Positions 1-64,000 of a DNA stretch of 64,000 nucleotides are shown piece by piece; the stretch's first letter is position 1, and the number at the start of each line of letters is the position of its first letter. The translations under genes and the position numbers were made by a program. Under the pieces are notes generated by a model. The model was not told the origin of the DNA and did not search any database. It was given only the letters and a program-made list of their open reading frames with translations. The DNA comes from Panopea generosa. Its lineage: Eukaryota; Mollusca; Bivalvia; Adapedonta; Hiatellidae. The stretch spans positions 24,519,184-24,583,183 of the forward strand of contig CM055896.1 in the NCBI GenBank assembly GCA_029582155.1. The letters are read 5' to 3'.

Positions 1-74
1 ATATCTGAGTGCATTCAGTGTGTCTGAGTGCACTCAGCATATCTGAGTGCATTCAGTGTGTCTGAGTGCACTCG
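1..74. repeat. 38-bp tandem repeat with palindromic core
   Basis: Two copies of a 38-bp unit built from alternating variants of TCTGAGTGCATTCAG and TCTGAGTGCACTCAG. The core GAGTGCACTC is a perfect 10-bp palindrome. The same word recurs near 48376 and 48450, so this is a dispersed repeat end rather than a unique site. The array is cut by the window edge. Confidence 0.7.
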
Positions 75-304
75 ATCTATTTCATGCGTTCAGGAGTGCA
101 TTTTTTATTCAAAATCTGGCGTTTGCTTACGGTCCAGGTCCGCGGTTTAGGGTCTGTAAATAGTGACCAGATTTCATGCATGATTCCCATTACTTGTGAT
201 GTTGAATACTATAAAATGTTTTATTGAAATCTATAAACATACAATAAAATCGACCTTTTTAACATACAAATGTTCGGACAATTTGATACAAATCATTTCT
301 TGCT

Positions 305-530
305 GGGACCTGTTAGCTCAGTTGGTAGCGCATCTGACTATCAATGCAGGGGTTGTGAGTTTGAATCCCTGACTGGCTACAGTCCCCCAGATGATTGATA
401 AACAACATTGTGTCTCGTCATTCATTTCTCATCGCTGATTCAAGTGAGAAAGTATCAGTTATTTGTGGAAGGTGTGCATGAGTGCTGGTTAACCTTCCAG
501 GATCCCAGGAAAGAGTGGTTAGATAAATTG
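305..530 (+). repeat. tRNA-derived SINE, plus orientation
   Basis: A tRNA-like head at about 309-375 has an A-box (TTAGCTCAGTTGGTAGCGC) and a B-box (GAGTTTGAATCCC). It is followed by a body containing GATTCAAGTGAGAAAGTATC. The reverse complement of that body block is found in the minus-orientation copies at 5056 and 55455, which shows a dispersed SINE family and not a functional tRNA gene. The anticodon arm does not pair cleanly. The pol III promoter is internal, as is usual for this class. Confidence 0.7.
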
Positions 531-2130
531 ATCATCTGTTAGCCTTTCATGGCATAAAAATGATGTTAATTATTCAAACAAACAAGCAAAATAGAATGTT
601 TTAGACATCAGCCTATAAAGTATTAGTTGTTTTCATCTTTTGGTGTAAGATAGTCAGTTGATTATATGCAATTCTTAGTCTACTTTGAGATCTGTTCACC
701 TCAGTTTTTGAAGTTTATCACATGAAGTGTTCATAAATAAGAGGCTCAAAAATGATGTTCTACTGGTTTATGGTGGCCATAGTTCTTTTTTAAATCTCAC
801 AATATTGTAACACTCCAGGTCGTGTTATTAGATAGACAGCGAGCAAAATATGAAAACAACAAGATTGGATGGCATAGCTGATTTATACAATTTGTATAAT
901 GAGTTACCTGATAAAGACAAGACTATATTCTGATTTACAGTCAATAAATAATATACTTTATACATATGAAGGAGAAAAAATACTGGAAGTGGTGAAACTG
1001 GTTTTCTAAATGTCTGGAACTGAAAGTGAGCTGAAACCTAAAGTTTCTAAGCGTTTATATAAGCAAAAAGTCTGGGATTCTGGCACTTCTCAGCCAATCA
1101 AATGCATGCATTTCATATCCACAGGTTTCCAGAATTTGGCTGATCTGGCAAATGTCCGCCATGTTGCCAAATTATGATACACGAAAAGTTCATTTAACAC
1201 AATAAAAACACAATTTCCTTATCATAAGTAAGTGTAAAAAGGATGTCACAATGTCAAGTTAATATTCAAACTTAAAATAAAGTAGAAATGAAGATGCCAG
1301 AATTGAGGTGGACAGATTTTCAAATCTTCCCACTCTGGCAACATTCGAGGAGGGAAATTCAAATATGATTACCTATTTGAGAATATAGAGCATTATTTGA
1401 AGGTAAGACATTAATATAATAATTCTTAGTGAATTTTCAACATCATAAATTGTGTTTATAACTTGGGACAGCATTGCATTAGTCTGAAAACAGAGATCCA
1501 ATAATTCTTAATGACAGCAAAAATCTGGCAGTAGATATTTTGGAAGGCCATTTAAGAATTCTCTCATTTAACATTAGATAATTATAATTAAACTTGTTTA
1601 GACTGATTATACTTAATATAAAAAAAATTTATATTTAAAACACTATTTAACTTAAACATAGTATAAAATTATACAGATATAATAACTGAATAGGTATTTT
1701 TGTTTACCCAAGCCAGTGCCAGATTTCTTGTCAATCAATATTTGGATTTATGTTGATATTTCAATCTACAGGCATAAGGTGAGTTCATTTATACTAAATA
1801 TGGATGATTATATATAAAATCATTGTTGTTCCATGTAGAAATAGTCTTATTAATGGCATGCTTGTTTAATACAATAATTGTTTGCTGGTAAAAACAGATG
1901 TAAGGTGACAGTTTTCACAAGTAAGTCTCATTTAGATAGATTGTTAGCATGGTCAGGATCTCATTCTGTTACAATATTAACCCTTTTTAGGGATTGTCTT
2001 TTCCCCTTATGGATTAATACCCCCACCACACCCTTACTGAACAAAAAAAGTACTTACTATGAAAAGGAAATTACCATACCATTTCTTTGTAGAACAAGAA
2101 ATGTGTCCAATTAGTACATGGATGCCCTAC
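531..2130. other. AT-rich non-coding stretch
   Basis: No exon with splice signals, no RNA gene and no clear repeat structure was recognised here. The longest open stretch (1878-2114, plus) is low-complexity in composition, lacks a recognisable domain and is most likely chance. If nek1 continues to the left, this would be intron. Confidence 0.5.
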
Positions 2131-2620
2131 TGACAAAATGCGCTTGTTCAGGGGATAGTGATAATGTATAGCAAGTTTGATTAGAATCAAATGAAAACTG
2201 TAGGAGAATTGAGGCCACAAGGTACATATGTATATGAAATATTTTTAAGTCAGAAAAAGGGGGCAGTACTCCTTAAAATAATAATCTGGGTGAAAATCCT
2301 GATGATATGCATTTGTTGAAATGATGGTGATGATGTATAGCAAGTTTGATTAGTATCAGATGAAAACTGTAGGAGGAGTTGAGGCCACATGGTACATATG
2401 TATATGAAAATTTTTAAAGTCAGAAAAAGGGGGCATAACTCCTTAAATAATAATCTTGGTGAAAAATCCTGAAAATAATGTGCTTGTAGGAGTTAAGGCC
2501 ACAAGGTACATATGTTTATTCCGGTGAACAGACAAACAAATGGATGGATGGTTGGACAGATGGACAGTTCAAACACTATATTCCCTCAGGGTCTTTGACC
2601 CGTGTGGGCATTAAAAAAAA
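2131..2620. repeat. tandem module with hairpin end
   Basis: Two and a half copies of a ~169-bp unit are seen; the shared block TATAGCAAGTTTGATTAG starts at 2167 and 2336. They are followed by a GGAT/GGAC-rich tract and then a short hairpin GGGTC-TTT-GACCC near 2590, leading into GCATTAAAA. This tandem-core plus terminal-hairpin plan matches the other hairpin-ended elements of the window. Confidence 0.5.
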
Positions 2621-4359
2621 GTCCCTTACAGAACCCCTATACATCCAAGCCCCTTGATTTGTTCAAACTTCAATCTTCCATTCATAGGGAATTTTTTTTG
2701 TACTCATGGACATGAAAATGAAAAAAAATCAGTTTCCTACATGTAAAAGTAAAAGTCACCTTACAGGGTCCCTATACATCCCAGCCCCTTGATTTGCAGA
2801 CTCATCAATCCCTTGCTAATGTAATAATTTATATCATAGATAAACAAGTTTGACAGAATGGTTATCGAAAGGAAGACTTTTGAAATTTCACAACTTCATC
2901 CCTTTTGGAACCCCTTTAGACCCTTTTGAAACTCCATCCTCCTTATTGAACCTATATAATTTGCTGAGACAATGATTCTGATCTCAAACTATCAATTAGT
3001 ATTGAACAAATGGATGAGAAAATGGGATTTTTTTATTTTTCCATAGTCTGTATATAAAACTCAAAAGACTCCTTAAAAAGCCCCTATATACCCTAGCCCA
3101 ATGACTTATAAAAACTTCAAACCCAATTGGCTTCTTTTTTTTTTTTTTAGCTACCGTAAGGTTGCCCGTTTATTACCCCATAATAGGTATGCAGGGGTTG
3201 GGGCCATCCCGCTGCAAACTGCACAATAGTAGCGTGTATACAATTTGAGCAACATTTTGCAAAACATATATTGTCATATAATATTTAAATCACATTTATT
3301 TGTTATTCGTTTTGACTTGCATAGGTGCAAAAAATTAAACATACATATTTCAAAACAGGATAGTTATACGTTAAATATTCACTATATATACTGGAATACT
3401 GACTCAGACAAAACGTACAAGCTGATCCTTGCCAATATCCAAGCATATGTCGAAATTGTTTATTAGAATTATTGTTTTTCTTATTTCATAAAAGTTATGT
3501 AAACTTGAAAAAAAAAACGAAACAAAAGCATTAAAGAATTTATTATTTCGTTCTTTACGATTTTGCATAATTGCAATACGTTAATATTCACTATATATTG
3601 GAATATCTGTTCAGACAAAATGTACAAGCTGATCCTTACCGATATCTCAGCATATAGCGAGAATGTTTAGTTGAACTAATGCTTTTACACATTTCATAAA
3701 TTTATATATAAATTATAGGACAAAGGGGTAATCTTATAATACTTATAAGCAAACAACTGCCGCTCTATATAGATACCGTTTGCACAGACCTCTCGTGTGT
3801 AAAGCAACCTTCACGAAACAAAACAGAAGAGTTAAGCTATATTTCAAGAGATGAGGTTTTTAAGGAATGCAATATTCAACAAATCAAAAATTGTTTGTGT
3901 CAATTCTCAATAAGTAATTTATAGCGGCAATGTTTTTTTTTTTCTTGGTTTTAAATATACAATCTGTTTTTTTATACAACATATTGTATTAAAAAATAAT
4001 GTCTCTGAAACATGTATTTGTTAATCAAATTTACAGCTATTCCTGTACTTCCATATATTCCATTTCAATTCAAATACGATAGTGTTTAATAAATTACATT
4101 TATTTGGAACATTGTAATAACCAAGTATAATGGCTTTAGTCACAGGAATAATTTATATCAATTGAACATAATTGACTGACTGGTTGTTGAGAATTTTTTT
4201 TAAGGAAAATCCCAATTATAACCATATCTAACCTCTTTTTGAACCAAATTTAATTTTCTGTTACTAGACAATGCTTTGGGTCTCAAATTGAAAATCATAT
4301 TTACAGAGTCAATGAAAGAGAAACTGAAAATTTTATGTTTTCCCATATAGGATACTTAT
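2621..4359. repeat. dispersed repeat fragments (AAGTCCCCTTACAGGGCCC family)
   Basis: Several pieces of one interspersed family occur at about 2625, 2750 and 3065. Each runs from a block like AAGTCCCCTTACAGGGCCCC through CCTAGCCCCTTGATTTG. The same blocks recur at 5275, 5490, 19465, 21060, 21365, 31510, 60015, 62800 and 63430. Separately, 3360-3470 and 3578-3690 are a diverged direct duplication (shared block ACAAGCTGATCCTT). No coding potential was recognised. Confidence 0.55.
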
Positions 4360-5053
4360 GTATTTAATATAGAATGGACGTAAAATGACGCAAGAAACTG
4401 TCAGAGTGATGACATCGCACATTGGCACAAGGTCAAAATGAATTGTGGGACAGGCATAGACTTCACTGCATTTTCCATTGGTGGTTAATGGACCTCATTT
4501 GGGAGATATCAGGTTCTGGGATAGACTAGTGGACATTTAATAAGTACGTGAATGTAAAGTGTTTATGTGATGAAATTGACATGACGCGCTTACCGTGTGT
4601 ATTTAATTTCAAAGATTGAGTTTTATGTAACAGATTAACCTGACGTCATACTACAAATCATCACTTATATGGTAGATCATATCTAAAATAGGGTGGCGTA
4701 GTTAGCAGTCTTTCACAAAGATTTTAAGATTTTAATCAATATACTATCATATAAAACCCGGTGATTTTGTTAAATACATTGTTCTTACTATTTATTCTAC
4801 TGCAACCAAATATTTTGTAATGGGTGTTACAATTGGACAACCAGAGATGATGCGATTGGTGAATACATGTCATGTTAACAATAAACGATAAATGGTAAAC
4901 GGTTCAGTATCGTTTTGAACTGATTTTCGCATTTTCTCCAACGTTTATCATTAAAAAATGCTAACCATAAACAAAACTAAAATGCATTTGAAACGTATAA
5001 CAAACACATTTGAAAAGCATTTTTGGTGTATTTGAACGGAATACAGTCTGTAA
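4360..5053 (-). mobile_element. partial TIR transposon, related to 60551-62650
   Basis: The right end reads GGTGTATTTGAACGGAATAC then AGTCTG, whose reverse complement matches the terminal repeat at 60551. The interior is an inverted match to 60551-61620; for example the block around GCAAGAAACTGTCAGAGTGA is present in both. The other end is missing, so this is a truncated copy. No transposase frame is seen, so it is non-autonomous or eroded. The superfamily is not determined. Confidence 0.65.
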
Positions 5054-5055
5054 CC

Positions 5056-5265
5056 GTACTCAAGCACACCCCGTCTCCGCAAGTAACTGATAACTTTCTC
5101 ACTTGAATCAGTGGTGAAACACGAATGGTAATGAGATGCAATGTTGAATACATTTCATCAAGCAGACTGTGGCTGGATGTGGATTTTAACTCATGACCCC
5201 TGGACTGATAGTCAGACGCCTGACCGATTGAGCTTATCAGGCTCGGCTATTAACTATCAAGGTAA
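5056..5265 (-). repeat. tRNA-derived SINE, minus orientation
   Basis: The body block GCAAGTAACTGATAACTTTC is followed toward the right by an inverted tRNA-like head; TTTTAACTCATGACCCC is the inverted B-box region. It is the same family as 305-530 and 55455-55660. It lies directly against the end of the TIR fragment at 5053. Confidence 0.7.
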
Positions 5266-5575
5266 AACTCAAATTCACCTTACATGGCCGCTATATATAA
5301 TCGGCCCCCTGATTTGTATAAATTTGGACTCTTAATCATAGGGATAATTTATACAAAATATGATCAAATTTGAATGACTTGTTGAGAAAAAAAATAGAAA
5401 AAAAAACAGAAAAAAACCCAAGTAGATGCTTCAGATATGGATGAGAAAATGAGAATTTTCCGTTTTTCGCATAACATTTCTATGTAAAACTCAAAGTCCC
5501 CTTACAGGTCCCCTATAAATACCAGCCCCTTGAAGATTTAAACAAGTATCAAATCCCTTCTCATGGGGATAATTT
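5266..5575. repeat. dispersed repeat fragment
   Basis: Two further pieces of the AAGTCCCCTTACAGG family (near 5275 and 5490), with A-rich spacers. They lead directly into the minisatellite. No gene is seen. Confidence 0.5.
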
Positions 5576-7560
5576 ATATATGACATCCAGTTGTATAGAT
5601 GGTGAAAAACCGCAGACCTTATTACAGTTGTATACGACATCCAGTTGTATAGATGGTGAAAAACATCAGAACACATTACAGTTGTATATGACATCCAGTT
5701 GTATAGATGTTGAAAAACCTCAGAACACATTACAGTTGTATATGACATCCAGTTTATTGGTGGTGAAAAACTTCAGAACACATTACAGTTGTATATGACA
5801 TCCAGTTTATTGGTGGTGAAAAACTTCAAAACACATTACAGTTGTATATGACATCCAGTTTATTGGTGGTGAAAAACCTCAGAACACATTACAGTTGTAT
5901 ATGATATCCAGTTTATTAGTGATGAAAAACCTCAGAACACATTACAGTTGTATATGATATCCAGTTTATTGGTGATGAAAAACCTCAGAACACATTACAG
6001 TTGTATACGACATCCAGTTTATTGGTGGTGAAAAACCGCAGACCTCATTACAGTTGTATACGACATCCAGTTGTATAGATGGAAAAAAACATCAGAACAC
6101 ATTACAGTTGTATATGACATCCAGTTGTATAGATGGTGAAAAACCTCAGCAGTTGTATATGACATCCAGTTTATTGGTGGTGAAAAACCTCAGAACACAT
6201 TACAGTTGTATATGACATCCAGTTTATTGGTGGTGAAAACCCTCAGCGGTTGTAAATGACATCCAGTTTATTGGTGATGAAAAACCTCAGAACACATTAC
6301 AGTTGTATATGACATCCAGTTGTATAGATGGTGAAAAACCTCAGCAGTTGTATATAACATCCAGTTTATTGGTGGTGAAAAACCTCAGAACACATTACAG
6401 TTGTATATGACATCCAGTTTATTGGTGGTGAAAACCCTCAGCAATTGTAAATGACATCCAGTTTATTGGTGATGAATAACCTCAGAACACATTACAGTTG
6501 CATATGACATCCAGTTTATTGGTGGTGAAAACCCTCAGCAGTTGTAAATGACATCCAGTTTATTGGTGGTGAAAAACTTCAGAACACATTATAGTTGTAT
6601 ATGACATCCAGTTTATTGGTGGTGAAAAACCTCAGAACATATTACAGTTGTATATGATATCCAGTTTATTAGTGATGAAAAACCTCAGAACACATTACAG
6701 TTGTATATGATATCCAGTTTATTGGTGATGAAAAACCTCAGAGCACATTACAGTTGTATACAGCATCCAGTTTATTGGTGGTGAAAAACCGCAGACCTCA
6801 TTACAGTTGTATACGACATCCAGTTGTATAGATGGAAAAAAACATCAGAACACATTACAGTTGTATATGACATCCAGTTGTATAGATGGTGAAAAACCTC
6901 AGCAGTTGTATATGACATCCAGTTTATTGGTGGTGAAAAACCTCAGAACACATTACAGTTGTATATGACATCCAGTTTATTGGTGGTGAAAACCCTCAGC
7001 AGTTGTAAATGACATCCAGTTTATTGGTGATGAAAAACCTCAGAACACATTACAGTTGTATATGACATCCAGTTTATTGGTGGTGAAAACCCTCAACAGT
7101 TGTATATGACATCCAGTTTATTGGTGATGAAAAACCTCAACAGTTGTATATGACATCCAGTTTATTGGTGGTGAAAACCCTCAACAGTTGTATATGACAT
7201 CCAGTTTATTGGTGATGAAAAACTTCAGCAGTTGTATATGACATCCAGTTTATTGGTGATGAAAAACCTCAGAACACATTACAGTTGTATATGACATCCA
7301 GTTTATTGGTGGTAAAAACCCTCAACAGTTGTATATGACATCCAGTTTATTGGTGATGAAAAACCTCAGAACACATTACAGTTGTATATGACATCCAGTT
7401 GTATAAATGGTGAAAAACCTCAGCAGTTGTATATGACATCCAGTTTATTGGTGATGAAAGACCCCAGAATACTTTACAGTTTGTATATGACACCCAGTTT
7501 ATTGGTGATGAAATGCCTCAGAATACAATGTCATTACAGTTGTACATGACATCATGTTGA
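5576..7560. repeat. 53/54-bp minisatellite array
   Basis: About 40 head-to-tail copies of a 53- or 54-bp monomer starting GACATCCAGTTTATTGGTGG (variant TTGTATAGATGG), with a shorter ~42-bp variant lacking ACACATTAC. Spacings of 54, 54, 54 and 53 bp were read directly at 5581-5796. A 753-bp higher-order repeat is visible: the variant containing ACCGCAGACCTCATTACAG occurs at 6035 and 6788. Short open frames of period 18 residues on both strands are by-products of the 54-bp period and stop when a 53-bp unit occurs. Confidence 0.9.
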
Positions 7561-7695
7561 TTGGGATGACAACACTCAAAATGACTAAGAGTAGAACAGC
7601 ATTCTGCAAGTAGCTGGTAAATTTTGGACTGTGCTAGGCTTGAACTCACAAACTCGGCATTGAGAGTTAAGTGACCATTAGACATGGATGACCCA
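7561..7695 (-). repeat. SINE head relic abutting the minisatellite
   Basis: The block TCTGCAAGTAGCTGGTAAAT and then GCTTGAACTCACAAACTC resemble an inverted SINE body and B-box region. The same arrangement, with one minisatellite-like unit beside it, is found at 22020-22235. This suggests that the array to its left is an expansion of this SINE's distal part. Confidence 0.5.
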
Positions 7696-8159
7696 ATGTT
7701 TAAGTTAACAAAACAAAATGTTGTTTTAAATACTGGAATTTAATTGTATATACCATTGGAGCTAGTGTATTTTCTACCATTTTAAAAAAATGCACAGTGG
7801 TATTAATAGGTGTTTCAAATGGTTTCAGAACTGACTGGTATCATTAATGGCACTAACACAGATTGATTATAAAGGAAGACAATCTTAAATTTAGGGCCCC
7901 ACCAAAAATCTGAAAGGAGCACAACACCCTGCTAGAATAATAATCAAATGCCATGAGAATATATTATGTATGTCCTCTTGATGTTGATGTATGCCAAAGT
8001 TTTAACTGAATTGCATTAAAATTGTGAAAGGATATAATCAAGATGCACAATATTTAGTTATACAGTAAATATTGAAAAAAAGGGCATAAAATAATCAAAT
8101 CACAGAAGGCAGTTGACAATAAAACAAATATTTTAGGAGATCACTTTCTTGAACTTATG
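7696..8159. other. AT-rich non-coding stretch
   Basis: No feature recognised. It is probably intronic or downstream sequence of the nek1 gene. Confidence 0.4.
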
Positions 8160-8780
8160 CCTGTTTCACATTTGCCCCGGGCGCCGTGCGATAAATGGGT
8201 CTACGATTTTCCGTACAATTTTTGAGGTATTGTAGGTAGCTAAGGGCTACAGCGTATATGTTCACATTGTGTACAAACATCATGCGATTTCTCGTACGGG
8301 CCCTCGGGGGCAGGCCGGGGCAAATTCGTACAGAGGCTGCGCTGAGATTGTATGGAAATTGTACAATTTCAGTGCAGCTGCCTTGCAGTCTCCGCAGCCT
8401 CAGCACAGAAATCATACGGAGCCCATGCGATAGCTGTGCGAAGGCCATGCGATTGTCCCAAGAGCTTACAATCTCCGTACAATATTTCCCCCCCCCCCCC
8501 TAATGTCCACCTAAAATCTTGCATTTTCTGCATGATCAGTGCGGGCCTTCGCGCAGTGCTCGTGCGGGGATTGCGCAATGCCACCTACGACATGTCTATG
8601 GGCTTACAATTTTTTCAAATTTGTATAACTTCTCGCTTAACAAAATCGTAGAGGACGCGGTGCCCATGAATCCATACGAAAATCTCACAGCCGCCTCCTG
8701 CCTCCGCATGGAAACCCCACGGAAAAGGGGATACGTGCAGGATACGGGCTCCGTAGACCCATGGCAGGCCAAATGTGAAT
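8160..8780. repeat. CpG-rich block of unknown origin
   Basis: The composition departs sharply from the AT-rich surroundings, with many CG dinucleotides in recurring short words (CGTACAAT, CATGCGAT, TCGTACG and their complements). A 13-base C run occupies 8488-8500. Short overlapping open frames occur on both strands, as expected from few TA-rich stops, but none has a recognisable domain or splice boundaries. It could be an unclassified transposable element that has escaped methylation decay, or a CpG island. It ends about 30 bp from the last visible nek1 exon. Confidence 0.5.
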
Positions 8781-8809
8781 TAAGCATCAATCATAGAGAA
8801 TTTGCAAAC

Positions 8810-8990
8810 CTCTTCAATGACAGTCGAAATATCGTCCAAGCTTCTAACTTTGATATTAGATGTGCCAGCATCCATTGTCTTGGTCATTTTGGTGAGGTCA
8901 GGTTCTGAACATGTCCTAAGTAACTCACTGAATGCTATGTCAAAACTTCCCATGGTGATGCCAAGAACTAAACCTGTCTTGTGCTTCTCT
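8810..8990 (-). CDS. nek1: nek1-like exon 9 of window (TCSEPDL motif)
   Basis: Acceptor GTTTTCACAG lies at 8991-9000. The single leading A completes the GG left by the previous exon to give Gly. It encodes 60 codons beginning EKHKTGLVLG and containing FSELLRTCSEPDLTK, which resembles the LLIGLSTG...MLRTCSLPDLSK region of vertebrate NEK1. The proposed donor is GAG|GTTTGC, which is weak. A better-scoring GTTAGA lies 33 bases earlier in the exon (8837-8842), so the 3' end is uncertain. If GTTTGC is not used, the frame runs on to a stop eleven codons later, which would make this a terminal exon; the family's longer C terminus argues against that. Confidence 0.75.
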
Positions 8991-11900
8991 CTGTGAAAAC
9001 AAAACAACTAACCTCACACAATGTACATCAAATACATGAACCAATTTGCATAAATTGTTGATGTTATTTTCAATAGTAATAATCCACAGAATTTTGTACA
9101 GTACTGTTGTTAAACTGACATAGAATGCAGCACTGCATGTATTAAAAATGTTGTAGAAAATCTATGCCGTCCCCTAACATGAAATCCTGAATCAGTTGCA
9201 TACTTCACGTTGTATATTGTCCGGTATAAAACACTGGTTTAGTCTACCGCTTCATGTGCATGTTTGACCAAAACAATGTTTACCATTAAATCAAAAGAAC
9301 TTTCATATATTATTTATTCAGATAGTCTTCTATACTTTTCATATCCATTTATAAAGGAACAAAACTTACCTGTACCATGTGTACAGTACATGTAGGGGTT
9401 TGGTAAACTGTGTTTGTTGCATGTGAGTTCGTGTTCCCAAGATAATAACTTACCTGTACCATGTGTACATGTAAGGGTTTACTAAAACTGTGCATGTTGC
9501 ATGTGAGTTCATGATGTTCGCAAGATAATAACTCATCTGTACCATTGTGTACATGTAAGGGCTTTATTCAAACTGTGCTTGTTGCATGTGAGTTCATGTT
9601 CCCAAGATAATAACTTACCTGTACCATGAATACAGTACATGTAGGGGTTTGCTAAAATGTGCTTTTTGCATGTGCATTCATGTTCCCAAGGTAATAACTT
9701 ACCTGTACCATGTGTCCAGCACATGTAGTGGTTTGTTAAAACTATGTTTGATGCATGTTCATGTTCCAAAGATAATAACTAACTTGTACCATGTGTACCT
9801 GTAAAAGTTTGCTTTAACTGTGCTTGTTGTATATGAGTTCATGTTCCAAAGATAATAAATTACCTGTACCATGTGTACATGTAGGGGTTTGCTAAACTGT
9901 GCTTGTTGTATATGAGTTCATGTTCCCAAGATAATAACTTACCTGTACCATGTGTACATGTAGGGGTTTGCTAAAACTGTGTCTGTTACATGTCAGTTCA
10001 TGTTCCCTGGATAACAACTTACCTGTACCATGTGTACATGTAGGGGTTTGCTTAACTGTGCTTGTTGCATGTGAGTTCATGTTCTAAAAATAATAACTAA
10101 CCTGCACCATGTGTACATGTAGGGGTTTACTAAAACTGTGTCTGTTGCATGTCAGTTCATGTTCCCTGGATAACAACTTACCTGTATCATGTGTACATGT
10201 AGGGGTTTGCTAAACTGTGCTTGTTGCATGTTAGTTCATGTTCTAAAGATAATAACTTACCTGTACCATGTGTACATGTAGGGGTTTGCTAAACTGTGCT
10301 TGTTGCATGTGAGTTCATGTTCTAAAGATAACAATTTAACTGTACCATGTGTACATGTAGGGGTTTGCTAAACTGTGCTTGTTGCATGTGAGTTCATGTT
10401 CTAAAGATAATAACTTACCTGTACCATGTGTACATGTAGGGGTTTGCTAAACTGTGCTTGTTGCATGTGAGTTCATGTTCTAAAGATAATAACTTACCTG
10501 TACCATGTGTACATGTAGGGGTTTACTGAAACTATGCTTGTTGCAGGTGAGTTCATTTTCCAAGGATAATGACTTACCTGTTCCATGTGTACATGTAGCG
10601 GTTTACTAAGACTGTATTTCTGGCATATGACTTCATGTTCCCAAGATAATAACTTACCTGTACCATGTGTACAGTACATGTAAGGGTTTGCTAAAATTGT
10701 GCTTGTTTTATGCGAGTTCATGTTCCCTAGATAATAACTTACTTGTACCATGTGTACATGTAGGGGTTTGCTAAAACTGTGCTTGCTGCATGTGAGTTCA
10801 TGTTCTCACAATAATAACTTACCTGTATCATGTGTACATGTAGGGGTTTATTAAAACTGTGCCTGTTGCATGTCAATTCATGTTACCAGGGTAACAACTA
10901 ACCTGTACCATGTGTACATGTAAGGGTTTGCTAAAACTGTGCTTGTTGCATGTCAGTTCATGTTCTCAAGATAATAACTTACCTGTATCATGTGTACATG
11001 TAGGGGTTTATTAAAACTGTGTCTGTTGCATGTCAGTTCATGTTCCCAGGATAACAACTAACCTGTACCATGTGTACATGTAAGGGTTTGCTAAAACTGT
11101 GCTTGTTGCATGTCAGTTCATGTTCTCAAGATAATAACTACCTGTATCATGTGTACATGTAGGGGTTTATTAAAACTGTGCCTGTTGCATGTCAGTTCAT
11201 GTTCCCAGGATAACAACTAACCTGTACCATGTGTACATGTAAGGGTTTGCTAAAACTGTGCTTGTTGCATGTCAGTTCATGTTCTCAATATAATAACTTA
11301 CCTGTATCATGTGTACATGTAGGGGTTTATTAAAACTGTGTCTGTTGCATGTCAGTTCATGTTCCCAGGATAACAACTAACCTGTACCATGTGTACATGT
11401 AGGGGTTTGCTAAAACTGTGCTTGTTGCATGTCAGTTCATGTTCCCAGGATAACAACTTACCTGTACCATGTGTACATGTAGGGGTTTGCTAAAACTGTG
11501 CTTGTTGCATGTCAGTTCATGTTCCCAGGATAACAACTTACCTGTACCATGTGTACATGTAGGGGTTTACTGAAACTGTGCTTGTTGCAGGAGAGTTCAT
11601 GTTCCCATGATAACAACTTACCTGTACCATGTGTACATGTAGGGGTTTACTGAAACTGTGCTTGTTGCATGTCAGTTCATGTTCCCAGGATAACAACTTA
11701 CCTGTACCATGTGTACATGTAGGGGTTTACTGAAACTGTGCTTGTTGCATGTCAGTTCGTGTTACAAGGATAATAACTAACCTGTACCATGTGTAAAGTA
11801 CATGGAGGGGTTTGCTAAACTGTGCTTGTTGCATGTGAGTTCATGTTCCAAAGATAATTACTCACCTGTACCATGTGTACATGAAGGGGTTTACTAAAAC

Positions 11901-14900
11901 TGTGTCTGTTGCATGTCAGTTCATGTTCCCAGGATAACAACTTACCTGTACCATGTGTACATGTAGGGGTTTGCTAAAACTGTGCTTGTTGCATATCAGT
12001 TCATGTTACAAAGATAATAACTTACCTGTACCATGCGTAAAGTACATGAAGGGGTTTGCTAAAACTGTGCTTGTTGCATGTGAGTTCATGTTCCCAAGAT
12101 AATAACTTACCTGTATAATGTGCACATTTCATCAAAGGGTTTGCTAAACTGTGCTTGTTGCATGTGAGTTTATGTTCCCAAGATAATAACTTACCTGTAT
12201 AATGTGCACAATTCATCAAAGGGTTTGCTAAACTGTGCTTGTTGCATGTGAGTTCATGTTCCCTAGATAATAACTTACTTGTACCATGTGTACATGTAGG
12301 GGTTTACTAAAACTGTGCTTGTTGCATGTGAGTTCATGTTCTCAAGATAATAACTAACCTGTACCATGTGTACATGTAGGGGTTTGCTAAAACTGTGCTT
12401 GTTGCATGTGAGTTCATGTTCTCAAGATAATAACTAACCTGTACCATGTGTACAATACATGTAGAGGTTTGCTAAAGCTGTGCTTGTTGCAAATGAGTTC
12501 ATGTTCCCTAGATAATAATTTACTTGTGCCATGTGTACAGTACATGTAGGTGTTTGCTAAAACTGTGCTTGTTGCATGTCAGTCCATGTTCCCAAGATAC
12601 TAACTTACCTGTACCATGTGTACATGTAGGGGTTTGCTAAAACTGTGCTTGTTGCATGTCAGTTCAAGTTCAAAAGATAATAACTAACCTGTACCATGTG
12701 TACATGTAGGGGTTTGCTAAAACTGTGCTTGTTGCATGTCAGTTTATGTTCCCAAGATAATAACTAACCTGTACAATGTGTACATGTAGGTGTTTGCTAA
12801 AACTGTGCTTGTTGCATGTGAGTTTATGTTCCTCAGATAATAACTAACCTGTACCATGTGTACATGTAGGTGTTTGCTAAAACTGTGCTTGTTCCATGTG
12901 AGTTTATGTTCCCTAGATAAAAACTTACTTCTACCATGTGTACATGTAAGCGATGCTAAAACTGTGCTTGTAGCATGTGAGTTTATGTTCTCTAGATAAT
13001 AACTTACTTCTACCATATGTACATATAAGCATTTGCTAAAACTGTGCTTGTTGCATGTGAGTTTATGTTCCCTAGATAATAATTTACTTCTACCATGTGT
13101 ACATGTAAGTATTTGCTAAAACTGTGCTTGTTGCATGTCAGTTCATGTTCCCTAGATAATAACTTACCTGTACCATGTGTACATGTAGGGGTTTGCTAAA
13201 ACTGTGCTAATTGCATATCAGTTCATGTTCCCAAGATAATAACTTACCTGTACCATGTGTACATGTAGGCGTTTACTAAAACTGTGCTTGTTGCATGTGC
13301 ATTCATGTTCCCTACTAGGGCCCTAGATAATAACTTACCTTTACCATATGCACAATACATGGGGTTTGCTAAACTGTGCTTGTTAATAATGTGCACAATT
13401 CATCAAGGGGTTTGCTAAATTGTTTGTTACATGTTAGTTCATGTTCCCTAGATAACAACTAACCTGTACCATGTGTACATGTAGGGGTTTGCTAAAACTG
13501 TGCTTGTTGCATGTGAGTTCATGTTCCCAAGATAATAACTAACCTGTACCATGTGTACATTTAGGGGTTTGCTAAAACTGTGCTTGTTGCATGTCAGTTC
13601 ATGTTCCTTAGATAATGACTTACCTGTACCATGTGTACAGTACATGTACGGGTTTGCTCAAACTATGCTTGTTGCATGTCAGTTCATGTTCCCAAGATAA
13701 TAACATACCTGTACCATGTGTACATGTAGGGGTTTGCTAAAACTGTGCTTGTTGCATTTCAGTTCATGTTCCTAAGATAATGACTTACCTGTACCATGTG
13801 TACAATACATGTAGGGGTTTGCTAAACTGTGCTTGTTGCATGTGAGTTCATGTTCCCAAGATAATTACTTACCTGTACCATGTGTACATGTAGGGGTTTG
13901 CTAAACTGTGCTTGTTGCATGTGAGTTCATGTTCCCAAGATAATAACTTACTTGTACCTTGTGTACAGTACATGTAAGGATTTACTAAAACTGTGCTTGT
14001 TGCATGCGAGTTCATGTTCCCAAGATAATAACTTACTTGTACCTTGTGTACAGTACATGTAAGGATTTACTAAAACTGTGCTTGTTGCATGCGAGTTCAT
14101 GTTCCCAAGATAATAACATACCTGTACCATGTGTACATGTAGGGGTTTGCTAAAACTGTGCTTGTTGCATTTCAGTTCATGTTCCTAAGATAATGACTTA
14201 CCTGTACCATGTGTACAATACATGTAGGGGTTTGCTAAACTGTGCTTGTTGCATGTGAGTTCATGTTCCCAAGATAATAACTTACCTGTACCATGTGTAC
14301 ATGTAGGGGTTTGCTAAACTGTGCTTGTTGCATGTGAGTTCATGTTCCCAAGATAATAACTTACTTGTACCTTGTGTACAGTACATGTAAGGATTTACTA
14401 AAACTGTGCTTGTTGCATGCGAGTTCATGTTCCCAAGATAATAACTTACTTGTACCTTGTGTACAGTACATGTAAGGATTTACTAAAACTGTGCTTGTTG
14501 CATGCGAGTTCATGTTCCCAAGATAATACCTAACCTGTACCAAGTGTACATGTAGTGGTTTGCTAAACTGTGCTTGTTGTATGTGAGTTCATCTTCTCAA
14601 GATAATAACTAAACTGTATCATGTATACATGTAGGGGTTTGCTAAACTGTGCTTGTTGTATGTGAGTTCATGTTCTCAAGATAATAACTTACCTGTACCA
14701 TGTATACATGTAGGGGTTTGCTAAACTGTGCTTGTTGCATGTGAGTTGATGTTCTAAAGATAATAACTAACCTGTACCATGTGTACATGTAGGGGTTTGC
14801 TAAAACTGTGCTTGTTGCATGAAAGTTCATGTTCTCAAGATAATACCTAACCTGTACCATGTGTTCATGTAGGCATTTGCTAAAACTGTGCTTGTTGCAT

Positions 14901-17900
14901 GTGAGTTCATTTTTCCAGGATAAAAACTTACCTGTACCATGTGCACAGTACATGTATGGTTTTGCTAAAACTGTGCTTGTTGTATGTGAGTTCATGTTCC
15001 TAAGATAATAACTTACCTGTACCATATGTACAATACATGTAAGGGTTTGCTAAAACTGTGCTTGTTGCATGTGAGTTCATGTTCCCAGGATAATAACTTA
15101 CTTGTACCATGTGTACATGTAAAAGTTTGCTAAAACTGTGCTTGTTGCATGTGAGTTCATGTTCCCTAGATAATAACTTACTTGTACCATGTGTACATGT
15201 AGCAGTTTACTAAAACTGTGCTTGTTGCATGTGAGTTCATGTTCTCAAGATAATAACTAACCTGTACCATGTGTTCATGTAGGCATTTGCTAAAACTGTG
15301 CTTGTTGCATGTGAGTTCATGTTCCCTAGATAATAACTTACTTGTACCATGTGTACATGTAGCAGTTTACTAAAACTGTGCTTGTTGCATGAAAGTTCAT
15401 GTTCTCAAGATAATACCTAACCTGTACCATGTGTTCATGTAGGCATTTGCTAAAACTGTGCTTGTTGCATGTGAGTTCATTTTTCCAGGATAAAAACTTA
15501 CCTGTACCATGTGTACAGTACATGTATGGTTTTGCTAAAACTGTGCTTGTTGTATGTGAGTTCATGTTCCTAAGATAATAACTTACCTGTACCATATGTA
15601 CAATACATGTAAGGGTTTGCTAAAACTGTGCTTGTTGCATGTGAGTTCATGTTCCCAGGATAATAACTTACTTGTACCATGTGTACATGTAAAAGTTTGC
15701 TAAAACTGTGCTTGTTGCATGTGAGTTCATGTTCCCTAGATAATAACTTACTTGTACCATGTGTACATGTAGCAGTTTACTAAAACTGTGCTTGTTGCAT
15801 GTGAGTTCATGTTCTCAAGATAATAACTAACCTGTACCATGTATACATGTAGGGGTTTGCTAAAACTGTGCTTGTTGCGTGTCAGTTCATGTTCCCAAGA
15901 TAAAAAGTAACCTGTACCATGTGTACATGTAGAGGTTTGCTAAAACTGTGCTTGTTGCGTGTCAGTTCATCTTCCCAAGATAACAACTTACCTGTACCAT
16001 GTGTACATGTCGGGGTTTGTTAAAACTGTGCTTGTTGCATGTCAATTCAAGTTCCCAAGATAATAACTAACCTGTACCATGTATACATGTAGGGGTTTGC
16101 TAAAACTGTGCTTGTTGCGTGTCAGTTCATGTTCCCAAGATAAAAAGTAACCTGTACCATGTGTACATGTAGAAGTTTGCTAAAACTGTGTTTGTTGCAT
16201 GTGAGTTTATGTTCCTAAGATAATAACTTACCTGTACCATGTGTACATGTAGGTGTTTGCTAAAACTATGCTCATTGCATGTGAGTTGATATTCTCAAGA
16301 TAATAACTAACGTGTACCATGTGTACATGTAAGCGTTTGCTAAAACTGTGCTTGTTGCATGTCAGTTCATGTTCCCTAGATAATAACTTACCTGTACCAT
16401 GTGTACATGTAGGGTTTTGCTAAAACTGTGCTTGTTGCATGTGCGTTCATGTTCACTACTAGGGCCCTAGATAATAACTTACCTTTACCATATGCACAAT
16501 ACATGGGGTTTGCTAAACTGTGCTTGTTTATAATGTGCACAATTCATCAAGGAGTTTGCTAAAACTGTGCTTGTTGCATGTGAGTTCATGTCCCTAAGAT
16601 TATAAATTACCTGTACCATGTGTACATGTAGGGGTTTGCTAAACAGTGCTTGTTGCATGTGAGTTTATGTTCCCTAGATAATAACTTACCTGTACCATAT
16701 GTACAATACATGTAGGGGTTTGCTAAACTGTGCTTGTTGCATGAGAGTTGATGTTCCCAAGATAATAACTTATCTGTACCATGTGTACATGTAGGGGTTT
16801 GCTAAAACTGTGCTTGTTGCATGTGAGTTCATGTCCCTAAGATAATAACTTACCTGTACCATGTTTACAATACATGTAGGGGTTTGCTAAACTGTGCTTG
16901 TTGCATGAGAGTTGATGTTCTCAAGATAATAACTTACCTGTACTATGTGTACATGTAGGGGTTTGCTAAAACTGTGCTTGTTGCATGAGAGTTGATGTTC
17001 CCAAGATAATAACTAACCTGTACCATGTGTACATGTAGGGTTTTGCTAAAACTGTGCTTGTTGCATGAGAGTTCATGTCCCTAAGATAATAACTTACCTG
17101 TACCATGTGTACAATACATGTAGGGGTTTGCTAAACTGTGCTTGTTGCATGAGAGTTGATGTTCTCAAGATAATAACGAACCAGTACCATGTGTACATGT
17201 AGGGGTTTGCTTAAACTGTGCTTGTTGCATGAGAGTTCATGTTCTCAAGATAATAACTAACCTGTACCATGTGTACATGTAGGGCTTTGCTAAAACTGTG
17301 CTTGTTTTATGAGAGTTGATGTTCCCAAGATAATAACTTACCTGTACCATGTGTACATGTAGAGGTTTGCTAAACTGTGCTTGTTGCATGAGAGTTGATG
17401 TTCCCAAGATAATAACTTGCCTGTACCATGTGTACATGTAGGGGTTTGCTAAAACTGTGCTTGTTGCATGAGAGCTCATGTTCTCAAGATAATACCTAAC
17501 CTGTACCATGTGTACATGTATGCCTTTGCTAAAACTGTGCGTGTTGCATGTGAGTTCATTTTCCCAGGATAATAACTTACCTGTACCATGTGTTCATTGT
17601 AGGCATTTGCTAAAACTGTGCTTGTTGCATGAGAGGTCATGTTCTCAAGATAATACCTAACTTGTACCATGTGTACATGTAGGCATTTGCTAAAACTGTG
17701 CTTGTTGCATTAGCGTTCATGTTCCCTACTAGGGCCTTAGATAATAACTTACCTGTACCATATGCACAATACATCAAGGGGTTTGCTAAACTGTGCTTGT
17801 TGCATGTCAGTTCATGTTCCCAAGATAATAACTTACCTGTATAATGTGCACAATACATCAAGGGGTTTGCTAAACTGTGCTTGTTGCATGTGAGTTCATG

Positions 17901-20900
17901 TTCCCTAGATAATAACTTACCTGTATAATGTGCACAATTCATCAAGGGGTTTGCTAAACTGTGCTTGTTGCATGCGAGTTCATGTTCCCTAGATAATAAC
18001 TTACCTGTATAATGTGCACAATAAATGAAGGGGGTTGCTAAACTGTGCTTGTTGCATGTGAGTTCATGTCCCCTAGATAATAACTTACCTGTATAATGTG
18101 CACAATTCATCAAGGGGTATGCTAAACTGTGCTTGTTGCATGTGAGTTCATGTTCCCTAGATAATAACTTAAAGGAGTTTAGTGAAGGAGATTCTTCACA
18201 AATATAAATATTTACTCTTACCCTTGTAGTGACAATGCCTTCACTGCCACTTTGTCACCATTTTTGTCAGCTTCCTTCTTATCAGCTGTGTTTTCCTCTT
18301 CTTCCTCCAGTTCCACCTTCTCAAACAGGTTACCAGCACCTTCCCTCTTTACAAATTCTGGCTGACTTGTAGATTCTATAAGACAATACATTGCTTTATA
18401 ATATTAAATAAAACATGAGTAAATGTGCCACAAACTATGTGTCAATTAAGAACAAGAGGCCCAAGATGGGCCTAAGTATGGACTAAGCTTATGAAGAACT
18501 TATAGTTATAGATGAGATAAATGAGAATTAAATGTTTTCTCATAGCATTTCCATATAAAGTGAGTCACCCTACTGGGCTCCAATGGACCCTTGCCCCTAA
18601 TTTCAAGCAGACTCCAACATACTAGCATTTGAAGAAAAAAAATACGGCAGTATCAGAATGAATGAATAGGGTTTTACGGCGTACCAACACACTATAGGTT
18701 ATTCGCCGCCAACAGGAAGGAAGATTCCAGGTTCACTCTACATGTACAAAAACAACAAATTAACATACAGATTAAAAAAAATACATCAACAAATGAATAT
18801 GCAGAATGAACCTAGAACCTTGATACCTGCAGAACTGCAGAGTTTCAGCAAATTCTATCGGATTACTCAATTTGTTGCTTCTTACGACATGCATAAGCCA
18901 CTGTGATCCTATTCTTGCCATCACTCATGGCTCTCTGGAACCACACAGGGGTTGATAATTTAACCACAATAGTGAACATGACAAAAAATGATAAAATGAA
19001 CATGACACCCATTCGAAGGATTCCTACCCCTCTGCAGAGATTGACAGTGATTCTATTCTTAGCCGGAACCACACGGGCTGGCAGTATCAGAAAATTCCAA
19101 TCTTATGTATAGGTAGACATTTACTTTGAAATGGGGGTGGGAGTTGGGGGGATGGGGGGGGGGGGGGGGGGGGAGGGTAGGACATGGTTTAAACCTATAC
19201 ATGTTAATTTATCGAACAGAAACAACAGCGAAAAAAAAGTATAAACTCTTAAACAAAATTTTTGACTTTCAACATTTTATCCCTTTTTGGGTCCCTGCTG
19301 GCCCTTTATGGATATTAAATGCCCTTTAAAGGTCTCGGGCTCAGCTGTTTAATAATGGCTTAACAATACTCCAGACCTCAAGATGATTAAAATATTTCCT
19401 AAAATAACTGATAAAAATAGAATTTACTGTTTTTCATTAGTAATTGTATGTAAAAATCAGTCCCCTTTAATGGATCCCAATAGATCCTAGCCCCTTCATT
19501 TGAACAAACATGAAACCTCTACTCATAGGAATCATTTATACGAAATATAAACAAATTTGGCTGAACAGATTGAGATGTTATATGGTGTTTAGCGTCGCTT
19601 TCAACAATTTTTCAGTCATATCGCGATGGTGTCTACTTGAGACAGTATACCGAGCACTGTCACACTGGAGTATAATGCCATAGACACATGGTATAATACC
19701 CCACCCAGTCACATTATAATGACACCGGGCGGACCAGACCTAGAACTTTCCTCTTAATGCTGAGTGTCAAGCGAGGAAGCTTCTAGTACCATTTTTTAAG
19801 TCTATGGTATGACCCGGTCGGGGATCAAACCCACAATCTTCCGCATGCGAGGCGGCCACTCTACCACCAGACCATGCTGTGGTCTAGTTCTTGAGAAGAT
19901 CTCTTTTTGGGCCCCTGCTAAATGTTCCAAACCTGAAGATAATTGAATAATACCATAAATCTCTGCTTATAAAACGCACTCAAGTATAATCCGAAGGTGA
20001 TTTTGAAGCCGAAACTGGTCGAAAAAAGCTAGTACACGTCTATTATTCGCAGGCATGAATCAGATGAATCAGTTGTTTACTACATCCGCCATTTTGAAAT
20101 CTGGACCAAAGTGAAAGATGAATTTTAATTGGCTAATTATGGAGTAACGAAATCTAGACTGGTGTATGCACAACTTTGTAAAAACGTACGTAAAATGTTT
20201 TGATGTGATGTATAGCGTGTTATAAGAAACAATAAAATTTGTGAGTATAAAATGGTGTTACCATTTATATATGTGTATTTTGGTAAGACAAAAGGGAAGT
20301 CTCATCATAGTAGTCCGTTTCTGATGTTGGTTTTTCCAAGTCGGCTGGGGGATCCTGCGTTATCAACCCCTTCTCACCCACCAGGTTCTGAACAACTACT
20401 CAAATGTGTCACTATTGCCACATGTCAAACGGTATTCGTCAATTAGTTTCAATTAACAGAGTGATGTTCTGACAGCAGTAAAGGACGCGGAAAGTACAAG
20501 TGGGCGGAGTCCTGCAAAATTTTCTTGTCCCAAATTTTTAAACTAGTTTTGTGTTATTCTTAATCAATAAACTGATAATAATTATTCATAATTGTAAAAA
20601 AAAATGAAATTGTAGTAATATCAATATTTTCATATATATTTCTTTATTACATTAAACCCCATACAATTATCCCGTAAAAATAGTGAGTTAAACAGATGTT
20701 GAATTATACTTCTACCAGTCTAGTTAATAAATTGATGACTTCCGGTTTAGCGAAAAGTTTTGTTGTTTTCCCATTTGGAAGTTACATGATACACAATAAT
20801 ACATCAAAGGGTTTGTAAACTGTGTTTATTTAATAGAAATAATAAAATATAAAGCATGTAAGACATGTTTAAAACTTTGTGTGCTTTTTGCACTACGTTC

Positions 20901-23900
20901 AAAATTATTTTTTCTATACCTTAGTATAATATGCACCCCTGTTTCAGACCTTAAAAAAATGGGGAAAAAATGCGTTTTATAATTGGAAATTTATGGTACA
21001 TAAAATATGGGAGAAAAACAGAATTATCTGTTTTCACATAGTATTCCTATGTAAAATTAAAGTCCCCTTAAAGGACCCGGGTATACCTTAAACCCTTTAT
21101 TTGAACAACTTTGAAACCGACATTTACACTTAATATCAACACATTCAGCTCATCAGTTTTAGAGAAGATTTTTTAATTTCTCAATTTTATCTTTTTTTGG
21201 GCCCCTGCTGGTCCCTTATTTATATCAAATCCTCTTTAAAGGACCCTGTCTCCACTGTTATGTTTAAGCAATGCTCCAGACATGAAGATAGTTGAAATAA
21301 TACCTAAAATAGATCAGAAACGCGATTTTTCCGTTTTGCCATAGTATTCCTATGTAAAAATTAAAGTCCCCTTACTGAGCCCCAATTGATCCTAGCCCCT
21401 TTATTCGAATCAACTTGAAACTCCTAGTCAAAGAGATCATTTATACTAAATATGAACCAATTTGATCGAATAGTTCTTGAGAAGAAGTTTTTAAATGTAA
21501 ATTTCCATATGTTAAACTGACATGTCCCCTGGGTGGAGCCAATTTTGACCCTAGGGTCATGGCTTGAACAAACTTGATAGCAACTCATTAGATGATACTA
21601 CAAGCAAAATATTAAAGCTCAAGGCCATTCAGAGAAGATTTTTGAAATTTTGAAAAAAAATACTGATAAGCCCCTGGGCAGAGCCAAATTTAACCCCGGG
21701 GTCATCATTTCAACAAACTTGAGAGAGCTTTGAATAAGAAAGCTTCACACAAAATTTGATGAAAATCTGTAAAGTGGTTTCAGAGAAGAAGTTGTTTGAA
21801 GCAAAAGTTAACGACGGACGATGGATGACAGGCGAAGGTAGATCACACTAGCTAAAAAAGAATCCATGAAGAATTCAAGTAAAAATACCCAGAAGTTTGT
21901 GTGAAGCTACTGTATGTTGCTGAGAGATGAAACAAAATAGCTTAATTTTGTTTATGCCTTTCTGGCCTACGATTACTGGAGCTTTTTTATTTTTTATGTG
22001 GAATTTTAATAGGTTTCAATGCCATTTATAACACATTACAGGTTATAAATGGCATCTAGTTTTATTGTGTAAAGGAAGACCTAAGATCACTCTAGATGAA
22101 TTTGAGGAGAACCACCATTTATTTGCAAGTAACTAGAAAATTGTCACATATTAAGTCTTTAGAGCGAGCTGGGCTCAAGCTCATGACCTCAGCAGTGACA
22201 GGTAAAAGAATACTCCTGTCGTAGCAAAAGCCAATTTACCATTTTCTCTATTTCAAAGTTCCATATCAGAAAAATCTTACTATAGTATAGCATCTAATCC
22301 TTTATTTCTAAATATCTGACATTGACCTGTGTCTTTAATTGGTAATGATTAAATTTAAACCGGATTCCTAAACTTATAATGATGATTCATGTTATTCAAG
22401 ATATCACCATCACCTTGCTGACATATAGGTCTCTTGACCTAAGTACACTGATACACAAAGGGCAGTAAATAAACTGCACACCATCATGTGTGAACTCAAC
22501 CATATACTTTCTACAATGTTTTCCATTTAAAACCCAGGATAAAGCCCCCCACTAAAATAAGTCTCAACATCAGTGGTAGTGGTACATGTATCACCAACTG
22601 ATAATGCCATTATCACATGTAACACACTTAAAGATAAAGAAGTACATACAAGAACACTTTAGACCTTTTTATGCATGCATTTAAAAAGAGAGGTAGAAGC
22701 CATAAATACAAACAGGATCTGACATTAATCATGCAACAATATTTATATACATAACAAAAGTCTGGCTCAAAATAAATTTCTGACAAATGCATCCTATACA
22801 TATAGATAGTCTGCTGTTTTATTGCTGTCACACAATTACTAAACCCCTTTAATGAGCTGCTGCTATATTTATAAATTTTCCTCGTAACATACCAAACTGT
22901 TTAGGTGCATCAGGTTTCGGAAGTAAGACTGGTTTTGGAAACAACAATGGTTTCTCTGGTACTAAAGGCTTTCTGGTTGGAAGAGGAAGTTTCTCTGATT
23001 GACTGCTCAATTTTGTTGGCGATTCCTCTTTTACCTCGAGCACTATCTCTATATTGTCAGTATTTTCAGTCCCTTTGATGTCTTTGGCTGACTGTTCTTG
23101 TTCGGTGCTCTGATTGGATGAAAGTTCTTTGTCCATTTCAGGAGACAAAGGTGCTTTAATGTCGTTTATGGGAGATGCTCTTGAAGATGACTTTGCAGAA
23201 TTCTGATTGGTTGATGCTGATAAAGTAAGAGTTTGATTGGTGCCTGTGTTTTCTGAAGACACCATTAATGTTAAAATACAACATGGGACTGGCAGAAGTA
23301 GCATATAAAATATACATGCAGGGAAAACAAAATAACAAAATAAAGATTGAAACTAAACTAAACTTTAAATAAAATATATACATGTGCCGGAAGTAATATT
23401 TGTCTTAAACTAAAGTGTTTTCTAGTAAAGATCATACCAGTATTGTGGTTAAAGGGACACACAGCAATGTTGAAATCAATCTTAATATTTAATATTTTAA
23501 AAATTATTGTAAATTGTGGTGTGCAGCTTGTTTTGAAAATATGAATAAAACATCTTTAAAAATACAGAATGATATATTGATAATTGATACAAATGAAGAA
23601 AAATTTTCATCATAGATTTATACAAATAAGAGAATTACCGTATAACAATTTACCACAATTATTCTTTTAGCAACAAAATTAAAGGTCTACAATCTGCATA
23701 TATATTGGAGTATGGTTTGAGATACGAATAGAAAATTTTGTCTTGAGCATTAACTGTTTTGGTAGGAACGGAGTTTTCCAAACAAAAAACCTGACTGATT
23801 CTTTTTCTTGCATACATAAAACATTAAATAATCATTTTAACTTAATTCATCATTATATTATATTTTTACCATGATCCTTTTTACTATGTTAGATTATATA

Positions 23901-26900
23901 ATATAATTTCTGTCTTAAACTTTTTTATGTCACATCAAAGTTCCAGTGTCACAGTGCAACAATTTTATCTTGGCCCACGTTGAAATAGAAATATATTTTA
24001 TCCATGGTAAAAATGCGAGTATCTTTATACAGTATGCAAAAGTATTAAAGTTTCATACTTATATTCATGTAGATAAATTTCAGAAATTTTAAGTGAAAAA
24101 TTATATAAAAATGCTGTGTATCCGTTTAAGATGGTAACTGGCAGTACAAAATGAGACGCAAGCAACAAGTTGTCTAGTAAATTACAATCATCACAGAATA
24201 ATTATTTGTCAATTTTCATAAACAAAATCATTGTACATCTTTATCTGTAAACTTTTGTAGCAAATACAATGCATATTATGGTAAATACTTGTAATGTATT
24301 TGGTATTATTATTAAAACTACCTCACAAAGTTCAATATTTAGACAGTTGCTGACTAAAAATTATACCTTTAGCTATATTTTCATCAACAGTTCGTATTGT
24401 GATTGTCCCTTTTCTAATTGGAGTCTTTGGAATGGTGATTGTAGACCCCACAGCAGATGGTGTTGGGCTTTTATCTGTCGATGCAGGGGAACCAATACTG
24501 TCACCTGCAACATTTGTTTGTGTAAACTTTATTAAAAAGGTAGGCAGTGTTTACATTCCATTATCATCTACAGTCAATTAAATGTAATGATTGAGAACCA
24601 AACCATGTAGACTCAGGTCAGACTACGTTACTCATAGGTACAATATAGTCTTGTTGTTTGTAAATTGTATCAATGGTAATTTGGTCATGTTAAGCAACAG
24701 GAAAGTCATAATATGCCAGTAGATCTATATCATTATTTTATATAAATGTAAAGAGGGTAAAAATGTGTATGTGTAAAGTTCAGGTTGATATCTTTTCCTA
24801 CTTGAGGCCTATGTAATCCACGGACATAAAGGAGAAACACATAATTTGGAAGAAAGTATTATTGAAATGTTCTGCGAAAAATGACAACACTTTTTAGTGA
24901 AAGTAGAGCACTATACTCACAAGATTATAAAAGAAACATATATTTTTTGGTACAAGTTCACATGTTTGACTACCGGTATATGCAATACGAAATTGATTTG
25001 TCAAACAGGTGTTCTTTACATGCAATGCGTAAAATTGCTTTCAATTAATTTCAATAATTTTAAGTCTAACAACTGTATTTGCATTCATGCCTAATTACCA
25101 AGAAATTCATTCTCAAGTTCTTTAACAGAATATTTCAATAGTTCCATTTTATAGTAACTGTTTTTATTGACATATGGACATGTTATATGGACATGTTATA
25201 TGCTTGGTTATGTAATAAACTAAACTCTTTTGTGAATTGCTCTCCAGTCCATTTCATTGGTAAAACCAGTATTGTTAATAACAAGTCATTGGGTCAAGAC
25301 TAAAATCCAACCGGCAACCTCTGGCATCAATGGTAAACACCCTTTCCATTTCATCTGCTTTATCTAATTCTATTTTTAATATAAGACACAGTAGCTTCCG
25401 TTTTAGGACACCTGTTGACAGCACTTCATCCTTTCCAAATAACGATACTTTGAATTATCATGCCTATAAAAAGTTAGATTAATACCAAGAAGTCAAAGTC
25501 AATGCAACATCTCTAAATTTGATTTATTACTAGCTTAGGTGACTTCTGCTAATGCAAACCCCTTTAAAGTCAATTGGAGTAATGCTAGCTGTGGTGACTT
25601 CTACCAATGAAAACCTCTTGAAAGTCACTTGATTTATTGCTAGCTGTAGTGACTTCTCCCAATGTAAACCCTTTAAAGTCACAAGATTTATTGCTAGCTG
25701 TGGTGACTTCTCCCAATGTAAACCCTTTAAAGCCACATGATTTATTGCTAGCTATGGTGACTTCTCCCAATGGAAACCTCTTGAAAGTCACATGATTTAT
25801 TGCTAGCTGTGGTGACATCTCCCAATGTAAACCCTTTAAAGTCACTTGAATTAATGCTAGCTGTGGTGACTTCTACCAATGAAAACCTCTTGAAAGTCAC
25901 TTGATTTATTGCTAGCTGTAGTGACTTCTGCCAATGTAAACTCTTTAAAGTGACATGATTTATTGCTAGCTATGGTGACTTCTCCCAATGGAAACCTCTT
26001 GAAAGTCACTTGATGTATTGCTAGCTATGGTGACTTCTCCCAATGTTAACCCATTAAAACCACTTAATTTATTGCTAGCTATGATGACTTCTCCCAATGA
26101 AAACCTCTTGAAAGTCACTTGATGTATTGCTAGCTATGGTGACTTCTCCCAATGTTAACCCATTAAAACCACTTAATTTATTGCTAGCTATGATGACTTC
26201 TCCCAATGAAAACCCTTTAAAGCCACATGATTTATTGCTAGCTATGGTGACTTCTCCCAATGGAAACCCCTTGAAAGTCACTTGATTTATTGCTAGCTGT
26301 GGTGACATCTCCAAATGTAAACCCTTTAAAGTCACTTGATTTATTGCTAGCTATGGTGACATCTCCCAATGTAAACCCTTTAAAGCCACTTGTTTTATTG
26401 CTAGCTATGGTGACTTCTCCCAATGTAAACCCTTTAAAGCCACTTGATTTATTGCAAGCTGTGGTGACATCTCCCAATGTAAACCCTTTAAAGCCACTTG
26501 ATTTATTGCTAGCTATGGTGACTTCTCCCAATGGAAACCTCTTGAAAGTCACTTGATTTATTGCAAGCTGTGGTGACTTCTCCCAATGTAAACTCTTTAA
26601 AGTCACTTGATTTATTGCTAGCTATGGTGACTTCTCCCAATGTAAACCCGTTAAAGCCACTTGATTTATTGCTAGCTATAGTGACTTCTCCCAATGGAAA
26701 CCTCTTGAAAGTCACTCATTGTATTGCAAGCTGTAGTGACTTCTCCCAATGTAAACTCTTTAAAGTCACTTGATTTATTGCTTGCTATGGTGACTTCTCC
26801 CAATGTAAACCCTTTAAAGCCACTTGATTAATTGCTAGCTATGGTGACTTCTCCCAATGTAAATACTTTAAAGCCACTTGAATTATTGCTAGCTGTGGTG

Positions 26901-29900
26901 ACCTCCCAATGAAAGCCCTTTAAAATCATTTGATTTATTGCTAGATGTGGTGACTTCTCCCAATGTAAACCCTTTAAAGTCACAAGATTTATTGCTAGCT
27001 GTGGTGACTTCTCCCAATGTAAACCCTTTAAAGCAACATGATTTATTGCTAGCTATGGTGACTTCTCCCAATGGAAACCTCTTGAAAGTCACATGATTTA
27101 TTGCCAGCTGTGGTGACATCTCCCAATGTAAACCCTTTAAAGTCACTTGAATTAATGCTAGCTGTGGTGACTTCTACCAATGAAAACCTCTTGAAAGTCA
27201 CTTGATTTATTGCTAGCTGTAGTGACTTCTGCCAATGTAAACCCTTTAAAGTGACATGATTTATTGCTAGCTATGGTGACTTCTCCCAATGGAAACCTCT
27301 TGAAAGTCACTTGATGTATTGCTAGCTATGGTGACTTCTCCCAATGTTAACCCATTAAAACCACTTAATTTATTGCTAGCTATGACAACTTCTCCCAATG
27401 AAAACCCTTTAAAGCCACATGATTTATTGCTAGCTATGGTGACTTCTCCCAATGGAAACCCCTTGAAAGTCACTTGATTTATTGCTAGCTGTGGTGACAT
27501 CTCCAAATGTAAACCCTTTAAAGTCACTTGATTTATTGCTAGCTATGGTGACTTCTCCCAATGTAAACCCTTTAAAGCCACTTGTTTTATTGCTAGCTAT
27601 GGTGACTTCTCCCAATGTAAACCCTTTAAAGCCACTTGATTTATTGCAAGCTGTGGTGACATCTCCAAATGTAAACCCTTTAAAGCCACTTGATTTATTG
27701 CTAGCTATGGTGACTTCTCCCAATGGAAACCTCTTGAAAGTCACTTGATTTATTGCAAGCTGTGGTGACTTCTCCCAATGTAAACTCTTTAAAGTCACAT
27801 GATTTATTGCTAGCTATGGTGACTTCTCCCAATGTAAACCCTTTAAAGCCACTTGATTTATTGCTAGCTATAGTGACTTCTCCCAATGGAAACCTCTTGA
27901 AAGTCACTCGTTTTATTGCAAGCTGTAGTGACTTCTCCCAATGTAAACTCTTTAAAGTCACTTGATTTATTGCTTGCTATGGTGACTTCTCCCAATGTAA
28001 ACCCTTTAAAGCCACTTGATTAATTGCTAGCTATGGTGACTTCTCCCAATGTAAATACTTTAAAGCCACTTGAATTATTGCTAGCTGTGGTGACCTCCCA
28101 ATGTAAACCCTTTAAAATCACTTGATTTATTGCTAGATGTGGTGACTTCTCCCAATGTAAACCTTTAAAGTCACTTGATTTATTGCTAGCTGTGGTGACA
28201 TCTCCACATGTAAACCCTTTAAAGCCACTTGATTTATTGCTAGCTGTAGTGACTTCTCCCAATGTAAACCCTTTAAAGTCACAAGATTTATTGCTAGCTG
28301 TGGTGACTTCTCCCAATGGAAACCTCTTGAAAGTCACATGATTTATTGCTAGCTGTGGTGACATCTCCCAATGTAAACCCTTTAAAGTGACATGATTTAT
28401 TGCTAACTATGGTGACTTCTCCCAATGTAAACCCTTTAAAGTCACTTGAATTAATGCTAGCTGTGGTGACTTCTACCAGTGAAAACCTCTTGAAAGTTAC
28501 TTGATTTATTGCTAGCTGTAGTGATTTCTCCCAATGTAAACCCTTTAAAGTCACATGATTTATTGCTAGCTGTGGTGACTTCTCCCAATGGGAACCTCTT
28601 GAAAGTCACTTGTTTTATTGCTAGCTATGGTGACTTCTCCCAAAGTTAACCCTTTAAAGCCACTTGATTTATTGCTAGCTGTGGTGACATCTCCCAATGT
28701 AAACCCTTTAAAGCCACTTGATTTATTGCTAGCTATGGTGACTTCTCCCAATGTAAACCCTTTAAAGCCACTTGATTTATTGCTAGCTTTGGTAACTTCT
28801 CCCAATGTAAATCCTTTAAAGCAATTGAATTATTGCTAGCTGTGGTGACCTCCCAATGTAAACCCTTTAAAATCACTTGATTTATTGCTAGATGTGGTGA
28901 CTTTTCCTAATGCAAACCCTTTAAAGTCACTTGATTTATTGCTAGCTGTAGTGATTTCTCCCAATGTAAACCCTTTAAAGTCACATGATTTATTGCTAGC
29001 TTTGGTGACTTCTCCCAATGGAAACCTCTTGAAAATTCACTTGTTTTATTGCTAGCTATGGTGACTTCTCCCAAAGTTAACCCTTTAAAGCCACTTGATT
29101 TATTGCTAGATGTGGAGACTTCTCCCAATTTTAACCCTTTAAAGTCACTTGATTTATTGCTAGCTGTGGTGACTTCTCCCAATGGAAACCTCTTGAAAGT
29201 CACTTGATTTATTGCTAGCTGTGGTGATTTCTCCCAATGTAAACCCTTTAAATCCACTTGATTTATTGCTAGCTGTGGTGACTTCTCCCAATGTAAACCC
29301 TTTAAAGTTACATGATTTATTGCTAGCTATGGTGACATTTCCCAGATTATGTTAAATATTATCACATCTGCCATGGAGACTTGAAACATTTTCTGATTTA
29401 TGTTATATATTATCACATTTTAAAATGTATTTTAAAATCCCTAAATGTAAGACAAAGTTACAGATCAATTGTTGATCAATTGAGCAAAGTGTTTTTGAAA
29501 TCCATCCATATATAATAAAGTTAAAGGACGGACTTGAAATCTCAAACAGATTCAAAGTGTTGTCATACATATTAAAAGTGTGACCATGACCTTTGAGGTA
29601 TGGGTCTAAGTTTTACTTATGACACGTCGTGATGTCATCTTGATAAATTCAGCCAAGTTTAAGGCCGTGTAAAGGCAAAGTCACAGACCAGACACACAAT
29701 ATCAAACAAATTGAAAGTGTGTCCTTGATCTTTGAGGAAAGGTTCTGGGTCTTACATGGGACACTTAATTATATCATGTTGATCAACTGAACCAAGTGTT
29801 TTTAAAATTTATCCATAGATGACGGACAAGAAATGTCAAAATGACTGAAAGTGTTGACAAAGTTAAATTGTAACCTTTGAAGTGGAAGTTTGGGTATTAA

Positions 29901-32900
29901 GTGCAACACGTCGTCATGTTATATTAATCATTTATAACAAGAATTTATAAAAATCGATCTATGCATGACAAAGTTGCAGGCCCGACATGAAATCTCACAG
30001 ACTCAAAGTGTGACCTTGACCTTTGAGGTAAGGGTGTGGGTCTTACTCACGACACGTCGTCATGTTGTGTTGATCAATTGTAGCAAGTATCATTAAAATC
30101 CATCTATGCATGACAAAATTACAGTCTGGACACGAAATCTCACCCAAACTGAAGTGTTGTCAAACAAACTCAAATAGTGACCTTGACCTTTGAGGAACGG
30201 GTGTGGGTCTTACTCGCGACATGTCATCATGTTATTTTGATCATTTGTAGCACGTTTCATTAAAATCCATCTTTGCATGACAAAGTTACAGGCCGGACAC
30301 GAAATCTCACACAGACTTAGAGTGTATTCAAACAAACTGAAATTGTGACCTTGATCTTTGAGGTTCGGGTGTAGGTCTTACTCGCAACACGTCGTCATGT
30401 TATGTTGATCATTTGTAGCAAATATCAACAAAATCCATCTATGTATGACAAAGATACAGGCCGGACACGAAATACCGGACGGAAGAGGACAGACGGAAGC
30501 ACGGACGGACGAACGTTCTCACGAATGGGTATTTAAGTGGCTTCTTTGCATCAATCATATACTTGTGTGGCTAAATTTTAGAAAATTTTAGCCACGTAAA
30601 AGAAAAAAAGCCACATAAAAGCTAGTTTGCATATACATTTAAATTTTATATTTATTTCATTTAAAAAAATAAAACAAACATTTAGATAGAGATCTAGTTT
30701 TGATTGCTGTACATGTTTCTTTTTTTCTTTTTGGAAATGAAATGAACCAAAAAAGTAAATCTTATGCATAAATTTTTACTTCCTCTAATTTCTGTTCCTA
30801 TATTTCATTTAATATTTGCCTTACAATTTTAAATTTTACACTGTGATAAAGAGAATTAATTTTCTACAAAGTTTTCATATACCAAAAAAGCATAAAATGA
30901 AGTATTGATGTTGGAAATATGTGTTAAAGTAGCAAGGTGTCAAATTATCAACATGTTCCTCATACCTTCATGGGGACGGTGTAATCTGGCTATCATTAAC
31001 TGAGCGTGACAGATACTGAGATAAGGAGTACACAGTATTGGTTAGCATGGTTGATATGATAATACCTATATGAGGCAAAGGGTTAATCTCGTCTCTCCTT
31101 CGTCGCAGCGAGACAATAACAACAAAAGGCCCAAGAGGGCCTGAGGATGCTCTACTGACTCATAGTGGCCATAGCATTTTTTGAAATTCTCCTATGCAAT
31201 AGAAACATCGGGGCGGGGTCATTTTTAACCCTAGGGACACCATTTGAACAAATCTAACAAAACTATAGTTGGTCATCATTACTACATAAACATTTTGAAA
31301 GTCTGTTGGGCCATTCATGAGAAGAAGATTTTTTAAGTTTTGGACTATTTTTAGTAACGGTGGCCATCTTGAATTTCAGATCGAAAAAAAAATCTTCTGT
31401 ATAGTCTCCTATGCAACAGAAACACCCATGTGAAGTTTCAGTTTAATCGGCCTAGTGGTGTCAGAATAAATGAAAAAAAAAGAGAATTTTCTGTTTTCCC
31501 ATACCCTATGTAAAATTCTAAGTCCCCTTACAGAGACCCTGTAAATTTTTGCCCCCAAATTCTTATCTGCAATCAAACCCCTACACATAGGCATAATTTA
31601 TGCCAAATATGAACAAATCTGACATACCGGTTCTTAAGAAAACGATTTTAGTAATTCCCAATTTTTACCCTTCTGGGGCCCCTCCTGACCCCTTACTATG
31701 CAATAGAAACATCCATGTGAAGTTTCAGTTTAATTGGCATAGTGGTTTCAGAGAAAGTGCTACTAACACACTTTGAGGACGACAGACGACGGACGACGGA
31801 CAACGCGCCATTGCATAAGCACTTCTGGCTTTTGGCCAGTAGAGCTAAAAAACCTATACAGTAATCTTGATTCATTGGTAGCCATGGTGATGTTTACTGT
31901 CAGTTAATTTACCTGATTTTTGGCTAGACAATGTGCCTGCTGCCAAGGGAACGCCCTGTAATGCGTTGATAACAGTCTCGCCGGGTTTTCCCCACTGTCT
32001 TCTCACATCCGGATTCATTATCACTCTATCACGAGCACTTGTCACTGAAAATATTAAACTTGTCTTTAATTTTCATATTGATTATTTCATGTTTATGTTT
32101 GTTATCACAATGGTTGCAATGACAAACTTTTATGGACCATTTTCTCCGAAATAATCCATGCCACATGCAAAGAAGAAAATAAATGCTGATTCTGTTAAAA
32201 CATCATAATCCTATATATTCTACAAGTATATAATGAATATTAAAGCATAAGCATGGGCTGTGAGATTTCAAATTTAAGAACTGCTGAGTTTTAAGTTCAA
32301 TAAATTCATTCTTGAGAAATGTTCTCCCTTTTCCTTCTTTAATATTTATTATTATATGTTTGTTTTGTTATACTCTATTTCACACCTTCCATTTGAGAAG
32401 CAGTTTGTTCTAATGTCAGCTTTCCCAGGTTTATCCCCATCCCCTCGCCCCACTGAGATCTTGCTGACTCAGGCTCTTCCAGTTGGGTATGCTCAGCAAA
32501 TTTGATATCTGCCCCAGATCCTCCCCATTTTGACCTTGCTGGCTCGGGCTCTTCCTGCTGGGTGACTTGCGCAAACTTGATCTCCACCCCAGCCCCTCCC
32601 CACTTAGACCTGGCAGACTCCTGAGGTTCATTGTTATCTGTTATCTGAAAAAAACACATTATTTTTTAAATTAATTTTTTCGCTTTCTATTTACAACTTC
32701 TATCATTCAAAATAAACTGGATTCCTAGCATGTTCATTACAGAATGATTTATACTGTTGGATGTGACAAGCTGATTTTATGACATCATCTCAATGTTTAA
32801 GAATATCGGACATGGCACAGCACAATACCTTTATTGCTAATATTGTTCAATAATTATTTTCAGTGACAATATTAATTCAGAATATAACAATCTATGATTT

Positions 32901-35900
32901 TATTTATATATAAATCAAGCTATTTCAGAAGACCAACTTTTGGTAGCTTGTATACGGAGTGTTTCCAAAAAGTTTGCGGACACATTTGTTTAAAAATAAA
33001 CTTACACAGTTATTAGTGTGATACATACATTGGCAGAATCGGACCTCTTTTCTCGTCAAATATGCATCAAACTATCAATTTATAATAAAATTGAAAGATT
33101 TTGTACATAATTACATAAAACAACCACTTAGCGGCCCAGGTCAGAAAAGACTGTATTTCAATACCAATACTAATATTTTATAAAGCCTGTGTTTTGGTGC
33201 AAAAGATATCTTATCAACGTATTGCTATATACGCTCAATGTCATATTCTTTAAATTTTGTTTATATTTAACACACCTGCAGAAATCTGAAGTAAAATCAT
33301 GGTGTCTTTTGACATCCCGGGACAGCGGATGACCCTTAAATTGTGTGTTTCACTCGAGAGATAGACAAGGGAAATGATTCAATCAAAAATGAGGAAACAA
33401 CCAGTATGTCGTTTCCTTATCTATGAGGCTTGTTCAAGAATAAACATAGACTTTTACTCAGTCAATTTTATTCCTGTCTAAAATGTTATAAAAAATATAT
33501 ATTCATTAATCGCATTCTTTTATCTCCATTATATAACATTTGGTTGTACTGTAACAACTGATGACCTATCTACACCAGTTTAAAATCAGTTAGTATGATG
33601 ATACCAGCGCATGTCTGCTCTCGACGTCTATGACGTCGTATGAAACACTGAATTCATGATAATGAAAAATAAGTAATTTACTGTTCATTTCTTCTCAAAA
33701 TATTTGCCCTTATGTCTTGTACATTTGTGATTATGTTATACCCATCTTTCAAACATGTCTTGACTGTACTGAGAATAATATGATTGGTGATAATGCGTAG
33801 TCCAGTTGTATTCCATGGAACTGAATGTGATAGGAACATTTCTCGTCTGTCCATGCACATGATGAACATGTACATTGCGCTAATTTTCTGGAGGTGGTGA
33901 TGCTGGACTGAAAACTGATTCATGATTATAGAAATACAACAATGTTTTGTTCCTAGGGATTATTCTATCCAATGATTTGTTGCCTTTTGTCCCATATTGC
34001 CTAACAAATACTCTTGATAACTGCACTCATCTTTCTTTCTTGTTATCCTTCAGCAGAATGCGTCTGTTTCTGTTTTGTTTCCCTGGATTCATGCAGAATT
34101 TGATAACTGCTCAAACTTCCATTCTAACAGATGCATCAATAGTTTATTTATGGCTAGGCAGTGCCATCACGATAAATATTGGTTTTGTTTGAATCTAACA
34201 CACGATTAATGTCAAAGTTTCTGATGACGTTATAATAAAACATTAGTATTTGGAGGATTTTCAGAAGTTTTGAACGTCATTTATGATCATATTTTTAACA
34301 TGAAACAAGAGCACCGCAAGTGGGTGCAGATGCTCTTCTTTTTTCCAAATCTATTACGTAGGTCAAAGTCAGTGAAGTAAACTTTTTAAACATGATGGTG
34401 ATTAGTTTAAAAAATCAATACTAATACTGAAAAAAATAAAATAGATTTAAAAAAAATTACAAAAAAATAGAGATGTCGAAGAAGTGCTATCTCGACTATT
34501 TTAGCTTTGTCACAGAATAGTATATTATAATGTACCATCAGAAAAACAGATATATCTGTATGAATGAAACAATCTTTCATATTAGCAAAATAGTAGATAC
34601 ATGTATGTGCAAGTACATGTAGGACTATTCAGGCAGAATATACGCTATGTCTATGTCTGGCTATGGCTAGCTAGCCAGTACTTAAGCTGAAATGTAAGGG
34701 GTGAAGGTCTTGGGGTTGGTAACAAAGTTGAAATGGGGCAGAGTATTTCATTTAATACAAAACAAATTATATAAAAAAATTTGGGCGGGGATGGGTGGGG
34801 GAGGGTGGGGGGAGGGTTTTGGGATCGGTAACAAAGTTGAAATGGGGAAGAGTATTTGGTTTAATACAAAACAAATTTAGGGTGGGGATCTTGGTTGGAC
34901 TCGGGCAGGTAGCCAAGTAAATATGGGACAATGGACCTGGCAAATTCAAACAATGATACAAAATTTTCCAATCTTTGATCTATTGATCAATCTTGATACA
35001 TTTACATGTACAACAATTCATATAAATACCCAATAACAGTTTTGGGCACATAAAACATTTAACAGGATAATGACAGTATTAACCAAGTCCATTAAATAGG
35101 TCAAGGTCAGTGATGTAAACTTTTTTTTGGTTGATGGTGACCAACTTACAGAATTGATAGTATTACTGAAAAATAAAATTGATTTAAAAAAAAAAAATCA
35201 AACCTGAGCTAAACAAAAAACTTTAACAGAAAGTTTTACAGCCCAATGTATGAAAATTTATTTTAAGTTAGCTATAGACATTGTTTCTATATAAATGTGT
35301 TTATGAAGTTTAGTCACCAAAACATGAGTAGTCTGTTCAGAAACAGAGAAAAACCTGAGCTAAACATAAAACTTTAACCAGCGGAAGACAACGCCACTGC
35401 CGACACCGACGAAGCCAGGGTCATGACAATAGCTCTTTGTTTTTTTCAAAAAGATGAGCTAAAAAGTTGGACTGCTCCAGGTAAGTGTTACTATAGTAAA
35501 TGAAATGTTTACTGTAGCTTAGATATAAAAACCATAATAAAATTATTTTTGAAGGTTATTAATATTAGAAAGCAAATTTTAATGAAACTAAAATCATTCT
35601 TATATCTTGAAAAATAAATATTTGAGAGAGAAAGTCTATGTACTTCTTGAACAAACCTCGTACAAGTGGTACGGCTATATTCCGACGGATGGGCCACTAT
35701 GAAAAATGACTATAGAGTGGGAAGACTAGCCATCGTCAATGACACAATTTTGTAGTATTTTCCTGTCTGACAGAAGTACTCGGAGGATATCGACACGATG
35801 ATCGGCATGATCTCACGACCATGTAGTGAAAACAGTTGAGAAGGAGTAGTGTCACTCGATATTTTGTAAACAAGTTACTTTTGTTAATATGTTACTTTGA

Positions 35901-38900
35901 GAACTGAAAGTTATGCCACGACATCTTGGTGATGCCTCGATCCGAGTCACTAGGTGTTTAATCGTTGCATGTAATTATGTTTATCATTCAGTTTTTATTG
36001 CATTTTGATAATTTATTGTCAATTTAAAGAAAATGGATGTCTGATTCCGGGCATATAAGTAACATCCTAATAACTGATTCCGGATATGTATGTATCATTC
36101 TAATAATTGTGTTTGTTTTTAAAAACATGCGTCCACAAACTTTTTGGACACACCTTTTAAGTATAACTCATCTGAGATTTCAAAGTTTTTATCAGAACTG
36201 AGGCTATGACTTGGTTCTTATCAAAATAGCGATGTTCAGGGTTGAGATCTCACTGCCCCTATTGTATACTTATGATTGATTCTTCATCTTGCATATTACC
36301 AACACTTTTATAAACAAATATGTTGATTTACCATCTTCAAAGTATAGCTTGATGTCATACAAGCATGTGCAGTAATAGTGAGTGCATGGATTTTATCTCA
36401 ACACTAGGGGGCGATTATTGTTTGCACAAGAAATTTGGATCTTAACCTACATTTTTCTACCATGTAAATGATATAATTCTAGATCCAATGCCAATTAATG
36501 AAATGCTGAAGACAGATGGTGACAGACAAATAACATTAAAAATTGCTCAGTTGATCAAATATTTTACCTTTTGGTTTAATTTTCTTAAAATATCATCCTT
36601 CTGTTTCTGCATTGGTGTTCTGCAATAAACAATCAAATGGTAGTTCATGATCTTAGAGTGCAGTATAAACATAAACAAGAACTAGAAATGCGTCCATGGG
36701 ACACAGATGCCCCCGCTTTGTAGCTACATTGTAGATGGCAGCTATCGCAAATTTCAGCAAGTTTGACTATCCGCAAGAGGTCAGAAACCATCAGCCAATA
36801 ATTACCTAATCACCTAATTAATACGTGCCGATTCCGTCCATTGTCGAATTTGACCTGGGTCTTGTTGATATAAACTATAGCCAAATATCAAGTTTCATTA
36901 AAATCGGTCCATCAATAAAGATTTTAGAGGTCGGAAACCGTCATCCAATCAGAGTCCAGATCACCTAATCAATATGTGACAATTCCATCCATTGTCAAAC
37001 TTGACCTGGGTCTTGTTGATATAAAGCCAAATATAAATTTTCGTCAAAATCAGTCCATAAATAAAGACTTTAGAGGTCGGAAACTATCAGCCAATCAGAG
37101 CCCAGAACACCTAATTAATATGCAGGGATTTTGAGGGAAATCAACTTGAGCTATAGTTTATCATCATACATCTTTCTACCAAATATGAATCAAATCCATC
37201 CAATCCTTCAAGAGATATCGAGCAGAAACCAATTTCTTGACATTTGTCAATAATCTAAGTCCAAAAAGGGGCATAACTCCATCAAAAAACATTGGACCGG
37301 AACAAAAAATGGACTTTACCTGTATTATCTGAATGTGAAGTTACACACCAAATTTGGTATAAATCTGTTCATTAAAACTAAAGATATAAGCTGGAAACCA
37401 TTTTCATACGTACGGACAGCGGTGATACTATATGCACCCCTCCCCCATTGAAAATGGCGGGGACATAAAATCAGTGAAAAGAATTGCATCAAAATACTTT
37501 TTTTTAATAGTTCAATTACATCAGATACATGTTGCATATTTTCTGTAACTGCCTAAAACATGACCCAGACCTACATCACCAAAGAAAAGTGAAAACTTTC
37601 TTTCTCTGATATAATTCAATTCAACAACTGATAAAACATAACAACTTACTTTGGTCTAGAATCTTCTTCCCCTACAACCTTGGGTGTGGCTCCTATGGCC
37701 CCTAGAATACCCGTCATGGCTGGTGTTCTGAAACAAAATATTTTAGGTTAGTATTAAAGCTCAATTCTTGAATTACTACACAAGATTTTCAAAATACCTA
37801 CAATAGCTGTAGACAATAAAAGCTGACTGCAGGAACAAAATACCTACCATAGCTGTAGACAATAAAAGCTGACTGCAGGAACAAAATACCTACAATAGCT
37901 GTAGACAATAAAAGCTGACTGCAGGAACAAAATACCTACCATAGCTGTAGACAATAAAATCTGACTGCAGGAACAAAATACCTACCATAGCTGTAGACAA
38001 TAAAATCTGACTGCAGGAACAAAATACCTACCATAGCTGTAGACAATAAAATCTGACTGCAGGAACAAAATACCTACCATAGCTGTAGACAATAAAATCT
38101 GACTGCAGTAACAAAATACCTACCATAGCTGTAGACAATAAAATCTGACTGCAGGAACAAAATACCTACCATAGCTGTAGACAATAAAATCTGACTGCAG
38201 GAACAAAATACCTACCATAGCTGTAGACAATAAAATCTGACTGCAGGAACAAAATACCTACCATAGCTGTAGACAATAAAATCTGACTGCAGTAACAAAA
38301 TACCTACCATAGCTGTAGACAATAAAATCTGACTGCAGGAACAAAATACCTACCATAGCTGTAGACAATAAAATCTGACTGCAGGAACAAAATACTTACC
38401 ATAGCTGTAGACAATAAAATCTGACTGCAGGAACAAAACACAGTTTATTGAATTAAGTACTGAATTTATCAAAAGTACAAGTAATACTAAATGAAGTTTA
38501 TTAATGATGATATTTAAATGTTCTTGTTTGTATCCTTTAATACACATTAATGACTAAATATTTACTGCTGGAAAAGAGACAACTTAAAATTGAAGGCAAA
38601 CCATTGTATCTGCATTGTATCTGCATTGTATCTGCATTGTATCTACATTGTATCTGCATTGTATCTGCATTGTATCTGCATTGTGTCTGCATTGCATCTG
38701 CATTGCATCTGCATTGTATCTACATTGTATCTGCATTGTATCTGCATAGTATCTGCATTGTATCTACATTGTATCTGCATTGTATCTGCATTGTATCTGC
38801 ATTGTATCTACATTGTATCTGCATTGTATCTGCATTGTATCTGCATAGTATCTGCATTGTATCTGCATTGTATCTGCATTGTATCTACATTGTATCTGCA

Positions 38901-41900
38901 TTGTATCTACATTGTATCTGCATTGTATCTACATTGTATCTAAATTGTATCTACATTGTATCTACAATGTATCTGCATTGTATCTGCATAGATTATAAGG
39001 ATCTTTCATGGGTTTGTGATTCAGATGAATAACTGTTTTTTACTGCACTGGAAACACTTATCCTGAGGAATGGCATTTGCTATATAAACACACACACACA
39101 AAAGTTTATTTCCTGTATACAAACCAGTGTGATTTTTAGTGTTTTACTTGCTGTTTTGTACCTGGACTTAAATTCATCAATAATCTGAGTCTGAGAATCG
39201 GACTCAAACTCAAATCTTACATTTTTGTCAAACCCTGCAAACATACAATTATAGGTAAGAAATGTGATCCTGTAACAGTTTCTGTTAAATAATCATTAAA
39301 ACTGCTTGTTTCTGAAAATAAATATAGTAATTTGCTTGTGTAATAGATGTTATTTGAATCTTAGATTTTTTACATTTTGAGTCTGAGTCTAAATCTCAGA
39401 CTCAAAATATTGATGAAGTTAGGTCCGGGTCTTTTTTTTCAATGTAGTGCAAGAATAGGAAAATATAATTTATGAATGAAACACAGGAACCTACCTGCTT
39501 ACATATGTTTTATTCAACAAACACTAAATTTATTGTTTCTATTAATGACTGTATTCACTGCATGAATTTTTTATTGTAACAATGAAATGACAGCCATTTT
39601 ATCATGTTTTCAGTTTATACTTAGATTTTTCTTCATAGCCCAGCAGATTAGTGAAAAGTAGTCAAATTGTGATACAAGCACCAAAACTGGCATGCATACT
39701 TCATTGGGACTACTTAGGCATTCTTGGTATTGACTTTTGAGGTAAAATAAATAAATTTAAAACAAAAATAAATAAATGTGTATGCGTGGGCATTATACTT
39801 ACCGTTTAGTGGTCTTATTTAAAGATTATAAATTACGACAGTTAAAAATAACTGAACCTATTTGCAGTTTGAAACTTTCATGGTAGGTATGCTTATTTAA
39901 GTGATTAACACAGTTTTGACAGTTTGCAGTTTTTGTGTGTTAATTAACTGTCATTCGTCCCATGAGTCAAGTCAATTACATTCCCAATTTGCAGGAAACT
40001 AATGTCAGCTTATCTTTTGCATCAGTGACATATTTTATTGCACATTAGAAGAATTTTTAAAATATATTACAGTTTTTATTTAAGAACTGTGCTAAATGAA
40101 TTTCTGAAGTGAGAGCGATTTTGGATAAAAAGCAAATCAAACCAAAAACAGCATTGTTAATTACCCAATTTAAAGGAAATCCTACAATTATAAACTAATA
40201 AAGATGTAGTATTTTATGTTTCTTCTTCTTCTTATTATTATTTGTTTACTTTTTTTGAAATATCATTATTATTGGATCTATTATTATTATAATATATTGT
40301 CTTTTTTTGACTTCTTGATTTGTCACAGCTTTTATATTGGATAAATTGTTATGTGTGTGCGTGAATGTGGTCAGTTGTTCACAATTCATAAAACAATTTA
40401 TTTACTATTATGTAGGCAGTAAATACAGTTTCTGATTTGTATATTTTCATTGTCTGTATGATTAAAATCTCTTTGTTTCTAAAGATATTTAGTCAACATA
40501 AAATTGACTTTATAATCAATAAAACACATTTTGAGGGAGCAGTGGGTTTTATCATGATCCGTGAGCTGAAAGGTTGACTTAAATGATTTTGAATAAAAAA
40601 TAATCTTGCAGTATTTCTCAATTTGGGTTCAAGAGTGGCTTTACTGAAATTACAAAAAAAATTCTCATATTTTTTAAAAATGTCTTCGTTATCAAGTGTT
40701 TTGCATAGGTGCAAAAAGTAGCTGACAATGTAATATATGCACATGTGGTATCATTTTTTCAGTTTGTTTTCAAATAAGGTTTGAATGTGGACTAACAAAA
40801 GTATTTTTTATTTTATGTAAAATGAAAAAGATATTAAAGTTGCTTGACAATATACAAAGTGTACTATATCGCCAGTTGCATGGCAATCAGCAAAACAGAC
40901 ACCCATGGTGAGAACCACATGTGTGTCAATTGAATTAGTTTATTGGTGATTTATCCGTTCTCTGACCACAAAAGAATGCTGCCAGTGTACAAATTTCATT
41001 TTGATTGTAACTTGTGCCAGATGAATGAATCTTAATTTAACCCACAGCATATAAGAAATAAACAAGTCAAAATCAATACTAAAAAATGTATTTACTATAA
41101 CTATTCATCATTATTATTATCTTTCACATGATCAAAAGCTGTTCTTTTTTAAGGTTCTTTAGTCAACATAAAATTAGGACCTCAAATCACAAAATGGCAT
41201 AAAGTCAGGTAGAAATTTGCATTTACTAGTTTTTATTTCCTTGTTAATTTGGCCTACATACAGTTAGTTTATATTAATTTATTTTAGCTTGATTGTGAAA
41301 GTAAGCTTGGAGCTTATGCATATCATTCTTGAGTGCATTAATTTATTAGACCTGGTACTGAATTGTGTTTTGAGAGGTCATCGGGTAGAGCCTGTGGTCA
41401 AACTCGCGACCTCTGGCATCAGAAGCCAAAACTGCACTAATGACCCCCTTTATATTCAGCAATACAATTAACTTGGTACTATTATTTAAATAATTACATG
41501 AGATGTACACAAGTATACTGTATTCACTTTAATTGCAATATAACAGTTGTATGTTTTGTTTGTTTCATGCATGCATTGATTTTTTGTATGATGATTTATA
41601 TCAAAATAACAAGGCAAATAGTGAATTCATATTATTACATCTTTTTGAATTGTTATTTATAATTATAAAATTATTTATATTGTTGTTGCGCAAAACAAAT
41701 CATGTTTAAACAAAATGTAGAACAAAAGCATGGACAAAAGCTTCTTGGTACATTTTAGAAGTTGGACAAAAGCCATGGTATGTTACAGTACAGTGGCCAC
41801 AATTTTCAAGCATTATTGACAAACCGTATAACAAATATATACATGAATGACTAAAATATCTCAAAAGTTCATTATGGGCAAGATTGTACTAGTATGGCCA

Positions 41901-44900
41901 GATTTATAGCCCTTAAGGACGATTGCTATAGTTTTTCATGCGCACCAACTCCGCGCACAAAGGGAAGCAATTTTGTCGAGACCTGTCAGAGTCACTACAT
42001 ACCACTATACTACAACTGACCCTTTTTAGGATGACACAATCATTTACAGATACGCCTGAAATTGCTCTCTTATATTGTGTTCAATATATGAAATACACAT
42101 ATTGGTATTAAATAATTGTTAATAGCAATCTTAATATTTATACAAATATGCTAATTATAGTATAAGAAACATTATTTTGCAACTGCAGTTTATTTAACGA
42201 TGGCATACTTTAAGAGCTATTTTATCTCAAATTACGCAGCAAAGTGATATTTCATTTTGTTTGTCATTAGAACAGGTATCAGAGAGTATTTTGTGAGGAT
42301 TAAAAAAAAATTTATCCATACACTATATCAAAATATTAATCAAGAAATGTCACTGTTAAGTATCACATGCCCCCCAAATGGTCTGTGAAAAATAACAATA
42401 TATGATATAATAGGTAGCGATGTATCCATGAATATCAAGAGTAACAAACTAAACTTTCAAACAAATTGAAAGTGTGACCTTGACCTTTGAGGAAAGGTTC
42501 TGGGTCTTACATGCGACACTTAATTATGTCATGTTTAACAACTGAGCCAAGTGTTTTTAAAATATATCCATAGATGACAAAGTTATAGATCGGACAAGAA
42601 ATCTCAGACTGAAAGTGTTGTCAAACAAACTCAAAGTGTGTCTTTGACTTTTGAGGTACGCATGTGGGTCTTACATGTGACACTTTGTAATGTCATGCTC
42701 ATGAATTGAGCCAAGTGTTTTTGAAATTTATCCATAGGTGACATAAGTTTCAGACTGGACACGAAATCTCAATCAGACTTAAAGTGTCATCAACCATAGT
42801 TAAATTGTGACCTTGACCTTTGAAATGGGATTCTGGGTGTAAAGCGTGACACATCGTCATGTTATGTTGGTCATTTGTAGCTAGTATTAATAAAATCCAT
42901 CTATGCATGACAAAGTTACAGGCCAGACACGAAATCTCAAACAGACTGAAAGTGTTTTTAAACAAACTCAAAGTGTGACCTTTACCTTGAGGTATGGGTA
43001 TGGGTCTTACTCGTGACACATTGTCATGTTATGTTGATCATTTGTAGCAAGTATCATTAAAATTCATCTATGCATGACAAAGTTACAGACCGGACACAAA
43101 ATCTCACACAAACTCAAAGTGTTGTCAAACAAACTCAAGTTATGACCTTGACCTTTGAAATACAAGTGTGGGTCGCGACACGTCATCATGTTATGTTGAT
43201 CATAGCAAGTATCAACAAAATTCATCTATGCATGACAAAGTTACAGGCCGGAAACGAAATACCTGATGGAAGGACGGACGGAAGTTCTCAGGAATGGGTA
43301 TTTAAGTGGCTTCTTTGTGTCAGTCGTATACTTGTGTGGCTAAATTTTAGAAAATTTTAGCCACGTAAAAGAAAAAAAGCCACATAAAAGCTGTTTTTAA
43401 GTGTCTAGAAACAGCCACGTAATTATTTTTCAACTGCTTTTCAACTGTCCATAAAAATTACTAACCCTAAACCCTAGACACTTAACTACCCATTTGTGTG
43501 CCCGGATGGACAGAAGGACGGACGGACGCTGCGATTACTATATGCCACCCAAAAATATTTTTTGGGGACATAAAAAACACTATATTTTTATTACAAAATT
43601 CTGAGTAGGTCTTTTAACTGACTGTAAAATCTTGTATGAGGTTTTAATCAAATACATGCAGTGGCTGCTGAGATATCAACTTTAACCAGAATTTCAGATA
43701 TGGACATGGTGGTACTTGCACATAAAACTTTTAATCAGCAGAATTTCTAAGTCAAACATTAGGGCCATAATTTGCATTACATTCATGCAAGAGTTATTTA
43801 ACTTATTATTTAGTAGGTTTGATGACTGGGAGGTCTTGTATGAAGTTTCAGTCAAATACATTGAGATGTTGGTGAGATATGGACATGATGGTAATTGCAC
43901 TCAAAACTTTAACCAGAAGTCAAACAAGGGCCATAATATGCAATATATTAAAGTATGTGTTATCTAACTTAGTTGTTTTAGTAGGTTTGGTGACTGGATA
44001 GTCTTGTGTGAAGTTTCAATCCAATACATGCAATGGTTACTGAGTTATTAGCTTTCACGAAAAACTTTAACCAAGGTGCAATGCCAACGCTGATGCCCGG
44101 GTGATTAGAATGAGTGTAGGGCAAAACACCTCCCGGACATAAAACCACACCCTCATTTTTGTATAGGAGGACAAAACACCTCCCACGAATTTTACAAGGC
44201 GGACAAAACCCCTCACGCAGATTTTACAAGGAGGACAAAACACCTCCCACGAATTTTACAAGGCGGATAAAACCCCTTCCGCAAATTTTACAAGGAGGAC
44301 AAAACACCTCCCGTAAAATTTACAAGGTAGACATAATACCTAATATAATAAAAAATAACAGTAAGACAAAATTAAATTTAAATATTTTATTAAAGATCCG
44401 TATTTTTTTTATTACGTATGCCATCAATATATTTTGTAAACAATCAATATTTCTATTGTTCTTACAATATTCACAAAAGCACTGAAATAATTAATAATAA
44501 CACATTGTTGTCAAATATATATACGGTATTCACAACAGCACCGGGAAATCATTTTTGTTACACACAAAGCATTTTATTTAACCATTTGCTCCATAAGCAT
44601 GTTCTTGGATTTTTTCAAATTGTAAGCACTGACAGAGTGGAAAACACTGTGTTTCTATGGAGTAAAGTGTTAATGCAGTCTTATGCATTGACCCATAGAG
44701 TAAAGGAAGCTGGCACAGAGCCTTCAAACACTGCTGGTGAATAACGGTCGCTCTCCTCGTCCTCTTTGGTGCCGACTTGCCCTGTTGATAACTGTACAGT
44801 TTGGTTTCCACCAGTGCTGCATCTGTCTTCAGGCATCAATAACAGTCCACAGTGACGGGTTGTTGTGTCCAACCAGATGCTTGAACCCATTATTCCAAGA

Positions 44901-47062
44901 CTCACACATGTTGTTAGTACGGTGCTGATCCATCATGGTGGCATCATGGACGTTCCATGTTGGTGGCGAAAACGTTGGAGCTGTTCAATGAAAGCGTATG
45001 GTACCACCATCACCAGCTACTGTTTTTGTATTGTCCGGAAACATAGTTACTGTCAAAGTATTCTGTCAAACCGCTGAAGTTGTCTGGCATGACTTCCTAC
45101 AGAACTCGCATCCCGTCCTGGACTCTCTCAACTGGAAGAAATGCCAGGGCATCAAGCATTCCGCAGAAGTTCCTGACGCCCTCAGCCTTGTAGATAGTCT
45201 GCAGCCCCTCTGCCTGGACTCGTCTCCACGTTGACTCGGTTAGATGGTAGAAGCAACCCTGAAATATATACAAGAAATGACATTAGACAAACCAAGTGAC
45301 TTAGTGGAGAAAGTGGTTCAGGGGTAGAGTGTCGGACTCTGGATCCAAAAGGTCATGGGAATTTATCTCTAGCAATGATATTAGACAAACCAATTGACTT
45401 TTGATGATATGGCTTGTATGCTTTATCCAATATACATTAATATATAATATAATTATATATAGTAGACCCTTCCATTCTGAAAACATTTTCACTATTGATA
45501 GTGTACCATGAACATAATATTTTTATTTCTGCGGAAAAAATATCATTAATTTATTAACTGACCTGTATGTTGATGTTTGTGGATATCACCGATCTAAATT
45601 CATTATGGATAGCAACTTCGTAGTCAAAACAACGCGGATATGGTTTGGACGGATGTCTTTCACTAGGCAGGCGTCTAAGATAGCAGTGAAGCATTCTTCA
45701 TACACCTCCTGTAGTTTGGACGGCAGTAGGGCATAGGCTGCGGACACACGTCTCTCCGAGCGGCACACGAATGTAGAACAGTTGGGGAAACTGGGCAGAG
45801 CTGTTGAGTGGGTTCCGTCCATGAACCATGTGTCGGCATCACCAAGCAGGTCAAAACCATCGTCGCTGGCGAATACCTTTACAATATTTTTTATTATACA
45901 TTGTATTTGGTATTATGTCCACTATGTAAATTTCATGGGAGGTGTTTTGTCTTCCTAGTAAAATTTGCGTGAGGGGTTTGTCCGACTCGTAAAATTCGTG
46001 GGAGGTGTTTTGTCCTCCTTGTAAAATCTGCGTGAGGGGTATTGTCCGCCTTGTAAAATTCGTGGGAGGTGTTTTGTCGTCCTATACAAAAATGAGGGTG
46101 AGGGGTTATGTCCGGGAGGTGTTTTGTCTGTCACCCGAGTAGAATAGCTAAAAGTATACAAATGGAACAAGTTTAATCACAAAAAGTAATTTCAGATAAA
46201 CCATTACAGATAGTAGGAAGGTTTGATGGAAGAGTCTATATTTTGATATGTGATCAGTGGTTTGCGTGATCAAAGAATACTGCAAGTTCAACCAACTTCT
46301 ATTATTAACTTTGCTAAATGAATTTGTGACTCGATAGCGATTTCGTATAAAAAACAGATAAAACTAAACATCAGAATTGTTAATTTCACAAGATAAAACA
46401 ATTCTACAATTATTTTAAAACTAATGAAAATGTAGTATTTTATTTTTATTATTATTTGTTTTATTTTTTTAAATATTATTATCATTGGATCTATTATTAT
46501 AATAGTATATATTGACTTCTTGATTTGTCACAGCTTTTATATTGGATATGTGCGTGCGTGCATGTGGTCAGTCGTTCACAATTGATAAAACAATTTATTT
46601 ACTATTATGTAGACAGAGTTGCATGGCAATCATCAAATCGACACCCATGGTAAGACCCACATGTGTGTCAATTAAAAGTTAATTGGTGTTTATCGGTCCA
46701 TTGACCACGAAAGAACCCAGCCAGTGTGTAATTTTCATTTTGATTATAATTTGTACCAGATGAATGAATCTTAACTAACCCACGGCATGTAATTGAATAA
46801 GAAATATATAGCCAAAATCAATACTAAAAAAATGCAGTATTTTTATAATATTATTATTATCATTACTACTAATTATTGATATTATCATTATTATTATTAT
46901 CATCGTAGCATTTTATTATTATCATTATTATTATTAGTATAACTTTTTGGTTTATTATTATTATTATCATTATTATTATCAATATTATTGTAGTATTTTG
47001 CTTTTATTTCTATTATCATAATTATAATTATTATTTTTTTATACCTTTTATTATAATTATAA

Positions 47063-47102
<40 letters not shown>

Positions 47103-50100
47103 CCGAGTACTTTTGCTTCACTATTATTATTAGTGTTGTCATTTCTTATTTTGTTACCCCTTGTCACAGCTTTTATATAGGATAGATTGTTACGTGCTTA
47201 CATGCGCGTGATTAGGCGTATCGATTTTGTAGGAAAAAAATATATTTACTATTTTATAGACAGTGAATACATGTTTTGGTTTGTTGATTTTAATCTTCTG
47301 TATGATCAAAAGCTGTTCCTTTTCTTAGGTTCTTTAGTCAATATAAAATCACGACCTCAAATCACAAAATGACAAAAGGTCACCTAGAAATTTATGATTA
47401 CTAGTTTTTATTTCCGGTGTCTATCGTGTTATTTCGGACTGTCGTGTAATTTTGGCATATGTACATTTATTTTACATTAATTTGATTTAGCTTGATTGTG
47501 AAGTAAGCTCGGAGCTTATGCATATCATTCTCCAGTGCAATCCCTTATTAGATCTGGTGCTGAATTGTGTTTTGAGAGGTCATAGGGTAGAGACTGGGTC
47601 AAACTCGGGACCTCCGCTGCACTACTGACCCACTTTATATTTAAAAATACAATTAATTTGGTACTATTATTTGCATTATTGAATGAGATGTGCACGAGTA
47701 TACTGTTTTCACTTTAATTGCAATATAACAGTTTTACGTACATTTGTTCACAACTAAGCACAGACTCGTAACTATGTTTATGAAAAATAAAACTAAACTC
47801 CAAATTGAATTGAAAATGGATAATTTTTATTTTACCAAAATACTCAAGCAAATAGAATCATAATCATATAATTTTCCGCATATCTATGTTTTGTTTTCAC
47901 GCATGTATTGATTTTTTTTGTATTTGGAGCTGTATACGCTTAAAACGAAATAAAGTATATGTTTTGTATGTTCTATAACTAATTTATATCGAAACAGCAA
48001 GGCATATAGTGAATTCATATTTCATCTTTTCGAATTGTTATTTACAGTTTATATAAAATTATTCATATGTTAGTTGCGCAAACAAATCATGTTTAAATAT
48101 GCAACTGAATTGGCCTTGAGACCGTTGTTAACCATTGATGCGTCGTCTATTGTATATTAGGTCTTTTAAACATATTACATTGATTAGCTAAATATTGATA
48201 TTTATGACATAAATGGAAAATTGTTGACCAAAATTAGTTTTATAATGCATTATACCACAGAAAATTTAAATATACTACATAGTTTATAATTATGTGAAAA
48301 GAAAATTCTGTTTTTATCTCGATTTTGATTATCGACTTGTACCTCAAATAACGGAAAAAGAGTATATCCGAATGAACGAGTGCACTCAGTAGCGCACAAA
48401 TAGTTATCTTACTGTGTTTAGCGTATATTGCATATACTGCGCACCTGAGTGCACTCAGCATGTCTTATATAGATTGAGTAAAGTAGGCCCCGACCCCAGG
48501 GCCAATGTGAGACCCAGAGGCACGAAATTACTATTTTTTATAAAAGACCCATAGGCATCAATTATCATGATCACAATTTGTTTCTGACAGCTTCCTATAT
48601 TAATAAGAAGATATACCTTTAAGCTTACCTTTAATTTTTTTAGGCCCCACCCACAAGGCCAAACCATGAGACCCTGGGAATGCAAATCACAATTTCTATA
48701 AAGGACCCATATGCATCCATATGCAAACTCACCATTTGTTTCCCATTGCTTCCAATACTAAGAAGCGATTTCTAAAGTTTACGTTGAATTTGACTGTTTT
48801 GGCATCGCCCCCAAGGCCCCACAAGGGTTGGGACCATGTGATTCACAATTTTGATTCACCCTTAGGTCATCAAAGCTGCATACAACATTTCATTACGATT
48901 GAGCTTATGGTTTTTGAGAAGAAATCGAAAATGTAAATTGTTTATGGATGCACTTAATTTTTTTAGGCCCAGGGCTAAACTATGAGACCAAGGGACTTGC
49001 AATTCACAATTTTTATAAAGGACCCATATACATCCATAATCATGCTCACCATTTGTTTCCCATTGCTTCCTAAAGTAAGAAGATTTTCAAAGTTTACCTT
49101 GAATTTGACTGTTTTGGCCCCACCCCAAAGGCCCCAAGGGGGGGAATCATGCAATTCAAAATTTTGATTCACCCTTAGGTACCAAAGTGTCAATATTTTT
49201 ATATATCTGGTGTGCGATTTCTGTTTCCATATTTTTCATATTAAACAGGATGAAGAATATATATAAGTGAAATCAAGGAATTTTGTGGTGAAATGACATG
49301 AAAGAACTTGAAAGTGGCATGTTGACATCATTTGTTTTTAAAGTTGTTGGATTGCGAAGTTAATTTGGAGGAAACTATATCAAATAAGCGAATGATCGAA
49401 TTACTGGATTATGGTTAAGCCAAAGATGTATACAGTTGATACTCACCAACTCGAACTCTTATATTTCAAAATTCCGGTTATCTCAAATTTGAACTTCGGT
49501 CCCATTTTTCCCCCTTTTATTTCTATATTAATTAACTCCTGATATATCAAATTTATTCACTATTTCGAATCTGTTTTTCGGTCCCTCCATCCTAAAATCT
49601 ATTGATTTCTTACTCGTTATTTCGAATTTTTATCACCGCGTGAAGATGAAAGGCAAACCGTCAAAAGTGATAACTGCTGATCTCATACCTGTAATTGATC
49701 GTTTCATGTGTCTGTCCTGGCAGGTAAGTTATTTGTGTTATCAAATTGTTATGATACAAACACAAGCGAGACACACGCTAATTAGACAAACAATGCCAAA
49801 GTAACGTTTTTGACATGTGCTATTTTTCGTCTTATTTTTTATTTGTAAAGTTGTTGTAACCATTGCTTGTATATAACCTGTGTTTATATTTCAGTTGCCT
49901 ATTCTATTTATTTGATATTCATGTAAATAAAAATTATAGAAATTAAAAGTATATTTTGTTTATGTATTATATCACACTCAAAAATATACAATGTTCACGC
50001 ACTGGGCAAATAGACAATTAGCCTACACACGGATAACAACGCACAACATACGTTTGCGTTGAAGAAAATGACGCATGTAAACAGTAGAATTTACCACGAT

Positions 50101-53100
50101 TTAAGATAAATCCACAGTACACATCAATAAAAACAAAGTTTATATCATATGTAAATATAACGACAACGTATTATATTGAATAAAAAAACAACAAATAGAG
50201 GTATTTACATGTACAACATGTATATTTTCAACGATTTATGAAGTGGGTAGGGTAACGGTAAAAAGTTGCACAAAAATAGACTCCTGATAAATCAAATTTC
50301 GGATATTTCGAATTATTTTTACAGTCCCATGGAATTCGAAATAACGAGATTCGACTGTAAAAGGTATGGAATTTTTTATGTTAATTACAAATGCAATATA
50401 TTTAGTTTACATTTGATGATGCATCTGTAAATTTTGCAATTGTTTTGCTTTCCTGTAACAAACAGCTTATGGTATATCAAAGAAATTACTGATGCAAACA
50501 CATTTTGGTCTGGACAGAAGTCGTTGAACGTGCGCTATACTTTGATCACACAGGACACTGATCACACATCAAAGACAGACTCTTCCCTACTGTCAGTAAT
50601 GGTTTATTCCAAATTGACATCCTTTACCCAGTGGAAGACAGTATGCAGACAAACGATTGTACAGTAGAACTTCGATCGCTCAAACTTGACGGGACTGGAC
50701 AAAATAGTTCAAGTTAGCGGTAGTTCGAGTCAAGCCTGGTACAACAATCATCATACATGTAACATGGTGTACAAGTACGTTTGTGAGTGTGTTATTGAAT
50801 CCCATGTGTACGCTTTGAACAGATGATGTAAATGATGTGCATTTCTTGTTTATGTAGAAAATCCAATATTCCAGAAAAGATAATTTCCAAATATAATTAA
50901 TTGTATTACACTATAATCACTTAATTTACCTTTTATCATCATAATTTTATATACTCATGTATAAATAGCTATATTAAGCTTTCGGTGTAAGTAAGAATGT
51001 AAATGAAATGATAATCATACTCCGGTTTTACCGGGTCCTTCACAAAGTTGCTCAGCCATTTCTTCTTCAGGTAAATGTGTTTTTAAATGCGACATTGTGC
51101 AATGAGACTGAACTTTCCATGTCTAAGATTTATATGGTGGAATTGTATGTGACTTTCTTTACCTTTCAATGTTTGCAATATAAATTGATTTTATTTTGAT
51201 TTCATCTTAAACTAGAGCTATCACTGAAGGTGATGAATACCCCCAAACGCCGCCATGACAGAAAATGGTTTACCATTGTATGAAGTTTTATTAAATTATA
51301 TCCAATAGTTTTAAAGTTATGCTCCAGACAAGGGAAATATATCAAAGGGCAATAACTCTGTAATTAGCAAGAATAGAGTTATGTTTCCTGTACACTGCAC
51401 TTCCTGTCATTATATTCTATCATTGTATGAAGTTTGATGAAATTCCATCCAGTACTTTAAAAGTAATGCTCCGGACAAGGGAAATATATCAAAGGGCAAT
51501 AACTCTGTAATTAGCAAGAATAGAGTTATGTTTCCTGTACACTGCACTTCCTGTCATTATATTCTACCATTGTATGAAGTTTGATGAAATTCCATCCAGT
51601 ACTTTAAAAGTAATGCTCCGGACAAGGGAAATATATCAAAGGGCAATAACTCTGTAATTAGCAAGAATAGAGTTATGTTTCTTATACACTGCACTTCCTC
51701 TCATTATATTCTACCATTGTATGAAGTTTGATGAAATTCCATCCGGTACTTTTCAAGTTATGCTCCGGACAAGAAAAAATATCAAAGGGCAATAACTCTG
51801 TAATTAGCAAGAATAGAGTTATGTTTCTTGTACACTGCACTTCCTGTCATTATATTCTACCATTGTATGACGTTTGGTGAAATTCCATCCAGTACTTTTC
51901 AAGTGATGCTCCAGACAAGGAAAATTGCAACGGACAGACCGACCTACCAACCGACAGACTGACAGACCGACCACAGGACGACTCCAATATACCCCCTCAA
52001 ACTTTGTTTGTCGGGGGTATAATTACAAATAAACATCAAATTAAGAATTGAATTAACTTCATTAATGCAAAATGTGGTATACAATTAAAACCAATTATAA
52101 ACACACTTGCCAAATTATCATAACAAACTTCTCGCTCTTTAAGACAGTGGGAATATTATGACGTGCAGAAATTACTTCACACCTTTAAATGCGTGAACAA
52201 ACATGGCAAACTTCTTAGATTTTCCTTATATTTGATCAGCTGTTCGACCGAAAGGTGCGAAAAACACAGGTAAGTGTGTTGGCGGGACCTAATTTCTAGT
52301 TCGACTGTTCCACCTATCAGTGTTCTAGCCATGGGTGGTAGAACAATAGAAATTAAATAGTTATTTTGCAGAGACCGCGTTAGTTGTTCGAGCGATCGGT
52401 GGTGTTCCAGCCAACCGAGTTCGAGCTATTGAAGTTCTACTGTATTATGAATCAAATTATCTTGACTAAGTCCCATAGATAAATTTATTTATTGCTCCAA
52501 TGAAATGGCTTATATTAAAAATTTGATAATGAATCATTTTAAGAGTTCAGATGTTGCAATTGGTTATGCGCATGAAACAATCGGAGCGAACTCCAAGTGG
52601 AGTATCAAATCAAGATATGCAGTTTACATAGCTTGTGAACAAATAATTGCGAAATGAACCACACTTAATTAAGTGCATGCAAACAGAGAGCAAACTGAGT
52701 GTGAATGGAGTGCAAATGGATTGTAATTATGGAGTACTTGAGTGGTTTAGAGACTGTACATAATATTTCTGTTTACAAACAAACATGTCTTGCAGTATCA
52801 ATATTTTTAGTGGTACTGGACCTCCCAAACATTGTGATTACAAACTTTTCCATGATTTTCTAGTCTTCAATTACTGATTCGATTCTATGAAAACATCAGG
52901 AACTTCAGGACAACATCCCGGGTTTCCAAGGTTACCACAAAGGACACAACATCACAGTCAGTAAAAGAATGGAAGAGAAATACTTCTCTGGGCTTATATA
53001 TGGATTGATATCATGTGGGGAAATCCACTTCAGGTATTTGTCCTTGACCAAATGCATGCAACCCATAGTTTTTTTAAAACCAAGATCCTGCAGAAGCGAA

Positions 53101-55204
53101 AGAACATCTGTATCTCTGTATCATGAGGATTTTTTACCCTCTTCTGAAAATGTTTGGCATACATGAAAATCTGCGTAACAACTTCTTGTTTACAAATAGT
53201 CAGTCCTTCAAGACCAATTGGTTAGTTGGAAATCACCTTCTTCATGGGTATTTGTATTATTTTTGCACAAATTAACATTTTTTTAACCAGAAAGTTAAAG
53301 AGCTGGGTCCAATTGCTATTTCCTATTTAGAAGCTCCGCCAATTTGGGGGAGTTTTCCCTTGTCTCCCTTTGACCATGTTTCAGCTTTCAGACTAGAGGA
53401 GCAGTAGACATGAAACACAATGTGTGTTCTGGTCTATGTAGATCTGTATGCTTGTACATGGAGATTATTTCTGGTTCTGCATATTCCTTATCTCAAACAT
53501 CTTTCAGGTACATGATGGCAGTGAGTTCACCAAAGCTGAACTATTGATATGATGACATTAGTTTTGCATCAGGATGTGTAACATGAACCACAAGATAGAA
53601 GCAGGCTGAAACTTCTGACAGCTGTGGAGTCTACAACTGTCACTTAATGTAGCAAGGAAAGACTGGTTATCATGGTGAAAAAATAGTAGGTCACATTCTG
53701 TCGGACAAGATATGAAGAATGTGGAGTATAGATGGGAGTCTTTCTTCAATTTGTTTTGCTTTAAATCACCATTGGCAAACACCATCTGGTTGGTGTAGAA
53801 AGAAGTTTGGTAGAATGTACACTCTTCTCTTTACTTTCTACCGCTTTCAGAATTCAATGAAGTGCAATTTGCCCTTTCATAGTGTGTTGCAATCATTTCA
53901 GCAGTTTTAGGATAGGAAATGTTCTTTGTGTAAGTAGTTCTCTAGTTTCATCCAGTAATGGGTTGCTTATATCCGTCATCATGTCGAGTGACTTCAGACA
54001 ACCTACCATTAATCTTATTAGTGCTGATGGGGTTATAGTCACACCAACTGCAGCACCTTTACCTTTGATAACAGCATTGGCTTGTTCGCAAACTTTGTCG
54101 ATTCGATGGTCAAAGCCGAGAATTCCCGACTTGATCAATGTACAATAAAATGTTCACATATGGAACTCCAATTCCAGCTGGAAATGTCCAGGGTTAGGGT
54201 TATGAATTGGAAGCCATGGTGCATAGTTATTGGTAAAAAGAAGGTCACCAGCAGACAGCGCTTGATAATACAAGGAAAAATTTAGTTAACTTGGAATATT
54301 CGGACAAAATTTTCAATTCCATTGGCACTAACTTCCAGAACTAAAATTGTGGATTTGTATTTTGCATATCTCACAACAATCTTCAAAACTACTGTAAAAG
54401 TAAATATTTTTGCTGGGTGAAAATCACTACGTTATATATCGCTATACTCTGAAATACTAATAGCGCTGTGAGACGAGCTATATATTTTAGAGGATGAATT
54501 TCATTTTATGGTAGAGTGTAATTTATATAATAACTTAAGAAAATGTTTTATTCCAAGTCATTACTGCAAAAGACCAAATATGCAAGAACTTTTTAATAAT
54601 GATAAAGTATGGATTATAAAAAATCTAGGAATGTTTATACATAAAGCTTTTGACCTTAGAACCAGTAGTTTGTAAAACAATGTGCGGAATCAATAATATG
54701 AACTTTTAAAACAAAATTTTAATGTCACTTGGTTGTAAAATTTAACCAAGCAATTATATTATGTTTAGAAGGTAACATGTTTCTTTAGGTTCGTCTTGTT
54801 ACAGCCAGTGACAAAATCAACTACATGTATATGGAGATATGAACTTAATAATGAAATCTAGATTTCACAGGGATCTACCTATTTACGCATGTTTTATTCA
54901 ACAAAACACTAAGCAATTCTATAACAAACACTCAAATTATTTTTTTTATTAATAATTGTATTCATTTCATGATTTTCTTACTGTAACAATGAAATGACAG
55001 CCATTAAATCATGACAAGATGATGGTAATAAAGGCAACTATTTAGATAAAACTTTACATAAAATAATAAGCAGAAAGACAATAAGACTTTACATACTTGG
55101 CTGGTTGGTTGGTTGCAGGAACAACTTTGGGTGTGACACCAATGGCATTCATGGCCCCAGTCATGGGCACTGCTGGTCTAGGCTTCACCACAGGTACACC
55201 TGGT
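8810..55204 (-). CDS. nek1: NEK1-like serine/threonine kinase, central to C-terminal part (nine exons, partial)
   Basis: Exons in order are 55204-55097, 37727-37650, 36619-36568, 32644-32386, 32044-31913, 24504-24367, 23252-22893, 18375-18222 and 8990-8810. All have AG/GT boundaries and compatible phases, giving 487 codons without a stop. From family knowledge, NEK1 is a cytoplasmic and centrosomal kinase acting in cilium biology and the DNA-damage response. What I see matches its region after the coiled coil: KQKDDILRKLNQK (residues 66-78), RSKWGG blocks (about 93-147), RRQWGKPGETVI (180-191) and LLRTCSEPDLTK (450-461), each with a recognisable vertebrate NEK1 counterpart. The kinase domain (upstream, beyond the right edge) and the far C terminus (beyond the left edge) are absent. 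Introns of up to 17 kb are filled with satellites and transposons. Orthology to NEK1 is inferred from remembered motifs; a related NEK is the alternative. Confidence 0.82.
8991..9365. other. intron edge between exon 9 and satellite
   Basis: AT-rich sequence without repeats or open coding signal, on the acceptor side of the intron that holds the 80-bp satellite. Confidence 0.5.
9366..18170. repeat. 80-bp intronic satellite carrying a consensus 5' splice site
   Basis: Roughly 105-110 tandem monomers of about 80 bp (79-84). Exact 80-bp spacing is visible at 11401, 11481 and 11561. The plus-strand monomer contains AACTTACCTGTACCATGTGT and TTGCTAAAACTGTGCTTG. On the minus strand, the sense strand of nek1, it reads ACAG|GTAAGTT, a perfect match to the canonical donor. 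Variants change this to AAGTAAGT or CAGGTTAGT. Local higher-order structure includes a 160-bp dimer (about 10820-11400), a 413-bp duplication (13948 and 14361), a 570-bp duplication (14642-15600) and a block with CTAGGGCCCTAG recurring about 3.14 kb apart (13315 and 16455). It fills nearly all of the intron between 18221 and 8991. Short periodic open frames on the minus strand are by-products. Confidence 0.93.
18222..18375 (-). CDS. nek1: nek1-like exon 8 of window (acidic)
   Basis: Acceptor TGTCTTATAG and donor CAAGG|GTAAGAG. It starts with AA, completing the G of the previous exon (Glu), and ends with GG. The 50 internal codons begin STSQPEFVKREGAGNLFEKV and continue into a Glu/Lys-rich stretch, VELEEEEENTADKKEADK. 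It is poorly conserved in sequence but in the acidic linker position expected for NEK1. Its real donor faces the array of donor-like monomers 50 bp downstream. Confidence 0.78.
18655..18895. repeat. dispersed element fragment
   Basis: Starts at GAATAGGGTTTTACGGCG and runs through ATTCGCCGCCAACAGG. This motif resembles a common molluscan interspersed repeat as I remember it. It is nested in the family A element. Boundaries are approximate and the class is unknown. Confidence 0.35.
19154..19173 (+). repeat. G20 homopolymer in a G-rich tract
   Basis: An uninterrupted run of 20 G sits within a longer G-rich stretch (19134-19180). It can form G-quadruplexes and is prone to length errors in assembly. 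Confidence 0.9.
19575..19890 (-). repeat. tRNA-derived SINE with conserved central domain
   Basis: Read on the minus strand, 19890 back to about 19800 is a good tRNA-like head: A-box region TGGTCTGGTGGTAGAGTGG and B-box GGGTTTGATCCCC. The distal end on the plus strand starts GGTGTTTAGCGTCGCTTTC and continues TTTTTCAGTCATATCGCG. This resembles the central domain shared by MetaSINE-type elements of bivalves, as I remember it. A 1-base difference in the box does not support function. It is nested in the family A element. Confidence 0.65.
19953..20996. mobile_element. TIR element with TA target duplication
   Basis: Inverted ends CCATAAATCTCTGCTTATAA and, reversed, CCATAAATTTCCAATTATAA, both continuing into AACGCA and flanked by TA. 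Removing it rejoins the host repeat TTGAATAATA-CATAAAAT, matching the uninterrupted host copy near 21280. It has no transposase frame, so it is a non-autonomous Tc1/mariner- or pogo-type element by target site (inference). It contains a fragment (about 20785-20830) similar to a monomer of the 80-bp satellite. Confidence 0.7.
20785..20830 (+). repeat. solitary 80-bp-satellite-like fragment
   Basis: ATACATCAAAGGGTTTG-TAAACTGTG resembles the satellite variant CATCAAGGGGTTTGCTAAACTGTG found at 12130 and 17770. It lies inside the TIR element, outside the array and on the other side of exon 8. Confidence 0.55.
22020..22240 (-). repeat. SINE relic with one minisatellite-like unit
   Basis: ACACATTACAGGTTATAAAT and GGCATCTAGTTTTATTG match the 53/54-bp monomer of 5576-7560 (ACACATTACAGTTGTATATG, ACATCCAGTTTATTGG). 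This is followed by ATTTGCAAGTAACTAGAAAA and an inverted B-box-like GGGCTCAAGCTCATGACC, the same order as at the right end of the minisatellite. It looks like the unexpanded ancestor form. Confidence 0.55.
22893..23252 (-). CDS. nek1: nek1-like exon 7 of window (Ser/Lys/Pro-rich)
   Basis: Acceptor GTGTCTTCAG and strong donor TTTG|GTATGT. It is 360 nt in length, in phase with its neighbours. The product begins ENTGTNQTLTLSAS and has a low-complexity polar stretch, then EIVLEVKEESPTKLSSQSEK, then a proline/lysine block with PEKPLLFPKPVLLPKPD. No folded domain is evident; it is probably a disordered linker. Reading through the donor would reach a stop 14 codons on, so splicing is needed. Confidence 0.8.
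23453..24125. mobile_element. TTAA-flanked TIR element
   Basis: TTAA occurs on both sides (23449-23452 and 24126-24129). Terminal repeats are AGGGACACACAGCA on the left and, reversed, ACGGATACACAGCA on the right. The interior is AT-rich and non-coding, 673 bp. A TTAA target is typical of piggyBac-type transposition, but the terminal bases are not the usual CC-start, so the superfamily is only suggested. Confidence 0.6.
24367..24504 (-). CDS. nek1: nek1-like exon 6 of window
   Basis: Acceptor AAATGTTGCAG and donor AAAG|GTATAA. Length is 138 nt. It encodes GDSIGSPASTDKSPTPSAV and then STITIPKTPIRKGTITIR. It is serine/proline/threonine-rich and has TP and SP dipeptides that could be kinase targets (inference). 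Phase G|GT at the start and G| at the end fit the exons at 31913 and 22893. Confidence 0.78.
24505..25519. other. intron with a degenerate tRNA-like remnant
   Basis: AT-rich intron. A possible inverted tRNA-like SINE relic lies at about 25290-25370 (CCAACCGGCAACCTCTGGC). Nothing else was recognised. Confidence 0.4.
25520..29345. repeat. 54-bp intronic satellite with 1192-bp higher-order repeat
   Basis: About 70 copies of a 54-bp monomer read as TTATTGCTAGCTATGGTGAC plus TTCTCCCAATGTAAACCC and TTTAAAGCCACTTGA. Exact 54-bp steps are visible from 26401. Monomer types (AATGTAAACCC against AATGGAAACCTCTTGAAAG) are arranged in a pattern duplicated 1192 bp apart (26075-27266 and 27267-28458 approximately). 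Because 54 is a multiple of three, both strands show open frames with an 18-residue period (for example KGFTLGEVTIASNKSSGF). These do not start or splice like a gene and are broken repeatedly. It lies in the nek1 intron between 31912 and 24505. Confidence 0.93.
29346..30602 (+). mobile_element. hairpin-ended element, family F, 167-bp tandem core
   Basis: About six diverged units with the block GTGACCTTGACCTTTGAGG, the last three at 167-bp spacing (30007, 30174 and 30341). A GGACGGACGAACG tract follows, and then a near-perfect palindrome, GTGGCTAAATTTTAG and AAAATTTTAGCCAC, at 30563-30592. A second copy with the same order lies at 42437-43390. It is non-coding. Confidence 0.6.
30603..31122. 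other. AT-rich intron segment
   Basis: No feature recognised apart from A/T-rich tracts. Confidence 0.4.
31123..31850 (+). mobile_element. hairpin-ended element, family A, intact ends
   Basis: Left end CAAAAGGCCCAAGAGGGCCT forms the hairpin AGGCCC-AAGAG-GGCCT. The right end has a GACGACGGACGACGGAC tract, the hairpin CTGGC-TTTTG-GCCAG and the terminal TAGAGCTAAAA. It is about 730 bp and has no open frame of note. The 3' hairpin followed closely by CTAA is reminiscent of Helitron 3' ends (CTRR). This is the best complete family A copy in the window. Confidence 0.6.
31913..32044 (-). CDS. nek1: nek1-like exon 5 of window (QWGKPGETV motif)
   Basis: Acceptor AATATTTTCAG and donor TCAG|GTAAAT. 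Length is 132 nt. It encodes TSARDRVIMNPDVRRQWGKP and then GETVINALQGVPL. The RRxWGK block followed by a hydrophobic helix-like segment corresponds to the RRAWGKSPTDSVLKIL region of vertebrate NEK1. This is the most diagnostic of the exons together with exon 9. Confidence 0.85.
32386..32644 (-). CDS. nek1: nek1-like exon 4 of window (three RSxWG repeats)
   Basis: Acceptor GTTTTTTTCAG and donor GGAAG|GTGTGA. It has 86 codons plus one base. It holds two near-identical 25-residue repeats (ESARSKWGGAGVEIKFAQVT and EPARSKWGGSGADIKFAEHT, each followed by an EEP block) and a third diverged copy (ESARSQWGEGMGINLGKLT). Vertebrate NEK1 has a single similar block (KKWEAGGQLVIPLDELTL), so this is a tandem expansion within one exon. 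Function unknown. Confidence 0.85.
34306..35465 (+). mobile_element. hairpin-ended element, family B
   Basis: Left end CAAGAGCACCGCAAGTGGGT with hairpin GCACC-GCAAGT-GGGTGC. The right end is a GACACCGACGAAGCCAGGG tract, then a TCTTTG/CAAAAAGA stem, then GAGCTAAAAA, the same terminus as family A. The interior contains two copies of a module with GGTAACAAAGTTGAAATGGG and a G-rich tract. Non-coding. Confidence 0.55.
34773..34825 (+). repeat. G-quadruplex-prone tract
   Basis: At least six runs of three or more G within about 50 bp (GGGCGGGGATGGGTGGGGGA and GGGTGGGGGGAGGG). It is on the strand opposite to nek1 transcription, so the nek1 pre-mRNA would be C-rich here. Confidence 0.7.
36568..36619 (-). 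CDS. nek1: nek1-like exon 3 of window (short, DILRKLNQK)
   Basis: A 52-nt exon with acceptor TTTATTGCAG and donor AAAAG|GTAAAA. It encodes TPMQKQKDDILRKLNQK, matching the KREILRRLNENLK segment of vertebrate NEK1. It is basic and probably helical. It joins the previous exon through a split Lys codon. Confidence 0.8.
36676..37470 (+). mobile_element. hairpin-ended element, family C, in a nek1 intron
   Basis: Left end CAAGAACTAGAAATGCGTCC with stem GTCC-ATG-GGAC. Right hairpin CCCCCATT-GAA-AATGGCGGGG followed by ACATAAAA. The interior has two to three copies of a ~155-bp module (AGAGGTCGGAAACCRTC then CACCTAATTAATATG). Non-coding. It lies between exons 3 and 2. Confidence 0.6.
37650..37727 (-). 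CDS. nek1: nek1-like exon 2 of window (TPKVV motif, copy 2)
   Basis: A 78-nt phase-symmetric exon; acceptor TTTTGTTTCAG and consensus donor CAAA|GTAAGT. It encodes TPAMTGILGAIGATPKVV and then GEEDSRP. The motif MTGxxxAIGxTPKVV is shared with the exon at 55097, indicating duplication. Vertebrate NEK1 has a single VTSALKEVGV-like segment here. Exon loss or gain would keep the frame. Confidence 0.82.
37790..38445. repeat. 46-bp tandem array upstream of exon 2
   Basis: About 14 near-identical 46-bp units, for example CCTACCATAGCTGTAGACAA; 46-bp spacing is read from 37981 to 38027. On the nek1 sense strand each unit contains ATTTTATTGTCTACAG, a pyrimidine-rich acceptor-like sequence, followed nine bases later by GTATTT. 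The array lies just upstream of the true acceptor of exon 2. Very low divergence points to recent expansion. Confidence 0.9.
38603..38992. repeat. 11-bp minisatellite
   Basis: About 35 copies of ATTGTATCTGC and its variant ATTGTATCTAC. Three units make 33 bp, so plus-strand frames stay open and translate to an 11-residue pattern (LYLHCICIVSA). The 160-codon open frame over this region is an artefact of the repeat. Confidence 0.92.
39161..39428. mobile_element. MITE-like inverted-repeat element
   Basis: Left arm CCTGGACTTAAATTCATCAA followed by AATCTGAGTCTGAGA; the right arm, reversed, starts CCGGACCTAACTTCATCAAT and continues with GAGTCTGAGATT. Short internal GAGTCTGA repeats in both arms. 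About 270 bp and non-coding. Confidence 0.6.
39480..42430. repeat. intronic blocks duplicated elsewhere in the window
   Basis: Three segments have second copies. 39480-39610 resembles 54870-55010 (TACCTGCTTACATATG, CAATGAAATGACAGCC). 40080-41750 resembles 46300-48110 (GACTTCTTGATTTGTCACAG, GGAGCTTATGCATATCATTC). 41930-42310 resembles 55725-56210 (GGCATACTTTAAGAGCTATT). Within the second lies a tRNA-like relic (41340-41450). No exon was found. Confidence 0.6.
42437..43575 (+). mobile_element. hairpin-ended element, family F, second copy
   Basis: The same tandem core as 29346-30602 (TGACCTTGACCTTTGAGG, ATGCATGACAAAGTTACAGG), the same palindrome GTGGCTAAATTTTAG/AAAATTTTAGCCAC at 43337-43366 and the same CCACATAAAAGCT. 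It continues to a second terminus near 43545-43575, with stem CCCAAAAA/TTTTTTGGG and GACATAAAA, like family C. GTGTCTAG/CTAGACAC inverted repeats are at 43400 and 43475. Confidence 0.55.
43576..44102 (+). repeat. ~165-bp tandem module, left half of a split element
   Basis: Three diverged units, each with TTTGRTGACTGG, AGTTTCA-TCAAATACAT and a trailing ACTTTAACCAG. It ends CGCTGATGCCCGGGTGATTA. The expected continuation, GAGTAGAATAGCTAAAA, is found at 46137 beyond the MULE. This marks it as a hairpin-type element split by the MULE insertion. Confidence 0.55.
44578..45258 (-). pseudogene. MULE transposase remnant, second exon
   Basis: Starts after acceptor TATATTTCAG at 45259 with GCFYHLTESTWRRVQAEGLQ, the conserved block following the second catalytic Asp in MULE transposases. 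It continues AEGVRNFCGMLDALAFLPVE. An in-frame TAG follows VQDGMRVL, and further stops occur. Later homology (EYFDSNYVSGQY, DAALVETKLYSYQQG, KRTRRATVIHQ) is in changing frames. It is a decayed, non-functional copy. Confidence 0.72.
45301..45373 (+). mobile_element. tRNA-sized retro-insertion with 25-bp target duplication
   Basis: A 73-bp insert containing an A-box-like GGTTCAGGGGTAGAGTGTC and an anticodon-arm-like GGACTCTGGATCC (CTG in the loop position, as for tRNA-Gln). It is flanked by AATGACATTAGACAAACCAA (45276-45300) and AATGATATTAGACAAACCAA (45374-45398), 23 of 25 bases matching. It lies in the intron of the MULE transposase. The T-arm is degenerate, so it is a retropseudogene or minimal SINE. 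Confidence 0.6.
45563..45885 (-). pseudogene. MULE transposase remnant, first visible exon
   Basis: Encodes DTWFMDGTHSTALPSFPN and SAAYALLPSKLQEVYEECF. The DGT is the first catalytic Asp context of the MULE DDE domain and AYALLPxK is typical of the family. A one-base frameshift near 45636 precedes DYEVAIHNEFRSVI, the second Asp block, which then reaches donor ACAG|GTCAGT at 45562. The N-terminal zinc-finger region is missing; the TIR begins about 40 bp upstream. It is an internally deleted element. Confidence 0.75.
46137..46299 (+). repeat. right-hand remainder of the element split by the MULE
   Basis: Begins with the second target copy GAGTAGAAT followed by AGCTAAAAG, a terminus of the GAGCTAAAA/TAGCTAAAA type. 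The rest is AT-rich intron. Confidence 0.5.
46300..48110. repeat. second copy of the 40080-41750 block
   Basis: Collinear with 40080-41750 from TTTGCTAAATGAATTTG through GACTTCTTGATTTGTCACAG to AGCTTATGCATATCATTC. Copy one has about 400 bp extra (40440-40860), and this copy has an expanded ATT microsatellite at 46850-47145. Moderate divergence indicates an old duplication or a low-copy transposable element. Confidence 0.65.
46850..47145. repeat. (ATT)n microsatellite, interrupted
   Basis: Long runs of ATT/TTA with ATC interruptions. The Asn-rich open frame on the minus strand is an artefact of this. Confidence 0.92.
48455..49195. repeat. dispersed repeat, three diverged tandem units
   Basis: Modules with TTTTTTAGGCCC, TAAAGGACCCATA, ACCATTTGTTTCCCATTGCT and GAATTTGACTGTTTTGGC recur at about 48545, 48700 and 49015. 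The left end carries the GAGTGCACTC palindrome seen at 1-74. No coding signal. Confidence 0.6.
49433..50357. mobile_element. pogo/Tigger-like TIR element, non-autonomous
   Basis: Left end CAGTTGATACTCACCAACTC and right end, reversed, CAGTCGAATCTCGTTATTTC, each flanked by TA. Both continue in TTCGAAWT-rich subterminal sequence. About 925 bp, with no transposase frame. CAGT-start TIRs with a TA duplication are typical of pogo-type Tc1/mariner elements. Confidence 0.65.
50662..52442. mobile_element. pogo-like TIR element containing a nested hairpin-ended element
   Basis: Left end CAGTAGAACTTCGATCGCTC and right end, reversed, CAGTAGAACTTCAATAGCTC, 17 of 20 identical and flanked by TA. A family D element (51212-52022) is inserted in the middle, leaving about 970 bp of the original. 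No intact transposase. Confidence 0.72.
51212..52022 (+). mobile_element. hairpin-ended element, family D, 147-bp tandem core
   Basis: Left end CTAGAGCTATCACTGAAGGT (stem ATCAC/GTGAT). Right end ATACCCCCTCAAACTTTG closes a TACCCCC...GGGGGTA hairpin and ends in TATAA. The core is four to five units of 146-147 bp (CATTGTATGAAGTTTGATG at 51421, 51568, 51715 and 51861). The flanking bases are A and T, with no target duplication. A second copy is at 57512. Confidence 0.7.
52860..54290 (-). pseudogene. decayed coding remnant of a mobile-element-type gene
   Basis: On the minus strand several frame-shifted stretches look coding: SGILGFDHRIDKVCEQANAV then KGKGAAVGVTITPSALIRLM (54130-53920), and HSFTDCDVVSF near 52960. 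The latter recalls the FHxFTGCDT motif of a multicopy gene family common in mollusc genomes, from memory. Many stops and frameshifts are present. The family is not firmly identified. Confidence 0.35.
54472..54675 (+). pseudogene. LINE 3' coding remnant
   Basis: An open stretch ending in TAA encodes EDEFHFMVECNLYNNLRK and then LGMFIHKAFDLR. This resembles the HFxxxCPxYxxLR zinc-knuckle-like tail and the final helix found at the C terminus of LINE-type reverse transcriptases in molluscs. The RT core upstream is absent, giving a 5'-truncated copy as is usual for LINEs. Confidence 0.55.
55097..55204 (-). CDS. nek1: nek1-like exon 1 of window (TPKVV motif, copy 1)
   Basis: A 108-nt phase-symmetric exon with acceptor TCCATTGCAG and donor CCAA|GTATGT. 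It encodes PGVPVVKPRPAVPMTGAMN and then AIGVTPKVVPATNQPA. Its MTGxxxAIGxTPKVV block repeats in the exon at 37650. The upstream exon that supplies the first two bases of its first codon must lie further right; none was recognised up to 64000. Confidence 0.8.
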
Positions 55205-55454
55205 CTGCAATGGACACTTTTATAAAAATTACTATTACAAAATGGTCATTTATAAAGGAAGGTGCCTTTAATAGAAATTTTACAGTAGGAGTGGAAGGAA
55301 ACGTGCATGCTTCAATTACTTGTAAGTTCTTGTTTAAACAAGTTTGTGTGAGTTTTAGACAAAATGCACTGTGTTTGTTCGCTTGAATATTTGGCATCAC
55401 TTTTATGCCATCAAGGGCTAACAGACAACTCTTTCTGGAAAGTTAACCAGTACT

Positions 55455-55660
55455 CGAGCAGTACTCAAGCACACCCATCTTTGCAAGTAATTGATAACTT
55501 TCCCACTTGAATCAGCGGTGAGAGAAGTAAAACATTGAGAGGCAATGTCGTACATATATCAATCATCACAGAGACTGTGGCTGGGTGGGGATTCAAACTC
55601 ATGATCCCTGGATTAATAGTCAGACGTGCTACTGACTGAGCTACAGAACCTTAACTGTTC
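55455..55660 (-). repeat. tRNA-derived SINE, minus orientation
   Basis: Body GCAAGTAATTGATAACTTTC then CCACTTGAATCAGCGGTGAG. The inverted B-box GGGATTCAAACTCATGATCC and the inverted A-box TACTGACTGAGCTACAGAAC follow. It is the best-preserved copy of the family seen at 305 and 5056. Confidence 0.75.
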
Positions 55661-55724
55661 AAGTTCCCCATAATTGTGCTCAGTTTGCATTCTGTTTACA
55701 CTCTGTTTGCGCACACTTAATTAA

Positions 55725-56210
55725 AGATGATTTCTATAGTTTTTCACGCACATCAATACCGCTCACAAAGGGAAGCAACCTCTGCCAATTTGTCGTAATG
55801 TTTTCACAGCTCGGTTGATAATGAAAAAACAATGAAGGACGTGAAAGGGCGGTTACAATAAAGGCAAAAACAAAGATAAAACAGGTAAAAGTATGATCAG
55901 TACTAATCTATGAGAGAAGTCTCTGCCACCACGCAGTACTTTACTACAACTGACTCTTGTATTGTGTTCATTACATAAAATTTGCATACCGGTATAAAAT
56001 AATTGTTTAAAGCAATTGATCCTGGATATAAAATATTATAGAAATTGTTATACAAAAATGTTCATTTAGTATAAAAATGTTATTTTTGCAAATGCAGTTT
56101 AGTTTAACATTGGCATACTTTAAGAGCTATTTTTTTTCTAATTATGCAGTAAAGTGTATTTTTTAATTTTATTTTTCATTATAATGGATATCAGGGTGAG
56201 TATTTTTGAG
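55725..56210. repeat. second copy of the 41930-42310 block
   Basis: Shares ATAGTTTTTCAYGC, CACAAAGGGAAGCAA, TACTACAACTGACTC and GGCATACTTTAAGAGCTATT in order with 41930-42310. Non-coding. Confidence 0.55.
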
Positions 56211-56234
56211 ATTTTACTATTTCAAGATATTAAA

Positions 56235-56420
56235 CAAGAGGGCCAGAATGGCCCTATATCGCTCACTTGAGTCATCAGGCAATATGAACCTTAGTGTGAA
56301 ATGATTTTTTGACTTTTCACAAGAGCCATATATGGGAAACAGGCTTCTGGCAGTTTTTTTTAGGAACTGCGACAGCTTGAACAATCTTGGAAAGAAATTA
56401 TCCGATTTGGACAATTCAAT
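56235..56420 (+). mobile_element. hairpin-ended element, family E, left-end fragment
   Basis: Starts CAAGAGGGCCAGAATGGCCC (stem AGGGCCA/TGGCCCT) and continues ATATCGCTCACTTGAGTCATC. The right end was not found. It is the same end design as families A and B. Confidence 0.5.
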
Positions 56421-56716
56421 TATTAACTGTATGCATATTTGTATTAGTTCTGATTAAATACTAGATGTAAACAATTTTAAATATTGTTTTCGTATTCCTT
56501 GTAAAACCTACAATTTACCCCAAAATTCAAAGATATATATATTGTTGAGGAGGTAATTACAAAAAAACTATATGATAACTTGTATTTTTTATTCAAAAAT
56601 CTTCCTCAGGGAAGTAACCATATTACACAAGTTCAATTTAATTCACTCAATATTTAATTTTTGGCCACCTGGCCTTTATCAAAAATTGAAAAAAAGTTAA
56701 GAGACTGGTTAACAAA

Positions 56717-57511
56717 ATGTACAGGGTCTGGGTCATATCAAAAGAAATGCAGGCATACCTTATTCCAAGATACCAGAGGGCAGGTAAATTAAATGGCAAC
56801 CCTAAACTACATAAACCAGATGCACCATTCAGAGCCATTGTCAATGGTATAAACACACCAACTGAAAATTTAGCACAGGTAGCTGAATATGAACTAAATG
56901 AATATGTCAAACAGTCACCTAGTTATTTACGGAACACTTCTGATTTTCTACAGAAGCTTACGCTGATTGAAAAACCCATCCCAAGTGAGACTATACTTTT
57001 CTGTTTTGATGTTTGCAAGCTTTATCCATCAGTACCAAAAAGTGAAGGCCTTCAAGCATGTGATGAGGGGTTGGCAAAACGATCAAATCCAACTATTCGG
57101 ACTGGATATGTCCTACAAATGATGGAAACTGTACTTGACAATAACAATTTTGTTTTAGGAGACAAACACTATATAAAAACTGATGGGGTTGCAATAGGTT
57201 CAAGATTAGGAAAAAGTTTTGCATGCAGCTATATGTGGAAATGGGACGAGCAACTGTTGAACTTTGAGATACAGTCATTGTTCTACAAAAGCTTTATTGA
57301 TGATGGCTTTTGGTTGTGGACAGGTGGGATTGATAAGTTAAAGCAATTTGCTTTATTTGCAAATAACATACATGTAAACATAAAAGTTGAACTTAGGTGG
57401 AGTTGTCATCAAATTGAATTTCTAGACACACTGGTAAAGTTGGAAAATGGCCACATTCATACAGAACTGTACAAGAAACCATCAGATAAACAACTTTATC
57501 TACAGAAAAAA
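56717..57511 (+). pseudogene. Penelope-like reverse transcriptase, RT core (interrupted)
   Basis: An open frame of about 265 codons with RT motifs in order: GNPKLHK (27-33) and FRAIVNGI (38-45), CFDVCKLYPSVP (96-107) with the first catalytic Asp, GVAIGSRLG (157-165), FIDDGFW (193-199) as the catalytic DD box, IEFLDTLV (233-240) and ELYKKP (250-255). This pattern is that of Penelope-like elements. The start Met is arbitrary; an in-frame stop lies 30 bp upstream and the N-terminal part is missing. The frame is cut at 57511 by a family D element and resumes at 59412. No GIY-YIG endonuclease domain is visible. Confidence 0.8.
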
Positions 57512-59411
57512 CTAGACCTATCACTGTAGTGATGAATACCCCCGAACGCCGCCATGACAGAAAATGGTTAACCATTGTATGAAGATTTATTAAATTATAT
57601 CCAATAGTTTTAAAGTTATGCTCCAGACAAAAAAAATTCTTAATAAAAGAGAATGTTATGGATTGAGTTGTTTGTATTGTTAATTTTTTTATGGATTTGT
57701 TAAAATTAAAAACGGTCTTTTTAATTATTGTGCAGTGTACAAGCTTTCATATGGCAATCAATAAATGTTATACTTTTTCGAGTTATGTTGAGGGACAACA
57801 AGTTTATGGATAAGAAACAAACAAGAGCACTAGGAATACAATATCGAACCTGCTTTGCTCGAACTCCATGTATTCATCAACTTGGTTCTTTCATGAACTT
57901 TATTGAACTGTTATCACTGATGGCTTTAAAAGTACTTGTATGAAGTTTGATGAAATTCCATCCAGTACTTTAAAAGTAATGCTCCGGACAAGGGAAATAT
58001 ATCAAAAGGCAATAACTCTGTAATTAGCAAGAATAGAGTTATGTTTCTTGTACACTGCACTTCCTGTCATTATATTCTACCATTGTATGAAGTTTGATGA
58101 AATTCCATCCAGTACTTTAAAAGTAATGCTCCGGACAAGGGAAATATATCAAAGGGCAATAACTCTGTAATTAGCAAGAATAGAGTTATGTTTCTTGTAC
58201 ACTGCACTTCCTGTCATTATATTCTACCATTGTATGAAGTTTGATGAAATTCCATCAAGTACTTTAAAAGTAATGCTCCGGACAAGGGAAATATATCAAA
58301 GGGCAATAACTCTGTAATTAGCAGGAATAGAGTTATGTTTCCTGTACACTGCACTTCCTGTCATTATATTCTACCATTGTATGAAGTTTGATGAAATTCC
58401 ATCCAGTACTTTAAAAGTAATGCTCCGGACAAGGGAAATATATCAAAGGGCAATAACTCTGTAATTAGAAAGAATAGAGTTATGTTTCTTGTACACTGCA
58501 CTTCCTCTCATTATATTCTACCATTGTATGAAGCTTGATGAAATTCCATCAGGTACTTTTCAAGTTATGCTCCGGACAAGAAAAAATATCAAAGGGCAAT
58601 AACTCTGTAATTAGCAATAATAGAGTTATGTTTCTTGTACACTGCACATTCCTCTCATTATATTCTACCATTGTATGAAGCTTGATGAAATTCCATCCGG
58701 TACTTTTCAAGTTATGCTCCGGACAAGAAAAAATATCAAAGGGCAATAACTCTGTAATTAGCAAGAATAGAGTTATGTTTCTTGTACACTGCACTTCCTC
58801 TCATTATATTCTACCATTGTATGAAGTTTGATGAAATACCATCCAGTACTTTAAAAGTAATGCTCCGGACAAGGGAAATATATCAAAGGGCAATAACTCT
58901 GTAATTAGCAAGAATAGAGTTATGTTTCTTGTACACTGCACTTCCTCTCATAATATTCTACCATTGTATGAAGCTTGATGAAATTCCATCTGGTACTTTT
59001 CAAGTTATGCTCCGGACAAGAAAAAATATCAAAGGGAAATATATCAAAGGGCAGTAACTCTGTAATTAGCAAGAATAGAGTTATGTTTCCTGTACACTGC
59101 ACTTCCTCTCATTATATTCTACCATTGTATGAAGCTTGATTAAATTCCATCCGGTACTTTTCAAGTTATGCTCCGGAGAAGAAAAAATATCAAAGGGCAA
59201 TAACTCTGTAATTAGCAAGAATAGAGTTATGTTTCTTGTACACTGCACTTCCTCTCATTATATTCTACCATTGTATGACGTTTGATGAAATTCCATCCAG
59301 TACTTTTCAAGTGATGCTCCGGACAAGGAAAATTGCAAAGGACAGACCGACAGACCAACCTCAGGGTGACTCCAGTATACCCCCTCAAAACTTCGTTGTT
59401 CGGGGGTATAA
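57512..59411 (+). mobile_element. hairpin-ended element, family D, inserted in the RT frame
   Basis: Starts CTAGACCTATCACTGTAGTG (perfect stem TCACTG-like) and ends with CGGGGGTATAA after TATACCCCCTC. Nine to ten core units with spacing 147, 147, 147, 147, 146, 147, 161 and 146 bp (58081 to 59269). A ~330-bp non-repeat segment (57630-57950) lies in its left part. The flanks join as AAAAAA|TCATG, restoring the host reading frame with no added or lost base and no target duplication. Confidence 0.78.
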
Positions 59412-59616
59412 TCATGTCATCCGGCGCATACCAAGAGAGCGTTGGCCTATGGCCTAGGAATAAGAATCAAAAGAATATGTGAAAGACAAACAGATTATAG
59501 TAAACATAGAGAAGATTTGAAGCAACAGCTAAGAAAAAGAGGATACAGCAGCAATGAGATCGAACAACAACTGCAACGGCTGGACAAGATAGACAGACAA
59601 GAGTTGTTGCAAACAA
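59412..59616 (+). pseudogene. Penelope-like RT, downstream (thumb) segment
   Basis: Encodes SCHPAHTKRALAYGLGIRIK and then CERQTDYSKHREDLKQQLRK. This matches the HPxHTKxxxPYGLxxRxxRIC region that follows the RT core in Penelope-like elements. It is in frame with 56717-57511 once the inserted element is removed. It is cut at 59616 by the next family A element. The remaining C terminus is not found in the window. Confidence 0.75.
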
Positions 59617-62600
59617 CAAGAGGCCCAAGAGGGCCTGAGGACGCTCTACTGACTCATAGTGGCCATAGCACATTTTGAAATTCTACTATGCAATAGAAAC
59701 ATTGGAGCGGTGTCATTTTTAACTCTAGGGACACCATTTGAACAAATCTAACAAAACTATAGTTGGTCATCATTACCACATAAACATTTTGAAAATCTGT
59801 TGGACCGTTCATGAGAAGAAGATTTTTTAAGTTTTGGACTATTTTTAGTAATGACGGCCACCTTGAATTTCAGATAAAAAAAAAAAATCTTCTGTATAGT
59901 CTCCTACACAATAGAAACATCCGTGTGAAATTTCAGTTTAATTGGCCTAGTGGTTTCAAAACAAATGAAAGAAAAAGAGAATTTTCTGTTTTCCCATAGT
60001 ATCCCTATGTAAAATTCTAAGTCCCCTTACAGGGCCCCTATAAATTTTAGCCCCTAAATTCTTATCTGCAATCAAACCCCTACACATAGGGATAATTCAT
60101 GCAAAATATGAACAAATCTGACATACCGGTTGTTAAGCAAACAAATTTAGTAATTCCCAATTTTTACCCTTTTGGGGCCCCTCCTGACCCCTTAAGACAG
60201 TGGAACCCAGTCATTTGTACAAATCTGAACCTCCTTCACCAAACAATGCTTCTGTGAAGATATAGGCAAAATCATTTCCACTTTAAAAAACAAGAGGCCC
60301 AAGAGGGCCTGAGGACGCTCTACTGAATCATAGTGGCCATAGCACTTTTTGAAATTCTACTATGCAATAGAAACATTGGGGCAGGGTCATTTTTAACTCT
60401 AGGGACATCATTTGAACAAATCTAACAAAACTATAGTTGGTCATCATTACTACATACACATTTTGAAAATCTGTTAGACCGTTCATGAGAAGAAGATTTT
60501 TTAAGTTTTGGACTATTTTTAGTAATGATGGCCATCTTGAATTTTAGTTACAGACCGTAATCCGTTCAAGTACACCAAAAAAGAATTTCAATTGCGTTCG
60601 TTTTGCGTGTCAAACGCATTTGTTTTGCGTTTGAAATGCATTTTAGTTTCGTTAATGGTTTGCATTTTTTTTATGATAAACGTTAGAGAAAATACGAAAA
60701 TGCAGTTCAAAACGATAGCGAATGCATTTTAACCTGCGTTTGCGTTCGAATCGTTTTGCATGTATCGTTTACCGTGTATCTTTTACCATTTAACGTTTAC
60801 ACGACATGTTCACCAATCGCATCATCTTTGGTTGTCCAATTGTAACACCGCAGTAGAATAAATAATAAGAACTAGATATTTAAAGAAATCGCCGGGTTTT
60901 ATATGATAATATATTAATTAAATAAATTAAAATAATATTGATTAAAATCTTTCTGAAATATTGATTAAAATCATTCTGAAATATTTCTAACTAAGCCACC
61001 CTATGTTAGATATGGTCTACCATAAAGTTGATGATTTGTAGCGTGACAGCAGATTAATATGTTACATAAAACTCAATCATTGAAATTTAATACACATGGT
61101 AAGGGGCATGTCAATTACATCAGATTACGGTCACGTAATCATTAGAGTGGCCAAACATTGCCAGACTGGTTTACACTAACGTTAATATTACAGTATCGAA
61201 AAAGTATATAGTAAATAAATGTGAACCAGTCCGTGTTTTTTTATATCTGCAGTGGTGTATAATCTGCCATTATGCAAGAAACAGAGTATAGACGCCTCAG
61301 CAAGTATTTATTTTATTTACAGGAATAATGCATTATTTACAAGTATTTTCCAATTTTAATTCCAGTTATGAATTTCGATAGATTGTCATGTTAAACAATT
61401 ATAACAATTCATTAAACAAAATAATTTATATAATCCGCAAAGATTAATATATTTACAGATACACATGCCTTAATTTATGTAGCTAGCGCACACACTTTAT
61501 GTCTATTACTCCGACACAATTTATTTCTGATCTCGTGGCAATGTGCGATGTCGTCACTCTGACAGTTTCTTGCGTCATTTAACATCGCGTTCTATTTCAC
61601 TATGGTAAATGCATGGGGGAGGCGGAGATGTTTCCATAAAAAAAGATGCCTTTAAGGGAAAAAGTTTTATGTCTTGTATGGCTTCTAAAATCGCTGGTAC
61701 ATGTACTTCCGTCTGACGCTTTCAAGGACTTTTATGTACATTACACCGATAGAATTCCTCTGATATCCTTCCATCAAAAATTTCCAAGATACCCACTTAG
61801 TGAATAAAATGTTTGTTTCACTGGTGATGTAATCGGACATTGGCACAAGGTGATAGTGAAAGGGACAGCGTGCTCATTCTGTACACAAATTAAGGTATGT
61901 GTAGTTATTAATAACTCTATCAGCTTAATAGTAATCTTTTTTTAACAAATGCCTATATTGAAAACAAACATTTTGGAAGACACCCAGTAACAAACAAACA
62001 CCAACCCTTTACGTGTGTTTGTTATATATATATGAACTATTTTTATATACAATTTTGGAAAAGCCCTAAGGGTTTTTGGTGTAACAAACAGATTTTCTAA
62101 AATTGCGTGAAAACTTTTCCTGATTGGCAATCATATAACAGAACAGCAAATAAATCGCTGTTCAGATAATTAAATCAGTTAATTGGGGTAGTTGTGTAAG
62201 CAGGTCATGATTGCGTCATCTGATTGTTTTATCACACTTTTACAAGTAAAGAAACGATGCCCGAGGCAATGTTTTTCACGGGTAATTCGGGATTAAAACT
62301 TATAACAAAGAAATTTAATTAAAGTTACAGGTATAGCAATTTAAAGATTTTAAATGACAAAGAGAGCAATCATTTTGTTTAATTATTTATTTCATTGTCA
62401 ATATAACTACGACAATATTAGAGGATATCCGAATCTTTATTATTTGATGCGTTTAAGTTTGCATTATCGTTTTGTATCATTCGTAGATCATTCGCCCTGT
62501 TGCGTCCGTGTATCGTTTCGTTTATCGTTTCGTTTCGTTTATCGTTTATCGTTTCGTTTGCATTTTTAGTCCGTTTGTATATCGTTTAAAACGCGTTTGA

Positions 62601-64000
62601 TATTCGTTTCGTTTGCGTCCGTTTGGTGTACTTGAACGGATTACGATCTGTTGAAAAAAATAAATATTTTTTTATAGTCTCGTATGCAATAAAAACATCC
62701 ATGTGAAGTTTCAGTTTAATTGGCCTTGTGGTTTCCGAATAAATGAAAAAAAAAGAGAATTTTCTGTTTTCCCGCAGTATCCCTAAGTAAAATTCTAAGT
62801 CCCCTTACAGGGCCCCTATATATTTTAGCCCCTAAATTCTCATCTGCAATCAAACCCCTACACTTAGGGATAACTTATATCAAATATGTACAAATCTGAC
62901 ATAACGGTTCTTAAGAAAACAATTTTACTAATTCCCAATTTGTACCCTTTTGGGGCCCCTACTGACCCCTTAAGACGTAGGAACCCAGGCATTTTTACAG
63001 ATCTTAACCTCCTTTACCTCACAATGCTTTATTGAAGATATAGGCAAAATTATTTCCATTTAAAAAAAAAAAAAAAAAAAAATTATATTGACATGTGTCC
63101 CCTAATTGAACTCTCGGGGCAGGGTCATATTTAACCCTAGGGACACCATTTGAATAAATTTAACAATAATATAGATGGTCATCATTACTACATAAACATT
63201 TTGAAAATCTGTTGGGCCCTTCATGAGAAGAAGATTTTTTAAGTTTTGGACTATTTTTAGTAATGACGGCCACCTTGAATTTCAGATAAAAAAAAAAAAT
63301 CTTCTGTATAGTCTCCTACACAATAGAAACATCCGTGTGAAATTTCAGTTTAATTGGCCTAGTGGTTTCAAAACAAATGAAAGAAAAAGAGAATTTTCTG
63401 TTTTCCCATAGTATCCCTATGTAAAATTCTAAGTCCCCTTACAGGGCCCCTATAAATTTTAGCCCCTAAATTCTTATCTGCAATCAAACCCCTACACATA
63501 GGGATAATTTATGCAAAATATGAACAAATCTGACATACCGGTTGTTAAGCAAACAAATTTAGTAATTCCCAATTTTTACCCTTTTGGGGCCCCTCCTGAC
63601 CCCTTAAGGCAGTGGAACCCAGTCATTTGTACAAATCTGAACCTCCTTCACCAAACAATGCTTCTGTGAAGATATAGGCAAAATCATTTCCACTTTAAAA
63701 AACAAGAGGCCCAAGAGGGCCTGAGGACGACGCTCTACTGAATCATAGTGGCCATAGCACTTTTTGAAATTCTACTATGCAATAGAAACATTGGGGAGGA
63801 GTCAATTTGAACAAATCTAACAGAACTATCGTTGGTCATGATTACTACATAATAATTTTGTAAATCTGTTGGGCCGTTCATGAGAAGAAGATTTTTTAAG
63901 TTTTGGACTATTTTTAGTAATGGTGGCCATCTCGAATTTCAGATCGAAAAAAAAGAATCTTCTGTATAGTTTCCTATGCAATAGAAACACCCATGTGAAG
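59617..64000 (+). repeat. tandem ~674-bp family A units, broken by a TIR element
   Basis: Unit starts CAAGAGGCCCAAGAGGGCCT occur at 59617, 60291 and 63703; a third boundary near 63080 has lost its start. Segments 59760-60290 and 63170-63702 are almost identical and offset by 3412 bp, including an identical 62-codon chance frame. Each unit ends ATTTCCACTTTAAAA. The array runs off the right edge. Confidence 0.75.
60551..62650. mobile_element. TIR transposon with CGTTT-rich subterminal repeats
   Basis: Left CAGACCGTAATCCGTTCAAG and right, reversed, CAGATCGTAATCCGTTCAAG, both continuing TACACCAAA. Subterminal regions are dense in TATCGTTT, CGTTTCG and GCGTTTG. No transposase frame; about 2.1 kb. 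It interrupts a family A unit (...CTTGAATTTT | GAAAAAAATAA...). A truncated inverted relative lies at 4360-5053. Confidence 0.72.

Follow-up and report, generated by a model that had tools for sequence, protein, structure and literature searches.

The array of ~80-bp repeats within the window (the whole stretch of Panopea generosa DNA analysed, 64,000 nt) is probably a minisatellite that was born in place by tandem duplication in one intron of one gene. The array extends over positions 9363..18172 on the minus strand, with 108 donor-phase starts according to TRF and to the chain and alignment of its units. The consensus unit starts with GTAAGTT and ends with TACAG, and the minus strand reads ACAG|GTAAGTT across the unit junction, so the tandem array and the consensus proposed from sequence alone are borne out by both TRF and the unit alignment. 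On average, the monomers are 0.93 identical to the consensus. TRF also reports longer periods in the array (164 and 244), and the units at 14851-15101 are duplicated, as judged by eye, at 15421-15671, which we take as a recent block duplication within the array.

The host intron (8991..18221, minus strand) was delimited by the join in reading frame between its flanking exons, which places the array within the intron and the motif on the sense strand, as had been claimed. The upstream coding exon (18222..18375, minus strand, acceptor TATAG at 18376-18380 called by eye) ends with KALSLQ plus two bases, and its real 5′ splice site, AGG|GTAAGA (18216..18224, minus strand), was assigned from the sequence and from the frame join over the intron. 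The downstream coding exon (8810..8990, minus strand) follows the acceptor TTTTGTTTTCACAG, and its far end was placed by eye at GAAGAG|GTTTGC. The array makes up 95% of the 9,231 nt of the intron, which without it would measure 421 nt, corresponding to a ~20-fold enlargement of an existing intron. A Pfam search with those window exons that were tried gave nothing above the cut-off, and the NEK1-like label is that of the sequence-only reading; Rfam at the gathering threshold gave nothing useful.

The sequence-only reading had put roughly a hundred consensus U1 sites a few tens of bases beyond the real donor. At the 108 donor-phase positions of the minus strand, GT is indeed present in 101, but GTAAGT is found in 65 and the perfect CAG|GTAAGT in 50, while a GTTAG variant occupies 26. 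By U1 9-mer duplex energy, 53 of the 108 array sites equal or exceed the real donor, whose input sequence carried an additional 5′ base. When the 80-mer was shuffled 20,000 times, 36 of the shuffles contained a perfect 9/9 U1 match on one strand or the other, a frequency to be read knowing that the array was picked out post hoc. As for the distance, the array edge does lie 49 nt from the real donor, across a spacer (18173..18221, minus strand) in which GTAAG alone matches the unit ungapped, but the first array donor with a GT, a perfect CAG|GTAAGT (18083..18091, minus strand), is 133 nt away. The reading frame is kept with the true donor and broken at once with this first array donor, the use of which would place GGG TAA directly after the exon. 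In summary, the observation was partly confirmed, being real but overstated.

We then considered the distribution of the monomer in the 1.47-Gb genome, where all the matches to the monomer pattern (57/57, with no more than 3 mismatches over 39 bases) fall in the window array, as do all the matches of a similarity search that scores the best candidate regions only and took one (51/51). One exact monomer pattern each against the viral and the prokaryote collections gave no match. The array is thus a single-locus minisatellite at the sensitivity used, rather than the satellite with other genomic loci that had been supposed. A dispersed satellite, or a transposable element biased towards the sense orientation in introns, was rejected, as every genome match at this sensitivity is within the window array, and the absence of the single exact patterns from the viral and prokaryote collections also speaks against it; we give this possibility a negligible chance.

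The donor motif is under no extra constraint within the monomer. By entropy, the conservation of the nine donor positions (-3 to +6) comes 51st among the 80 windows and, by tree-based change counts, 54 of the 80 windows have fewer changes; hence, selection on the donor motif was rejected. Contrary to the expectation that GTAAGT might be more conserved than the rest of the monomer, its mean entropy is 0.399 bits (rank 55 among the 80 windows), compared to 0.345 bits when the monomer is averaged over its full length, and 67 of the 80 windows change less. The GTAAGT positions are thus as variable as the remainder of the unit, an outcome that had been named beforehand as counting against a function. 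Position +3 of the donor is among the most variable sites, with T in 31 of 107 units spread along the array, and the donor without this position is slightly better conserved than the average (0.313 versus 0.345 bits). Since the donor is fairly intact, conservation by itself cannot exclude a function, and the high identity of the whole monomer to its consensus means that homogenisation could mask a weak selection.

Being simply tolerated fits best among the options that had been put forward for the array. The ancestral unit probably held a strong 5′ splice site by chance, which amplification then copied about a hundred times. The array would be tolerated for two reasons, namely that the adjoining exon fixes the true donor and that a strong acceptor appears to be absent from the array, and an accidental AG|GT splicing within the array would leave the mRNA unchanged. 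The window array is mainly deflating, in that ordinary repeat growth has multiplied a striking motif at a single site and no selection on that motif could be detected. One point against this explanation is the closeness of the array edge to the real donor, for which a plain chance placement does not account.

The interpretation that had accompanied the observation was partly supported overall, its functional options faring less well than tolerance. If the sites served as a platform that recruits U1 snRNP, they could block premature polyadenylation (telescripting) or titrate U1, and both the perfect U1 sites and a 53-bp array (5577..7527, minus strand; TRF and motif count), which has 30 AATAAA, every one of them in the sense orientation, and lies 1.8 kb downstream of the end of the donor array, would suit this role. 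However, the conservation of the donor is not above background, and an array richer in AATAAA, with a 54-bp unit and 58 copies that are likewise confined to this strand (25519..29344, minus strand; TRF and motif count), precedes the U1 sites in the direction of transcription. U1 is an abundant snRNP, and a single locus is unlikely to titrate it. Neither titration nor polyadenylation suppression is thus supported, and we regard such a platform as improbable; the 53-bp array acts as a control, showing that arrays multiply any motif, and the presence of a different motif, AATAAA, in other same-strand arrays of the window favours a plain tandem duplication.

Splicing within the array was weighed from its candidate acceptors. 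GT...AG units might be spliced out singly or in blocks, leaving the mRNA unchanged and letting the array grow, and the feature of dual-specific arrays, AG|GT at the unit boundaries, is present at 82 of the 108 unit ends (YAG at 85 of 108). Against this, the unit-end AGs lack a good polypyrimidine tract, the pyrimidine fraction before them having a mean of 0.50 and a maximum of 0.625, compared to 0.56-0.81 at nine inferred acceptors, by a crude measure with overlapping ranges. Moreover, another donor array of the genome (L092) grew from a TGT|GTAAGT donor, which indicates that AG|GT is not required for such an array, and we consider this self-healing unlikely. The consensus of a recursive (ratchet) splice site is a polypyrimidine tract followed by YAG|GTRAGT, and the mean of 0.50 before the unit AGs departs from it. 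The proposed micro-exon geometry (TTTTAG, 28 nt, ACAG|GT) was found in the 80-bp consensus, but the inclusion of such micro-exons is highly improbable, as an added 28 nt, not being divisible by three, would change the reading frame, and the mean pyrimidine fraction at the 87 TTTAG sites is just 0.42.

The genome contains a wider set of donor arrays, to which the window array belongs, and roughly one in two of them begins where a real exon has its donor. The other arrays multiply perfect donors, and their monomers are unrelated to the window unit. Among the 20 with a readable upstream edge, this edge coincides exactly with the 5′ splice site of a recognisable coding exon in nine, and the units of eight of the nine repeat 10 or more bases from the end of that exon. 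The exon-side match to the unit is 58/60 in L084, 31/34 in L075, 17/20 in L069, 15/16 in L088, 11/11 in L092, 10/12 in both L076 and L074 and only 6/6 in L090, while for L073 it is 7/7 in the unit that follows and 28/33 one unit further on. The exons at these arrays resemble TRPC channels, a Mot1/BTAF1-type helicase, neurobeachin, NDEL1, PGAP2IP and Cadherin_3 proteins. Since the flanks were taken solely from the upstream side of the motif, the design itself favours sense over antisense exons, and their excess there carries no weight.

An origin of the window array from the donor of its own intron, as in the nine sister arrays, with the likeness later lost by deletion or drift, is unlikely. 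It would agree with the short distance from the array edge to the real donor and with the similar layout of L082, in which 74 nt separate the first array donor from the 5′ splice site of an exon that resembles VWA (Pfam E 0.006, short of the curated cut-off). The end of the exon together with the start of the intron scores 40 against the unit, compared to a shuffle mean of 31.5, with 8 of 200 shuffles as high; however, this score was also reached by at least 10 of 200 random window pieces, the end of the exon alone was equalled by 124 of 200 shuffles, and the ungapped match is limited to 6/10 nt on the exon side and GTAAG (5/5) on the intron side. For the intron part alone, 21 of 200 shuffles score as high.

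More broadly, donor-spanning minisatellites may, with a less than even chance, form a recurrent class in this genome, in which duplication over real 5′ splice sites yields equivalent donors in conserved genes, AG|GT keeps them mostly splice-silent, introns grow cheaply at their 5′ end and the window array is an old member. As to donors being a preferred birthplace, likely donors were found for 3 of 10 single motif copies (L097 and L100 called by eye, neither with a Pfam match, and L099 ambiguous) compared to 9 of 20 arrays (Fisher P 0.69), or P 0.26 if 11 of 20 arrays are taken. That arrays are enriched in donor motifs was rejected on match counts: the 573 matches for CAGGTAAGT triples are within the spread of three control 9-mers (292, 554 and 750) and, with 16,114 singles compared to 12,171, 13,309 and 15,873 for those controls, there is no clear excess by this measure. 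For AAGGTAAGT, there were 569 triple matches, and 465 for the reversed control. On contigs C1-C3, hand-grouping gave 21 donor-array loci, the window included, compared to 5 for one control (P 0.01) and to 12 loci of 7 kinds for another (P 0.2), both P values being computed from the numbers of loci. How the spliceosome chooses among many good 5′ splice sites has long been asked, mostly by means of engineered duplications, and this genome offers natural cases, in which a row of almost identical strong donors comes after one exon, in conserved genes whose transcripts presumably still need correct splicing. These donor arrays also show a concrete route for the lengthening of introns.

Among known systems, a human IFI6 minisatellite is said to supply several splice donors in one transcript, its short repeat unit reportedly spanning the exon-intron boundary. 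Like IFI6, the window units carry the motif of a 5′ splice site in the sense orientation but, unlike the layout ascribed to it, the window array is wholly intronic and without the end of an exon; the nine sister arrays fit that layout better, and resemble both this donor minisatellite and the AG|GT dual-specific arrays. For the latter, dual-specific splice sites are described in the coding tandem repeats of UBC, among others, with splicing shown (Duan et al. 2024, PMC10809524). The window array shares with them tandem units bounded by AG|GT, where splicing can hide the growth of the repeat, whereas its units are intronic and are only candidates for such splicing. Tandem repeats at exon-intron boundaries also change gene structure (PMC2812944, and reportedly PMC4974935). 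In the window, tandem duplication likewise alters gene structure but, unlike those cases, in which duplication at splice boundaries makes new introns from repeats, the array enlarges an intron that already existed.

Read on the minus strand, the window array consists of pieces spanning 9363 to 18171 (TRF), and cutting it into units gave 108 donor-phase starts, spaced by 80 nt in 55 of 107 intervals, by 79 in 15, by 84 in 15, by 85 in 13 and by other lengths in nine. It takes up 8,810 nt of a 9,231-nt intron, and the exons on either side (ending at 18222 and starting at 8990) join in phase into one open frame, as the sequence-only reading had it. The array edge lies 49 nt inside the intron, and 133 nt separate the real donor from the first GT-bearing array position; read-through past the upstream exon meets GGG TAA immediately. 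GT is present at 101 of the 108 donor-phase positions, which read CAG/GTAAGT in 50 cases, CAG/GTTAGT in 19, CAA/GTAAGT in 11 and other forms in the rest.

We then compared the donor with the rest of the monomer. In an alignment of 107 monomers, the nine donor positions (-3..+6) agreed with the consensus at a mean identity of 0.917 and the whole unit at 0.928, and among the 80 circular windows of the unit the donor ranked 51st by entropy and GTAAGT alone 55th. Position +3 (A in 74 monomers, T in 31, G in two) underwent 15 changes in the monomer tree, the maximum of any unit position, and 54 of 80 windows changed less than -3..+6. Leaving +3 out, mean donor entropy (0.313 versus an average of 0.345) is slightly better, which we do not defend as a signal. 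The donor is not special within the monomer, an outcome that the sequence-only reading had itself named as counting against function, and the function proposed for the multiplied donor is unsupported. Array growth multiplies the motif of the first unit, whatever it is: two other minus-strand arrays in the window, of 53 bp (5577-7527) and 54 bp (25519-29344), carry AATAAA 30 and 58 times, respectively, always on the sense strand and never on the other. Of 20,000 shuffled 80-mers, 36 contained the U1 9-mer without a mismatch on one strand or the other, so that one such array is unremarkable given the many arrays of the genome.

The array had also been taken for a satellite. Allowing up to three mismatches, a 39-base pattern taken from the monomer had 57 matches in the 1.47-Gb assembly (39 contigs), all 57 on the minus strand of the window array, and similarity searches with 167 bases and 1 kb had 51 and 12 matches, every one inside this array. 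The pattern count is the firmer, since each similarity search scores only its best candidate regions, here a single one, and copies more diverged than the search sensitivity (more than three mismatches in 39 bases, for the pattern) would escape detection. Genome-wide, these searches found no family beyond the window array, and hence none whose orientation could show bias.

Other arrays in the genome multiply the motif too. Three perfect copies of CAGGTAAGT spaced by 69-99 bases had 573 genome matches; those listed, covering contigs C1-C3 and part of C4, grouped by hand into 21 arrays in C1-C3, the window array included, with monomers unrelated by eye. Control triples gave 292 matches for TGAATGGAC (five C1-C3 loci, including two near-duplicates in inverted orientation), 554 for GTGACAAGT (12 loci of seven kinds) and 750 for reversed GTGACAAGT, the single motifs occurring 16,114 (CAGGTAAGT), 12,171, 13,309 and 15,873 times. 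Match counts thus show no clear excess of CAGGTAAGT triples over these 9-mers; by array loci, a two- to fourfold excess, resting on two controls, is possible.

We examined the sequence upstream (in motif sense) of one C4 array and of the other 20 arrays in C1-C3, and reached the array edge in 20 cases (not in L081/L093). In nine of these 20, the array starts precisely where a coding exon ends at its donor, the first unit opening with the exon's own GT. On the intron side, 33 to 100 bases are matched by the next unit in all nine. On the exon side, aligning the final exon bases with the following units without gaps gives identities of 58/60 in L084, 31/34 in L075, 7/7 and then 28/33 in L073, 17/20 in L069, 15/16 in L088, 11/11 in L092 (with L085; lower in some later units), 10/12 in both L076 and L074, and 6/6 only in L090 (with L072). 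Two further arrays probably start at donors, judged by eye: L071 at a candidate non-coding first exon downstream of a TATA-like box, and L091 (with L083) at a short signal-peptide-like exon (29 of 34 bases on the exon side agree with a later unit). L082 lies behind the donor of a VWA-like exon and its unit lacks exon sequence, as in the window array. At L086 and L087, an exon-like open frame lies on the opposite strand, resembling by eye a coiled coil and an acyl-CoA synthetase, respectively, with no significant Pfam match. L087 (C2:12324500-12326400) appears, by eye, to adjoin the acceptor of its frame, hence arrays may grow from 3′ splice sites too. No exon was found at the upstream edge of L070, L077, L078, L079, L080 and L089; a mariner-like element, by eye, sits right at the edge of the CAGGTAAGT array L079 (C3:80569500-80571400).

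The exons were called by eye, with limits inferred from sequence, prior to homology tests. In five arrays, homology reaches or almost reaches the last residue before the donor: TRPC5 in L092 (78/78 residues, E 6e-33), a chain named Helicase-like protein, a helicase of Mot1/BTAF1 type, in L090 (43/43, E 4e-17), neurobeachin in L075 (residues 2-33 of 33, E 1e-8), Pfam Cadherin_3 in L073 (8-58 of 59, E 3e-8) and the PGAP2IP nuclease domain in L076 (4-35 of 35, E 1.6e-7). The L074 exon resembles leucine-rich repeat structures over the whole sequence (E 1.6e-8), no single stretch passing, and that of L088 weakly matches NDEL1 (residues 1-16 of 32, E 0.014); the L084 match to a PX-domain protein is not significant (E 0.11), and the L069 exon has no Pfam match. 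The 17-mer ACATGGTACAGGTAAGT occurs around the donor both in L069 (C3:16466300-16467900) and in the window array, which lies 8 Mb away and is otherwise unrelated.

For a base rate, we took the first 10 single CAGGTAAGT sites among the matches listed for C1. Three are probably donors, L097 and L100 judged by eye and L101 from its homology to 26S proteasome subunit 7, which covers residues 2-32 of 32 and stops at the junction (E 3e-12). L094 gives a B-box reading on the opposite strand, and L095 is, by eye, its near copy. L102 and L096 (C1, ~897222 and ~68835) are single CAG/GTAAGT sites after a pyrimidine-rich tract, without a long open frame, and resemble recursive splice sites. As donor starts in arrays (9/20) do not differ from donors among single copies (3/10; Fisher P 0.69), we limit the claim to this: there are a number of arrays that start at a real donor, and they persist. 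That donors attract arrays is not claimed.

The window array itself lies 49 nt from the real donor, and the exon's end is absent from its unit. It may have arisen long ago from a real donor, or a cryptic donor within the intron may have seeded it. In alignments of its flanks to every third unit pair, exon end plus intron start was equalled by 8 of 200 shuffles, the intron part by 21 and the exon end by 124; at least 10 of 200 random window pieces align to the unit as well as exon end plus intron start. The downstream flank showed no similarity to the unit (64/200 and 79/200 shuffles as good). The feature is real and its origin ordinary; its value is that it leads on to natural multi-donor introns, which form a recurrent set.

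The IFI6 minisatellite is reportedly an earlier case of minisatellites with splice donors. In the open-licence literature on splice-donor minisatellites, bivalve satellites, introners and tandem intron gain, splice-site and U1 repeats, and telescripting, nothing that we found describes donor-born minisatellites as a genome-wide set. Tandem repeats can contain AGGT dual-specific splice sites, and splicing is proposed to conceal their expansion (Duan et al. 2024, PMC10809524); variable repeats have also been reported at exon-intron boundaries of human duplicated genes (PMC2812944). A 79-bp repeat in C1, present as two similar copies ~78 kb apart (9730969-9732003 and 9809358-9810548), has a unit that seems to hold a whole 25-nt GT...AG stretch flanked by coding-like parts.
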